Assembly (NCBI GenBank): GCA_037043015.1
Contig: CM073324.1
Span: 2,597,413-2,661,412 of the forward strand
Length of the DNA stretch: 64,000 nt
Source: Bryum argenteum
Taxonomy: Eukaryota; Streptophyta; Bryopsida; Bryales; Bryaceae
Direction of reading: 5' to 3'
In this document: positions 1-64,000 of the stretch, piece by piece
Layout: every line of letters begins with the position of its first letter
Numbering within the stretch: the stretch's first letter is position 1
The notes under the pieces: model-generated
What the model was told of the DNA's origin: nothing
Databases searched by the model: none
The model's input: the letters and a program-made list of their open reading frames with translations, nothing else
Position numbers and translations under genes: made by a program

Positions 1-1149
1 GCCGTGGTTGCACATAAGCGAGAATTTACCTATGACTGCACAGGGGATATATGCAAGCAATTTTAATAAACTGAAGAAGAATAATCAATTGAGGGCTCCT
101 TCAAATTATGGTGGAAGGAGGGGGGCTGTCACAAAGCCTGTATCAAAATCCTGCAACTCCTGCGCCTCTGCGAAGGTCGGGGATGTAAGAAACTTCACCA
201 CACTTTTAAGAGCTCGCGCGAGAAGGCAGAGGTCCATGCCTCACGTACAATGTCCTCAGGAGTATGATCGCAGCAGAACAAATGCTGCACAAAGCCTGCA
301 ATTGCACCCCCGGACACCTTCAAATCCTCACTGCATTTAAAAAACGAGGTAAGTGTTCAAAAATGGTCTATATATATCTAATTATAACCTAATGCCAAGA
401 CTCAATCAAACTCCTGATATACAAACCAGGCCCAACCATGCATTCCCTACTATATTACTTCCGCGTAGAAGCCGTCCTTCTCTGTATCGCCCGTTTGGAA
501 TAGTGCCTTCATCTCCGTAATCGGGTCTCCACCGCTCGTTTATTTGTCTTTGAAGCCTACCGACTTGTTGTTCTTCCCCACCCCGTCAACATGCTACAAA
601 TAAACAAACAAAACATGTCCTAGATTAGCCTCCACTAGTCCAAAGATGCATAGCAAATCCATCTTCTGATTAAAATGAGACTCCCATGATTCGTAAGGCG
701 CCGTTGATGGTATTAATCGACAATCAACGAATCGGCAAGAATAAGGATGTTGCCAAGGAAGAAGTTCAATACATTCTCACTATAGAATTTGAACATATAT
801 GAACTTTTCAGCATGAAAGCGTCCCATCAGGGACTATAAGGTCAACCCGTGTCCCGCCTGCCTCAATTCCAACACGTTAATTCATAGTGCAAAAGTATTG
901 AACATACATTGGTAACACGCTCGGATTCCCACTGAACTACACATGATCACCATTAGCTGCAGAACTCTCACTTCCCACAACAAAAGCTTTGAAGTAGGCT
1001 AAACTCGAATATTGGAGAAAATTGATTAATGTGATGCATACATAGGGCTTTCAATTACAAAACCATACTCTGAGGGAAGGAAACATATTTTTGGAATCAT
1101 AAAACCTGCAGCTCACCACATGCCCAGCGCTTGCAGCAAACAAATATTT
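1..1149. other. Left-edge region, no supported gene
   Basis: No recognisable protein domain or RNA gene is visible on either strand. An open frame at 8-340 on the plus strand (110 codons) has a composition unlike any family I know and is treated as unsupported. If the CACTA element ending at 32,738 begins before base 1, as its missing left terminus implies, this stretch would be CACTA interior sequence. That is inference. Confidence 0.4.
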
Positions 1150-1638
1150 TCAGTGCTCCCGGGCATAAATTTCAGCCCAAGTAGATCCGAACTGCCCCTC
1201 TAGTAAACTAGCAAACTTATGCAAGCGGGTAGGTGCTATTCTAAAACGCATGCGACCCACTTTGTTGTATTTCTGCATCATAACTTGATCCATAAGATTA
1301 TTGTGATCAACAAACGCACACCAAAACTTTGATACATACCTCATGTTCAGCATGGAATGCACCTGCTCCTTCAAATCACCCTCTCGAATTCGTGGCCAAA
1401 CAAATTCCGCCACGATGTCATTGGGAATACCTGGAATCAGCTGCAAGTCTCGCAGATCATACCCCATATATCCGCGCTTTGGAATGTAGTCTGGTAGATC
1501 ATTGATTTCCTTCTTTAGTTCGTCATACGTTCTCACACGGCTCCCGCCTACAAGTTGATGTTTTGTGCCAAGTCCTAGTCCGGTAAATACCGACGGGAGA
1601 TGTGGCCTTGGATTTGGTACTTCTTGTTTAGGTTCCAT
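1150..1638 (-). CDS. F-box-like hypothetical protein, 162 codons
   Basis: Open frame of 162 codons. Residues about 60-115 resemble an F-box: an IPGIPNDIVAEFVWPRI segment, then a leucine-poor linker, then RYVSKFWCAFVDHNN. This matches the usual F-box order of L-P-x-D-I-V...V-W-P-R and V-S-K-x-W-x-x-[FL]-[IV]. F-box proteins normally recruit substrates to SCF ubiquitin ligases through SKP1. No LRR or Kelch repeats are seen, so the C-terminal part has no assigned role. The ORF may be one exon of a larger minus-strand gene, since sequence upstream of 1,638 could be intronic. It lies on the outer side of the tnp2 gene and may be CACTA cargo. The F-box call is tentative. Confidence 0.42.
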   Translation of the reverse strand: MEPKQEVPNPRPHLPSVFTGLGLGTKHQLVGGSRVRTYDELKKEINDLPDYIPKRGYMGYDLRDLQLIPGIPNDIVAEFVWPRIREGDLKEQVHSMLNMRYVSKFWCAFVDHNNLMDQVMMQKYNKVGRMRFRIAPTRLHKFASLLEGQFGSTWAEIYAREH

Positions 1639-4105
1639 ATTTGATCCACCACCTGGAATTGGAATGTCAAGCTGTTAGAAAAGCATCGACCCTAAACTCT
1701 ATAATAGAGGCATCAATTTCATGACAAACGTTCTCATAGAAGAGGTCAGTGCTTGCATACCTTACTTAAACAGAGCCGGAATTCAGTGTTATTCGAGAGC
1801 CACTGGAGCACAGACACAGTACACAGACACAGTACAGACACTGCACATCCAAACACTTTCTTTACACATCAGTTGCAGATTCATTCGCATTATGTCAGCC
1901 TGGAGTTGCTCAAGGCCAATTTGCAGCTGGAAAAATGATTCATTGACAATGCGCAAGCAACATTGCTTGGAGTCATTGTGTCTCCAAAAATTGCATCATG
2001 CGTTAGCGGGGAATTAAAGAGACTCACACGAACGAAACAGTCACGGAAGTGGATGCGGAGAACTCCAGCAGTCGGAGCTGCACAGCGATTCAAGGCGGGG
2101 GCACTTCTTCTTTCGTGAACAGGAAGAGCGGTACCATGGTCCATGATTGGGCTACCTTTACTCAAACGGCAGAACAGCATAACTTTCACTAGAGACGGAA
2201 GAGTTGCCCCTACAAACGAGGATATCGTGTACACTCGGCACTAACTTTCTGTAGTAATGAATGTTCACTTCCCTTCGCGCCCCCCTCCACTTGCCGCCCC
2301 AGCCGCTGCTACCGCGAGTCGTACTTATCAATATGCATGATCGAGTAAATATTTTCAGTAAAAGCGCAGCAACGCTGCACCACAAATCACCTCGTTCATT
2401 ACCTGATTAGCTGCAGCAGCCTGAGCAATAGTCACCTTCGTAATATACGTCACCGCCTTTAAGACTTGATACAACTTGCACTTAATTCTATAATTGTGTG
2501 AAACGAACCTTCTCGAGTAACGCATTGAAGTACTGGCATAGTGAACACATTAATATTGAGGTGCATTCTACATATAGCATAAATCTATAAGGCTCAATTC
2601 GTCTCTGTAGTCTACATACAGGCAACATCTTCATCTCTCTCGGGACGTTCCACGAGTCTCCATGTTTGGGCACGGAAATTTCATGTCACTCTATTTACAC
2701 ACTTGCTTTTGGGACTTGGATCAAACAAATACCGCTTATATTTTTCCAATCCGCCATCACCATACCCGTAATGTCTCTCGTTGAATCGGGCCTCACTAAT
2801 AGGTATCCTGAAAAAGCCATTTCTTTGTGTGCTTGAGCCGCCACACATTCATAATTTCGATTCGATGTAAAACTACAATTAAAATTTCAAGTGATAAGAA
2901 CAAAGAAGAAAAATCGAACTCCTCAATTCAAGTGCTTTCCATACTCCGAACTTGCAGCCCCATGTGCTACCAACGTGTGTATCGCTATTATCGTGCCTTC
3001 CGCTACTCGCGCTTTATCGCGAAGGAAGACGACAAGCCATACGCACTAAAGGTCCGAGCTCTGCGAATGAGGGGCACTGGTTTGGAGCGACTTCTAGTAC
3101 ATTGAGAAAGTACCCACCCCATCCTCCCTCCCATCCCTCGGAATTTACAATTTAGACCCCCAAATGTATTTTGATGATTTTGAAATCATAAATGGGGACT
3201 TTAACCGTAAAAGAGAAATTGATTTGAATCTGCATGACCTCCGGCTTCTTGAATTTAGTTCGCATGAATTCTAACCTTTGCGATTGGGTTGTTTTTCGTG
3301 CACCGGTCCAAAAAATCATTTCATGCTTCAATATTCCTCATACTTTATAAGATATTCATTGTCATAGTTTGAGAACACTATTTGAAAACTTCCCAATCAT
3401 GCCCAAATTGCGGTATATGCTCATTTATTCATACAATCAAGCCAAAATTAAATATATCAAGGAAAATTTGAAAACTAACCTACAATTGAGATTTTACTTC
3501 ATTCCTACTTTGTTGTTCTTAGCGTGCACATAAACTTTTGAGGCATGATCTCACCGTTTTGATTTCCAATCCCATATTTCAAACATGCCATTTCTATTGT
3601 CTAATACCGGCCTCTGTTTTTTAATTTCAGCATACCTCCACCTGAGAAATCAAGCATTTCGTTAGGTTATATAGGTCCTATAAGTGCAAAAATTGCATAT
3701 TCATATTCATAACTCACCTAAGAACAAGACTCTAAAGAGTCTGAAATCAAATGTCCTCCAAAGAGTGCTTATTTTGGCCCACAAAACTTTGGTTTCCCTC
3801 CTGCCATCAAGTGAAAACAACTTATTTTCCAACTCTAAATGATATGATTTCACGAACGGTAAGGTATTTGAGTTAAAGATTTGGCATATATGATATTGTA
3901 CAAGTTTTGTAGTAGATCTTACGATTACATACTTCAAAATAAGTCATATACGTAGTAATTCTCACTTGGTATTGAAAGTGGGCATTTTTCAAGGTACCCC
4001 TAACCAAATAGTTTCTTTCTCACTTAGGGGAATTTTTTTTCTTATTTAAGGGAGTTTTTTTTCCTGAGTTCTGAAAATAATTTGGAAAAGTTTTTTTACC
4101 TTCCT
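1639..4105. other. Intergenic or transposon-internal, AT-rich
   Basis: No gene is supported. Short open frames on both strands (for example 1,721-2,017 plus and 2,158-2,385 minus) overlap one another and carry no family signature. I searched for a CACTA left terminus (CACTAC followed by a sequence matching the right end at 32,738) and did not find one. The 3' flank of the tnp2 gene at 3,960-4,100 is rich in T-runs and may hold its polyadenylation region. Confidence 0.4.
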
Positions 4106-5716
4106 TCACAACCGTGGCAGGGGATTTTCTTCCTCCATTTCACCATCGCTGGCTATCTCCTCTAAATCAGTGGCTTCCACAAATTGGTCGACACCCACTG
4201 GAATATCTGAGAGGATGTCCCTAACCTCTTCTTCATCAGAGTAATTATCTTCTGCCCTGTCTTCGGCACGTACTGCAAATCTGTCCCCGTCGTCTTCATC
4301 ACTGTCCACTCCCTCTCCAGCTGAATCATCAGCTTCAATCGCCACTAGATCAACTAGATTGATATGCCGGGGAGGTGATTCGGTTGAAGGTCCGGTTGTA
4401 TCTTCCTCTGATGCTTCACTCCTCAGAGGATTCAGGGTTTCTGACAAGCTTGACCCCCCACTTAAGTTTGTCCTCTTATAGACAACTAAGTTTGACCGAG
4501 GATTATTTTTGATTGCTAACTTCCAACCTTGGTTAAGTGGATCATCCACATAAAACAGCTGCTTCACATCCTTAGGATAAATAAAAGGATCATCTTCTAT
4601 AGCAGAAGCTCTCAAAAACTCCCCGGCCTTAACACGATGAAATCCGCATTCATCTTCTAAAACCGTTGCATTCGACCCATGTTGGCGAATTACAGAATCC
4701 CAGAATTGGCATTTGAAAAGGATGGTTTCAAAGCTATCAAAGTTCAATCTAACAATAGTGTCAACATAGCCATAGAACTCTATTTGTTGACCTCCTACGT
4801 CGTATAGGGCTGACACACCACAATCAAATGTTGTTTTCTTTGTCATGTCTCTTTCCATTACCCGGAAATGGTTTCCATAAGCCCAACACATGGTGTAAAA
4901 TTGGGCTTTATCTCCTGGTCCCAATGCTACATCCAAAACCATTTGAGGGACTTCTTTGCCATTGATCTTGTCTTCACGAACAGCTCGTAATACCCAATCC
5001 TTCAAAGTAGGTTTTCTAGACATGCTTCCACATTCCACCTCGTACCGTTCTCTCCAACTCTCCAGAAATGGAGCGTTTAGTAACAAAAATCTATGGGCCT
5101 GTTCCCTAAATATTGAATCCATAGTAGTGAGGGGAGATACCTTTGGCAATACTATGCCATTTATTCGAGCATCCTCATCCGTTGGTTTTTGAAGACGAGA
5201 AGCATGCAGGTGCAATCTCTGAGTATACTCGTTAACATGGAACATGGATTCTGCACATATATAACCTTCTGCAATAGATCCCTCTGAGCGGGCCCTCTGT
5301 CGAACAAAGTCTTTCAAGACTTTTAGGTAGCGCTCTATGTGGTACATCCACCGAATGGATATAGGCCCTGCAAGTTCCACTTCCTCGACTATATGCAGTA
5401 TATTATGAAATTGGATGTCAAAAACTGACACGGGCAGGTGCATCTCCATTTCACATAATATTTCTGCGGCTTCTACTTTTATCTTTTCGCAATCTGAGAT
5501 TCTAATCTCCTTTGAACACACCCAACGAAATAAAGCTGCTAATCGGTAGATTATTTTTCGAATCTCTTCTGTTAGTGTGCCTCTCACTACTATGGGAAGT
5601 AAGTCATGTAACAAATTATGATAATCGTGGGTTTTGAACCCTACCAGTTTGCGATTGCTAAATTTATGGCGGAAACTTGACCCATACCCAAATGGAGTAC
5701 GGGTGTTCGATAACAA
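4106..5716 (-). CDS. tnp2 transposase C-terminal exon (DUF4218 + DUF4216)
   Basis: Open frame of 536 codons. Residues 20-200 match the DUF4218 pattern of plant CACTA transposases: NRKLVGFKTHDYHNLLHDLL, then PVSVFDIQFHNILHIVEEVE, GPISIRWMYHIERYLKVLK, and RARSEGSIAEGYICAESM. Later residues (about 310-410) match DUF4216: QIEFYGYVDTIVRLNFD, ILFKCQFWDS, and KQLFYVDDPLNQGWKLAIK. The tail is strongly acidic (about residues 440-530). The frame extends slightly upstream of the first Met-like codon to a stop near 5,749, inside the inserted segment, so the exon's natural 5' edge has been lost. This is the longest intact block of the transposase gene. Confidence 0.85.
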   Translation of the reverse strand: MLSNTRTPFGYGSSFRHKFSNRKLVGFKTHDYHNLLHDLLPIVVRGTLTEEIRKIIYRLAALFRWVCSKEIRISDCEKIKVEAAEILCEMEMHLPVSVFDIQFHNILHIVEEVELAGPISIRWMYHIERYLKVLKDFVRQRARSEGSIAEGYICAESMFHVNEYTQRLHLHASRLQKPTDEDARINGIVLPKVSPLTTMDSIFREQAHRFLLLNAPFLESWRERYEVECGSMSRKPTLKDWVLRAVREDKINGKEVPQMVLDVALGPGDKAQFYTMCWAYGNHFRVMERDMTKKTTFDCGVSALYDVGGQQIEFYGYVDTIVRLNFDSFETILFKCQFWDSVIRQHGSNATVLEDECGFHRVKAGEFLRASAIEDDPFIYPKDVKQLFYVDDPLNQGWKLAIKNNPRSNLVVYKRTNLSGGSSLSETLNPLRSEASEEDTTGPSTESPPRHINLVDLVAIEADDSAGEGVDSDEDDGDRFAVRAEDRAEDNYSDEEEVRDILSDIPVGVDQFVEATDLEEIASDGEMEEENPLPRL

Positions 5717-5740
5717 GTTAATGATGTTGTCATACTCTAG

Positions 5741-5899
5741 TAATAATTAAGTGAAGGAATGTTTTTTTTTTTTTTTTTGTTTTGTTTTTCTTGTTTTGTA
5801 TGCTAGTGTTAGTACAACGCTCAACTGATTGCAAAGTCCGACAGTAGTATTCGCTATGTTGTATCTCCAGCGTTTTTCTGTATGAGCGCTCCACAGGGT
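5741..5899. other. Filler insertion copied from two nearby inverted donors
   Basis: This segment interrupts the transposase exon just after the codons for LLDVMHIQ. Positions about 5,741-5,797 (TAATTAAGTGAAGGAATG, a T-run, then GTTTTGTTTTTCTTG) are an inverted copy of about 8,529-8,585, an intron of the same gene. Positions about 5,805-5,899 are an inverted, nearly exact copy of about 12,818-12,912. The two copied blocks abut. The tnp2 residues expected after DVMHIE are missing, so the insertion replaced sequence instead of merely adding to it. Synthesis-dependent repair with template switching fits; this is inference. Confidence 0.65.
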
Positions 5900-5972
5900 T
5901 ACATTGTATGTGCATCACATCAAGCAAATGGGGGACTATAAGATGTTGTTTAACAAAGACAAATTTGCCCAC
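5896..5972 (-). CDS. tnp2 transposase fragment, LLDVMHIQ block
   Basis: Reading the minus strand, this short piece encodes KQHLIVPHLLDVMHIQ, corresponding to the conserved tnp2 block usually read as LLRHNLDVMHIEKN. Downstream the frame runs directly into the filler insertion and loses all similarity. The upstream boundary is an acceptor that I cannot place exactly between about 5,972 and 5,990. It belongs with the exons at 8,008-8,492 (upstream) and 4,106-5,735 (downstream). Confidence 0.6.
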
Positions 5973-6213
5973 AAGTTAGAATGAGACTTAGCTACGTATA
6001 TCAAACAATACAACATACTATAAAGTCATTATATGTAATTATTATTAAACATTATCTTCAAATATGTTCCACATTATCCCCTATATGAACCTAAAGAAAA
6101 ACTTAGTATTTAATATAGACAAAGGCAATTTAATTATACAACTGTGTTTCATATGGTATTAGTACCTAAAACATTAAGAATTCAACTTTTGTCAATAAAT
6201 GACTAAACTTAAA

Positions 6214-6378
6214 GCAAGGGCTAAGAAGAAGTATCCACAAAAGTTTTTTTTGAGATTTTTAGAAGAAGAAGATAGTGAGATGTGTTTGGTAAGGATTACT
6301 CGAGAGTGGGCAAAGTAATTAGTATTATCCATTTTGTCAAACTAGTTTCCCTTGGAGGGACTTCTTCTTAGCCCTTGC
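6214..6378. repeat. MITE-like inverted-repeat element, 165 bp
   Basis: GCAAGGGCTAAGAAGAAGT at 6,214-6,232 is the exact reverse complement of 6,360-6,378, giving 19-bp perfect termini around a 127-bp core without coding potential. The size fits a miniature inverted-repeat transposable element. I do not see a convincing target-site duplication, so it could also be a simple hairpin. Confidence 0.5.
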
Positions 6379-7282
6379 TTCCTCTATCATCACACTTAAT
6401 TCGTAGACTTGATATAATGTTTTTCTGGTTATAATGCGAGGATATCTTAGACATATATTATTTTCTTATTTCCATCCATTCATATCAAGACTTTGAGGTT
6501 ACTGGTAACGTAGAGGGCTCGAAAACCAACAAAGTCCTAATTCCAAAAAAGTATATGCACAATATTCATTCCAAAAACTAAATCTATGTATATCATACAG
6601 AACTTATCATTTTGGTCAACATTTAATAAGAGCTATATGACGTGCCTACAAATATCTTCCAAAATAAACGCATTTTGTAAATTTTGTTGGAATTATGACC
6701 CTATTGGTTTTGGAGCCCTCTACCTTATGTTCAAACCAATGTAAGCATCTAAATTTTCAACTGCGTGTGCTAACTTCCAGGATTAGCTCGCATTCCCATT
6801 TATATTTATAACCGAACTTGTTAGTTATCTTCGCACAGCTTGATGGGAACAACAGGTGACGAGAACAAAAGGCACTACAATTTTCCATGTCTGACTGTTA
6901 CCACAATATCAGTTTTCGTAACTTTCATACCATGAATCATAAAAAGGTCATATCATGATTCATCTGTTACACACTACCTCACTGCTCGGGGCATATGTCA
7001 ACAACTGAAAGATTTCATTATTATTCAACTTGTTATCATCCTTATTATATTAGGAAATGTAATTATTTGAACCAACTGATGAAAGGGTTAATAAAGTATA
7101 CAATGACTGAAACTCTAACGGTACCATTTATGGATTTGTACTTCGTCTAAAGTTCCATGCGTGATCTTCTGGAGTTGACTTCACACACTCAGGTGCATGT
7201 ACAAGTTGTTCCGCGAATCTGGGCCACGTAAGTAAAATATTTCTAACTGAATTGGTAATGTGGCTTACTCTTGTACTTCGTC

Positions 7283-7338
7283 TAAAGTTTTGTGCCTAAA
7301 GTTTTGTGCCTAAAGTTTTGTGCCTAAAGTTTTGTGCC
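7283..7338. repeat. Tandem repeat, 4 x 14 bp
   Basis: The unit TAAAGTTTTGTGCC occurs four times head to tail without mismatch. A single diverged relative (TAAAGTTCCATGCG) lies near 7,149-7,162. The array sits in the long intron of the broken transposase gene and has no coding role. Confidence 0.9.
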
Positions 7339-8007
7339 TGCTATTCGATATGGTTCACATCAAGGGAGGTGGAGTTAACTTCATACAATCACATTCATGA
7401 ATGTAAAAATGATTGAGTGAATTTGGGCCACGTAAGTAAGAGATTGCTAAGGGAATTGGTAATGTGGCCTACTTCCTTGTTTTCATAATAGCTTTTCAAT
7501 CCGAATGTCAGAAATATTCCTTGTGGCTGGGTTTCATATTATAATAAATCACTGCTGCAGCGTTCTGAATTGATGTCATTCTTTTTTTGTCCCTAACTAC
7601 TACCGTACGTTCAGTATAAAGTACCATGCACTACACTAAAATTTATGTTTAGTGTTGGTAACGCTAAATACGAACAACAACACTAATTGTCAACAAGGAT
7701 AAAGATATGGCAACCCTAAATGTCAAGTACGATACTAATTGTCAACAATAGTAAAATATAAAGAATAAAAAAAAGATTAAGTTGACATTTAGTGTTAGAA
7801 GTTGACATTTAGTGTTATGCAACTTGCAACAAAGTGATGGCTAGAAGGGAAGCTCCCATTAAGAATTGGTGACCTCATACACTAATTGTGCATAAAATGA
7901 CGAATACTGTTGTGGACATGATCATAGTAAAAACGCTAAGTGTCATTGGTATGAGAATGAGTTATACTTGATAAAATTGGGAATGTGGTAAGTTTTGAGG
8001 GACTGAC

Positions 8008-8492
8008 CTTGTAATACGGTAGTCGAAACAATATTGACTTGTCCTTCATGCCCGAATCTTTCAAATTCACTTTCTTCTTTTCCACCTTCTTCCACTGTTT
8101 AATCCAAAAGGTACCCGTAGTTCTTGATGGCTTAGGGACTTTACGATATGACTGACCGTTGAACTTGTTCCGGTTTCTTGTAGATCGAAACCTGTGCTTA
8201 ATAGGAAGGTATTTCCTATGTCCAAAATACACAACTTTTTTCAAAAACATACATTTTTTAGATTCGATGACGTTCCGGCCACAGGGGGGGCATGCTTTGA
8301 GTCCTTGTGTTTGTAAAGAGGAAAATACTCCATACCCCGGAAAGTCATGTAATGACCACAACATCATACCATAAAGTTTAAATCTTTCATTTTTATATGC
8401 ATCATATGCATCAACCCCGTCCACCCAAAGCTTCAGTAGCTCATCGATGAGGGGCTCCATGTATGTGTTAAAATTTTTAACTTTCTTTTTGC
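8008..8492 (-). CDS. tnp2 transposase core exon 2
   Basis: Exon bounded by acceptor GTGCAG| at 8,493 and donor AAG|GTCAGT at 8,007. It encodes KKKVKNFNTYMEPLIDELLK, LWVDGVDAYDA, then LYGMMLWSLHDFPGYGVFSS, QTQGLKACPPCG, and VVYFGHRKYLPIKHRFRS. These match the tnp2 blocks usually read as DVYLQPLIEELKxLW, AxLMWTINDFPAYG, GxxACPxC and GHRRFLPxxHxxR. The phase matches the preceding exon (CCA G|GC). Confidence 0.8.
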
Positions 8493-8638
8493 CTGCACGT
8501 AGTAGTTGGAATAATTTTACTTAAGTTACAAACAAGAAAAACAAAACAAAAAAAAAAAAAACATTCCTTCACTTAATTATTACTAAACTATAATTGTTCA
8601 AACTATGAGAAATTGAGGAATATTGTTAAAAATCATAC

Positions 8639-8969
8639 CTGGTACAATAGTCGATAGAAGAATGTGGCCCTTGTGCATGCCAAGCTTTGGATTTAAGTTT
8701 AGCAAAGTACATGTAATGGGCCAAAGGGAATGACTTGTTGAATTTAAACCCGCGGGATTAATGCCATCAGTGCTAACTTGTAACATCACACTTCGAGCAT
8801 CTTTCATCTGATCATATTTTTCTTCCATGGACTTCCAAGTAGGACTATCTGCAGGAATTCGCATAACGTCATCCAGACTCCTATTATTGCGATGCCATAT
8901 CATACATGGAGCCAAGGTAGGGCTTCGGTAGTAAGCCAATAAGCGTGGAATTATAGGAAAATACCACAT
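8639..8969 (-). CDS. tnp2 transposase core exon 1
   Basis: The exon ends at donor CCAG|GTATGA (8,639/8,638). It encodes KSMEEKYDQMKDARSVMLQV followed by STDGINPAGLNSTSHSLWPI and LNLNPKLGMHKGHILLSTIV-PG, matching the tnp2 core (LSTDGFNPFGxxSTTHSVWPV and CMKExxIxLSMLIPG). Upstream KMWYFPIIPRLLAYYRSP corresponds to the LWYFPLIPRLKRLFxS block. The upstream limit is approximate because the acceptor near 8,970-8,975 was not fixed. Confidence 0.78.
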
Positions 8970-9598
8970 TTTCTGAAAAACAAATACGAAATGGTTAGTA
9001 ACTGCGCTATATTAAACTACAATGTAAACCTAAAAGTGTACCTCTTAGACAAAATGTTGGCTCCAAAAGGTTGATAAAGACAAATCATGTAAATTGTTAC
9101 GTTTTGAGGATTTGAACCTATGTCAAATGGGTGATTAAATCACTTCATTCATGCCAGCCCTTTAAAAAGGAATTGGAGTTTCTTTCTATCTATATATGAA
9201 GTGGGTGTTTAAAAAAAACGGCAACATAATAAGCTTTCGAAAGTCATATTTTTTTTAAAAAAAATTAAAAAAAATAAAAAAAATTTGAACATTGCCAATA
9301 GTCAACTTGATATGATTTTGCAATGGCACAACATAAGCATCATGCTTCTCTAGATATTAACGTTCTAAGGAATTCTAAGAAGCTAACACTTTTTATAAAA
9401 TAACTTTATTATGGCACTGTTAATTTAAATAAATGTAAATTTGCATACTATAGATTTTTAGAAAATGATTGCATACTATAGATTTCAAAAACTTAATTTT
9501 TTTTCATACTATACATTTTAAAATCATAAATTTTTGCATACCATACATTTTAAAAACATGATTACAAACAATTTTTTTCTACATTTACATTTCAAACA

Positions 9599-10346
9599 TT
9601 ATAGAGACGAATGAAATGTCAAATAATAACATACCTTTCTAGAAACCGTTTTGCTAACATTTGTCTCACTATATCTCGAAGTGTTGCATTTCGGGCAAGC
9701 TCGCAAATTGGTTTTTAAAGGACCATAATAAAGTGTCATGTCACAAGGACATGCATCATACACTTCATAGTCTAATCCAACTCTCGTAATGATCTTGCGT
9801 GCCTCTACTCGAGTTTTTGGCATCTTTGAGTTCAAATTCATAGGGATTACTTTCTCGGAAATAGCCACGAAAATAGCGTCCATTGCCACATTAGATATTT
9901 GTTTGTCACTTGGATGCTTAAAAACAAAAAAATGATGGATAATCGGTGGAAGTAGCTCCGTCATAAATCATAGTAGATGCCTCTTTCTCCAATTCCGACA
10001 TATGTGGTCCAGTATTTCGCGTTCTTTTCATATTCATCCGCACACCATCTTCATCAAACCGTCGAAGAAGTTGCATATATTCCTCCAGAACATACTTTTC
10101 ATTCCAATAGAAGTGTTCTTCCTCTTCAGTTGGTTGTGGTTCCACCGTATGAAATGTCTCATCAACGGTATGACCCAAACCGATTGGGTCAACACTTAAC
10201 CTCTGAGCTTCATATAGAGCCTGTACACAATAAATTCCAAAACAGTTTAAAATTCCTATAATACATGTCCATTTTGCAATTCTCCACATAAAGTACACAC
10301 CACTGTACTTTTCATTATTCGTAAGGAGAAGGTAGAATGTGGCCAT
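9599..10346 (-). CDS. tnp2 transposase N-terminal exon block, frameshifted
   Basis: Two overlapping minus-strand frames give one protein region. The upstream frame (to about 9,935) encodes EKEASTMIYDGATSTDYP, and the downstream frame encodes IIHHFFVFKHPSDKQISNVA, ARKIITRVGLDYEVYDACPC, and LRACPKCNTSRYSE, the typical tnp2 lead-in (LGLDYExIDACPNDCxLY...CPxCGxSRY). The frame change falls at a T-run near 9,925-9,940. The exon's donor lies near 9,640. The shift is either decay or an assembly indel in a homopolymer; host genes in this window show no such shifts. Confidence 0.68.
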
Positions 10347-11220
10347 TTCTTATGACCCTTATAATCTAACACATAATGTACATTAGTTCACGTAAACTAA
10401 TAAGGCAGATGTATACTTTGTAGGAAATGACAAAGACGCAAACACAAGCAAATTATTTTAGCGTAGTATTACATGAAATTATTAAAGGAATCCCTAATTA
10501 TGTAGCAATTATATATAAATATATTAAAATACACATGTATGTACATCATATTGATTAGTAATAGTAATTTTGGAAGATTAGATCTCACGTAACACATCAT
10601 AATCACATTTAATAAAGAATGGGTAGCAAATTTTTAAGAAGTTTAAACATTTATGACTCTATAATCTTTTTCAATACCAGAAAACTTTAATTCGTAGAAA
10701 ATATCATCAAATTAATAAATAGCATATAATTATTTACATTTACCTGAACCCTTTCATTTTAATGTTACTACACAAGAGTTGTTGATTAGTCTTATACGAA
10801 GATTACTGTTATGTACCGAAAGTAAAACATTACACTATTTATCAATACTCTTAAGATAAGAGTTCAATATGGACAACCATTATAAGTAATGGTCTTTGTT
10901 TTTCTTTGAGGCCACCATTTGCACCAATTTCTATAGATTCTTCTCCTTCCAAGTACATTAGTGTGCTCTCACATTCAGTCTTATGTTTTGAAGATTAGTG
11001 TTGTAACACTATGGTGACGTATGACATCTATTGTTTCGGTTCCCAATTAACGTTTGTAACGGTAATCAACAACTATTGTGTAGTATAATCAATACTATGT
11101 TACTTTCTTACAGAGAGCAATTCACATTCAAAAAAATAATAAAATTGGAGAAGCATAATATCGTGTAACACAAATTTAGAGTGGTACATAAATGTACATG
11201 CAGAATAATATTACAATTAC
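10347..11220 (-). other. AT-rich intron of the tnp2 gene
   Basis: About 870 bp of AT-rich sequence between the donor CAG|GTAATT (11,221/11,220) and the next transposase exon block. No coding frame or repeat structure stands out. Confidence 0.5.
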
Positions 11221-11502
11221 CTGGTACTTTTGGGACATTTGATAGAGTCGGATATGCTCATCAACAATGCTCAGGTATCTCATGCTTGGTTTGGCCGCCT
11301 CTGCACATTTACAACAAGGGCAGTATACCTTGAATTCAGGCGTCTCTGGTACATTTCCAAGCAATGACCCCTCTGCCATTCTTTTCTTTCTAGGTGCAGC
11401 AACAATGGGCGGCGGGGATCCTTCGGTCTGTTGAAGGGGTTCATCCCTAGATGTGCTAGGAGTGTGTCGGCCTACTCCAACAACCTTGTGTGATCTAGGC
11501 AT
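11221..11502 (-). CDS. CACTA transposase-associated exon
   Basis: First recognised exon of the minus-strand CACTA gene. After a proline- and serine-rich start (MPRSHKVVGVG...) it encodes VYCPCCKCAEAAKPSMRYLS and IVDEHIRLYQMSQKYQ. The layout C-P-C-x2-C...V-x-x-H-[IL] with a following aromatic resembles the zinc-binding transposase-associated domain of CACTA proteins, though it is short. The donor CAG|GTAATT follows directly. It may be the N-terminus of the tnp2 protein. Confidence 0.55.
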
Positions 11503-13128
11503 GCTGAAATTCGCAGAACTGTAGCAAAAATAAAAAAATGCAGAAGCAATTAGTAAGTTTGGAAATAACGAGGATAAATATTAATCTCACACATAAAATG
11601 GTTTTGCCTAAATCCACGAACAACGTCGTTAATATATTCGAAGTACACTTACTATATCTATATTAAATGAAAGTACTCTAAGGTTGAGGTACCTAAAAGC
11701 GTTAGGTGACACAAAACATCTATATTCTAATTTATAGATTTTGAATTTGCAGTCTCTAAGAAAACTAACTTCTAACCCGAGGAAAATATCACTCTATTAT
11801 AAAATGTACAACTTGAAATTTTGGAGAATAAGTGATCGAAAAATTTGCAATCTCTGACAAAACAAACTTGTAGCAAAGAAAAATATCACTCTATTAAAAA
11901 TTAAACAAATTGAAATATTGGAAAATAAATGATAAAAAATTTTGCATTCTCTGAGAAAACTAACTTCTAGACCGAGAAAAATATCACTCTATTAAGAATT
12001 ACACATATTGAAATATTTGAAAATACATGATCAAAAAGTTTGCATTCTGTGAGAAAACTACCTTCTAACCAGAGAAAAATATCACTCTATTAAAGGCCGG
12101 TCAGGTGATACTGTATATAGGAGAAGTTTACTTCGGGAATGGTACATGAAGATTGTTTAACCCTAAAGCAGAATTGGATCAATAAATGGCAAGTAGAACA
12201 GATTTTCATTTCAATACAATACAGAAGCCTATGCATTGTGCCACGTGTAAGCATGAAGGACCGTTTCACACTGGACGAAAGAGTTAGAAGATTTGAGATT
12301 ATATTGAAATGATCGAACAAGATTCGGACGTGCAGATGTGATGTTCTTATAAAGCCACGCTGTAAAAGCTGGCCAATCATGACACTCAATGCTTGTACGT
12401 CACACATCGGCCCTGGTGAGAGGGGTCTCCCAGCCATTCCGCAATTCTCTCAGTTTTCTCTCCGAAGCGCCTTCGTTGTCTCACTACACATGAGCTGCAT
12501 TCTCTATCAGTGTGCGCTCGAGTTTTCATAACACACTAGGTTAGAATCATAGCGTCGGACATCTCTATGTCACAGTGCAAAGTGTCAATTGTTTTCAGGG
12601 TGTCCTGTTTCGCATTTCCGGACATGTTGGCTGTTAATCTCGGAGCGCTTTCCTCGTCTGATCAAAGTGGGGTCCTTTATATATCAGTGGGCGCTGGACT
12701 TTTATTGTTTGAGTGAAATAGATTAACGGCCTCTGCTGTCTCCCCTCGCAGTGGAAATTGTGTAGCGTGCTCAGTTACTTGAGATTCACCGTCGTTAGTG
12801 AAGTTCAGATACAGTAACCCTGTGGAGCGCTCATACGGAAAAACGCTGGAGATACAACATAGCGAATACTACTGTCGGACTTTGCAATCAGTTGAGCGTT
12901 GTACTAACACTAGCATATCCCCTACATTTGCAGTACATGTATTGTTGTGAGTAGTCGATTGTTGCGGTTTGTTACTGTTAGAGGGCGTTGTCACGGTAGA
13001 AGGCGGTATTCTCTCTTCGGACCCGAAGTTAACTTAGAAACCCTCAGAGAAAGAGTTATCTTTTCTCTTTGAACTCACTCCAGGTTGTCTTGGTTGTCAT
13101 TTTAAAGGTTTAGTTGAGACGGTAAGTT
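11503..13128. other. CACTA region upstream of tnp2, with satellite
   Basis: Apart from the 98-bp tandem array (11,746-12,095) no gene is supported. Positions about 12,818-12,912 are the donor copy of the inverted segment found at about 5,805-5,899. This stretch is the presumed promoter side of the minus-strand transposase gene and the left flank of the nested hAT element. Confidence 0.45.
11746..12095. repeat. Tandem repeat, about 3.5 x 98 bp
   Basis: Units begin with TTTGCA(G/A/T)TCT at about 11,746, 11,844, 11,941 and 12,039, spaced 98, 97 and 98 bp. Each contains GAGAAAAATATCACTCTATT or a close variant. Copies differ by scattered substitutions. The array lies upstream of the first recognised transposase exon and could be a subterminal or promoter-proximal array of the CACTA element. 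Confidence 0.88.
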
Positions 13129-13136
13129 ACTATAGT
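13129..13136. repeat. hAT target-site duplication, left copy
   Basis: ACTATAGT directly precedes the left terminal inverted repeat and is identical to 26,967-26,974. Eight base pairs is the standard hAT duplication length. The word is its own reverse complement, so on sequence alone it could be read as part of a longer inverted repeat. Confidence 0.85.
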
Positions 13137-13156
13137 CAAGGTTGTCATACCGGGCG
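13137..13156 (+). repeat. hAT left terminal inverted repeat
   Basis: CAAGGTTGTCATACCGGGCG, 19/20 identical to the reverse complement of 26,947-26,966. It continues into GC-rich subterminal sequence with repeated CCGTCCGTCC words up to about 13,195; similar GGACGGACGG words occur near the right end. Confidence 0.9.
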
Positions 13157-13354
13157 GGCACCCCGCCCGCCCGTCCGTCCGCCTTGTCCGTCCGATAGAG
13201 CTCTCGCTCGCCCGATACGGTCAAACCTCTGTTGACTTTAATTTAGGTAAAAAAACGAGGACGTGGCAAGGGTTTGGGTAAAAACCAAGCCACTTGGCCG
13301 CCACGTATGCGCCACGTATGCGCCACGAGGTCGAGGACAGGCGGGTGAAAGGGG

Positions 13355-13475
13355 TTAGGGGGGGGGGGGGGGGGGGTGCGGGGGGGGGGGGGGCGGGCGG
13401 GGAGGGGGGCGGGGGGGGGGGGGGCGGGTGGGGGGGGGGAGGCCTGGGGCGGGAGAGGGGGGGGGGGGGGAGGCC
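13355..13475 (+). repeat. Poly-G-rich tract upstream of the kinase promoter
   Basis: Nearly pure G runs interrupted by single A, C or T. It lies about 60 bp upstream of the TATA box at 13,535. Glycine- or proline-rich reading frames across it on both strands are translation artefacts. Such tracts can form G-quadruplexes, which is inference. Confidence 0.85.
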
Positions 13476-13534
13476 GGGTTGGGCCCACCCTTCTTTTCCT
13501 TTACCACACTCCAAGTGCCTCCACTCCCCTCCCC

Positions 13535-13541
13535 TATAAAA
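13535..13541 (+). promoter_or_regulatory. TATA box of the kinase-like gene
   Basis: TATAAAA, about 140 bp upstream of the ATG at 13,677. The leader between them ends with GGAGGAG-TTTTC-T-run-ATGG, the same closing layout as the leaders at 16,326 and before 22,263. Confidence 0.65.
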
Positions 13542-13676
13542 GCCAAGTTGATTCATTCTTCACCTCACTCCACTAGTTGCCAAGCACTACTTCTTCATTG
13601 AGTTAGTGTGGGCACTTGGTGGGGTGTTTTTCAACACGAGGGAGGAGTTTTTCGCCGTTTTTTTCTCAGATTCGAA

Positions 13677-15333
13677 ATGGAGGGTGAAGGGAGCCAAGGT
13701 TCGAGTATGCGACATGGAAATCAAGATTTGGAAACCCCCCTTGACCGTCGTGAAGAAATAGAGGAAATTCCAAAGGAGACAGAATCTACAAACCCTTCTT
13801 CATCGGGATCACGGAAAAGAAAGGGAAAAAAGAAAAAAAGTAAAGGGTCAAAAAAGAACAATTCGATCTTGCTACAGGAGGAAGAGACACCACTTATGCC
13901 AACCGAGGAGTATCTCGAATTTGCTCGACGGAGTGGTATACATTTCTATGAAATACGAACTATGGCGATTTGCATAGGTCTTACCCTTGGGGCGAATGAG
14001 GAAGGATTTCACAATTTGTGTCACGATCTTCACCAATACCCGGAGCGTTGTTTTGAAAACAATTACAAACTTTGTGATTGGACCAACTTCTACGACCACG
14101 GTGCATGGTTGGACCTCGAGTGGTAGAATTGACTACCAACACCGTAGACGCATGGACGTATATTTCGGGAAGAAATTGATGACAAGAGCAAATGGACAAT
14201 TGAAGATGACGAACTAGTTCCAAAGCTAGATTTAGTGAAAAGTTTTGGTCAAACCTTTTCGAAAAGCTCGTGGGAAGAGGAATGAGAGATGGAAATTAAA
14301 AGCCGAGGATGTTCTTATGTCTCATTGCAACAGTGGAACTTTCAAGTGGCTAGAATCAACCGTTACCGTGGTATCTATGCCAGGACAACGTATCCAAGGT
14401 GGATATGGGAAGTTTACTAAGGTGGTGCTTACAAAACTTCAACATATTCCTAGTTGGATTCCATTCGCGCGTAAACAATTGACGAACGTGAAGAACGAGA
14501 GGGAGAAGCGGATGGCAATCGTAAATGAGGCGGGTGGATGTCCAGTAAAGCACCCTGGAATCATCAGACTATCGTACTTGCATCCTAAAACAATGGATGG
14601 ATTTTCGCTATGGTGGAACGGAGGTAGCTTCAAAGATTTTGACATCCATATCAATCAAAAAATCCCAAATCACTTGGAATACGACGACATTCCAAAAGAG
14701 CGAAACTCAGGGTTATCCGATAGACAACTACGTTGGGTTGTAACATTCCGTAAACGACGACTTGACTTGGCATTGTCGTTGCTTGTCATTGTGGAAAAGT
14801 GTCATGAACACAATTATCTCCACAACGACATTACTCCAACCAATGTTCTATTGCATTTCGATGATTGGAAACCAGATACGGTTTACATCGGGCTTTGTGA
14901 TTGGGGGATTTCAAGTCGAGTGGTGGAACAAGCGCCATCCAAGTATGGATTTGCGAAGCAAGAGAAGTTGGATGAAGAACGCAAATGGCGAAAATGGGTG
15001 GCACCGGAATTATGGTTTTTGTATGGTCCACGCGGTTCTGACAATCCCCTTGAGGTTATGGAATGCAAACACATATATTCCAAGGCAGCCGATGCATTCT
15101 CCGCCGGGTGGTTAGCGCAACACATTTGGCAAGAAGAGTACGATATGAAGTACTTTTTGCCACACCGCATAGACCGCGCCATGAATCACGAGTACCTCAC
15201 GTTCAAATTAAAAGGCCTCCAGGACCCAGATGTGTCCAAAAGGTTGACCGTGTCCGATGTTAAAGAGGCCTTGGAAAAGTATCCATTTAATTGGACCATG
15301 CCCATGTGTTGTTTCCGTACTTCAGCTATTTAG
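13677..15333 (+). pseudogene. Protein-kinase-like cargo gene, frameshifted
   Basis: The N-terminal part (13,677-14,126) is basic and serine-rich, followed by LEFARRSGIHFYEIRTMA. Coding signal then changes frame at least twice between about 14,100 and 14,250 (for example KSKWTIEDDELVPKLDLVKS lies in a third frame). The C-terminal ORF (14,245-15,333) carries the kinase signature: HNDITPTNVLL (H-x-D-x4-N catalytic loop, about 14,836), CDWG in place of DFG (about 14,895), KWVAPELWF (APE motif, about 15,000) and AADAFSAGW (D-x4-G). No glycine-rich loop or clear VAIK lysine was found, so the N-lobe is degenerate. It could be an inactive kinase fold. The role in the transposon is unknown. Confidence 0.72.
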
Positions 15334-15440
15334 TTTAGCGGTCCCCAAAGTTAGCGTGTGCCTATTGTATGTAGAAGGATTGCATGGATAATTACAATAC
15401 TATATGTACTTCCAATTGTGCACATACATATAATATACGC

Positions 15441-15590
15441 AGCAACTTCTCTTATTCGATGCATTTGTACATCTTCGTATGACATATTTAATTGCATTGT
15501 TTTGAGTTGGGTGCACATATTTATTGGTTCCATACCTTGCCAAATACCACTCAACCTATGCATGAATCGGTTTGTAAATACCACGAAAAA
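15441..15590 (+). repeat. 3' trailer shared with the hAT transposase module
   Basis: Sequence after the kinase-like stop contains TCTCTTATTCGATGCAT, GACATATTTAATT(G/A)CATTG, TGGGTGCACATATTTA and ACTCAACCTATGCATGAATC. The same words occur in the same order at about 26,159-26,332, after the transposase region, with an extra segment in that copy. It looks like a duplicated 3' untranslated region. Confidence 0.8.
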
Positions 15591-15673
15591 AAATATTTAG
15601 AAAATCAAAAAAATATTTTTTTAAAAATTAAACAAAAAGAAAAAAAAGTAAAAAATTAAAATAAAATAAAATA

Positions 15674-15955
15674 AAGAACGCCGCTAACCCCCTAATCCCC
15701 CCCTTACCCCTTAACCCCTATCCTAACCCCTCTACCTTGCCCCTACCCCCTCTACTCCCGCCCCTAACCTCCCCCCCCCCCTCCCCCGCCCCTAAAAATA
15801 TTTTAAAAATCTTTTTAAAAAAAAAAATTTAAAAAAATTAAAAAAAGAACCCCCCTTACCTCTCTAAAACCCCTCTAACCCCCAACCCCAACCCCTAACC
15901 CCCCAACCCCTAACCTCCCCCTTCCCCCCCCACGGCCCCCTCCCCCCCCCCCCCT

Positions 15956-15994
<39 letters not shown>

Positions 15995-16130
15995 CCTCCC
16001 CCCCCCCCCCCCCCCCCCCCCCCCTCCCCCCCCCCCCTCCCTCTCCCTCCCCCCTCCCTCCCTACCCCCCCCCCCCCCCCTCCCCCTCCCCCCCCCCCTC
16101 CTCCCCCCTTGCCCACCCCCTCTTCCCCGC
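15674..16130 (+). repeat. C-rich low-complexity tract
   Basis: The left part consists of irregular CCCCTAACC-type words broken by A/T-rich stretches, and the right part is almost pure C runs. It lies immediately upstream of the TATA box at 16,184. It resembles degenerate telomere-like sequence but has no regular CCCTAAA array. Long glycine-rich minus-strand frames here are artefacts. Confidence 0.85.
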
Positions 16131-16180
16131 CTTGGGGAATCCGCCCTGGCTTGGTGCTAGGGTCGGGTTGGGGGTCCAAC

Positions 16181-16325
16181 CACTATATAAGAGGCGGACT
16201 CCCCCATTGTAACCCGCCCTTTCTAGCTCTCAAGATCCACTTCTCTTTGTGAGGGTTGGATTGGGGATCGGGGAAGGGCGTTTGAGCACATTTGGAGGAG
16301 ATTTTCGAAATTTTTTTCTACAACG
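16181..16325 (+). promoter_or_regulatory. Promoter and leader of the RING gene
   Basis: TATATAA at 16,184-16,190 within CCACTATATAAG, then TGTAACCCGCCC (16,208-16,219), CTAGCTCTCAAGATCCACTT, a GGTTGGATTGGGGAT block, AAGGGCGTTT, GGAGGAG, a T-run and TCTACAACGATGGC. The same order and wording occur at about 22,115-22,266 before the transposase, so the two genes share a homologous promoter and leader. Confidence 0.75.
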
Positions 16326-18420
16326 ATGGCGACACCAGGTGCGATCCGCAAGGAAGAAAAAGACAAAGAACGAGTGCGACAAGGAAAACAGCAGCGGGCC
16401 CGTCTTCATGTGTTAAATAATCCGTTAAAATTGGCATTCAGAGGCTGGGAAGATGTAGCTGACCCATGGGATTTTGACCATGCAAAGCAATACATTGAGT
16501 GGTGCCACATCGACAAATCCTTCCAGCCTGAACGCCATGTTTTACACTTGAGAAGCAACAAGGCCAATTTGCGCTACTGCACCAACCCGGAGTTCCTTTC
16601 CCGATGTCTTCAAATTTACCAACTCCTTTACACCACGAAGTTACCAAACAAGAACCAGGTCGGGTTATATTTAGTGCGCGGCGTTCATGTGGAGATCATT
16701 TTAAAGAAGAGGTTCGATTGGTCTCTTTTGTGAAGGGTTTAGAAGGCAAGGCTCGAGCACCACGAGTACAAAATGGTTTCCCTGGCTTTGGAACTTGGGC
16801 AGTAGAGGATCCTGGGTGGTTTCCCACAGCCGACAGACCTACGGAAATAGACCCCCATAACCATATGTCTGACTCCCCGCTTGATTCCGACTCCGATGGC
16901 TCCCACGAGATAGTTTTACCTCGACGCAAAACGATGGAAAGGAATAAGCGAAAGAGGCTAGCTCGATCATTAGAGCCTATGCCCATGGCTTCATTGGCCC
17001 AAGTAAGACAACCGGTTCCGGTGCAGCTACTTCCCAACATAGTAGATGTGGAGATGGTTCATGCAGTTGGGGGAAACATTGAACCCCAAGAAGTGGAGGT
17101 TGTTGTGGTGGGGGGCGTGCGGATGAAATTCCACCGGTAGATTTGTCTGTCGAGATGGAGCATTTTGATACAAGAGAAGGCCGATTCAAGCAATTGATGG
17201 CGTAAAATCAACACTTGAAGGAAGAGAATCAACGGCTAAAAGAGGACATGCGGAGAGCTAGCGACGAAATCTCATCCAAGCAAAGACGTATCATGGAGCT
17301 TGAGGGGGCCATGGCAAAAGGGAAGGGGGCTTCTACATCACAAACACGACCTAGTACATTAACTAGTCCGAACGGATTGGTCATAGGAAGTGTGCTTGAC
17401 TCCTTGGCATTCGATAATGCAGATTTCAACGAAGGATTAGGCTCGCCTGCAACACCCCTTGAAGTTGATTTGGTAGATGTTCGACCAGATAATGAGGTAT
17501 TAGGCTTGTCTGCAACACCCCTTGAAGTTGATTTGGTAGATGTTCGACGAGATAATGAGGTCTTGAAGAGTCGAATGAATCAGATGGCTGAGCAATACTA
17601 CCAGTGGAAGTTGACATGCATTTTATCCGTCGCGCAAGGGTGACCAAATAGTCGAGGAGTTGAGGAAGATCGATAGGACATGGAAGGATCATAACCAAGA
17701 GCGGGTATTTGGTTTGACATCATGGGCAATTGTAGATGAGATGTTTCCGGACGAATTGCCAAAAAAACCGGATGGAACAATTGACTGGGCCCAGTGCGAG
17801 TGGGATTTTGAAAACACGATGGACATCAAGAAAGCAGCCAAATTGTGGCCAACACCAGCAACGTTCGTGACGGATGGTGAAAATTGTGCGATGTGTTGCA
17901 ACCCATTTGGACCTGAAGGAGGATTTTGCGTAGGCACTTGCCGCCACGTGTTTCATCCGATTTGCCCGATTGGCTTCATGGTTGTTCGACGACGATGTCC
18001 GCTATGTAAATCTCCCTTCCACGAGCGCTTGTACAATCTTTTTGGATTAGAGGATTACATGCCACCGCATTGGGAGTATAATGAAACCAATGCCCCTAAA
18101 CACAAAGGGAAATGGGGAGAAGACTTGGTATGGAGTTGAAATTGTCTCTAACTTCTATAGAGAAGCGAGTTGGCCGCCACGGAATTCGGGCCGGGAAAGG
18201 GATCCGGAGGCAATTACGAGGGCCCCGCCATCATTTAATTCCATCAAATGTCTCAAATGCCAATGGCAAGCGAAACTTCTTCTACCAGGTTTACAACGGG
18301 TATTGGGACAAAGCGCACAAGGAGTTTCGATTTGGGATTCATCCGAGAAGGGCTAAAATGGAAGTCCGATGGAATGATGTATTAAATCGGAAGAGCGTTC
18401 CGACCGCGATTCTGAGATGA
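16326..18420 (+). pseudogene. RING-H2 cargo gene, frameshifted
   Basis: The ATG lies in the conserved TACAACGATGGC leader end. Coding signal moves through at least four frames: 16,326-16,733 (basic N-terminus, then RGWEDVADPWDFDHAKQYIE), 16,604-17,140 (acidic DSDSDG and basic RRKTMERNKRKRLA), 17,215-17,643 (coiled-coil-like MKEENQRLKEDMRRA plus a duplicated 21-residue unit), and 17,660-18,139 (RING). The RING (about 17,885-18,012) reads C-AM-C, FCVGTCRHVFHPIC, then RRRCPLC, giving a C-x2-C...C-x-H-x2-H-x2-C...C-x2-C pattern typical of RING-H2 ubiquitin ligases. A further frame ends at 18,420 with HKEFRFGIHPRR. Ligase activity is not shown and substrates are unknown. Confidence 0.68.
17437..17562 (+). 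repeat. In-frame 63-bp tandem duplication in the RING gene
   Basis: Positions 17,437-17,499 and 17,500-17,562 are near-identical and encode LGxxATPLEVDLVDVRxDNEV twice. The unit length is a multiple of three, so the frame is kept. Confidence 0.9.
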
Positions 18421-18950
18421 ATTGGGCAACGGATGAATCCGATCGTGGGCGAGACCTTTTACACCACCGAAGCATTGATTTTACGATGGAACAACATAGT
18501 CCCCAAACCGGACGCATGCTTCGAGCCATGCAACAATCGCAATTCCGAGGGATATTCTTGAAGAAGACGGGCCTGCGAGGAGGACTCGATCGTTGATTCG
18601 TAGACTTCGATTGGGGGTGAAGATTTGCGGAGGGTACGAATGATGCCGACGCCCGGCCCAAGCAAAGGCAAAGAATGGACGAGAACTAATTGTCGATTTT
18701 CTAATGTAGCAACCAAGATATACTTCTCTTTTTCTATATCGTTAAACACTCTTTTGAAATACATATGCTTTTCTTTTGCAAACTTGTTGGCACACTCTAT
18801 GCATGTGTTTATAATCATATGATCATGTGAATGCTAATTATCATGGTGTCATTGTATGGTTAGCTTGATAAATAGTTAAGTGGGAGAAAAAAATTATTTT
18901 AAATCTTGTAATAATTAATAAATTTCTTATAAACATGATAGGACAATAAA
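18421..18950 (+). other. RING gene 3' region
   Basis: Further coding-like remnants occur to about 18,680, after which the sequence becomes AT-rich with no gene supported. The satellite array starts just downstream. Confidence 0.35.
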
Positions 18951-19140
18951 AAAACAAACATACCGATAGCGGATGTCAATCCAAAGTGAGGGGGAGAGGG
19001 GAAGTGAGGAGGGTGGGTTAGGGGGGTGGGTAAGGGGGTGGAGAGGGGAGGAGAAAAGAAGAAAGGGAGGAGTGGGGAGGGAAGAGGAGAGAAGGGGAGG
19101 AAGTGGAAGAGGAGTGGAATGATGGTCAATCCAATCATTG

Positions 19141-19211
19141 AAATCCAAACATTCCCTCACTATATCCGGGATACTCCAAATCCCGGCTTTAATGAGGGAA
19201 TGTTTGGATTT
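19141..19211. repeat. Satellite hairpin copy 1
   Basis: The arm beginning AAATCCAAACATTCCCTCA and ending ATCCGGGA pairs with TCCCGG...TGAGGGAATGTTTGGATTT across a short loop (TACTCCAAA). The stem is about 31 bp with few mismatches. Confidence 0.88.
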
Positions 19212-19735
19212 GTTTATCCCATTAATGATGCTTGTTTGCAAAACACAAGATTGGTGAGAGAGAAGGCAAATTTTTTTCAAAAAAACTACGTGGGGTGGGT
19301 GAGAGAGGAGGGGGCGGGTTACGGGAGGGGCGGATTACGGGGGGAGGTGCGGGTACCATGGGGGTAGGGCGGGTACCATGGGGGTAGGGCGGGTACCAAG
19401 GGGGGTAGGGCGGGTACCATGGGGGTAGGGCGGGTACCAAGGGGGGTAGGGCGGGTACCAAGGGGGGGTAGGACGGAGATGGTAAGGGGAATGAGGGAGT
19501 GAGTGTGAGGGTGGTGAGGATGAGGGGGTGGGGTGGGGGGGGGGTGGGGTGAGGGGGGGGTGGTGTGAGGGGGGGGGGTGAGGATGAGGGGGCGGGTGAG
19601 GATGAGGGGGCGGGTGAGGATGAGGGGGCGGGTGAGGGGGGAGGAGAAAAGAAGAAAGGGAGGAGTGGGGAGGGGAAGAGGAGAGAAGGGGAGGAAGTGG
19701 AAGAGGAGTGGAATGATGGTCAATCCAATCATTGG

Positions 19736-19806
19736 AAATCCAAACATTCCCTCACTATATCCGGGATACTCCAAATCCCGGCTTTAATGAGGGAATGTTT
19801 GGATTT
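19736..19806. repeat. Satellite hairpin copy 2
   Basis: Same inverted repeat as copy 1, 595 bp downstream, with both arms and the loop conserved. Confidence 0.88.
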
Positions 19807-20322
19807 GTTTATCCCATTAATGATGCTTGTTTGCAAAACACAAGATTGGTGAGAGAGAAGGCAAATTTTTTTCAAAAAACTACGTGGGGTGGGTGAGAGA
19901 GGAGGGGGCGGGTTACGGGGAGGGGCGGATTACGGGGGGGAGGTGCGGGTACCATGGGGGTAGGGCGGGTACCATGGGGGTAGGGCGGGTACCAAGGGGG
20001 GGTAGGGCGGGTACCATGGGGGTAGGGCGGGTACCAGGGGGGGTAGGGCGGGTACAAGGGGGGGTAGGACGGAGATGGTAAGGGGAATGAGGGAGTGAGT
20101 GTGTGTGGGGTGAGGATGAGGGGGTGGGGTGGGGTGAGGGGGGGTGGGGTGGGGGGGTGGTGTGAGGGGGGTGAGGATGAGGGGGCGGGTGAGGATGGGG
20201 CGGGTGAGGATGATGGGGCGGGTGAGGGGGAGGAGAAAAGAAGAAAGGGAGGAGTGGGGAGGGAAGAGGAGAGAAGGGGAGGAAGTGGAAGAGGAGTGGA
20301 ATGATGGTCAATCCAATCATTG

Positions 20323-20392
20323 AAATCCAAACATTCCTCACTATATCCAGGATACTCCAAATCCCGGCTTTAATGAGGGAATGTTTGGATTT
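20323..20392. repeat. Satellite hairpin copy 3
   Basis: Same inverted repeat, 587 bp after copy 2, with one C missing in the left arm (ATTCCTCA) and ATCCAGGA in place of ATCCGGGA. Confidence 0.86.
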
Positions 20393-20886
20393 GTTTATCC
20401 CATTAATGATGCTTGTTTGCAAAACACAAGATTGGTGAGAGAAAAGGCAAATTTTTTCAAAAAACTACGTGGGGTGGGTGAGAGAGGAGGGGCGGGTTAC
20501 GAGGGGAGGGGGGACACGGGGGAGGTGCGGGTACCATGGGGGGGGTAGGGGGGTACCATGAGGGGTAGGGCGGGTACCGAGGGGGGTAGGGCGGAGATGG
20601 TAAGGGGAATGGGGAGTGAGTGTGAGGGGGTGAGGATGAGGGGGTGGGGTGAGGGGGGTGGGGTGAGGGGGGGTGGGGTGAGGGGGGGGGTGGGGTGAGG
20701 GGGGTGGGGTGAGGGGGTGGGGTGAGGGGGTGGAGTGAGGGGGGTGGGGTGAGGGGGTGGGATGGGGTGAGGGGGTGGTGGGGTGAGGGGGTGGTGTGAG
20801 GGGGGTGAGGATGCGGGGGGTGAGGATGAGGGGGGTGAGGGGAAAGAAGAGGAGGGAAGGGAAGGCATACTCAATACAATCGTAGA

Positions 20887-20956
20887 AAAGTCAAACATTC
20901 CCCCCACTATATCCGGGAAAGTCCAAATCCGGGCTTTAGTGAGGAATGTTTGGACT
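20887..20956. repeat. Satellite hairpin copy 4, diverged
   Basis: Diverged copy 564 bp after copy 3. The outer arms changed together: AAGTCAAACATTCC on the left pairs with GGAATGTTTGGACTT on the right, whereas earlier copies have AAATCCAAAC/GTTTGGATTT. Pairing of the stem is largely kept despite substitutions. Confidence 0.75.
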
Positions 20957-21163
20957 TCATTACTTTAAAAATACCCGGTAGGTGGAAGAAGGAGCCAAGG
21001 GGGGATCCAAGGAAAGAGAGAAATGAAGTTTCCGTATTTCCTCTCTTATTCAAGATTGCCCCACTACAAACCAATTCCCCCCTCTATTTCAAAGTCGAGC
21101 TACCACGTCCCAATAAAAATGATATTCTTAAAATGTGTGCTATTTTTCTCCAATCCCACCTTC

Positions 21164-21574
21164 TATTATGTTTAATTCATTCTTCTTCCCAATGCTATAT
21201 TACAAATAAATTTATCATCCTAATGGTTTAATCATATATTTGATTTTACGATCACAATTTATATTAGGACTAAAGAATGTACTGGTGGGTGGTATTATGT
21301 TTAATTCATTCTTCTTCCCAATACTATATTACAAATAAATTTATCATCCTAATGGTTTAATTATATATTTGATTTTACGATCACAATTTATATTAGGACT
21401 AAAGAATGTACTGGTGGGTGGTATTATGTTTATTTCATTCTTCTTCCCAATTCTATATTACAAATAAATTTATCATCCTAATGGTTTAATCATATATTTG
21501 ATTTTACGATCACAATTTATATTAGGACTAAAGAATGTACTGGTGGGTGGTATTATGTTTAATTCATTCTTCTT
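21164..21574 (+). repeat. Tandem repeat, 3 x 129 bp plus partial
   Basis: Units beginning TATTATGTTT(A/T)(A/T)TTCATTC start at 21,164, 21,293, 21,422 and 21,551, exactly 129 bp apart. Only a few substitutions separate the copies, so the expansion is recent. The AT-rich unit contains TTTATCATCCTAATGGTTTA and ACTAAAGAATGTACTGGTGG. It lies upstream of the transposase promoter. Confidence 0.95.
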
Positions 21575-21639
21575 CAAATAACATTTTATTTAAAAAAATT
21601 AAAAAAATTTAAACAACATTTAAAAAACGCAGCACGTGT

Positions 21640-22062
21640 CCTTACTCCCTCTCCTATCCCACCTCCCACCTCCCACCCCCTTTCCCCCTCCCCTTCCCCC
21701 CTTTCCCCTCTCCCCCTACCCCCCCATTATCCCTCCCTCTACCCCCCCTTATCCCTCCCTCTACCCCCCCTATCCCTCCCTCTACCCCCCCCCTATCCCT
21801 CCCTCTACCCCCCCTCTATCCCTCCCCCTACCCCCCCTATAACCTATCCATCCCCCTACCCCCTACCCCCCCCTTTCCCCTACCCCCCTACCCCCCCCTA
21901 CCCCTTATCCCTCCCTCTACCCTCCTTCTACCCCCCTATCCCTCCCTCTACCCCCCTCCCCCCTCACCGCCCCCCTCACCGGCCCCCCCCCCCCCCTTCC
22001 CCCCGCCCCCCCTTCCCCCCCCCTCCCCCCCCCCTTCCCCGCCCCGTAACCCGCCCCTACGG
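21640..22062 (+). repeat. C/T-rich tract upstream of the transposase promoter
   Basis: Minisatellite of CCCTATCCCTCCCTCTACC-like words grading into C runs, ending about 55 bp before the TATA box at 22,119. Its placement matches the tracts before the kinase and RING genes. Confidence 0.88.
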
Positions 22063-22110
22063 CCCTACCCCCATTGAAATCCCCATCTTCCCATCCATGT
22101 ACCATGGAGT

Positions 22111-22266
22111 ACAACCACTATATAAGGGGCGAACTTCTCATTTGTAACCCGCCCCTCCTAGCTCTCAAGATCCACTTCTCTTCGTGAGGGTTGGATTGGG
22201 GATTGGGAAGGGCGTTTCAAAGACATTGGGAGGAGGTTTTCAATTTTTTTTTTTCTACAACGATGG
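22111..22266 (+). promoter_or_regulatory. Promoter and leader of the hAT transposase
   Basis: TATATAA at 22,119-22,125 in ACCACTATATAAGG, followed by TGTAACCCGCCC (22,143-22,154), CTAGCTCTCAAGATCCACTT, GGTTGGATTGGGGATTGGG, AAGGGCGTTT, GGAGGAGG, a T-run and TCTACAACGATGGC. The ATG at 22,263 is followed by nine more codons and a stop (TAA at 22,293). A GGAG|GTAATG donor nearby and a TTTAG acceptor before 22,390 suggest a 5' intron, but the phases do not join cleanly in this copy. Confidence 0.72.
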
Positions 22267-22401
22267 CAACCGGCGCTAGGCGGCAATGGAGGTAATGTCA
22301 AAATTGGTTCAGGCAAGAGAATAGAGCAAAGAATTATTAAGAGGGTTTACATGATATACCAAATTGGCCACTAGAACCTTCATCCTTTAGGCTCGAATGC
22401 G

Positions 22402-24437
22402 ATGGGAAGCCAACGGAGGACAACAAGAGAGTGGAATTCGTGGTATGAATTTCATGATGATGGGAACATTACTTGTGTTTTTTGCAACACAACATTCACC
22501 TACAAACGAATTCGAGCATTCATGCACCTAGGCTACATGCCGAAATCCGAGAAGAGTGTGTGTTCCCTTGTACCGCATCGTGTTCGCAGCAGGTTTGCAA
22601 ATTGTGGGGGCATAGTTCCCGCCAGAATGAGTGATGAAGACATGTACGGTGGAGATTCTACTACACATGGTGCCTCCAACGGAATTCCTAGTGGTTCTTC
22701 ATGCCATGTAGGTGTTGATACAAACACAGGGGTTGGAGTGAGGGGTGGAAGTCCTCACAGAGGAGGCCGGGATGCGTGCGTGGTAGAGGGACGTGAGAAT
22801 CCACACTCCATGTCAGCTACCCGAGGCGCATCAAATTCTACGAGGTCCGTAGCAGTACGCCAACGTAGCATGGAGGAATCTTTGAACACCGCGAAGAGAA
22901 GAGAATTGGATGAAAAGTGGGCAAATTGTTTCTATAACGCAAATATCCCATTCAACGTGGCCAGGAACCCGTTTTTTATTGAAGCGGTTTTAGCAACTTC
23001 CAAGGCGAGGTTTGACTATGTTCCTCCATCTTATCACCAATTCAGGACTAATCTCATAGAACCCAAGCAGTTGCGTAGTCGAGAAGGAGATTGAGTCAAG
23101 AACTGGATTTGCAAAATCCGCGTATGGGGTGTCCATATGCACCGATGGTTGGGACGATGTTAATCGTAGGCCCCTCATGAATGTGATGATGACGTGCCCA
23201 CCTGGAGATGTATTTCTAGGAAGCATTGACACCACTGGGCAGACAAAATCTGCGACGTATATAGCAAACAAACTCAAAGTATTCATTGAGAAGGTGGGAC
23301 CTAAGAATGTGACTGCAGTGTGTACGGATAACGCTGCAAACATGCTTGGAGCAATGAAATGTATCATCGAGGAGTATCCATGGATTTTCTCGCAAGGATG
23401 CATGGCTCATGCTTTGGATCTCCTATTGGAAGATTGGGCAAAAATCGACATCTTCAAGGACCTTATCGAGAGGGCAAGAAAGTTGTGCCATTATATTAGG
23501 AACCATCATGCAACAATGGCAACATTTCGTGAATTGAGTCCTAAACTCTCAATCCTGGTGCCGGGGGAGACGCGCTTTGCATGCAATATGTTGATGATGG
23601 ACCGACTCGTCAAACTCAAGCCCGTCCTAGAGGCCACTGAAAGACCATCCCCGAGTTCAGAACTATACCAATACCTTGAGGGACAGGATGGGAGGGGAGC
23701 GGGCAGCCACCGCCTGGCGCAATATCGTGCGCACCATTGAAGATGGGGCCTTCTGGCAGCGGTGCAAGAATTTCATTTACATGACGCAGGAGGTTTTGAA
23801 AGCATTATGCGTGTTTGATGGCCGAGAACCCGCAATGGGTAAGGCATGGCTCATACTACAAGGATTGCATCAACATGTGACTTCATTCAGGGATCCACCA
23901 TTTAGCGTCCAACCAGATATTGCAACAATATTGGAGGATTCATTCAAAGCGAGGAGGGCCATGTGTTTTACGGATCTTCACTACGCAGCTGCCCTCTTGA
24001 ATCCATATCTCAAGGAGAATGCAGCGCTAAAGCAAGATGGCGTAGCCCTCCGTGCGCTATATCGTGTAATTCAGAAATTAAAAGACGTGGTGGGTGTGAA
24101 GTATGAAGACGTCATATCCGAATTACAAGAGTATGACGAAGGTACAGGGCCATATAGCCCCGACATTGCCTTCGACATCCGTGCAATGAACATGCTCCCC
24201 CATCAATGGTGGTATAGGATTGGAGATCAGTACCTTTCCAAAATAGCGGTACGCATATTGTCTCTCACATGTTCAGCTAGTTCATGTGAGCGTAATTGGA
24301 GTGCTTACTCATTTGTGCACAATAAGAGCCGAAATCGGTTAGGCCCGAGAAAAGCGAGAGACATTAGTGTATATCTATACCAATGGCCGTGTATTACGAG
24401 AAAAAGACCAGGGCCCGAACCACTTCATTTGGTATGA
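22402..24437 (+). pseudogene. hAT transposase with BED zinc finger, frameshifted
   Basis: Frame 1 (22,402-23,094) has a BED-type finger, CVFCNTTFTYKRIRAFMHLG, and a basic linker. Frame 2 (about 23,075-23,690) has the catalytic region: SICTDGWDDVNRRPLMNVM with the first Asp, VCTDNAANMLGA with the second, GCMAHALDLLLEDW and PGETRFACNMLMMDRL. Frame 3 (about 23,676-24,400) has insertion and C-terminal parts, ending in the hAT dimerisation block LTCSASSCERNWSAYSFVHN followed by KSRNRLGP. Single-base shifts near 23,075 and 23,685 break the ORF. An intact relative would bind the CAAGGTTGTCAT termini and catalyse cut-and-paste movement. The family call is secure. Confidence 0.88.
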
Positions 24438-25891
24438 AGACAATGCCAACTCGGAGGATTGCACCCGGATGCCCTCGGCCCGATTCGGTAGATGAGCCCA
24501 ACCGAGAGTTCCTAGAAGAAGAGGACGATAGTGACATGGAAGCCAATTGGGAAGGTAGAGAGTACCGACAAAATCCAGATCTCTGGGCTGAAGGTGCGGA
24601 CCTTCTAGGGGAGAGTAGGGAATATTACGGTGAAGACGATGCAATGGACGATGACCAAGAGCCAATCCGTTGGGGTCTTTGGAGCATGGAGTACAAGTCC
24701 TACTCGTCGCATTCCATCGCCAGACAATCGCCCTAATGTCGGCATCAATCAAGCGCGGATTACAGTATTGGATTCGGAAAACGAAGATTCAGATCATGGG
24801 CTAGATCGTGAAGCAAATCAAACCATACCCGCTCATGATGTTAACTACAACCACCCCTCTTTCGGAAACAATGAGGATAATGAGCAGAACGAGGGAGAAG
24901 ATGGCACAATTGGTACTATTGGAACTCCCAATACCTATACAACAATTGTGGATCGTTTTGAAGATGTGGCCCCGCGAGAAGTGGGAAATAGCCCAAATGC
25001 ATCAAGATTGGGAGGGATTGGGAGAACTATTACACCCGTTGTTGCGCCCCAATGTCTTGATCCGAATATCGATAGGATTCACGATGCATTCGAATTCACC
25101 GATGATGTTGACCCTATGCACGCGGATATTCCGGTCGCGACAGATCTACGGGCTAAATACACCTACACCAAATACTAGTGGAGGAGCAACAAATGCTAGT
25201 GGAAGAGCTTCCCAATCTGATGGGTCCCGTGGGAGGCCTCCTATTATCCCTATGCCAGCTATCCATCATCCAATGGGACAATACCACCAAGCACGTGGAA
25301 GAAACGGAGCTAGAGGACGTGGGGGAACTAACACTCCTAGCGGAAACATAGACCGCGGAGGGTTTGGAGGCTCAACATCCACTACAAAATGGATACGGCC
25401 TAGAGGCATTGTAGACACTGTAGATGGAGGGGGACAGAATGTTGGCGATGTCTTGTCTTCCAGGCCAAGCAGACGTTGTTCATTAGGAATAGGGGGGAGG
25501 AACCCAAACACGGTAATTGAACCATTCGTGGACACATATGTTCCTGGTCGCACTTCATCAACACCAGCTTTTGTTGTTCCTAGAGGACCGCCGGTGAATT
25601 CGGATGGGGAGTGTCCCAGAGCAAAGAGACACAAGGTTATTAGACTTGATGAAAATCTATACAAAAAAAATAGCCCTTCTTCGCAATGAGTCTACTTGTT
25701 CTTCAAGTGGTAGCGGAGCGACAATGATATTGAACGTGGCAACAACGACGACGGCGAGCGATGATGGTGACCCACGATGCGATGAGGCGCCCGATGATGA
25801 TGACGTTGTTTTCCAAGACCTTATCCGAGATCCCAACATGGAGGGTACATCCACTAAAAAGGTGCGGCGATCAAATCGTTTTAATAAGTAG
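24438..25891 (+). pseudogene. Transposase 3' extension, acidic then RGG-rich
   Basis: Coding-like sequence continues after the dimerisation block but moves between frames. There is an acidic part (FLEEEDDSDMEANWEG, 24,500-24,700), a low-complexity part (SENEDSDHG, NNEDNEQNEGEDG), an RGG-like part (GRNGARGRGGTNTPSG, about 25,290-25,350), and a basic end (KKVRRSNRFNK, stop at 25,889-25,891). No known domain is present. It could be the C-terminus of the transposase or a separate small ORF. Confidence 0.5.
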
Positions 25892-26158
25892 AACGGACTT
25901 ATATTATCTATTTGGGTATTTTAGAACTTCTCATCATTATTGTAGTCCTTTATTAGACACTATTATTAGTCTATTATAGTGCATAAGTTTATTGAAAAAA
26001 AAAAAAAATAGAGAAGTTGATTATGTGTTGTGAGAATATATATAATTTCCTTATATCTACGTTGTATCGTTATTCACTATGAATTATATTATATCATATT
26101 ATTATTCATGCTTTCTACTTTTTACTACATTACATTCGCCTTATGTATGAAAAATAAG

Positions 26159-26340
26159 GCAATTTCTCTTATTCGATGCATGTGTACTTAGTCCTATGAC
26201 ATATTTAATTACATTGTTTTGATTTGGGTGCACATATTTACTTATTCCCACCCCTCCTCACTCTTCCAACCGCTCATATGCATACCTTGCCTAATACCAC
26301 TCAACCTATGCATGAATCAATTTGTAAATACTACGATATT
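26159..26340 (+). repeat. 3' trailer, second copy
   Basis: Ordered match to 15,441-15,590 (TCTCTTATTCGATGCAT, GACATATTTAATTACATTG, GGGTGCACATATTTA, ACTCAACCTATGCATGAATC), with about 30 bp inserted before CATACCTTGCC. It lies after the transposase region, as the other copy lies after the kinase-like gene. Confidence 0.8.
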
Positions 26341-26402
26341 TCTATTTAAAAAAATTCTCGAAAGAAAAATTCAAGAAAAAATTTAAAAAAAAATAAATGA
26401 AA

Positions 26403-26690
26403 ACGCATCAACCCCCTTACTCCCCCTTACCCCTCCCCCTAACCCACCTTACCCCCTTACCCCCTAACCCCCTTACCCCCCTTTACCCCCCTAACCCCCT
26501 TACCCCCCCCCCCCCTCCCCCCCTACCCCCTCCCCCCGCCCTACCCCCCCTCCCCGCCCTACCCCCTCCCCCCCCTACCCCCCCCCCCCCCCCCCCCCCC
26601 TCCCCGCCCTACCCCCTCCCCGCCCCCTACCCCCCCCCCCCCCCCCCCCCCCCCCCTACCCCCCCCCGCCCCCTCCCGCCCCGCCGCCAC
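26403..26690 (+). repeat. C-rich tract near the hAT right end
   Basis: CCCCTTACCCC-type words grade into C runs. It is followed by AATGTAACCCGCCCC at 26,692-26,706, sharing TGTAACCCGCCC with the two leaders, so the right end seems to keep a remnant of the same promoter module without a gene behind it. Confidence 0.8.
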
Positions 26691-26705
26691 CAATGTAACC
26701 CGCCC

Positions 26706-26781
26706 CTCAAAAGTTCACCCGCCCTCTCGAAAGTTCACTCGCCCTAACAAAAGTTCACTCGCCATGGTACGATTTCACCCG
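26706..26781 (+). repeat. Subterminal repeats, 4 x about 20 bp
   Basis: AAAGTTCAC(C/T)CGCC occurs three times with spacing of about 20 bp, followed by a diverged fourth (CGATTTCACCCGCCC). The array lies about 190 bp inside the right terminus. Short subterminal repeats are common transposase-binding sites in hAT elements; a binding role here is inference. Confidence 0.7.
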
Positions 26782-26946
26782 CCCCGACGCCACGATGGAC
26801 TTACACGTCACATCCTACGTGGCTTTTTACTGCAAAGTTTCTTACCCATGAAAAAATTACACGCCCCCTTCAAACAAGGTGGGCGGGCACGCCCGTCCGT
26901 CCGGGACAACTCGTACGTCCGTTTTGTCCGCCCGATTGCCTCAACA

Positions 26947-26966
26947 CGCCCGATATGACAACCTTG
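26947..26966 (-). repeat. hAT right terminal inverted repeat
   Basis: On the minus strand it reads CAAGGTTGTCATATCGGGCG, 19/20 identical to 13,137-13,156. Inward of it lie GGGCGGACAAAACGGACG and CCGGACGGACGGGCG words, resembling the left subterminal region. Confidence 0.9.
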
Positions 26967-26974
26967 ACTATAGT
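26967..26974. repeat. hAT target-site duplication, right copy
   Basis: ACTATAGT, identical to 13,129-13,136. Confidence 0.85.
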
Positions 26975-27546
26975 CAAAATTCAGAAGTGCAGGTTTCTAC
27001 GTCGATGATACCTACTATATCATTACTCTCAGCAGATCGTCCCTTTCTGTGACGTAGTATGTAAGTGGTAGGGAGGGCTTACAGTAATTTTGTCGCTTAT
27101 TTTGTCGTCTTCATCGTTTTCGCAGATGACTGTGTTATGCGTGGCGGCGGCGGTGGTACCGATTAAAAGAGGAGTTTCCCTCATAGTATTTGTAATGGCT
27201 GGAAGAGCTCGCGTGAAACGCGCCATGAATTGTCCGTGATCGGTAGAGAAGTGACACTCGCATCACAATCCTTTGTCAATCATTTGCATCTCTGAAGCTC
27301 GAACTCTATTTAAGGATATATGTAGAAGGTTTAGGGTAGAAAGAACATATTCAACGAAGTTGTACCTCTCTGGAAATGCGAACAATTCATTGTCTCACAT
27401 TTTCTTGTTTGCCACCGAATGCAGGCTTTATTCAATCTGCAAGTGCGTCATGCAATGGGGTCGTTGGGTACAACATGCGTATAGAACGAGCTATAGAGTA
27501 ATAGTTTTTAAAATATTGAACGAGGGAGCTTTGTAGATAGGAAGGT

Positions 27547-30500
27547 ATGTCGCCTACACTGGGAAAAGACAGAAATTCAGGTCCTTCACGCACAGTGTGG
27601 GAAACTGGAGTGAATTGCGAGGAAGACAACGACGACGTGCTCAAGGTGAAGGAGGTAGAGAAATGCTACTCACGTAAGGCGCAATCCACAGCAGGACCAA
27701 TAATTCGTAAAGCACCGAAGGAAAAGAAGACGGCAAAGAAGAATAAGAGGCATACAGAAGAAGAAGAGAAGACGATGATAAGCAAGAGGATTAAACAAAG
27801 CATAACTTCTACCGGGGATGAGGAGGAGACAATTTTTATGCATCTTCAGAAGGCAGACACAATCATTGACGTCTCAATTAAATCGCCTGTAAAAATAATA
27901 AAAAAAAAAAACATCAAAGCGGCATTCAGTGGCGACAGAGCGTACTCACGAGAAGGGGCTTGAGGCAGAACGGTCGGCAGGGGGAAGCACTGCATCAGCG
28001 ACAAAGCTCCTCACTCAGAATTCCCGAAGTTCAAGGCTGCGAGAGAATGCAAGCAAAACAACCATTACCACTCTAGTTGAAGACTCTTGGAGACGCCGCA
28101 AGGGGAAGGAGCAGTCGGAAGAGTCTGGGAGTCGACGTACTGGGAAGGAGCACGAGAATGCAGAGGCGGTGGGCGTTAAATCACAGGGTACGGGGGGACC
28201 GACCAAGAGGAGGTTAGAACAGAATTTGGAATTCGTGGAAGATATCGAAGCTACAGTGCTGCTGTCATATACTATCGTGGAGCCAACACAATCGGCAGCC
28301 CAAACCACAGCCGACGCTGGAGGTAGAATAGCAGGCGCTGTACACAGTGTGCTAGCTTCCACGAATCACGTGGAAGGTGCAGAGACGTTGCGTACTACAG
28401 CAGGATCTCCTGCAATTGAAGCACCACCATGTAAGCACTAATTCCAATTTTCAAGGGTCCAGTACATAGCAGTCACGAAGGACTGGTTTTAACAATGTCA
28501 AATGTTGTGGCAGGTAATGAGTTGGGGACGATACCGGAAGGAGGGTTCTGCTTCCCCGAATTGGATGCCGGTGATACAGAAGCCGAATTGGGAAACTTCA
28601 AGCACAGTCAAGCCAACTCAAAAAATGCTATGAAGGAGGTTGTAGCAACACCTGTTGTGGAGTCTAGAAAGGGAGGTAAGGGGAAGGGAGTCGTTGACAC
28701 CGAGGAATGCACTACAAACTCAGGAGAGATTTCACTGAATCCACGAAAAAAACAGTTCAGTGCAGGACAAAATCAGACACCAAATACTGAAGGCATCGCA
28801 CAAGAGGTAAGTACAACATACTTAAACATATTATATTGTATGTATCGTTACAAGTTTTGATATTACCTTGACTTGCAATAGTTTAATAGCTTACGTGACG
28901 AACGTGGGCTCTCCAAGGTCCATGCAGAAGCGAGGAACAAGGTCCTACATTAGAAGCAGGAGGGAATACTCGTACTTGTGGCTTGAACCTCAGCGTCCCC
29001 TTCGTAGACCCAGCAGGACAGTCAACTTCCGGCGCTCCGAAAGAAACAAGGACGTCAAGCGCTCCGACAACGGGTGGTAGGAAAGCCTGCCATAACACAG
29101 TGAGCAAATGCCTTCCCGAGAGTCCGTCCGGAAGATCACGGTCGCCGAGCCCTTCGCGATTGCCGAATTCACCGCCTCCGAGTACCACTGCGAGTCGACC
29201 TCCAAGACCTCGCTTGCATTACTCTACACCAGCACTTAAATTACTGCCGCTTCCGAGTGTAGAGATTATGAACTTAGCACCACCAACTGTAGGGGATAAG
29301 TCTTCTGAATCCACGATGACTCTGAAGAGTATAGACGCAATACTCAACAAGCTTTCACCGATCGAGGCATGCAAATATTTGCGTGCCAAAGTTGAAGTAA
29401 AGTACCCGAAACTTAGTGAACTTCCTCTTCACTAACAGTAAATGCATGACTTAACTAAAGTTTACGGTGTAATTAGATGGCTGAGAGCCATACATTAGTA
29501 CTTAATTATGGTAAGATGTATGTCTTGGATTTAAGTATTCTTGATGTGTAACTAAAATTAACCAAAGAAAGTTTATTGGTTTATGCAGGTGTTAGAAGGG
29601 ACGGTGACAGCAACAGCTGGGCAGGAAGGGGGTACTGGAACTACTTGTTCTGTGGAAACCCTTCCTGCAAAACAAAAGGGGAAGACGGTGGTAGAGGAGT
29701 CACCCCCAGTAACTCCCCAGCGATCGAAGAAGGAGGCGAGAGCTAGAAGACGGGAGGCTAAGAAACAAGTCGAGATGGAGCAGTTGCAGAAGGAGCTGAG
29801 GAACATAAACGAAAAGATGGCGTTGCTAGAGAGCAGCGGCAAGAAGAAGGGGAAAATTGTTGTGCCATCCCCGCAAGAGAGCAGCAAGGGGCAGAAGTCA
29901 AAGCGACCGAGGCATAGCGTACAGAATGAGAAGGGCATCGAGGTAAGCCTACAACAGGTAGCCAAGAAGAAGAAGTCAGACTCAGTTCAGAGCAACGTCA
30001 TTTCAGATCCGCATTCGATAGGAATATTTGACACTGTGAGAGATGTACCTCCTTGCGAAGTGAATGCGGAGGGAGCACCCTTAGGAAAATTCTGGAACAT
30101 ATGCAAGCTTATACTCATAACAGGGCTCCTTGGATTTTTGAGTGGGACAAACCTTGGACTAGGCAAAACAAGGTTTCAAAGAAGAATTTTGCAAGTAGAA
30201 TCCAGTTGTTATACCCTGGGACATACGACATAGACGTTGTTATGGAGGACGTGGCAACTAACATTAGACAGCGTAGGCAGAGGATAAGAAAACATATGAT
30301 AAAAAATAACACTAAGATGCATACACCACTCCAGCATGGTCTCACGGAAACTAGTTGGAATAATATTTGGGCGTCCATCACTAACCCAGAGTACCAAGGA
30401 AAATCTCTGAAATCCAAAATAGCAGCCAACGCTCGGACGCGGAGGATGGGATGCACGCACCGGCTCGGTTCACTCGGCGTGGCAGGGTTCATAAACTTAT

Positions 30501-31390
30501 TTGTAAGAATTTTCTGAACCTCCATTCCATTTGTTTATGAATTTGTACTTTTGATTATGACTACGTTTGGTAAAAAGCACTAGTGATAGGCACTGCTAAA
30601 AGTTTGCAGTTGCGGTATTCCCGTCGTCGCCACTTTCGGTTGTGAGTTTCATTTTGAGAATCTGAATGCCCTGAGGAATGACTTGCCTTATGGAATGGCT
30701 ACTTATATGTAGTGAAGAAATAAGTGAGAAAAGTTCATTTCGTAACCCTTGTCGTTTTCATATGCAATTTTCACATGTTGCAGTGTTTTGAAGTGACTAC
30801 ATAGAGCTATTTTACAATATAGAGCCTAAACCCTTTTTGCATATTTCGATAACTCTTTAGTACTCTCTCTATCATGGCACAATCATTGTTATTAGATCGT
30901 GGAATGGAGGGTAAGTACCCGTTGCAGCACTTAATATGTGGATGTCATTGCTTAAAATGTGGAGATCTTTTTTGTGGGATTTGTTATGCTATTTCAGTGG
31001 CCTAACGCATCGTGGTATACCTTGAATTAGGAGGAAGAATTTCACCGTGAACCTACAGATGAAGAAGTTGAGACAGCAAAACGAATAGGACGACGTGCCA
31101 TTTTTGAGAGAATTCACAATCATTACAAGGGGACGGATGGCAACGAGGTCCAAGCATTGAGAATTGAACAAGCAGGGGTGAAGAAAAAATCTAAAAAGAA
31201 GCCCAGTGCAAAACCTTCGGAGGACAAAGACGAGGACAACGCTTCCACTTCCTCAGACGATGAAGAAGAGGTGGACATAGCAAAGGAGGCAGAGGGAACT
31301 TCGAGTGGTTCAAGTTCATCTGATTTTGAGGCAAGTGACGATGCAAGGGATAAAGACGATTTGATGATGGAAAGGAGCAGTTTTCGATGA
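27547..31390 (+). CDS. CACTA second gene, TNPA / Ptta-En-Spm-like
   Basis: Series of plus-strand exon-like frames: 27,547-27,963 and 27,929-28,441 (lysine-rich, joined across an A-run near 27,900), 28,495-28,860, 28,983-29,435, 29,583-30,100 (coiled-coil-like KKEARARRREAKKQVEMEQL), 30,100-30,517 and about 31,029-31,390. The 30.1-30.5 kb piece matches the Ptta/En/Spm pattern: WNNIWASITNPEYQGKSLKS, then KIAANARTRRM and a Gly-Ser-containing loop. The last piece (EEEFHREPTDEEVETAKRIG) is acidic with a poly-Ser/Asp tail. Such proteins bind CACTA subterminal repeats. Frame changes near 27,900 and 30,100 may be introns or lesions; exon edges are approximate. Confidence 0.5.
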
Positions 31391-32579
31391 ATCTTCCGAT
31401 GAATGCAGTGAAGATGAAACTGACTAAAACTGTGAGTTTTGCGTAGCCGTATCTGTCACCTCATGATTTTACTATGTATCCATCCGGCCATTATGATGTG
31501 CATGTTATTATAAATAGCGGATTCTACTTAGAGTGACTTCCTTTGTACTTAAACTTTGGGCGCAGATGAAGAAAGGTTTTCGTATCAAAACTCATTGTTC
31601 TCTTATAGTACATAGGGTTAGGGACATGTAGAGATTTTGGAATGGAAAGCATTTTGAACTTTACCGAATTGCGGAGTAAAGTAGATGCTGTGCAATTTTC
31701 AGTTTTGTGCTTTGCTTTACAGAAGTTGTTGAGGCATCTTAGAAGTGATGTTCGAGGGAGACTATGATTGCTTCAGTAGATATAGTAGGGTCTATAAGCC
31801 AAAGACATTGCCATCACTTAATTTCTACCGTGCTTGCAATCTCTTAGAATGTACAATGTCATTGGTGCACTCTCTGATATGTTATAATTGTAGTGGCCGT
31901 CCTTCATCGTGGCTGCTTTCTACACGCTGAGGAAGGATCAAGGTTGCAGTTTCGTTTGCAGGGCGAAGACACGGACTAAGAATTGGCCAGACGATTGGAC
32001 GATTACATGCCTGCTTCCAGTCTAGTTCTCTCTTAACAAGGGGCCTCGCTTATACGGCTTGATGACCTTAAATTCCAACGAAGCCTGCGGAATCTAAGCA
32101 TCCTGATTCCAGTACAAAGTACCATGCCTGAACCAATGCGCATACGTAAAAATTGAATATAGGGAGGCTACAATTGGCGTACAGAAACATCAAATTACAA
32201 ATCTCCACGTGGGTTCACTCCGAAATCATACACAACCCTATACATAGATTTTGTTGACCAATAATTCAGGTACACGTGGCGCTCACATTAAGAAGCCAAC
32301 GTTAAAATAAAATTACCACATTTCATATATGTAGGCAAAAGTAAAACCATATTTAGGAAATTCTGAAGGTTAATGGCAACTTCTAAAATTAGAGAAAATA
32401 AAAGGGAAGAAAAAAACTTTTTACAACAATTGATCTTGGTGATTCCAGTTTTCACTTTCAACGTGGGGGGTTAAACACGTTTTGACTAAAAGTAGAATGA
32501 AAGCAACGTATGGTGGGTCCTCCCTCAAAATATGGCTACATGAGAACACAATGGATTTGGGAACTTAGAGTTCTCAAGA
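31391..32579. other. CACTA 3' region without supported gene
   Basis: AT-rich DNA between the TNPA-like stop and the subterminal repeats. Short frames such as 31,745-31,930 have no family signature. Confidence 0.45.
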
Positions 32580-32738
32580 GTAGAACGGGGCGTAGTTCAT
32601 ACTACACCCTAACGTAGTAAACTTTTTAACTACGCTCCGACGTAGAAAAAGCTACGATATTTTGAGGCCAGTTTCGTAAATTCCTAGAGTATAAAGCTAC
32701 GTTTTTGCCGTAGCTCACAGTGTATTGTTTTAGTAGTG
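32580..32738 (-). repeat. CACTA right terminus and subterminal repeats
   Basis: The terminus reads CACTACTAAAACAATACACT on the minus strand, starting at 32,738. Inward, CTACG and CGTAG words cluster (GCTACGTTTTTGCCGTAGC, GACGTAGAAAAAGCTACG, ACTACGCTCCGACGTAG), forming alternating inverted motifs typical of CACTA subterminal regions that bind the element's DNA-binding protein. TAG follows at 32,739-32,741. Confidence 0.75.
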
Positions 32739-32741
32739 TAG

Positions 32742-33177
32742 AAGCGGTACTATTTTACTACTCAATAATGCTCCGATTGCGTGGCTAAGCCGAAAACAAA
32801 CTTGTACGGCTACATCGACAACGGAAGCCGAATACATCGCAGCTTCTCTCACATCGAAGGAGATAGTCTGGGTTCGGAGACTATTACAGGAGATTGGTTA
32901 TCCCCAGGTGATGCCAACACCTCTTCTATCAGACAATCAATCTGCCATCAGACTTGTGCAGAATCCTGAATTCCACAGGCGTACCAAGCATATTGATATA
33001 ATGTATCACCTCATCCGTGAATTCCAATCTAAGAAAGAGATTGAGGTACTATACGTCCCAAGCCTTCTTCAACTGGCTGATATTATGACGAAGCCGCTTA
33101 CACCTGACATTTTTACCAAGCTCAGAGACGCACTCAACATCGTCAAGAAAGATCATCGGCAAGTGGGAGCAAAATAA
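32742..33177 (+). pseudogene. Ty1/Copia polyprotein C-terminus (RNase H)
   Basis: Reads LLNNAPIAWLSRKQT, then TATSTTEAEYIAASLTSKEI, WVRRLLQEIGYPQ, LLSDNQSAIRLVQNPEFHRR, TKHIDIMYHLIREFQ and LQLADIMTKPLTPDIFTKL, stopping at 33,175-33,177. These are the standard Copia RNase H blocks (S-x-x-EAEY, D-N-x-S-A, RTKHID, and the xADxxTKPL ending). The upstream part of the polyprotein is missing because the CACTA terminus abuts the RNase H sequence. The element is therefore dead. Confidence 0.92.
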
Positions 33178-33225
33178 TGATAACTGTGAAGTGCCTCTGT
33201 ACGTTCTTGAGACTATGAGTGGGAG

Positions 33226-33484
33226 TATTCGAATCCATAGTTCAAGAACACAAGTCACTAGTTAGCTCAGTAGTTACTAATTAGTTTGAGCAAGAAGATA
33301 CGCAGTTACTAGTAGTTACTTGTCTCCATCGTGTAGTCACTAGTTAGTGAGCATCGAAGTACTTAGCCGATGTTGGCTCTTCATACTGTTTACTGTTTTC
33401 ACTTCATCTGTCGCTCATGAAATAAACGTTGCCTTTCGTGCTGTATGTGTTGGCTTGTATCTTTTTGGTTCCTATTTTACAACA
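33226..33484 (+). repeat. Copia 3' LTR (approximate)
   Basis: A purine run GAGTGGGAG (polypurine-tract-like) precedes TATTCGAATCC at 33,226. The segment ends TTTTACAACA at 33,484 and contains an AATAAA signal at 33,421. There is no 5' LTR in the window to compare, and the 5' edge lacks a clean TG, so the limits are estimates. Confidence 0.5.
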
Positions 33485-34044
33485 CAATCCGCCAGATACT
33501 TGATCAAGGGACGCCTGTCACGCGCGCGGTGGCGTGGTCGATCCCCAAACAGGCAAACACCTTCGGCCTCTCTGCACATGTCAAGAGTGACGCCTTTTCT
33601 TCGATCGCCGCACTCTCTCGTGCTGCGGAGGTCCTCCAATTCGCCATGAGGCGGTCGGGCCTCCGATCGCCATTCATGCTTCCGGATGTTGTTGGCGATG
33701 GAGAGGATCTCACCGAGTGGCCCTTCCTGCCTCCTCAACCTGCAGCAGCACCACCGATGCTGTCTACGTTTCCGGCACGGCCCGCTAACGAGACAAAAGG
33801 GTCATCGATGGTGCCTGAGTTTCCATTACATTCGCAACAATTCTTGCATCCTTTAACTGGACTGGGACTGCAGCACTACATGGCTTCTTCTTCAGCGAGT
33901 GGAGTAGCACCTGGAAACGTTGCAACTACTAACTGGCCGCAGCCAACACTTGGACCAGCTCTCGACAGCTCCACGGTGATGACGAGCGATAGGGTGCTGG
34001 ACTGGTCCGTTCTTACCCACAGAACTGATCGGACGTGGAGATGA
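33485..34044 (+). CDS. Unrecognised protein exon beside the Copia LTR
   Basis: The open frame enters from the LTR and continues to a stop at 34,042-34,044. The non-LTR part encodes ILDQGTPVTRAVAWSIPKQA, LSRAAEVLQFAMRRSGLRSP, and then a Pro/Ser-rich stretch. High GC and codon-like structure suggest a real exon. The Copia insertion may have cut off its 5' end. It could continue through a splice site near 34,040 or 34,085 into the duplicated modules downstream. I recognise no domain. Confidence 0.4.
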
Positions 34045-34149
34045 TGAAGCTCACACAGAATGTGCACAAGATGGAGCTTCAAAATGTAAGGATCACTCTT
34101 CTCCATCTTTCAATTTTATCAACTTTTAGCATTTCAAGTTCGGAGCCTC

Positions 34150-34940
34150 TGAATCATATATGATAATCTTCTGTATGTTTGACAATCTGGAACTTCCACG
34201 AAGATCTTGGGAAGAACCTCATTGGGTAGATCCCCCATTTGCCCGACCCTGCAATGCAAGTAGCTCTAGTCAGTGGTGGCCACACTCAAGCTGGCTAGCC
34301 GACAACTGCAATAGCAACTGCAACCACGGCACCTCAAAATTTCACCCGGCTGTACCCTTAGAGCCTCCCATCAATCACGCGCCATTGTTTGAGCCTTCCA
34401 CCCCACCAACCTTAATTCAACCATGGTGCCGCTAGTCGAGAGCACAAAGCCTCCGAGGGCCGTAACACCGGGAATGGTGAGATCACCTGCTCTTTGGAAT
34501 CTCAATGCAAGCCTGGAGCAGCAAATCGAGAATCCAGTGCCTCACAGGACCATAACACCGGTAATGGTGAGACTATTTCTATCCAGCTAACCAGATTATA
34601 TAGCGCATGGATGCATGAATTAATTATGATTTGTTATAAAGGTCTGTTCTTTTAGTCCATTTCGAGGCTTTTTTGGGAGTTGGTTAATAATCAAAACACA
34701 TCTAACATATTGTATGTATGCGTACATACACTCTCAACTGTGAACAGAGTTTGAAGCCAAAATTAGATGCGGAACAGAAGAGAATTACCAAAAGGGCCCG
34801 TAAGGATCCATCTACAGATCAAGAAACAACACGCAAGATAGCTGGGAGGATGCGCAAAACGAAAGATTATGAAGACCCAGCAGAATCACCATGTAAGATT
34901 GTCAATTTGTCATCACACAGAAACTTTTGATCAATTTGAT
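34150..34940 (+). other. Duplicated exon-like module, copy 1
   Basis: Contains GGGAAGAACCTCATTGGGTA, AGCTCTAGTCAGTGG, CCATGGTGCCGCTAGTCGAG, and an exon-like KRITKRARKDPSTDQETTRK with basic residues. The same order occurs at 36,200-36,775. Two internal copies of ACACCGG(G/T)AATGGTGAGA lie at about 34,468 and 34,557. The module probably holds small exons of an unrecognised plus-strand gene. Confidence 0.5.
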
Positions 34941-35182
34941 ATTTGTTTGTAACTTCTACAACTGCAGGGTGTGTTGTTTGATCATTACTTTGGAGTGCTA
35001 ACTTGGATCTCTCTAAAGAAGAGAGATTGAGTCTCTATCTTCCGGGATGTGAAACTATCAAGATTGCATGCCAAACTCCTTCACATTCAACTTCATTTAC
35101 AGATGCCTGCAAGCTACATGTAAAACCAACACCTTGCTCGTGTTTTCTTTAGTAAGTATGTAAATGTCATTTGTCGGTTCAG

Positions 35183-35820
35183 ATGAGGGACGAGCAAGTG
35201 GCAGAGCAAATCATGAGGAGGAAGCTGAGCTCGAGCATCAAGATCGAGGTATAACTGAAAGCATCATCTGAATCTGCCTGGGCTCTGCAATCGTTTGAAT
35301 GTGCTTAACATTTTGGAGTTGTAGCTCGACTGCTGTTATGATGATAGTTTAGCTACTAACAGGCACGGTGAGTTTAGGCATTTGTTGTGAGAGAGAAATT
35401 TTTCAATGACACTTGCTGAAAAATTGTAGGAATTTTCCACTGTCTGTAGGAATTCGAACTGATTGGGCTTGCCATTGTTGCTGAGTTCAGAGAACGAGGG
35501 AACTGCAGGCACGATTCGCTGAGATAACGAACCAAAGCGCACAGCTAGTACAAGACTTATCCCGGCCGCTCCTTTCGATCGAGCAGATTCTTGTGGAGTA
35601 TGTGGCCACGGACCAGATTCCTCCAGAGCAGGTGCTTAGTTACGGAGGAGAATCCTTCAGAGCAGGTGCCTACAGACCGGATCGAATGTTTGGAGGACTA
35701 ATGCGCTCACAACACAGAATGGTCACGGATGCAGCACTCTCCTGGGATTCAAGTGGAGCATCAGATACAACCATCATCTCCAGATTTTCGTGTTGTTTTA
35801 ATTCTTCTACAGAGCATTGA
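35183..35820 (+). CDS. Unrecognised exons between the duplicated modules
   Basis: A short piece MRDEQVAEQIMRRKLSSSIK (from 35,183, donor near GAG|GTATAAC) is followed by a longer frame from about 35,510, reading RFAEITNQSAQLVQDLSRPL, LSIEQILVEYVATDQIPPEQ and ending at 35,818-35,820. The helical, glutamine- and leucine-rich character suggests a coiled-coil or regulatory region. No known family is recognised. It may belong to the same gene as the flanking duplicated modules. Confidence 0.4.
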
Positions 35821-36199
35821 TTGATTTGAACTCCTTGCTTTCATATTACTGATTTGCTACATATTTTGCAAACGTGATCACTATGAGCATTTATGTTCTG
35901 AAATCTTGCACGAAATCAGTCAGTCAAGCCCAGATTGATGTATCATCCACAGCATTGATTTCCACCATCCATGATCGCATAGATTGTCCCCCCTATCATG
36001 ACAGCTCCTGGAAATCCAGAATATTTCTTTTCCCCAAGGATACGTGGGTGGACCCATGTATCTTGTCTTGCAGGGAAAATCGTGCCACATGAACCATTTA
36101 CATTTTCACTGCAGCTGTTGAATGTCACTGTAACTGGTTTGGAATTTTGAGCACTATGTGCAAGAAGTATAAAATAATGGTGTACATCATACAACCTGC

Positions 36200-36775
36200 A
36201 TGTGAGGTGATGAACTTGTGTATGTTTCGCAACCAGGGGAAATTATGGGAAGAACCTCAATAGGTAGATCCTTCGTTTGCTTCACAATTCACATACGAAT
36301 AGCTCTAGTCAGTGGCTCGCCGACAACTGCACTGCAAATAACCATGGCACCTCAGCATTCCAGCCTGGGATTGACCATGACACCTCCAGGCTCTGCTCTT
36401 TTGAAGCTTAATTTAAGCATGGTGCCTCTAGTCGAGAGCCCGGAGCTTCAGAGGAGGTCTATTTTACAGAGCATGGTGAGATCATTGCTATACAGTGATT
36501 ATGTATTAGTTATGAACTACTTTTTTTTAACGATTTTGATACGGGTGTGATCAGATTATTATCCAGCCTTTTACATCTTGCATGTATGTGTGCACTCTCA
36601 ACTGTTAGCAGAGCCTCGACCTGGAGCCAGAAGCAGTAGATACTCAACCGAAGAGATCTAGCAAAAGGGCCCATAAGGATCCATCCTCAAAGCAACGATC
36701 GCCACAAAAGAGAGCGTGCAGGATCTTCAAGTCCCATCAGATCCCCAGGTATGACTGTCGTCACACATGATATTT
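36200..36775 (+). other. Duplicated exon-like module, copy 2
   Basis: Diverged copy of 34,150-34,940: GGGAAGAACCTCAATAGGTA, AGCTCTAGTCAGTGGC, GCATGGTGCCTCTAGTCGAG, then RSSKRAHKDPSSKQRS matching the KRARKDPSTDQ segment. The shared blocks are in the same order about 2 kb apart, so this is a direct tandem duplication. Confidence 0.5.
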
Positions 36776-36879
36776 CAATCTGACTGATATTTGTTTACAA
36801 GTGACATTTGAACCTTTTAAAGATTGTACAAGGGGTCAAGGGCATCCCTAAAAAAACAGCATCTAGCTGTGAAGCTTTT

Positions 36880-38050
36880 AGTACGTGTACAATTATTCAT
36901 TCCTATATTTGTCAAAATCAAGATTTAGGATGTTCTGAAAACAGTTTCTCATAAGAACCACAAACTCATAGAGGTACCCCAATCATGACTAGTCATTTTG
37001 TTCCTAAAATGAATACAATTCGTGTGATGCTTGAGATCCAAAAAGCGAAACAATTCTAAAAAATTTTGCATGAGCATATATCCAATTTAGTTATATATGC
37101 AAAGAATAATATGACCAAAATGTTTCCAGTAACGATTATTAAGTCCTTCTTTGCACTCATGGAGACAACGCCTCTTGAGCAATGCCCAAAGAAACCTGCC
37201 CACGAACTAGGATGTTATGATCAAATTGCAAATGATATACATCCATAATTGGTCAAATTTTGGACCAATTACTTATATGAAGGGGTTAAGAGAACATTAT
37301 TTAGACACATTAAGTTTTGAGTACTTTTTCATCAACCGAAAAGTATTTCATAGGGTGTCAAAAATTTTCATACGTATTTGATATGATTAAACTATATGTT
37401 AAAAGTACCCAACCATTTGGAGGGTGGCAAACTGCAAGACATTCTTACCAATTTTTACTTTCAAAATACATAGTTCAAAAAATTATGTTTTTCGAAAACA
37501 TAGCTTGCAACAAACATAGCTTTCAAAATTAGACATGTAGAAGTTTTTGAAAGTCAAAATAATAACAATCTTTTAGTACACTTGGTGTAGGTCATGTGGG
37601 TCAAACCGTCAAACTTTGAAGTCATGAGGCCTTACAGATTCCAAGATAATTATGTATTTGACTATTTGTACTAAAAGTCGATCATGAAATTTGAGCATTT
37701 TCACTTTGAAACTCTGAGTGTGCAATATTTGCCAAACAAAGTAGATTTAAATTGCGACACAAAGCAAGTAATCTCATCAAAAACAGAAATTTGGATGAAG
37801 AAGCTATGGCATTTCAAAGTTCTTGCCCTTCATTCAAAATCTATTAAAACGCGATTCGGTTTGTCTAGGGGTTACATACTTACAACATTGGACGTGGCTA
37901 AACTTAGTGACACAAAAATCAAGCAAGCATTGATTTAAGTCATTTAACTATCACCACAAAAGAAGTCATGCACTCATGCAGCGGAAGGTATATATGAAGA
38001 ACACTTAGTTATTAGTATATATGGTCATACAAATGTTTTTTGAGGTCTAG
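36880..38050. repeat. Dispersed repeat family, copy A
   Basis: AT-rich, non-coding. Contains GTCATGTGGGTCAAA, TCATGAGGCCTTA, ATTTGGATGAAGAAGC and TCAAGCAAGCATTGATTTAA words that recur in copies B (43,370-44,290) and C (55,560-56,130). Copies share different overlapping portions, as expected for decayed fragments of one longer transposon. Confidence 0.7.
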
Positions 38051-39272
38051 TGTCTTTTTCAACCTCCAGCACCGTATATTTGTATACAAATACATCATTT
38101 AATGATTGATATACTTATCCTCTCCAAAAGCACTCAATTTTCTTGTATGAAAAACTCTTCTATTTCATGTCGTTGGTGCATATCATTTTTCCACATCCTC
38201 TTCACCTTGACTCCTAGAGAAGAGCCAAGTTTGATGACAGTTTAAGCCACACGTCTGTATATAGCATTTGAACGTTTTTCATTATCTGACTCCTACCTAT
38301 CATGGGGTTCAACAACTATATATTGATTCTTAAGAATATTGTATTTGTTTTTAAAAGTCTCAAAATGAGCATTTTATCTTCATTCAATGCATAATGCCTC
38401 ACCATGCAACTTCTTCTTTTGTAGCTCCCCATGCATATGAAATTAATGCCATCTCAAAATATCTTAAAATTTTTCAACATACATTGTCAAACTGTTGTTC
38501 AACAAAAGCATCATTCGATAACTCAAACCTAAAAAGCTTGCATGTGTGTGAGAGTTCGTGTATCGTGTAAACGAACGGTTATAAGTCAGTGTTGCTCTTA
38601 GAATCAGTGTTCATTTCTCTCAGACTGCAAGTCCCTACAGGTTCACATCATTTTACTTCCATAAATGTCATTGATCAATGACAAGACAAGCATATTTCAA
38701 CTAGAGGTGCTCGGCTCGATCACTGATCGACATCATGTTCGAAACAAGTGATCATTTTCGAAACGTTTAGAATGAGAGGTTCTCAAACGTTTTCAAAGCA
38801 TGGTGCAATTAAAGCTTCAACATATCTCACATCCTGGGCAAAGTAACTCAACAACTTTGAATAATTTAATACATCGTAATCATATACTTTTATTAGTATT
38901 GAAGTTGAGAAACACGTTACTCAACTGCTGGGTCATCCCTCTAAATATGAATCAGATATCGCCTTACCTCAAACCTTCCGACATATCACTCCAAGTATTG
39001 AGACTGAACCCTGGTGTGTACATAACTACTTGACGCCTTTGAGAGCATAGCCTCTGACTCTCTAACTAAGAACCGGTAATCTTCTACAGTCAGCCGATTT
39101 TACTGAACCAAAACGATAATTTGAGTTTGCCATCAAGAGCTGGACCAGCAATAATCTGAAACCAATCAGTAACTAAAGCCTAATCGGTTGCTCACATTCT
39201 GTAACTCCATTCTGCAATCGATTGCAAGCGATGTCCAGTAAGCGTGTAATAGCATGACGTCTGCAAGATGCT
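38051..39272. other. Intergenic, no gene supported
   Basis: AT-rich sequence downstream of the AP2-like gene. A short plus-strand frame (38,800-39,033) has no family signature. The 3' untranslated region and poly(A) site of the minus-strand AP2 gene should lie within about 300 bp of 39,273. Confidence 0.4.
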
Positions 39273-42200
39273 TCAGAAACGAAGCATGTTGCTATGGATG
39301 TAGTAGCACTCATCGAGTGCCGAGACTGGGCGAGTTTTAGCAGGCGGTAGTGGCAGCTGATCATTCTCGGGTGCTGGTGCTGTGATCTCCACGTTGAAGA
39401 GCTTGAACTTCACAAGTCGGCGGGCTACTACCTGGTGCATGGGAACCTTCTCTATTTGAGCAACGGGTGGCGCACCTTCGCAACCAAATGTCGTCGGCAA
39501 AACGCAGGCTACTTGACTTGACGAAGACGCTGGTGCATCCGGACGCCTGGGATACAGATTTAGCGGCCACAAGAACTGTTCTACATGGAGAGCTAGCGGA
39601 GGAGTAGTTTGGCTTGCAGCTTCTGCAGGAGGGGAAACTGCGCGCTTTGTTGCTTGACGAGCAATGCGCCTCTTCTTCGTTGGAAATGAAGTTGAACCCT
39701 GTTCCTTTGCCTTTGCATCATTCACTAGCTTGGTTTCCAATGCCAACCGCGCTTGTGTTGCTTGTAAGGCCCTCAGATATTCTAATCATCAACAATACAT
39801 TTCCCATCAGAAAAAAATTAATTGACTACATAACCAGCGAGCACCAGTCTTATGGTTACCTAAGTATTTAAGTATTTGTGTTTCTGTTCTTTGAAACTCC
39901 ACATGAATGATTATATCATGACCTGATCAATTCTCTGCATACTTGAAATCAAAATCTCGCTTACCCGGGTATACTGCTGCAAATCGTTCTGCAGCGTAGG
40001 ATGGCATGGCCCGAATATGGAAAGTATCCACGATCAGACATGCCAGCTCCCCGAATGCATACTTCACTGCTTCGTAATAGATGGCTCTGTGTCTCATTCC
40101 ATATGCAAGTTAGCGATGAAATCAATGAACTGCTAACTCTGTAATGAAACAATCTTTCATATCAAACTCCCATGATACGAGAAAAGAATGATAATTCTAG
40201 TGAATCACGATACTAGCAAAGAAAAATAATTTCCAAGTTACAGTGTATGTGGATGTGTACCGGGCTGCGTCGTCTTCAGTAGGGAAGGTCCCCAAGATAA
40301 TCTCCCTGCAAGCATATTCAGAGTGCACTGCCCACTTCAGACTCCCATAAGTCAATCAAGATCGTCGATGATAAAAAAGTTATCTTTCAGCTGAAAACAT
40401 TACTTGAACTTTACGATTAACTCTTGAAGCCAGAGTTCCAAAGATTCATAATTCTCAGTTCTACTAGTAGAATCAATGCCATCTTACCTGTAGGTAGCAA
40501 TGTAGTGATCCTTTTCTTTGATGTGTCTCACACCCGGATAAGTTGCTTGCGATCCGTAACCACGACTATCCCGGCGGAGATAAAGCAGAAGCTGGTTCTT
40601 GCTGAGCTTGTACAACTGAAAAATGAAGAATTTACCCAGATCAGTCCGGCTCGCAATAGTCCTACTTCTGTACCATGTAGCAATAACATAAGAACCCTTA
40701 GGGATGCTACCATCTAGTCATGTTTGTAGGAAACTATAAAGTATTCATTTGTCAAAAGTGATCAGAGTGCAGGTTCACGAGCATCTTACATGAGACATTT
40801 CCATTCGATAGTCTTCTGGTTTGAAGTTGATGTCCACATGTTTCCCACTCAGCACAAGCGCGGCCTTGTCATACGCCCTGAGAACATAGCAACAAGCACT
40901 CTGTTAAATGCTTAAAAGCTCATAATCAACAGGTTCAGCAGTCACTTTTGTGACAAGGAGTCTAGCTCTCTGTAAGTAAAAATCACGTATACATGCAGGA
41001 ATCAGCATGAGAATATGTATAAAGCTTCATTAAATCAGTAAGGGTTTCCAAAACTGACCAGGCTGCTTCTTCTTCTGTTGTAGATGCCCCTGCACATGAA
41101 ACCCATGCCGTAAAACAACTTAGTTAACTTTCTAATCAAGAATAACCTGCTGAAGGACATGATCGTTCTCTAATCAAAACCTCAAATTTAAAGCCTACAT
41201 TACATGTCTACGTGTTGTCGCTTCCAGAAAACGAAAGTATGTCAGGGGAGATAATCAGTTCTTACCAAGGTAGACTTGGGCACGGTCATGCCTGCAGCAA
41301 CAACCAACAATCTTAGAAATATTGCACATGCAAATACATGCCTTGAAGGCTGAGTTCATCCTTCCGAGGCACTTATCAAGTTAGAGTCTGTCACAGACCA
41401 TACATCAGTATCCATGGATGTATATCTGGGTGTGGACATAGCAATTGTATCAATCGAGCCAGAAAAAGCAGTGTACGTGGAATCGTAGAGCAAGTGGCAT
41501 GGTACCAGATGTGTGCCTCCCACCTTCCGGTCCTCTTGTAGAACGTGACACCACGATACTCGGAACTTCGACTTTTCGGCCCAGGGCGAGAGTGCTTCCT
41601 CCGAGCAACATCTGCTGCACTCATGTTCTTCAGAACCGGAGGATGATCCTCATCGACATACAGAGCTCCCAGTGAGCCCGCACACTCCGCATACAGAGCC
41701 TCCGGCATCGGAGTCTTGATGAAGTCCAAACAGGATTTGCATGGGTCAGTCGGAATGCATCTCCTGGTGCCGAACTTGAAGGTGGAATGGAATGCCGCCT
41801 CTCGTTCCTTCCATACGGGATTCTCCAACTCCATCGTATGTTCCGACCACTTCGGGGGCCTCAGTGGCAGCCCGTTTGGCTGAGCCGATGTATCCTTGAA
41901 CTGCGACAGAGGACTCTTTGGACTGCCTCTTGCTCTGCCTTTCCCTTTTGCTGACCCATCCTGTATCATCAAGGATTAATCGACTTGTAATCCAATTTCT
42001 AGTTAACATAGACTCAGGAATATGCCCATGCATGGTCAAGGTTCGGCTCACCTTTACTGCAGTCGCGGCGGACTTGGTGATCTCGAAGCAGTCACTCTCG
42101 CCATCGGAGGCTTCATGATACTCAAGGTCCATGGTCGTCTCACTCATGGTCATTACGGGATTTATTACGGGATTGACCATGTATTTGTTGGTGGCAGAAG

Positions 42201-42516
42201 GATTGGACCAAACCTCCACCGGGCGGCCCTGCTTGTAGGGTGGACTCAAGCTCGCAGCAAGTCGGCCAGGGTTAGCGACAGGGGTATCACTAGTTTTCCA
42301 ATCAGCCGATGTAGAAATGGGACCGACCAGGACTCCGACCGTAGCCGGGGAGGGTTGGTGCTGAACGCACGATATGTGAATCTCAGAATCATTATTACGA
42401 CCTCTGGTGTGGTAGAATCTAAGGCCTCTCTCCGCCATGGCACGTTCCGGCTCATGGAATGGCGATGCTGAGAATGAAGACGCTGTCGCGCCTGGTGCGT
42501 CGTGATTCAGAACCAT
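39273..42516 (-). CDS. AP2/ERF transcription factor, euAP2-like, nine exons
   Basis: Exons: 42,052-42,516; 41,506-41,960; 41,266-41,291; 41,059-41,089; 40,790-40,877; 40,488-40,615; 40,261-40,305; 39,965-40,086; 39,273-39,781. All junctions are GT-AG and the phases join, giving 622 residues. The first AP2 repeat (about 289-344) reads [50 protein letters not shown], matching euAP2 repeat 1. After a linker with [14 protein letters not shown], the second repeat (about 381-430) has [18 protein letters not shown] and [15 protein letters not shown] but then diverges ([13 protein letters not shown]). Expected role: nuclear DNA-binding regulator. Residues 120-150 are acidic. Exons 3 and 4 are microexons of 26 and 31 bp. 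Confidence 0.88.
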
Positions 42517-43369
42517 GGCTGCGTGTGCTTCGTGATTCAGTGTGTGTCGAGCGGACCGATCGCACTGTAACGCACTGAAACCCAGGGCACAGAAACCCCA
42601 ATCAGAGCGTCTGAATCGAAAGAAACAACAAGAAAGGTATAACTAGTCTAGTCTGATACACAATATGCGCAAATAGAACCCACCCCTCAGGGTTAGAACC
42701 GGAGCACGGAAGAATTCCGATCTCTCAGAATTCTCTCGGAGGTGAAACGCAGCAAGAGCCGGGAAGAGTCGGGGAGGAGGGGCTGCCCTGCAGCCCAAGC
42801 AAGTGAATTGTGAATTGGGCGCAGCTAGCGGATGGTCAGGTGTGATGGTGGTGCGAGATCCAGGTTTGATTGTGTACCGATCATGGCCTGCAGGTCTGCC
42901 CGGCCCTCCATCGACCACAGCCGGGTCTGAATTTGCCTGAATTTGCGCGATGACAGCGGCTGTGAACAGTAGCTGGTTTGATGGTTGATGCGACACTGCC
43001 TCAACTCCCCCTCTCCTGCCCCATGGCCTGGCCTGCCGCTTGAGTGTAACTCAATCATTCATTCAGTGAGTGTGTTAGTGTTGAATCATAACAAACTGAA
43101 GTTTATAATATTCCATTTGAGGTCGATCGGTTGTTCGGTTTGGAAGGAATATGTATCTTTAGATCCATGTGATGTGAAAGTTGTCTAGCTAGCTACTAAG
43201 TAATTGGAGAAGTTACCCATATATTTATTCGATGAAGGCTGAGCAATTGTTTCTAGGTGGAGCATGTATGGGAGTTAGCGTATGTAATATTGAGTTTCTA
43301 TTGTGGTAATTTTTTATGTTGTATTGTGATAATTATTGATGTTAAGTGAAACTTTAGTGTGGAAATTCT
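42517..43369. other. Upstream region of the AP2-like gene
   Basis: Presumed promoter and 5' leader of the minus-strand AP2-like gene. The first kilobase is more GC-rich than the surroundings and includes several short antisense frames without family signatures. No TATA box was placed with confidence. Confidence 0.4.
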
Positions 43370-44290
43370 ACCAACAAACTTTTTGCAATGGAAAAATCAC
43401 TTGAATTAGAAACTTTTTCACCTTTGACATCTCATTTACACACCTGCACCAAAATAAATTATCAAAAAGTTTATTGGCTCTTATCATAGCAATGCAGTGG
43501 TGAAATTGTGAAAACTGTCAAAATATTCACAAAGGAAAAGTAGTCCACAACTAGACCCTTTGCTCTCACATCTTCGATCTACTTAAGATTTCTACCACTA
43601 AATCTAGAGTCTAGATGGATTCTAGCCCAAAAAATAAAGTTGAAATCCAATAGTGGATGAAGGAGATATAGCTCCTCAAAAAACATGCATTTCACTACTT
43701 TCTTCATTGTAGGAACATCATTGCCAATCAAATACCAAAAGTAATTGGATTAAAATTCTCCCAACTACAAATCTCTTAGAAACTATCTCAAGATTATAAT
43801 TATAGACAAAATCTTAGGAGGAAATATTTATTATTTCACATATTTGGCTTGCAATAGTAGAACATGCCCCATTTTTGAAAACTCAAAAAAAAAACTACCT
43901 TCACTAATGTGGATGCCATTAGGTGATACTTCACTATGTGAGTGTGCAATTTTTGCCAAACAAAGTATATTTTATTTGCAACACAAACCACGTAATCTCA
44001 TCAAAAACAAAAATTTGGATGAAGAAGCTATGGCATTTCAAAGGTTCTTGCCCTTCATTCAAAATCTATAAAAGCGCAATTGGGTATTTGGGTTCGTTTA
44101 GGGTTACTAGCTCACAGCACTGGACGCGACTAAACTTAGTCATACAAAATCAAGCAAGCATTGATTTAACTATCACGACAAAAGAAGTCATGTAGCAAAA
44201 GGTATATATGTAGAACTGAAAAATTATTAGTATATATAGTCATACAAATTATTTGATGGTATGTGATAGTAGTATATTGTGCTCAATTGA
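43370..44290. repeat. Dispersed repeat family, copy B
   Basis: Shares with copy A, in the same order, TCATCAAAAACAAAAATTTG, GATGAAGAAGCTATGGCATT, CTTGCCCTTCATTCAAAATC, CAAGCAAGCATTGATTTAA, AAAGAAGTCATG and ATTAGTATATAT. Its 5' part (TGAAATCCAATAGTGGATG, GGAGATATAGCTCCTCAAA) matches copy C at about 56,010-56,050. Short frames inside it are spurious. Confidence 0.75.
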
Positions 44291-46370
44291 GTAGATCATT
44301 ATGAAAGTAAGGATGTTTCACTTGCTTGTTTGCATTTTAATTTCCATTTCTACATTAGTTTTTTGCATCAAAAGCTACATTTTTAGTCTTCCTACTTAGA
44401 TCGTCTACAAAAAGAAGCACTCTAGACTTGGTAGCAAGAAGAGCGATAATGAAAAATACGCAAAAATAAGAATGACAATGAGAGAAATAAGGGAAGTAAG
44501 AGAATGAGAGAATGAGAACATTACCAAATGCACTGCATTGTAAAGCTACCATAAATCTAATTATAATTTGAGCCTACTTTTAAGCTAATTATAATATTAG
44601 TACTATCACCTATTTCATTTAATTTTATTCTTATCTAGTATGTCAAAAAGCTCTAATCTATTAGTTGATAAGTTGATAAGTTTATTAGCTTCGGTGATAA
44701 GGCTTTAACGGGCCTCATGGATCATACAGCTTATGGGGTCATAAGACTCAAGGTAATGAGAGGCTTTATGAGGGAGGTTAGGAGGCTAATAGGGTCGATG
44801 GTGAGAGGTGTGTGATAGGGAGGCTTACATGGGGTCATAGGGCAATTCTATGGTGGTAGGAGGTCCCTCACATGAGAGAGTTACAGTTTACAAGGCTCAA
44901 GGTAATAGGAGGTCGAGGCTAGGGTAGTGATAGGGTCCATGGTAATAGGCGGACCTCACATGGGATCATAGGAGCATTCTGTGGTGATTGTGGGTACCTT
45001 ACGTAAATGGGTTGCATAATCTCTCCATTCGCATGTGCTCCAAACTAACGGCATGGAGTTGCCATCTGTTTCTCACTCGGATCTCATTTGCTTCTCATCT
45101 ACTTCTCATGTGCTTTGTGATAGTGTGAGAGGGGTTTGAGATAGATCATTGAATTTTTGGATGTGATGATGTAGAAGTCTCCACATAGTTTTTGCCGAAG
45201 AGGACAAAGACAACATGCTTCGGTTCCGAAGCCTGCAGTCACTCACAATGTAATTTGGTATTTTACTTTAGACTATGTTGCAATCAACTTGCCGATTTTT
45301 CACAAACCAGACTTAGTAGTGCAGTACATCAAATATTGCAATAGTGACAAGATATCTGTATGGATATTCTCTACATTAATACTTTACACAAATCTTGACC
45401 ATCTTATTGGTCGTAGATAGTGAAATAGGAATTGAAATCCCCTGCAACTTCAACCAATCGCTAGAAATTGATGTAAAATGAAGAAGGTTATCTTTTTAAG
45501 TGTTATCAATTCACTTGGTTCTTTTGGACATTTTTTCAAACCAGCAAGTAGGCTACGTGAACTCGACTTCCACCACAAATAAAAGGGAACATGAGACTAA
45601 ATTCCGATTGATCTGCCAACAAAATTGCAAATCTTCATTCAGCAAAATGCACGGAAACACGCACAGTACTTGCATTCAGTCAGCTAATTCGGAATGCACG
45701 TGGTCCAAGACATGAGAAAATCGAAACGGGACTGGAAATGAAGTTCCAAATTCCACGGATGTAATATTAACATTGACAGAACATTCTGGTTTCTGCTCTC
45801 AACAAAGATGTCACTACTATCAACACCATGAAAATGTCCAAAATGAGGTGCTTCACGTCTATGGTCTTAAATGACCCTTGCCAATACGTCATCACAGGGC
45901 CTGCTCACATCCGTCATGGCTGAAGATAACCACGGTGGGACGTTCATATCGTACACGGAAAGAAGTTTTCCAGAGCCGAGCCTGCACACAGTAAAACGGT
46001 GGATTGAGATTATCTGTATACAACCACACTCCCCACGCACTAGTTCACGGGCATCCACTACCACACGTGAAGACTTTCATCGAAGTACCGGTCACACATA
46101 CCTGGATACTCTTCACATATCACTATTTCACAATCTCCTGCTCGTTTGGCAATCGCAAGCGGGATCTCGAAATGGAGAACATAGTTGGAGATGAATCCAA
46201 AGTGGGCCTCACATCGTGTGGTGATGGATCCACATTGGGCCCCGAGGGAATAGCCTTGCGATGTGATGGAGAGATCTGCCACTCTGAATTCGGCATATCC
46301 TTTGAGCCAGATAAAATCTTAAAAGTGGAGGTTTGCCTTGTAACTTGTACATCGGTTCCTTCAGCTAAAT
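44291..46370. other. Intergenic region downstream of INTS3
   Basis: No gene is supported. Positions about 44,750-45,000 hold loosely repeated TCATAGG, GGTAATAGG and CCTCACATG words. The 3' untranslated region of the minus-strand INTS3 gene should occupy part of 45,700-46,370; overlapping short frames there have no family signature. Confidence 0.4.
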
Positions 46371-49300
46371 TCACGAGTTCTCATCGACATTCTCCATTAA
46401 AATATCTGCACCTTGCACGTCGTTACTTCCCACAACTTTCAGCAGAGCACGTCGGATCTCCTCAGCGCGACGAGCAATTTTCTCATCTGCACAAATTCTG
46501 CCGTCCTTGGACACTTGAAATGCATCCAGAAGCTCTGTCACAGTTGCAAAGCTCACCTTCTCTAACCTGCAAAATGAACAACGGGTTAAATCCGACCCTG
46601 TCCAGAAGGTGCAACTGCATCTAACAACCTCGTTCTACGCAAAATTGCTAGCCCGGAGGAAAAGTAACACTGCAGTATGATGCTTTGCTCGGACTAGCCT
46701 CCAGTCGGGGAAAAGGCACAAAGGCGTAAGTCTAACAGACAACTCTGCATTTCGAGCTACAAGGGGAGGAGGAACAAATGCACACCTTTTCGCTTCTACT
46801 TTCCCATTGTTCTCTTCATCACCTTCACTCCTAAACCGCCCCTCCTCACATAACTGCTGCAAGCTTGAAAGCAGAACCGAATAATGTGTAGACATCCACC
46901 CCGTCATCACAACAGCCACAAACCGCCCGAACTTTGCACTCTGTGACAATACTGCACCCAATAGTGCCGCTCCAGGCGTTTGTGTCCGTAAGACTGAAAT
47001 CAGTCCCGATAAAGCATCTCCGTGCACATCTGGATTCACCACTGCCAGACTCAACTCCACCACCTGCCAACAAAAGAACATTGACGAACTCAAAATCCCA
47101 TCCCTCCACAGATGGTCACGTACGCAACCACCCTCAAGCATCTTCTCGAAATCATCCACTCCTACAACGAACACTACAACACCCTGCTCCCGATTCTTGC
47201 AGTCCGAACGATTCAACGACTCTCCCACACACATACATAGAAGGGAAGTAAACGACTCACCTGAAGAGCCGGAGTTGGACTAACAGCCAGAACTTCGGCG
47301 CACATCAATCGCCAGAAAAACTGTTGTTCGATGGAATCCCAACTCAACGAACACTTAATCAGTCGTGCTATGGACTCCACATCCCTTCCCACAACAGAAA
47401 ACTCTCCTACTGTCACCCAATACTCATAATTCGCAAGCTCCACTGGATCCACCGTTGCCATTAACAGCGAAACTATGGCTTCCTTCCCACTCGCCATATG
47501 AGCAAGGTGCCGGAAAACTGAAGGGAACACCCTTGCAAGTCTTCGCATGTCCCAAGTAAGACAAGTTTCCAGATCCCTAATCAGAACATCGTCGGGACAC
47601 TTCAAATCTACTTTATGCGTTCCATCATCCATTACGCCACTCTTCGACTCCTGCGTTTCAAAGCCTGTGGAATTGTGATTTGCCGTAAAATTCAACTCGC
47701 CACCCTCACATGATGAATGTCCCTTGATTAACTGCCTTATAAACTCCTGGTACGCTTTGAAACCACTGTCCACAGAAATGTCTGAATCCGCATCTTTTGA
47801 CTGGGGTTCGCTATCATTTTCCACGATACTGCTCTTTGTTTGGTGGTTCCCCATCACATCGCCACCATTACTGCGGTACTCCTGGGATGAATTGCTCGAC
47901 TTCTCTGTCCCTTCTCCAACTGCATTTACATTGTTTGCTACACCACTCTTAACCCCGTCCTCCGCTTCACACTCTCCTAGAATGCCCGTCACCCCCGACC
48001 TGCTTGACAGGAGCAGCTTTACCTCTTCTGCAAGCCTGACACAACCACGAGCACAACCTCAGTCACTAAACAAATTCCACCACCCAAAACACGGTACAGG
48101 AGATGATTGCACATAGAGCAAATTATCAAGTCCAGTCCAGCATACCTCGAAACGTAGCACAGCAGCCTTGGTCCAACTGCAAGCCCTTCGCAATGCCAAG
48201 CCACGAGCAACCTCCGCATTTGAGGGTGATTGTTCCCAACGTACATGTGTAACAATTTGCTAGTTAAGGATTTCATTTCATCACCATCACTATCTCCTGG
48301 GGATGATCTCAGAGCTCCGAATAATTCGTAACCACCACACTTAACAACCCCTACAATTTGACTAGCAAATCTTTCAACAGCCAGAGCGGATGACGAGAAC
48401 ATGTCGGGCGCATGGTTAACTGCAGCTGACTCTCGGTTCGACTCCGCCACATGTAGATTCTCCACTTTGGCGAGCTTCCCACTTTGAATCTGATCTGAGG
48501 CAGCGATAAAATATGAGAGCAACTTCTCCAGTGCAACCGACGCACTCTCTTCCGACTTCGTCAAAGCTTCCGTCAATCCGTCCAGAAGCACCTGCATTTC
48601 TGAAAGTGCAGACTCTGGTGCTCCTATCAATAAGAAAAACCCAAAATGAGAATAACATAAAAACTGAACTATACCAGGCCAAAAGAACTCTCATCCACAC
48701 GCTGCGGAAATGGTAACACAAGTTGAAGACACATAATGACAGAATGAACAGTGATACTGAAAAACAGGGGCCAGTGCTAGAGACAATAAGGGCGGATAAA
48801 ACGAGGCGGATAACACAAGGATAGTGCATCCAATGAAAATAGACCAGATGCAAGTTCCACCAAGATCTTTGCTACTTGCCTCAATCCTCTCACGTATCTT
48901 TTCACCATTAACAAACAGAAATGAGGCTCACCTGCACGTCTTCTTTTCCTATTCGTACTCTCTCCTACATCACCGAGTTTCATCTCCTCCCCACTCACTC
49001 CACCGCCGTCCGTTCCCACACCACCTCCAGCTGATGCCTGCCCATCTCCACCACCAGGCACGTAGTTTACCATGCCGCCCAATCTCATACTGCCATCCAT
49101 TCCCGCTGCTTCAGGCCTGTACTGCCTTCCTGCATCTCCTGTCTCTGGCTTACAGTACGATGGAAAATATGCGTTCAACTTCTCTCGAAGACCCCCTGCC
49201 ACCAAAACGTTCGCTGACAGAGGTTCCAGTGACCGCACCACACCCTTCCCTACCAGAATGTCGATCGATCCTGTCACACCCTTCACAATCAACTCACGCC

Positions 49301-50921
49301 GAACCGGGTCGTAGTTCTCTACCAACAGAAACAAAAACTCCAACAGGGAGTTCGTCATGTCTACGTACTTCGGGATCGAGTGCACTGTCAGCAGAATCGC
49401 TGGCTCGATATTCATGATGTTCTCTGCCTTCGAAAAAAACAGCCAGTCGTAGAACAATGCCAGCTTCGCATTTGCCTCCACGTGGTTGCTCTTGCAGCAC
49501 TTCATCAGCCACCCCACTATAGCCCACCGAGGACATATATCCGACTGCAATATCTGGTTCGTTGGGTGGATGCAACAGCAGATGAACCGGATCAGGTCGC
49601 ACACCAGACTCTCGCTCTCACCCGTAAACAGATACCGCTGCGCGAACCATGTCTGGTACCTCCGCTGGTTTCCCATCCGAACACTCGTCAGCATGAACCT
49701 TATCTGCGTCTCCATGTCTGGAGTCACTCGAGATGCCAAGTACCGCGTCGGCGTCCTCATTACATACAGCTGCCCGATGTCTGTGAAGCCCGCCGCCTTA
49801 AACACACCCGGATTCGACAACAGATCCCGCCACACCACTTCGATCTCGGGGACAAGAGCCACATCCTGAAGCAGACGAACAAGGTCGCGCCCGATCATCA
49901 GGCAATCCTGGAATCTCTCGCGCAGGACTTTCGTGCAGAACGCTATCTCCTTCTGCTTCAGCTCGTTCAGGGCTGCGGACTTTCCCATCAAGTGGTCCGC
50001 CAGCAATCGCAGATAAGTGTACAGAGCCATCGTGAACACCTGTGGCCTCTCATATACCCATTGCTCATGGCTCGCCATCACGTCCAACAGCTGGCTAGCC
50101 AACCAAACGTTCCCACTGCTCAGATCTCCACCCGCAATCTGCGACATGTACACAGTAAATCCTCCATCACAACAGCATGGCGTCACAACCAGGACGCTCG
50201 CATATGAGTACTGGATACCAATTTATGCAACTTAACCGCCCAAACGTGATCGCATTCGGATCTCTAGGAGCTCAATTGATCATCTACTACGAGTCAAGAA
50301 TGGAACATGTGACAAGAAGGAAGTATGCCCAACACTTTCAAGGATACAAACGCGTGTCGAGCGATACCATCTGCGATGACTGGCTTTGACAACCACCCTC
50401 TATGCCAAACTGGAAGCTACGACCCCACGTATCCATACCCAACCAGGAATAGGTGCACAGGGGGAACTTTTACGCACCTGTCGTAGAAGTGTTGTGCATA
50501 GGTTGTCGATGTCGGCAGCATTGTAGCTAATCAACTGCCTCAGCAGCCACAACACTTGATTCCTTGCCTGCTCCAGCAGCTTAGAATAACAGTCATTCAC
50601 CACTCGCGACATCACACCAACAAAACCAGAGTAACCATCTCCTGTGATGGTCGTCACGGCTGTCAGATGATGAAGGTAAGTAGCTGCAGCAGACGCTGGG
50701 GTCGTCAGCATGGCATATAAAAGCGCCTGGGGCAGCTGAGGGGTATTCGCCGTCGAGTGGGAGACGTTGAACGGCGGCGTCAATAGTGGCTGAAGGCTGG
50801 CATGCGCTTGCTGCAACTCCTTTTCCAGCTCTGTCGGGCTCTCAAAAGAATGCCTTTGCACGAGCTTGGAGACCGACATGGCTGCAGCTGGAGCCTGACT
50901 AGTCATACCCATTGCTGACAT
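46371..50921 (-). CDS. INTS3: Integrator complex subunit 3, six exons
   Basis: Exons: 50,478-50,921; 48,932-50,138; 48,146-48,623; 47,261-48,035; 46,786-47,063; 46,371-46,566. GT-AG junctions and phases agree, giving 1,125 residues, close to the family's length. The N-terminal INTS3 domain is clear: NQVLWLLRQLISYNAADIDN, then across the first junction RQ-IAGGDLSSGNVWLASQLL, ERPQVFTMALYTYLRLLADH, VWRDLLSNPGVFKAAGF, MRTPTRYLASRVTPDMETQI, RRYQTWFAQRYL and RFICCCIHPTNQILQSDICP. The C-terminal half has helical blocks (MRRLLVAWHCEGLAVGPRLL; MCAEVLAVSPTPAL). Integrator is a nuclear complex that terminates and processes Pol II transcripts, including snRNAs; INTS3 also joins the SOSS DNA-repair complex in animals. 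An acidic/glycine-rich linker (about 48,950-49,130) precedes a KRRRAG basic patch. Confidence 0.92.
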
Positions 50922-52830
50922 TTACTATATCAAGAGAAACTAACTGCCTCTCATGCCTCTACACGCATTTCCCAAACTTTTGTAATAACTACGTCTCATG
51001 TATACTAGAATATTGTATGCCAGGCTTCCCTGAAAAACAGCGCGAGAAATAAGGCCCATTTCTACACGTAGATGAAGTAGCTTAAAGGGATGCCGGACAA
51101 GCACAAACAGCTTATGTACAAGGCTCAAGTTCTACCTGTACAAAGCTAATTACGAGTGATCTACGCTTTCTACAATATGATCGAGCAGAAAGCCTCAGAT
51201 GTAACTGCTTGATTGAGGTAAATAGGGAGGAAAAGGAGAAAAAACGTTGTATAGTTGGGATATTCAACCGTAGGTGCTTCCGTCCTATCAAGTGACTAAT
51301 AAGTGCTACGAGGGTTTTATCAAGTCCCTACATCTAAACTGCGCTAGAATGTAACTGGATTCGTACTCCCCGAAAAGAGAACCCGTGTAAAGGCCATATT
51401 CCACTGCACCTTAAAGGGTCCAAGTATTGACGCACCATCGCGGGACTCTTTGCACATTTGTTAGGAAATTCGTATGCATTGATCTGCACATATTATACAC
51501 ACGCACTTTACGATACCATTCTACATGAAGACAATGAAATCCGATCACGAATAAAATCATAAACAACAACATTATCTCATCCCGCTTCAACTTTCCGGTC
51601 AGTGATTGCAGAGTCAGCAATGGGATGCATTTCTCATATGTCACCAATTAAAACATGAGCGGAGCCCTACTAACTACGCATGACTGTTTAGTATACCCTA
51701 TCAAATATAAAACTTAGATTCTGTTACAAATGACTAACCCTTAGAGTATGCATACCATCCAAAACCCTAGAAATAAAGAACTACTTAAAATAGACCCGTA
51801 AACCCCTATTTCCGAAATTTGCCGGCTGAAGATCTAAGATTTGAGAACCGACATCTGTAAATCTTCGAAAGATGGTCAATATTTGTGCATCTAGCAGTAC
51901 GGTACGTCTTTAAATGGATACGGAATAAGTTGCGATAAGAATTAACTATTGGCTGCCGAAGTGGACTTTCTATTCTGAGTTAGCCTTTCTCTATTCGCTA
52001 AATAATCATATCTTTAGCCATGTCAGAGCTGTGATCGGAACCCTAGACAATGAAACATTAATCACCTTCATCTTTATTTAAAAGCGATGCGACTATCCAA
52101 ATCATGCAGAAAATCACGGAGCAGTAGAACAAACTTGAATACAACGAACACGTGCTTTCAGCAAGCAAATGAACACAGACAACAAGAATATTCTCAACAA
52201 CATTGTCAAGAAACATGTCAACCTCCACTGATTGATGATCTTCTTCCTCGGCAAGGCAATCCAATTGATGAGAACCTCAATTCTCCACAATCAAAAACTA
52301 AAAACTTGTGCCAATCTCATAAAATTAGGGTTTAAGCACACTTGCCAAAAATCATCAAAAACTTTAAACAACGATTGCCAAATCTTGAACTCTGAAACCT
52401 CAGTATATCAAGTCAAGAACGCCCGAAAGAGTGATTAAATTAGGGCAGAAAGAAGAGGCAGAGTACGTACCGAGCAACAACAACAAGCGGAAGGTGAGAA
52501 ACGAAATCCAAAGCCCCAAAGCTCCATAATCGCTCGCAAGCGGAGTGTTCAAATCATCAATGAAAGGGGGGGGGGGGGGACAGGACAGCGACCAGCCGCA
52601 ACAGGAATAAAAGCCAATCCGCTACTGTAATGGGAGACCTAGAACGACGACAGCCAAAATTCGCAGAAAATTCCGAATCAGGCGATCGAGAGCTCGTTGG
52701 GAAGCGTGCGAGGAATGCGAGATCCGTGGCGCGGAATCATGACAAGAAACCGAAAAAATTGTGGCTCCGCTGAGAGCGAGCTCACTCCCTCGCTCGGTGG
52801 CGAGAGTAGGAGACTGGGCCATGGAGCGCC
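50922..52830 (-). other. Presumed INTS3 5' untranslated region and introns
   Basis: Between the INTS3 start codon (50,919-50,921) and a TATA-like box at 52,833 no conserved coding frame is seen. The spacing implies one or more 5' untranslated exons and introns, or a start of transcription closer to 50,921. Positions 52,566-52,580 are a G-run. Confidence 0.4.
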
Positions 52831-52832
52831 CG

Positions 52833-52839
52833 TTTTATA
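52833..52839 (-). promoter_or_regulatory. TATA-like box, possible INTS3 promoter
   Basis: TATAAAA on the minus strand in a locally GC-richer block (52,600-52,900). Its link to INTS3, about 1.9 kb upstream of the start codon, depends on unseen 5' untranslated exons. Confidence 0.35.
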
Positions 52840-52845
52840 GAACCC

Positions 52846-53854
52846 CCGTGGCTGCCCGCTGCCCGTCCATGGATGGATGGAGCACACTTTCATCCATTTG
52901 TCTCCTTCGCCCCTTTCAGCTTTATTATCCTGGTTGCAACTTTTCTATTGATAAATGGCAGCCTGCAAATCATGACATGCACTTTCCTTGTTGCTTCTTC
53001 TCTAATATTTTGCATGGTGAATATACGGTGGGTGTTTTATGATCTTGATGTGGGGTCTTGGAACTCAGAGGATACTGTACCTCCCTCAAAGGACATGAGA
53101 TTGAAGAATCAAAAAGGTGGAAGACATCCACTACTTGCCGGAGTGGGTATCTGGGGAGGGAAAGAACAAGGGTGCTTTCTTAAAAGGAATAAATTGTCTA
53201 AACTTCCATCTTGGAAGCAAGCAAGGGAGACGATGAAGTGTAGGCTTAAGTATACGCAGTGGGTATAGGGTAAGTACACCTATTTGTAAATAATTAAGCC
53301 ATTCACCATACCTAGAGTAATGACACTTGTATTTTACTATTTTTCAGTGATTAGCAAATAGATTGCAGTTGGAAATTTGTTTGCAATTTTTTTATAAGCC
53401 TAGTGTAGCCTTGCCTATAACTGAACACTCTAAATATGTACATGCAAAGGTCGGCTAATGTAAGAAAAAAAGTGAGAAATTCTAGGAAGGAGGTTGTCGG
53501 ATGAAAGGGGGTGCGTTTGGATATAGATGTATCTATCCTACATTACCTATTGTAAATAATAGGGCTGGAAATGCACAAAAACTTTTTCAAGGAAGGTATC
53601 GGGCATATTGTTTAGGTACCAAAAAAAAAAAAAAAAAATAAGTGAAGAATTGCGATTGAATTTTTAGAGTTTCTGATTGAGATATATGCACGTATAATCG
53701 AACGTTTTAAGAGTTTTGGTATTTTTTTCTGGGGATTTAAGAGGAGGATTTAAGAGGAGGACAGTGTTTTAAGATGTAGAGGGACGGAAAGACAAATACA
53801 TGAGATTTTTTGAGTGTTAGTATTGAATCAAATATTTACTTATAAATAAAAAAG
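52846..53854. other. Intergenic, no gene supported
   Basis: A plus-strand frame at 52,873-53,268 (131 codons) has a hydrophobic start (ILVATFLLINGSLQIMTCTF) but no recognised domain and no splice support. The rest is AT-rich. Confidence 0.35.
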
Positions 53855-55440
53855 AAGTTGGTTATCACATGATATATAGGGTGACCTATAATCAACAATT
53901 GAGATGCATGTATTTAATCATGGTGAAATAAACTCATGTCAGTTTTTGCTTTCACAAAGTTAAAAAAATATTTGATGTTGTTGAGTGTGTAATATGTTGG
54001 TCGTTAAGTTGGTAATAGCATTTAAGTTGTGCACTTATAAATCAATATCGCTATTATGTTTCATGCTAAACGTGAATACGGAATTAAAAATTGGCATACT
54101 ACTATTAGGTGTTTTTCATTTAGATTCAATCAAGTAGATTAGCTTTGCATATAGGTGAAGAGGTTTATTAAAGAGGGTCTATAAATAATGTGTTCATTAG
54201 TTTCCACAATGGTTGAATGAACTAGTATAAGCTTTGATGAATATATGGATGATTTTTTACCTCTTATAGAAACTGATAATGTCATATATGTATGAGTGAA
54301 TTCTTTTCTTAAAATGTTTATTGTGGGCTACAAATTTTTTTATGATAAAAAGTAGTAACTACACAGGAAAATTAGACTCCCTTTTGTCCAAACATGATAT
54401 TTTTCTACAATCCACATTGTGGTAGATACAAAGTAAGTCAGAAGTCACAGTAAATCATATGGAGTGGTCACATACGTGTGATTAGAGATATATATATCAT
54501 TTTCTTGATAATGAGGACATGATCCTCTATGAGCTTCTACGATATGCCATATCTTCACATCAACAAGCTCATCATTTTGGAGTTTCTAAAGGATACCATT
54601 TATTCACAACAAGGCTTTGACCTTCTACACAAATGATTACATCACAAGAAAAAACTCATTCTTTTAGAACTTCTATAGATCTCTATTATATTCACCATAT
54701 TGAGGACGAGATACTCTTGCATCTATTAGAAGATGTCATTACGTCAGAGTAAAGCGTTGGTTCCATTAGAACGTCAAAAAATTCCTCATTTTCCCTTTAA
54801 CAAGAACCTGATCCTCTTTGAATATTTAGAAGTTACAATGAGGAGTTATATTCATTTGAGTTGCCACAGAACAATCTTTATCATTTTCCCCCTAATAAAA
54901 ACCTTATCATCTTTGAGTTTCTAAAAGATGTCATTTATTCACAACAAGGAACTTCTATAAATCTTTGTTATTTTCTCCGTATTGAGCAACTGATCCTCTT
55001 TGAGCTTTCAGAAAAAGATGTATCTTCACAACCAGAAGTTAACTCCAAATGAGTTGTTAAAAAATTATGTCCTTTTCTCTCAATTAAAAAAGTAAGTGGA
55101 TAAGCTGGTTAATACATGTATAAGGTGACCTACAACCAACAATAAACACGCATGTACCTTATCATGGTAACATGGACACATGTTAGCTTGCTTTCACAAA
55201 GTTGACAAAATCTTTTGAAATTGTAAAGTGTTTAATATGTTGAATGTTGAAAAATTGTATGTTTCAATGATATAAAGTTGGTTATAGCACTTGTAATTCA
55301 CATATATAAGTCATTATTCCTCTTTTTCCAAAAACATAAATATAGAAGCAAAAATAGAAAGACTTATAATAAGTGCCTTCTTTTAGATTGACTTGCTTTG
55401 CATAGACGAGGTTTGTTGAATGGAGTGCATAGCTTGTTTG
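53855..55440. repeat. Pair of about 330-bp direct repeats flanking a tandem array
   Basis: About 53,855-54,180 and 55,095-55,440 share in order AAGTTGGTTA/AAGCTGGTTA, GGTGACCTA(T/C)AA, GCATGTA, TGCTTTCACAAAGTT, AATATGTTG, AAGTTGGT(T/A)ATAGCA, and a TAGATT...GCTTTGCATA(T/G)A ending. They are diverged by many substitutions. The spacing could fit LTRs of a decayed small retroelement, but there is no tRNA primer site or coding sequence to support that. Confidence 0.55.
54500..55060. repeat. Diverged tandem array
   Basis: Repeated words such as ATCCTCT(T/A)TGAGCTT, TTTGAGTTTCTAAAAGATG, TTTATTCACAACAAGG and GAACTTCTAT(A/)GATCT recur at roughly 80-170-bp intervals. Copies are too diverged for exact unit boundaries. 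No coding potential is supported. Confidence 0.6.
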
Positions 55441-55559
55441 CTAGTTGGGACTGTTTTGAGCACATGAGAAGTGCAGGTCTTAATTCTTGAATGTCCTTGC
55501 CATTTTTTAGTCAAAAAACATAGGTTTTTGAAAGCTTTATACACGGAAATAAAAAGAAG

Positions 55560-56130
55560 TTATTCAGATCTCAACCGTAAAATCATGTAGTACGTTTTGT
55601 GTAAGTCATGTGGGTCAAATTTTGATTCATGAGGCCTTATGGATTGCAAGATCGTAATGTATTTGTACTCAAAACGATCATGAAATTTTAGCGTTTTCAC
55701 TTGGGAGTGGAAATACTATTAACAAATCAATTGCAATCAAAAGCTCACCAACAAGAAAGTTGTTTAACTTCATCTCGGAAACACTCTTGAACAAAAATAA
55801 ACACTTAGAAAAGTAAATTCTTGACTCAAATAATCGCCTTGCAATGGTGAAAAATTGCCTCATACTTTACGAAGGAATATTTAATAGTTCAACTCTTAAC
55901 CACTTGCACTAAAAATCCATTCCATATCTTCAAAAAGTATTGCTTGACTTTAAGTTTTTTACCGTAAGAACTAAACTTCCATTGGATTTCAACGCAAAAA
56001 TCAAACTGAAATCCAATAATAGATGTAGGAGATACAACTCCTCAAAGACCATGCATTTTTTGGGTTCAATTTTTGGATCCAAGGACGCTAAGGGATTAGT
56101 GATTATATAAGTGGTTCTTAACATCTCATA
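55560..56130. repeat. Dispersed repeat family, copy C
   Basis: Shares GTCATGTGGGTCAAA, TCATGAGGCCTTA, and ATCATGAAATTT with copy A (37,590-37,690), and TGAAATCCAATA, GGAGATA(C/T)A(A/G)CTCCTCAAA with copy B. Decayed and non-coding. Confidence 0.65.
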
Positions 56131-58149
56131 AAAATGGTAATATCATTTCTATTGCCAATGCATATGGTGAGTTTGAAAATTATTAAAATAATTAAATCTT
56201 AGTGATTTTGACCCATTGATGTAACAACCCATATTATTCCAAATCGAGTTTGTAAAGATTACAGTTTCTTTTTTATTAATGGTATAGAGACGTCTGAATC
56301 ATAAAAGTGGAAAGAGTAGATAGTTGATTTCTAAAACTTGGAATATGACTATGACTTTGGTGATGATTATCATCAAATCAGATATGAACGTAAACACGTT
56401 TGTGGAACAAATATAATTGGTCCTACTCAAGCTTTTGAAGATGTCACTTTCTCCACAATAAAGAGTGTTCCTATTTAACCCATTAGTGTCCAATCAACCA
56501 TTTTATAGTCTATTCCAAATTTTGAGGAGCTGGAGCAGACTAAATAAAAAAAATAAAAATAAACTTTTTATTCTTCCCCAAGAGTTTGGTGAGTTGGGAA
56601 ACACGGGAAACATATTCAATTTACAATTAGTCTTCAAACACGAAGACAGTAAGGTTCTCTAAGTGTTAGAAAACTAGCCTTTTTGGAAAACTCGTGATGT
56701 TTCTCTAAGGTTATTAGTAGCCTCTCTCAATATCATCATGTAATATGTGTTTTTTGCCAATCATTAAGATTAAACACTCTCTGCAACATAAAAGTACTAC
56801 ACAGATTCATTAAATCAAATCAAGTTCTGATTGCTATTTTAATTGTGATAATTTTTTTGTGTAGTAAAAAAAATGTTTTTGAGGAGGAAAAACAAGAATA
56901 TATATAGAATAAAAACCGAGAACAATTAGTATGATAAGAAGAGATAGAAAAACAGAGTTATATGTAATCCAGAATTTCCAAACAAACGATAATTATAATG
57001 TTTGGTGCGGCAAAATACATGCTAGGATTTACAGAGATAAGGGAAGGTGGACAAGTGGGCAATGAATGAGAAATCTACAAGTGAAGCACATGCTGACTGG
57101 GACAATAAATATGATGCAGTGAATATAATCTGCACCTCTTTCAAGGGGTCAGTTTCGGCTATCAACCAATGAGGTGTTTGTTGCGGTATACTCATGCATG
57201 CAAACAGCATGTTGCGTACCAAATTTCCACATCAGTGATATAGCCAGGATACAAAAGCGAGAACGCATTAGGCATGAGAAATTCAAAGTTGACCACTTTC
57301 TAATTAAGAAACACACAAACAGATAAATATGCACATCCGGAGTTTCGTGTTCTTCACTTAAAGTGAAACACATCAACATCCATCTCAAAATGCGTGAAAT
57401 TGATCTGGCTACTCAATTTATAGAGCAGGAAGTTGAGAGCTAATCGAGTTTCTCAAAAGAAGGAATTCTGAAGCATACCCAAACGTCTAGATCAGACAAG
57501 CTCCTTGCAATGTCGAAATTCCAACTTCTGAGGCTGGGAGGTCCACCTGAGGAGGTACGTATCTGTGCGCAATAACAGAGCTCTTGGACGTCAGATGAAG
57601 GAACGCTGTTTACGTGGGCAATCTAAGAATACTTGCACGGTTGAGGAACTGATTCCTTCAGTTTCCTTGCGAACAACATAGTGTGCACAAAGAAAGACGT
57701 ATGACCATAGTCAACTGACTGTCCTCCCGATTACAACTGTCTCAGATTCTTTTCAGTCGTTTCAGGTTGAATGCACATGGGATGCGAAACTTCCTTGGAA
57801 TATTTCATCAAGGCAGCTGCCTGGTGATTAATTCTACAAGGTGCAGCTGTCAAACCCGCATGCAACCTCGCACCTAATTGACTTGAAACTATCAAGGGTC
57901 GTAAGCAACTATCCTTCCCGTGTAAACTCGTGTGCAGTATGACTAGGTATATTACACTGATACTAGCTTTCAATACGTTCTGTACAATTGACTGCGTCTC
58001 GGCAGAAGCGTCTGCTGTAGTTACACGTCATCATCCTGAAAACGAAGGGCCTGGATGAAGGACCATTCCAAATGCTTAATCACAGGGTAAGCACAATTGA
58101 CGAAATCACGAAACTTCAAGCTTTGTATCGCTTCAGGGATGCCTGAATG
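56131..58149. other. Intergenic, no gene supported
   Basis: AT-rich to about 57,000 and then more balanced. Short frames on both strands lack family signatures. Part of 57,700-58,150 should hold the 3' untranslated region of the minus-strand MND1 gene. Confidence 0.4.
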
Positions 58150-60433
58150 TCACTCTACATAGTCGAAGTCTTCTTTGATACCAACCTGGTAAGACAAGAT
58201 AAAAAGCGTGGTCAAATTTCCATATCATTCGATGGATATTTGATGCCAAAAAAAAGTGTGCAACTTACACGAAATGAAGTTCTTCACTGCAAACATCGCT
58301 CAAACTCTCAAAATTTATATAAGAAACATCGGATACTGTGATGATTGGCGTCTACCTCCTTGTACAGCTCTTCAAGCTTATCTCGAGCTTCCGGAAATTT
58401 CTTTAAACACCACTTTTGAAGTGCAAAAATGTTGTCTGCAAACCAGCGATATCATTCAAAAGGAGCAAGTATGGTGATTACATGTGACAGTGGGAAATGT
58501 TATCACTGAAGATCTCAAGTCAGAATCCGTCACATACACGATTTTCACTGACATTAAACATAAAGGTTTGCGAAAGTTGCATATGAGGTACCTGTCCATC
58601 GATTGACAGATTCATGGGCCACCTTAGTTGCACTTTCTGAAATGGAAGTGATACACCAGAATCAGCACAACTACGCGACAACTACACCAAAAAGCACTTA
58701 CATGGAAACAACGAAGAAGACTTACTCATGGATTCATACACTGCCGGATCGTTATCAGCGTACTTACTGATCTCCTCCTGTTAACATGATAGCCAAAAAC
58801 TTAATTATGACGTTAGGTAATGAGTCCCAACTAATTGAGAAGCAAAGTTGACCATCGATAGGACTAAGGTATTTCTAAAGGACAAAACCTGGAGTTCACT
58901 GTGTTTCTTTTCCATGGTGTTCAACTCTATCAATGCAGCTTGCCGCTCATCCTGAACAAGCAGATATAAAAGGTCGTTAACTGAGGTTATTTCTTTTTTC
59001 GCATGGAGATGTTCGGGCTGAAACTAATCATCGGCAATAGAGGTGACCACTGCTTACATAAGTATTAAAATCTGCGCATCAGATTCCGCTTGTAAGATCT
59101 ATAGAAAGTGCTGGACATGCCTGACTTGAAATGATAATAGCAGGTACTGCAATATAATATTCACATACGAAGGGAACAAAGTGGAAGATAAGAAGATTCA
59201 GGTCATGCATACCGAGTCTTGTCGACCTTCCTTAAAACTTTCAAGTTTACTCTGCAGCTCCGATTCTCGTTGTTTCAAACTTGCCTGGTCACTCTCCAAT
59301 TTCGCACGCACTTGCCGCAGCTGCAGAGAGCAAATCGATCATCAGAGACCAACCCTAAACCAGATAGGTCACACTCTGCAGTGCACACATTTCCAAGTAG
59401 AATTCAGACCGAAAACTGGCAATTTGAGCCATGTTTCCATAGCTTTTCAGTTCTAGTTCATTCTGCACTTCTAAGCTTCCGCTGCAGAAAAGATGTAACA
59501 TATATTATAAATTTGATTCAGACGATACCTGATTCCCAGCACGACTTGGAAGACTCCAGAAGTACACCTGCAAAGGAGAATCGTACGACTAAGTTCCAGT
59601 AAATTCGAATTGTGAGGCAGTTGCGTACACCTCCAGATAAAGAGCTTTTTGCAGAAAACACTTCGATATGCATAAAAACTCCTTTGCTCCAGTCTCTTAC
59701 CAAAGACGATCAATAACAACATGTCTCGCATTGCAATGAGGTGGTGCACACGAGAATAAGAATTAAAAACCATCATACTTGTTACTCCTCCAGAAGTTGC
59801 AAATTCACGTATCATTACTAATCACTTTGAGCTCTCAATATCCCCAAAATCGTACCAGCGAATGTCTCATGCAGGTCGTGATTACTTACAGAAGTTCCGA
59901 TCTTATCTTTAAAAACAAGATCATCGTCCACTAGGCTCTGTACCACATCTTTCACTGACTGAAGAATGACCCCCTTCTTTGGTCCAAGCTTCTCAAGATC
60001 TTTAAGCTTCAATGTCAAAACCACGATACATCGTCAGTAGTTGATACTCTCTGCCTAAGCAGTAGCTAAGAATTTCAAACAATCTCCTGTAACACAAATT
60101 GAAAAGGCAGAATCGCCCGCTCTTGAAGCTGATACAGCACATGATCCTGACTTGTACAAGTCGAAGGGACTAACAGCGCAGAATAAGTACCTGGAAGAAG
60201 CTCTGGCTATCATAAAAAACTTCGAGCATCTTATCCCGCTTCTCCTCCAAAGATAGGCCTCTCTTCTTCGACTGACATTTTAAAAAACATGCGGACTGTA
60301 ATTTCTGTGTAAAAAGTCATTCTGACAATGGCACTGTCCTGAGCCGGACCAAAACATAAGACCTCACAAAGTAAAGTCGCGTATTTCCACATGACCATTT
60401 CGATACACCTTCCGCAAAAGTACAACTCACCAT
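58150..60433 (-). CDS. MND1: Meiotic nuclear division protein 1 (MND1), ten exons
   Basis: Exons: 60,431-60,433; 60,191-60,271; 59,890-60,006; 59,529-59,567; 59,213-59,320; 58,889-58,951; 58,726-58,777; 58,592-58,636; 58,356-58,435; 58,150-58,185. GT-AG junctions and phases join to 207 residues, the usual MND1 length. M-SKKRGLSLEEKRDKMLEVFY, then LKDLEKLGPKKGVILQSVKD, VDDDLVFKDKIGTS and VYFWSLPSRAGNQ form the N-terminal winged-helix-like domain; a coiled coil follows (LRQVRAKLESDQASLKQRES); the end is DNIFALQKW...VGIKEDFDYVE. MND1 pairs with HOP2 and stimulates DMC1/RAD51 strand invasion in meiosis. The start codon is exactly the end of exon 1 (ATG|GTGAGT), so the first intron follows codon 1. 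No lesion is visible. Confidence 0.95.
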
Positions 60434-61260
60434 GTATTCTTAATTCGTACAAGAAACGATTCACAGATAACTCTTCAACTCCCTTGTTGATCTGGTCCTT
60501 TCAATCTGCCAACGACAATGACAAACTCTCAATGCTACTGCAGATGCAATACTGTTAACGAAATAACCTCACACTTCCTTTAACAAATTTATCTACATAG
60601 CAGGAACAAAAAAGTTACACCAGCACAATTGGCCCTTGAATTAGCAGAACCTGAACAAAGCTTATAATCTTCACACTACCGCAGGAGCGTCGTATTTTTC
60701 ACGCGAGAATTCTATGACCGTCCATATTCAACAGAAATACGTGATCATAACATTTTCCAACGCAATACCAGAACTCTCATGTGCAGACAATCAAAAAATT
60801 CTCCTTGCATTCAAGGAATAGGCATACGTTACCTTTATTACAACAAGCCTTCAGAGGAGAGTCCTCTTCCAGCAGAAGTATCCACAAACCACGAAATCAA
60901 GCGGAATCTTAATGTAGTTCGGATCAAACACAGATTATGAAGCTGCCGAAGGAAACGAACGACTTCTAATCCTTGCAAAAACAGAACGAGACTGCGGCGG
61001 CGGATTTTTCGATTGTACAAGTAAGCAATGAGCTGACATCTGGAGCGAGAATCAAATAGCGGCGATGCGACATAGCTTCCTGGAGGTTCTTGAGCACGGT
61101 CATAGGGGACACCTTGGAAGTCGATCGTCCAGGTCTTGAACGAGGGGTCAATTTGCTTCCCGCTCAAAATCCAGGTCCCCACATGCCGACATTTTGCTAG
61201 TCTCAAAAACCTCGCCCCATTGCTCCCTTGTGGATGGTTTGGCGCCAAAACCATGCCACC
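60434..61260 (-). promoter_or_regulatory. MND1 upstream region / 5' leader
   Basis: About 800 bp between the MND1 start codon and the E2F-like palindrome. It should hold exon 1 leader sequence and the promoter. A minus-strand frame (60,838-61,254) has no recognised family and overlaps the putative regulatory site, so I do not call it a gene. Confidence 0.4.
61238..61249. promoter_or_regulatory. E2F-type palindrome upstream of MND1
   Basis: TTTGGCGCCAAA is a perfect palindrome matching the E2F/DP consensus (TTTSSCGC) on both strands. It lies about 800 bp upstream of the MND1 start codon. E2F control is common for replication and recombination genes in plants; use of this site here is inference. 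Confidence 0.5.
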
Positions 61261-63657
61261 TAAGGCGAAATGTAGAATGAGTTGTGCTTCTGTCCGGCCC
61301 CAAATGTAAAGCCCTTGGGTTGAGAGAAACGGGCTATCCTATTGGTTGAAATTTAAAAAGTTTAGGCTGGCTCTCCATCCAACTCCAAATGTAAACCAGC
61401 CCTCGATGACTCAATGAGTTCGAGATGCACTTTTACTTTGGATCGCTCCATTTTGTCCCTACAAGCCTTTCCTATGGCCAATGTTGTTTTCAATGTGGGG
61501 CTCTTGTAGAAGTATTTTTTATAATAAAAAATGGAAAGTTTGGCCTTAATTTGGAGCATCTTTGATAAGAATCTGAAACCAATACTTCAAAAAGCAATGA
61601 AGCATCCATTACCCCTCCTTGAGAAAAGCTTGAAAAAGGGTAGTTTAAAGCAATCCTAATCCTTCCTTGCATTGCATTTCATACCAAAAAAAGTAAGACC
61701 CTCTATTTTTATGGAGGTATAGAGAGAAGGCCATGAAATCTAACAATCGATTTTGAAAAATCTAAGTTAAAATGGTCAAAGGCATCAAAGCATTTCTAAC
61801 ACGTATAATTTAAGAAGCAACTTGTTTGAGGGACCTTTGAAGGTGGTTGTCACTTTGTGAGAATCCCTTCTTCACTTCTCATATCGTCTTCAAGGACTCT
61901 TTATTTTTAAATTTTGATATGCAAATTTACCTTCTTGCAACAAATGTAATTATTTTTGCAAGTTTAGGCACTCATGGCCAAAAATTGTTTTTTGATACTA
62001 ACATGCAATTGGCCACACAACACTCAGATGGCCAATTTGGTACTATAGTACCAAATAATGGATTGATTGATTTTGTGTGTTTAGATTTGACAAACCTATT
62101 TTAATCTTGATTCTTGTTTTTTGAGTACAAACATGACTATGTTGATTTTAAAATTCCATAAATTTTGGCAGAGTGCCTTTAAGCCGGATTGAAATGGGTG
62201 ACCCTCTAAGAAGTTTTAAAAAGGATTATCTTGTTCTTATTTATTTAGTTGCTTCACAACTTACTACAAAGCTATCAATATACTATTCTAGTGGCCACAT
62301 GTAACAAGGTATATATGGTGGCATTTTTTAAATTTGCTTATTTGACGTGTCATATTGGCAAGTAAAATTGTAAACCTTGAGAAAGTCATAGGATTGCACC
62401 TTTGGTCAACCCAAGAGAAGTGTATACAAAGAGTATGTACTTCGATACTTACATATCCTTGTGATCAATTTACACATTGAAGTCTCAACTAACCGTTTTT
62501 AATAAATTAATAAGTAATACACAATTTTCCTGCATGCGCATCACTTATGAATCAAATGATGCATACAAAAAAACTTGTGATTTGAAATCGGCTCCAGGGA
62601 AGCCAAAAAGAAAACATTTATTTAGAGAGACAACTCTTTGACCCTTATCAACCATCAACATGGCCCTTGCTAAATCAAGCATTTAAGGGCTAGTGCTCAA
62701 AAATGTCTCAAATTTCAGCTATAATGAAGATAGTAATGGAAGTAATGGAAAATAAGTGGAATAACAGTCGTAGTGGATTCTTGATTCTTAGACTCTTCTA
62801 CAATTTGTCATAAATTTCAGAAGGCGATCCCATACATGTTCCTCAAATGATGCCCTAACTTTAACACCCTACAATGTTTATTGTGAGAACATGCTACTGG
62901 TGAGTGAAGAAGCTGTTGTATACCTCGCTCGTTCCAGGTTTGAGCACTCTCCCTTATTACCTTTTCATGGGCGTGCAATTTTTCTGATTTTTCTGATCTA
63001 GCATGCATTGTGATATCTTTGAAAGGTGCTCAATGAGTTTCGGTCGATTGAGCAATTTTAAGGAGAAACACACTATCGACATTGAAACTTTACAACTTTG
63101 GGAAATTTTAAAACATTCAGAATTTTGGTAGAATGTTGAGTCACATGAAGCATTAGACGAGGATTTGAATACAGTGTTGGTAGTTATGAAGGGTGACTTT
63201 ACGTTTGAAGGGAAATCCTCACGTTTAGCGATGGTCATAGATCCAAACAATTTTCCTTCTACTCTTGGCGTGTCCGTATTTCCAGGTGCGTGCCATGGGC
63301 TTTCAAATTCACGTCATATTGGTCATAATGAGTTTAAGAGAGTAATCTCGGGAGAGCAGTAAACACTTTGCGATGTAATAACAGAGTTCACTGAAAAATA
63401 TAAAAATACTGGAAGAACAACACCCCGACCAACATTCACCAATCGCCCATCAACATATCATCAACTCTCGGATACAGATACTGGGCTAGATATATTCGAT
63501 AAGTATCAAGAGAAAGCAGACATTCCCCATATCCTACGCATCATAAGCCGAGCGAAACTGAGTAAGCATTCAGCTCACTTAAACATCGGTAAGTTGTCTA
63601 TACAAGCATGACCAGCAACTACATAGCTTGCGGAGTCCCAAGAAGCTTCAATGCACC
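61261..63657. other. Intergenic, no gene supported
   Basis: AT-rich with short overlapping frames on both strands and no family signature. The final 100-200 bp before 63,658 should be the 3' untranslated region of the thioredoxin gene. Confidence 0.45.
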
Positions 63658-63816
63658 TCATGCAGAGGAATGAGCGGGAGCAGGGAGACTAGCATAATGA
63701 GTGACCTTCTTCTCGAGCTCGTCTTTGTTGGCGCCAATAATCTTCTCAATCTGCTTTCCATTCTGGATAAAAATGAAAGTGGGCATGGCGCGGACTTCAA
63801 ACTTGGCGGTCACATC
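63658..63816 (-). CDS. Thioredoxin, last exon (gene continues off window)
   Basis: The exon begins after a CAG acceptor at 63,817-63,819 and ends with TGA at 63,658-63,660. It encodes DVTAKFEVRAMPTFIFIQNG, KQIEKIIGANKDELEKKVTH and a short Ala/Pro tail. This is the C-terminal half of a thioredoxin fold: the cis-proline motif AMPTF, then G-x-x-[IV]-[DE] and the final helix. The WCGPC active site would be in an upstream exon beyond 64,000. The sequence resembles cytosolic h-type thioredoxins, disulfide reductases driven by NADPH-thioredoxin reductase. Positions 63,820-64,000 are intron. Confidence 0.9.
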   Translation of the reverse strand, partial: DVTAKFEVRAMPTFIFIQNGKQIEKIIGANKDELEKKVTHYASLPAPAHSSA

Positions 63817-64000
63817 CTGCAGAGACAGAACCAGAAACTTGGTTATGATTCAAACACGATGCATATCCAAAAATTCCATCCTAGCTCTCGATACACAAGC
63901 AGCTTACTCTGTACTACTCAACGGCCCTAATATGGTATTTTAGGATTGATAAATAAGACTTAAATAAGCAATTGTCACAGGTGATCTCAGATAGCGATAA

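What the first reader, a model, noticed from the sequence alone, without database searches (positions are those of the whole stretch)
13129..26974. A 13.8-kb hAT element with exact ends and multi-gene cargo
Seen: terminal repeats CAAGGTTGTCATAYCGGGCG (19/20), perfect ACTATAGT flanks, and a hAT transposase inside. The element also contains a kinase-like gene, a RING-H2 gene and a hairpin satellite. Plant hAT elements are normally short and carry only the transposase (sometimes captured gene scraps). A hAT with its own set of promoter-bearing accessory genes would be a new large DNA transposon type.
Basis: partly seen in the sequence, partly recalled or inferred. Interest (0 to 1): 0.88.

Follow-up and report, generated by a model that had tools for sequence, protein, structure and literature searches.

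The report
Multi-gene hAT transposon with kinase and RING
This stretch is a real 13.8-kb jumping gene that carries, besides its own mobility enzyme, a protein kinase and a RING-type protein, and the same gene set recurs in many related jumping elements of the same genome, so the extra genes look like part of the element and not chance passengers.

Summary
Confirmed and extended. Window 13137-26966 is a complete hAT element (13,830 bp; 20-bp TIRs, 8-bp duplication ACTATAGT). 21 of 23 copies read at both ends have duplications matching in at least 7 of 8 bases, nearly all different. Shorter derivatives (2.8-10.8 kb, ~340 bp) share the ends. A divergent subfamily (transposase ~50%, RING ~45%, kinase ~36% identical) keeps the three genes, kinase inverted, in an element of 19.8 kb read end to end. 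The RING protein begins with an undescribed conserved domain ('GWE') that recurs in other genes of these elements and beside a third transposase subfamily. Kinase motifs are conserved; median dN/dS is 0.29 (RING), 0.44 (transposase), 0.71 (kinase). Motif arrays lie between genes and near the ends. I read the accessory proteins as element-encoded helpers, most likely against host silencing (VANC-like); that function is inferred. The window copy itself is broken in its genes. New variant of a known kind.

The parts
13129..13136 (.). 8-bp target site duplication, left copy (ACTATAGT)
13137..13156 (+). left terminal inverted repeat (kinase side)
   Evidence: the 120-bp left end is identical in 18 listed places of the genome, this one included
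13357..13478 (.). G-rich subterminal array, upstream of the kinase gene
13534..13542 (+). TATA-like box CTATAAAAG before the kinase gene
13677..15333 (+). kinase gene, split into two ORFs here (13602-14126, 14239-15333); one 566-aa ORF in the C8 copy
15442..16073 (.). kinase 3' module with start of the C-rich array; 64% identical to the transposase 3' module at 26159-26706
15868..16134 (.). C-rich array
16183..16191 (+). TATA-like box CTATATAAG of the RING gene; array, promoter and leader 15871-16393 are 72% identical to 21801-22328 before the transposase
16326..18600 (+). GWE-coiled-coil-RING gene (end approximate; several ORFs here, one 748-aa ORF spanning GWE and RING in the C3 copy)
16326..16730 (+). 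N-terminal GWE domain (no Pfam or PDB match)
17882..18010 (+). RING-H2-like finger
   Evidence: residues 90-132 of ORF 17615-18136; below Pfam's cut-off
18986..20962 (.). hairpin satellite, units of about 590 bp
21164..21575 (.). 129-bp tandem repeat, 3.2 copies (more in the C10 copy)
21675..22072 (.). C-rich array
22118..22126 (+). TATA-like box CTATATAAG of the transposase gene
22402..25891 (+). hAT transposase gene (several ORFs here; one 1164-aa ORF in the C10 copy)
23120..23482 (+). DUF659 domain
24189..24356 (+). hAT C-terminal dimerisation domain
26411..26682 (.). C-rich subterminal array
26947..26966 (-). right terminal inverted repeat (transposase side)
   Evidence: the 120-bp right end is identical in 13 listed places of the genome, this one included
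26967..26974 (.). 8-bp target site duplication, right copy (ACTATAGT)

Best explanation
A cut-and-paste hAT transposon of a lineage that encodes, besides the DUF659/hATC transposase, a conserved set of accessory proteins: a protein kinase and a GWE-coiled-coil-RING protein (further GWE proteins in sister subfamilies). SHOWN: the set lies between the same ends, has moved as a unit to many places with 8-bp duplications, and goes with the transposase across subfamilies. INFERRED: each gene has its own TATA promoter next to element-specific repeat arrays; the transposase binds the ends and moves the element; the GWE protein binds the arrays and, through RING-dependent ubiquitylation and the kinase, modifies host silencing factors (or the transposase) so that the element stays expressed. 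Short derivatives with the same ends move in trans.
For: Ends, duplications, order. Gene association against random placement: RING-transposase 36 of 62 close RING rows (random mean 1.3), RING-kinase 50 of 62 (random mean 2.3); far subfamily RING-transposase 26 of 82 (random 4.0), RING-kinase 11 of 82 (random 0.55); 15 of 17 far kinases beside a far GWE/RING gene. Complete far element of 19.8 kb with its own TIRs and duplication; 9 of 10 further far copies with duplications. Kinase catalytic motifs invariant at 31-36% identity (roles of the residues recalled). dN/dS medians: RING 0.29, transposase 0.44, kinase 0.71. Motif GCGACCG/CGGTCGC in the far element: 58 copies, 0 in ORFs that make up 51% of it. 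VANC proteins of VANDAL elements are anti-silencing proteins whose targets often form tandem repeats that vary between related elements (PMC5735166 abstract).
Against: No expression, methylation or binding data, so the anti-silencing step is by analogy only. Kinase constraint among close copies is weak (median 0.71, range 0.37-1.24); transposase pairs range up to 1.37; the copies compared are the best hits, so the less decayed ones. The RING match is below Pfam's cut-off. Many rows lack a partner: 26 of 62 close RING rows, and 17 of 53 close transposase rows, have no listed transposase or RING within 20 kb; 26 of 76 close kinase rows have no listed RING; 56 of 82 far RING rows have no listed transposase (lists are capped and many copies broken). 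2 of 20 close copies and 1 of 10 far copies tested showed no duplication. The GWE domain has no known relative, so DNA binding is a guess. GC-rich arrays might be slippage products without function.
Confidence: 0.78

Rival explanations
1. The accessory proteins belong to the transposition machinery itself: the GWE protein helps to bind the ends and arrays, and the kinase and RING set transposase activity or level (as TnpA/TnpD or MURA/MURB divide the work in other plant elements; recalled).
For: Arrays are subterminal as well as intergenic in both subfamilies; a GWE gene accompanies transposases of three subfamilies.
Against: Other hAT elements need only the transposase (established knowledge, recalled); no kinase or RING gene was looked for around the third subfamily beyond the 14 kb read at C2, where none was evident by eye.
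Confidence: 0.35
2. Pack-hAT type gene capture: the kinase and RING genes are passengers picked up from the host.
For: Plant elements do capture genes (PMC13317346 passages); kinase dN/dS is fairly high.
Against: The same genes occur in a subfamily with about 50% identical transposase and inverted kinase; RING median dN/dS 0.29; kinase motifs kept. I picked out no host donor, but did not examine each hit, and the lists are capped.
Confidence: 0.05
3. Composite or nested elements: the ends belong to two elements, or the kinase-RING block is a separate nested element.
For: The middle holds repeated satellite sequence.
Against: 9 of 27 paired copies plus C8 hold all three genes between the same ends, and each of these ten has an exact 8-bp duplication; a far element shows the same.
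Confidence: 0.02
4. The extra genes are cargo that benefits the host, as in fungal Starships.
For: Some ends are recent (18 identical left ends).
Against: The ten full copies hold the same three genes, not varied cargo; genes are broken in many copies including this one.
Confidence: 0.04

Closest known systems
Plant hAT elements with DUF659/hATC transposase (Ac/Tam3-like)
   Same: 8-bp duplications, short TIRs beginning CA, DUF659 and Dimer_Tnp_hAT domains, short derivatives with the same ends
   Different: Three times the length of maize Ac (4.6 kb, listing abstract of PMC3260210); conserved kinase, RING and GWE genes
ToxhAT, 14.3-kb fungal hAT-like element (PMC6737239, passages)
   Same: Similar size, hAT-like transposase, several further genes
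   Different: 74-bp TIRs, no TSDs found by its authors, eight genes including ToxA; here 20-bp TIRs, TSDs in 21 of 23 copies and a set kept between subfamilies
Fungal TET+ hAT7 and IS3EU elements (PMC12730594, passages)
   Same: DNA transposons with conserved accessory genes; TET+ IS3EU families carry an alpha-kinase gene as well as the transposase
   Different: hAT7 makes 7-bp duplications and carries a TET/JBP dioxygenase; the kinase there is an alpha-kinase, reported in IS3EU and not in hAT in the passages seen
VANDAL MULEs with VANC, and KIU (Kaonashi) genes with a Ulp1 domain (PMC5735166 abstract; PMC13317346 passages)
   Same: Plant multi-gene elements; accessory protein against silencing; target motifs in non-coding regions, often in tandem repeats; an accessory gene with a Ulp1 protease domain
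   Different: Mutator-like transposase, non-TIR; no kinase or RING mentioned in the passages seen
Starship giant transposons (listing abstracts)
   Same: Large multi-gene eukaryotic elements
   Different: Tyrosine recombinase, fungal, variable cargo

Membership tests
hAT superfamily | 8-bp target site duplication | tested here: met
   window, C10 and C8 copies exact; 18 of 20 further copies with at least 7 of 8; far subfamily C1:4647573 exact, 9 of 10 further far copies with at least 7 of 8 (ends allowed to slide)
hAT superfamily | transposase with DUF659 and hAT C-terminal dimerisation domain | tested here: met
   DUF659 121.9 bits (cut-off 34.7), Dimer_Tnp_hAT 29 bits (cut-off 21.4) in the 1164-aa C10 ORF; also in the 921-aa far ORF
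hAT superfamily | short TIRs beginning CA(G/A) (feature recalled) | tested here: met
   CAAGGTTGTC in all 20 close copies read, CAGGGTTGTC at most far ends read
hAT superfamily | catalytic D, D, E residues | tested here: inconclusive
   Candidate D, D and E motifs are visible in the ORFs, but the assignment is recalled; Hermes hits in the PDB were weak (E 0.2-0.3)
Fungal TET+ hAT7 | 7-bp duplications and a TET/JBP gene | tested here: not met
   8-bp duplications; no such domain in the 20 protein entries scanned
ToxhAT | 74-bp TIRs | tested here: not met
   the TIRs of the window element diverge after 20 bp (sequence printed)
VANDAL (MULE) | Mutator-type transposase | tested here: not met
   among transposase domains only hAT-type ones were found in the 20 entries scanned
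VANDAL (MULE) | accessory protein that removes methylation | not testable with these tools
   needs methylome and expression data
Starship | captain tyrosine recombinase | tested here: not met
   no such domain in the 20 entries scanned
Protein kinase superfamily | Gly loop, Lys, catalytic Asp, Asn, DxG, APE (roles recalled) | tested here: met
   all invariant in the 4-row alignment, two close and two far sequences; HND replaces HRD and DWG replaces DFG; Pkinase above cut-off
RING E3 ligase | RING zinc-ligand pattern | tested here: inconclusive
   zf-RING_2 25.4 bits against cut-off 27.3; best PDB hit RING finger protein 24, E 0.002

The most novel reading that the evidence does not exclude
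A hAT clade (in what is probably a plant) that carries its own phosphorylation and ubiquitylation machinery: a new GWE protein domain reads element-specific repeat arrays beside the genes and at both ends and recruits RING and kinase activity to shut off host silencing, an anti-silencing system evolved independently of VANC.
Probability: 0.33. Interest if true: 0.9.

Novelty: new variant of a known kind. Interest (0 to 1): 0.74.

Why it matters
hAT elements are usually thought of as minimal: ends plus one transposase. Here is a lineage, with at least 150 listed transposase places over its subfamilies and with ends still identical between places, in which a kinase, a RING protein and a new domain family go with the transposase across deep divergence. 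That makes it testable whether DNA transposons encode enzymes that act on host chromatin or ubiquitin pathways, and would offer a second, independent case beside VANDAL/VANC of tandem arrays evolving with an element-encoded protein. It also warns that 'host' kinase and RING gene families annotated in such genomes may be transposon genes.

Tried and rejected
Ends belonging to two elements: rejected. Recent host-gene capture: not favoured, though capped hit lists, not examined hit by hit, cannot exclude a host donor. Viral origin of kinase or GWE: 0 relatives confirmed in viral contigs (45 and 37 pattern matches, none confirmed); the weak poxvirus-kinase Pfam hit (E 0.013 and 0.011) is below cut-off, and the best PDB hit, VRK1 (E 3.9e-6), covers only about 60 residues. 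A profile of the kinase alignment found nothing in the PDB at 1e-6. Rfam: 0 matches in the window. An AT-rich stretch 18870-18954 resembling the far element looked like low complexity on inspection and was dropped. The first literature search was too broad to help; two searches returned 0 papers.

Limits. Genome lists are capped: at most 150 protein candidates (112 for the kinase) or 40 DNA candidates were scored per call. In one search I entered 150 of 152 transposase matches (the tool listed no more), 144 of 150 RING rows and 93 of 120 kinase rows; the 6 and 27 rows left out were further fragments of copies already entered. Its random control took contig lengths from the highest hit, except for C1. 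In one search, 46 of 150 rows were entered; two more rows of at least 80% identity (C2:27510465, C6:13515184) were missed, neither near a listed transposase, so 14 of 48. For the far-kinase test there, 41 of 150 rows were entered, three of them chosen because they lie near kinases, and no random control was made. dN/dS used the best-scoring copies, with and without stops, stop codons skipped; pairs are not independent. The TSD search allowed both ends to slide by some bases.
Full report
WHAT WAS CLAIMED AND CHECKED. The window holds a 13,830-bp element, 13137-26966, with 20-bp terminal inverted repeats (19 of 20 identical) and a perfect ACTATAGT duplication. Pfam finds a protein kinase domain, a RING finger below cut-off, DUF659 and the hAT dimerisation domain inside. 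The window lies at C4:2597413-2661412 of an unnamed 258.8-Mb assembly of 25 contigs; the TIR pattern, with up to 3 mismatches, occurs 506 and 515 times on the two strands against 7 and 5 for a reversed control.

OTHER COPIES. Two copies were read across their whole length. C10:15913634-15926427 has duplication GTCTCCGG, with main aligned blocks 92-97% identical; C8:7483301-7496444 has duplication GTAATCGT, main blocks 86-92%. Both have TIRs that match the pattern exactly. The 120-bp left end gave 40 scored places, 18 of them identical over all 120 bp; the right end 40 places, 13 identical. 27 of 40 left ends pair with a right end in the same orientation within 25 kb; 9 of the 27, the window included, hold kinase, RING and transposase hits, all on the element's strand, 12.8-15.6 kb long; one more holds kinase and RING, one kinase only; the other 16, 2.8-10.8 kb long, hold none of the listed hits. 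I read the 50 bases at both ends of 20 of these 27: 17 have 8 of 8 matching flanks, one 7 of 8, two none (2 and 3 of 8). With the window, C10 and C8 that is 21 of 23. The duplications all differ, but those of C4:125845 (CGCACGCA/CGTACGCA) and C4:351047 (CGTACGCA) are nearly the same and share a TIR variant, so these two may be one insertion that was duplicated with its flanks. Of the 100 exact TIR places listed (all on C1), 19 neighbouring pairs face each other within 20 kb, 12 of them spanning 320-373 bp: a MITE-like class.

THE GENE SET IS OLD. Genome searches with the transposase, RING and kinase proteins show a close set (at least 55% identical) and a far set. Close set: 36 of 62 RING rows have a transposase within 20 kb, all 36 downstream on the same strand; 50 of 62 have a kinase within 20 kb, all upstream, 45 on the same strand. 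The 5 kinases on the other strand belong to copies 69-80% identical, an intermediate group. Random placement gives means of 1.3 and 2.3. Against this, 26 of 76 close kinase rows and 17 of 53 close transposase rows have no listed RING within 20 kb, as expected from capped lists and broken copies but not proved to be so. Far set (transposase about 50%, RING about 45%, kinase about 36% identical): 26 of 82 RING rows have a transposase within 20 kb, 24 of them on the same strand and downstream, mostly about 12 kb away; 11 of 82 have a kinase, all 11 upstream and on the other strand (random means 4.0 and 0.55). 15 of 17 far kinases lie beside a far GWE/RING gene.

A FAR ELEMENT. C1:4647573-4667388, 19,816 bp, was read end to end. 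It has duplication ACTTATAT on both sides and TIRs CAGGGTTGTCTTATTAGACA and CGGGGGTTCTCTTATTAGACA, imperfect at the kinase side. Its ORFs are: kinase 513 aa (minus), RING gene in two ORFs of 334 and 590 aa (plus), a 472-aa GWE protein (minus), a 281-aa ORF that looks like coiled coil by eye (plus), a 250-aa GWE ORF (plus), transposase 921 aa (plus). With its 120-bp ends, 13 of 40 left ends pair within 30 kb, five of them at 17.7-20.9 kb; only this one of the 13 holds listed hits of all three genes, one holds RING and transposase, one kinase and RING. Of ten further copies read at both ends, 9 have at least 7 of 8 matching flanks. The two subfamilies share the TIR core CARGGTTGTC.

THE GWE DOMAIN. 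The RING gene starts with a domain of about 135 aa that also begins two other genes of the far element, and a gene beside a third transposase subfamily (C2:22030325). Seven sequences, two pairs of them near-identical, share 14 invariant columns, including A37, G40-W41, H61-I62, H71, H74, C85, R93 and W132. It has no match in Pfam (0 of 7 members), in the PDB or in viral contigs. The third-subfamily GWE gene lies near a listed transposase in 14 of 46 rows entered, 13 of them on opposite strands, mostly 5.1-5.3 kb apart (random mean 2.1).

SIGNS OF FUNCTION. Kinase motifs for catalysis (glycine loop, AxK, HND, N, DWG, APE; roles recalled) are invariant in four sequences, two per subfamily, at 31-36% identity between subfamilies. 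Median dN/dS: RING 0.29 (10 copies), transposase 0.44 (30 copies; pairs up to 1.37), kinase 0.71 (10 copies; 0.37-1.24), so kinase constraint among these copies is weak. The RING and transposase genes share array, TATA-like box and leader (72% over 541 columns), and the kinase and transposase genes share a 3' module (64% over 668 columns); TATA-like boxes lie at 13534, 16183 and 22118. In the far element the motif GCGACCG/CGGTCGC occurs 58 times, never in the six ORF spans that make up 51% of it; it lies in both end regions and in all intervals between these ORFs except that between RING and the 472-aa gene. The motif was chosen after seeing the tandem repeats, so its count is descriptive. In the window element 442 of 459 C5/G5 starts lie outside the gene spans, though this may reflect base composition.

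MECHANISM. Shown: co-mobility, conserved content and order, and identical ends that point to recent movement. Inferred from the hAT family: cut-and-paste transposition by the transposase. Inferred by analogy with VANDAL/VANC, whose targets often form tandem repeats that vary between related elements (PMC5735166, abstract): the GWE-RING protein and kinase act on the arrays and on host silencing factors. I give that functional step about 0.4, and about 0.35 to a role in transposition itself; the anatomical claim I hold at about 0.97.

KNOWN OR NOT. Ten searches of the open-licence library showed no description of such an element in the rows listed, which for the broader searches are only the top of the hits; Repbase and subscription journals were not searched. 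Nearest kinds are ToxhAT (passages), fungal TET+ hAT7 and IS3EU with alpha-kinase (passages), and VANDAL with VANC/KIU (abstract; passages). Two reviews, of giant eukaryotic transposons (PMC6431247) and of plant gene capture (PMC13317346), hold 0 whole-word occurrences of 'hAT' in their main text.

HOST. Not named. An AP2-like stretch and an INTS3-like gene (my reading of the ORFs, recalled, not searched) suggest a plant; the count and sizes of the large contigs would suit a moss, which is a guess.

Noticed in passing
C4:2583031-2596935, ending 477 bases before the window start: A second complete element of the same family (13,905 bp, duplication ATCTCGGC) in the opposite orientation, about 13.6 kb from the window's element.
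   Followed up: partly
contig C1 (44.1 Mb, 17% of the assembly): Holds 103 of 150 transposase, 104 of 144 RING and 65 of 93 kinase rows but 0 of the 18 identical left ends: old copies may pile up there, as on a non-recombining (sex?) chromosome, unless the capped lists are biased.
   Followed up: no
genome-wide, e.g. C1:9982196, C1:17830436, C1:31497662: A further GWE group, about 66% identical to the third-subfamily domain, fills about 100 of the 150 rows, some in open frames over 1000 aa; perhaps a fourth subfamily.
   Followed up: no
window 18986-20962: The ~590-bp satellite units hold a hairpin of about 70 nt (19-bp stem plus 7-bp inner stem in two of the three folded); exact-string matches suggest one such unit in the C10 copy and two in C8.
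   Followed up: partly
window 4109-5746 (-): A 546-aa ORF that looks like an En/Spm-type transposase-associated protein (by eye, not searched).
   Followed up: no
window 32737-33174 (+): ORF resembling the end of a Ty1/copia polyprotein (by eye, not searched).
   Followed up: no
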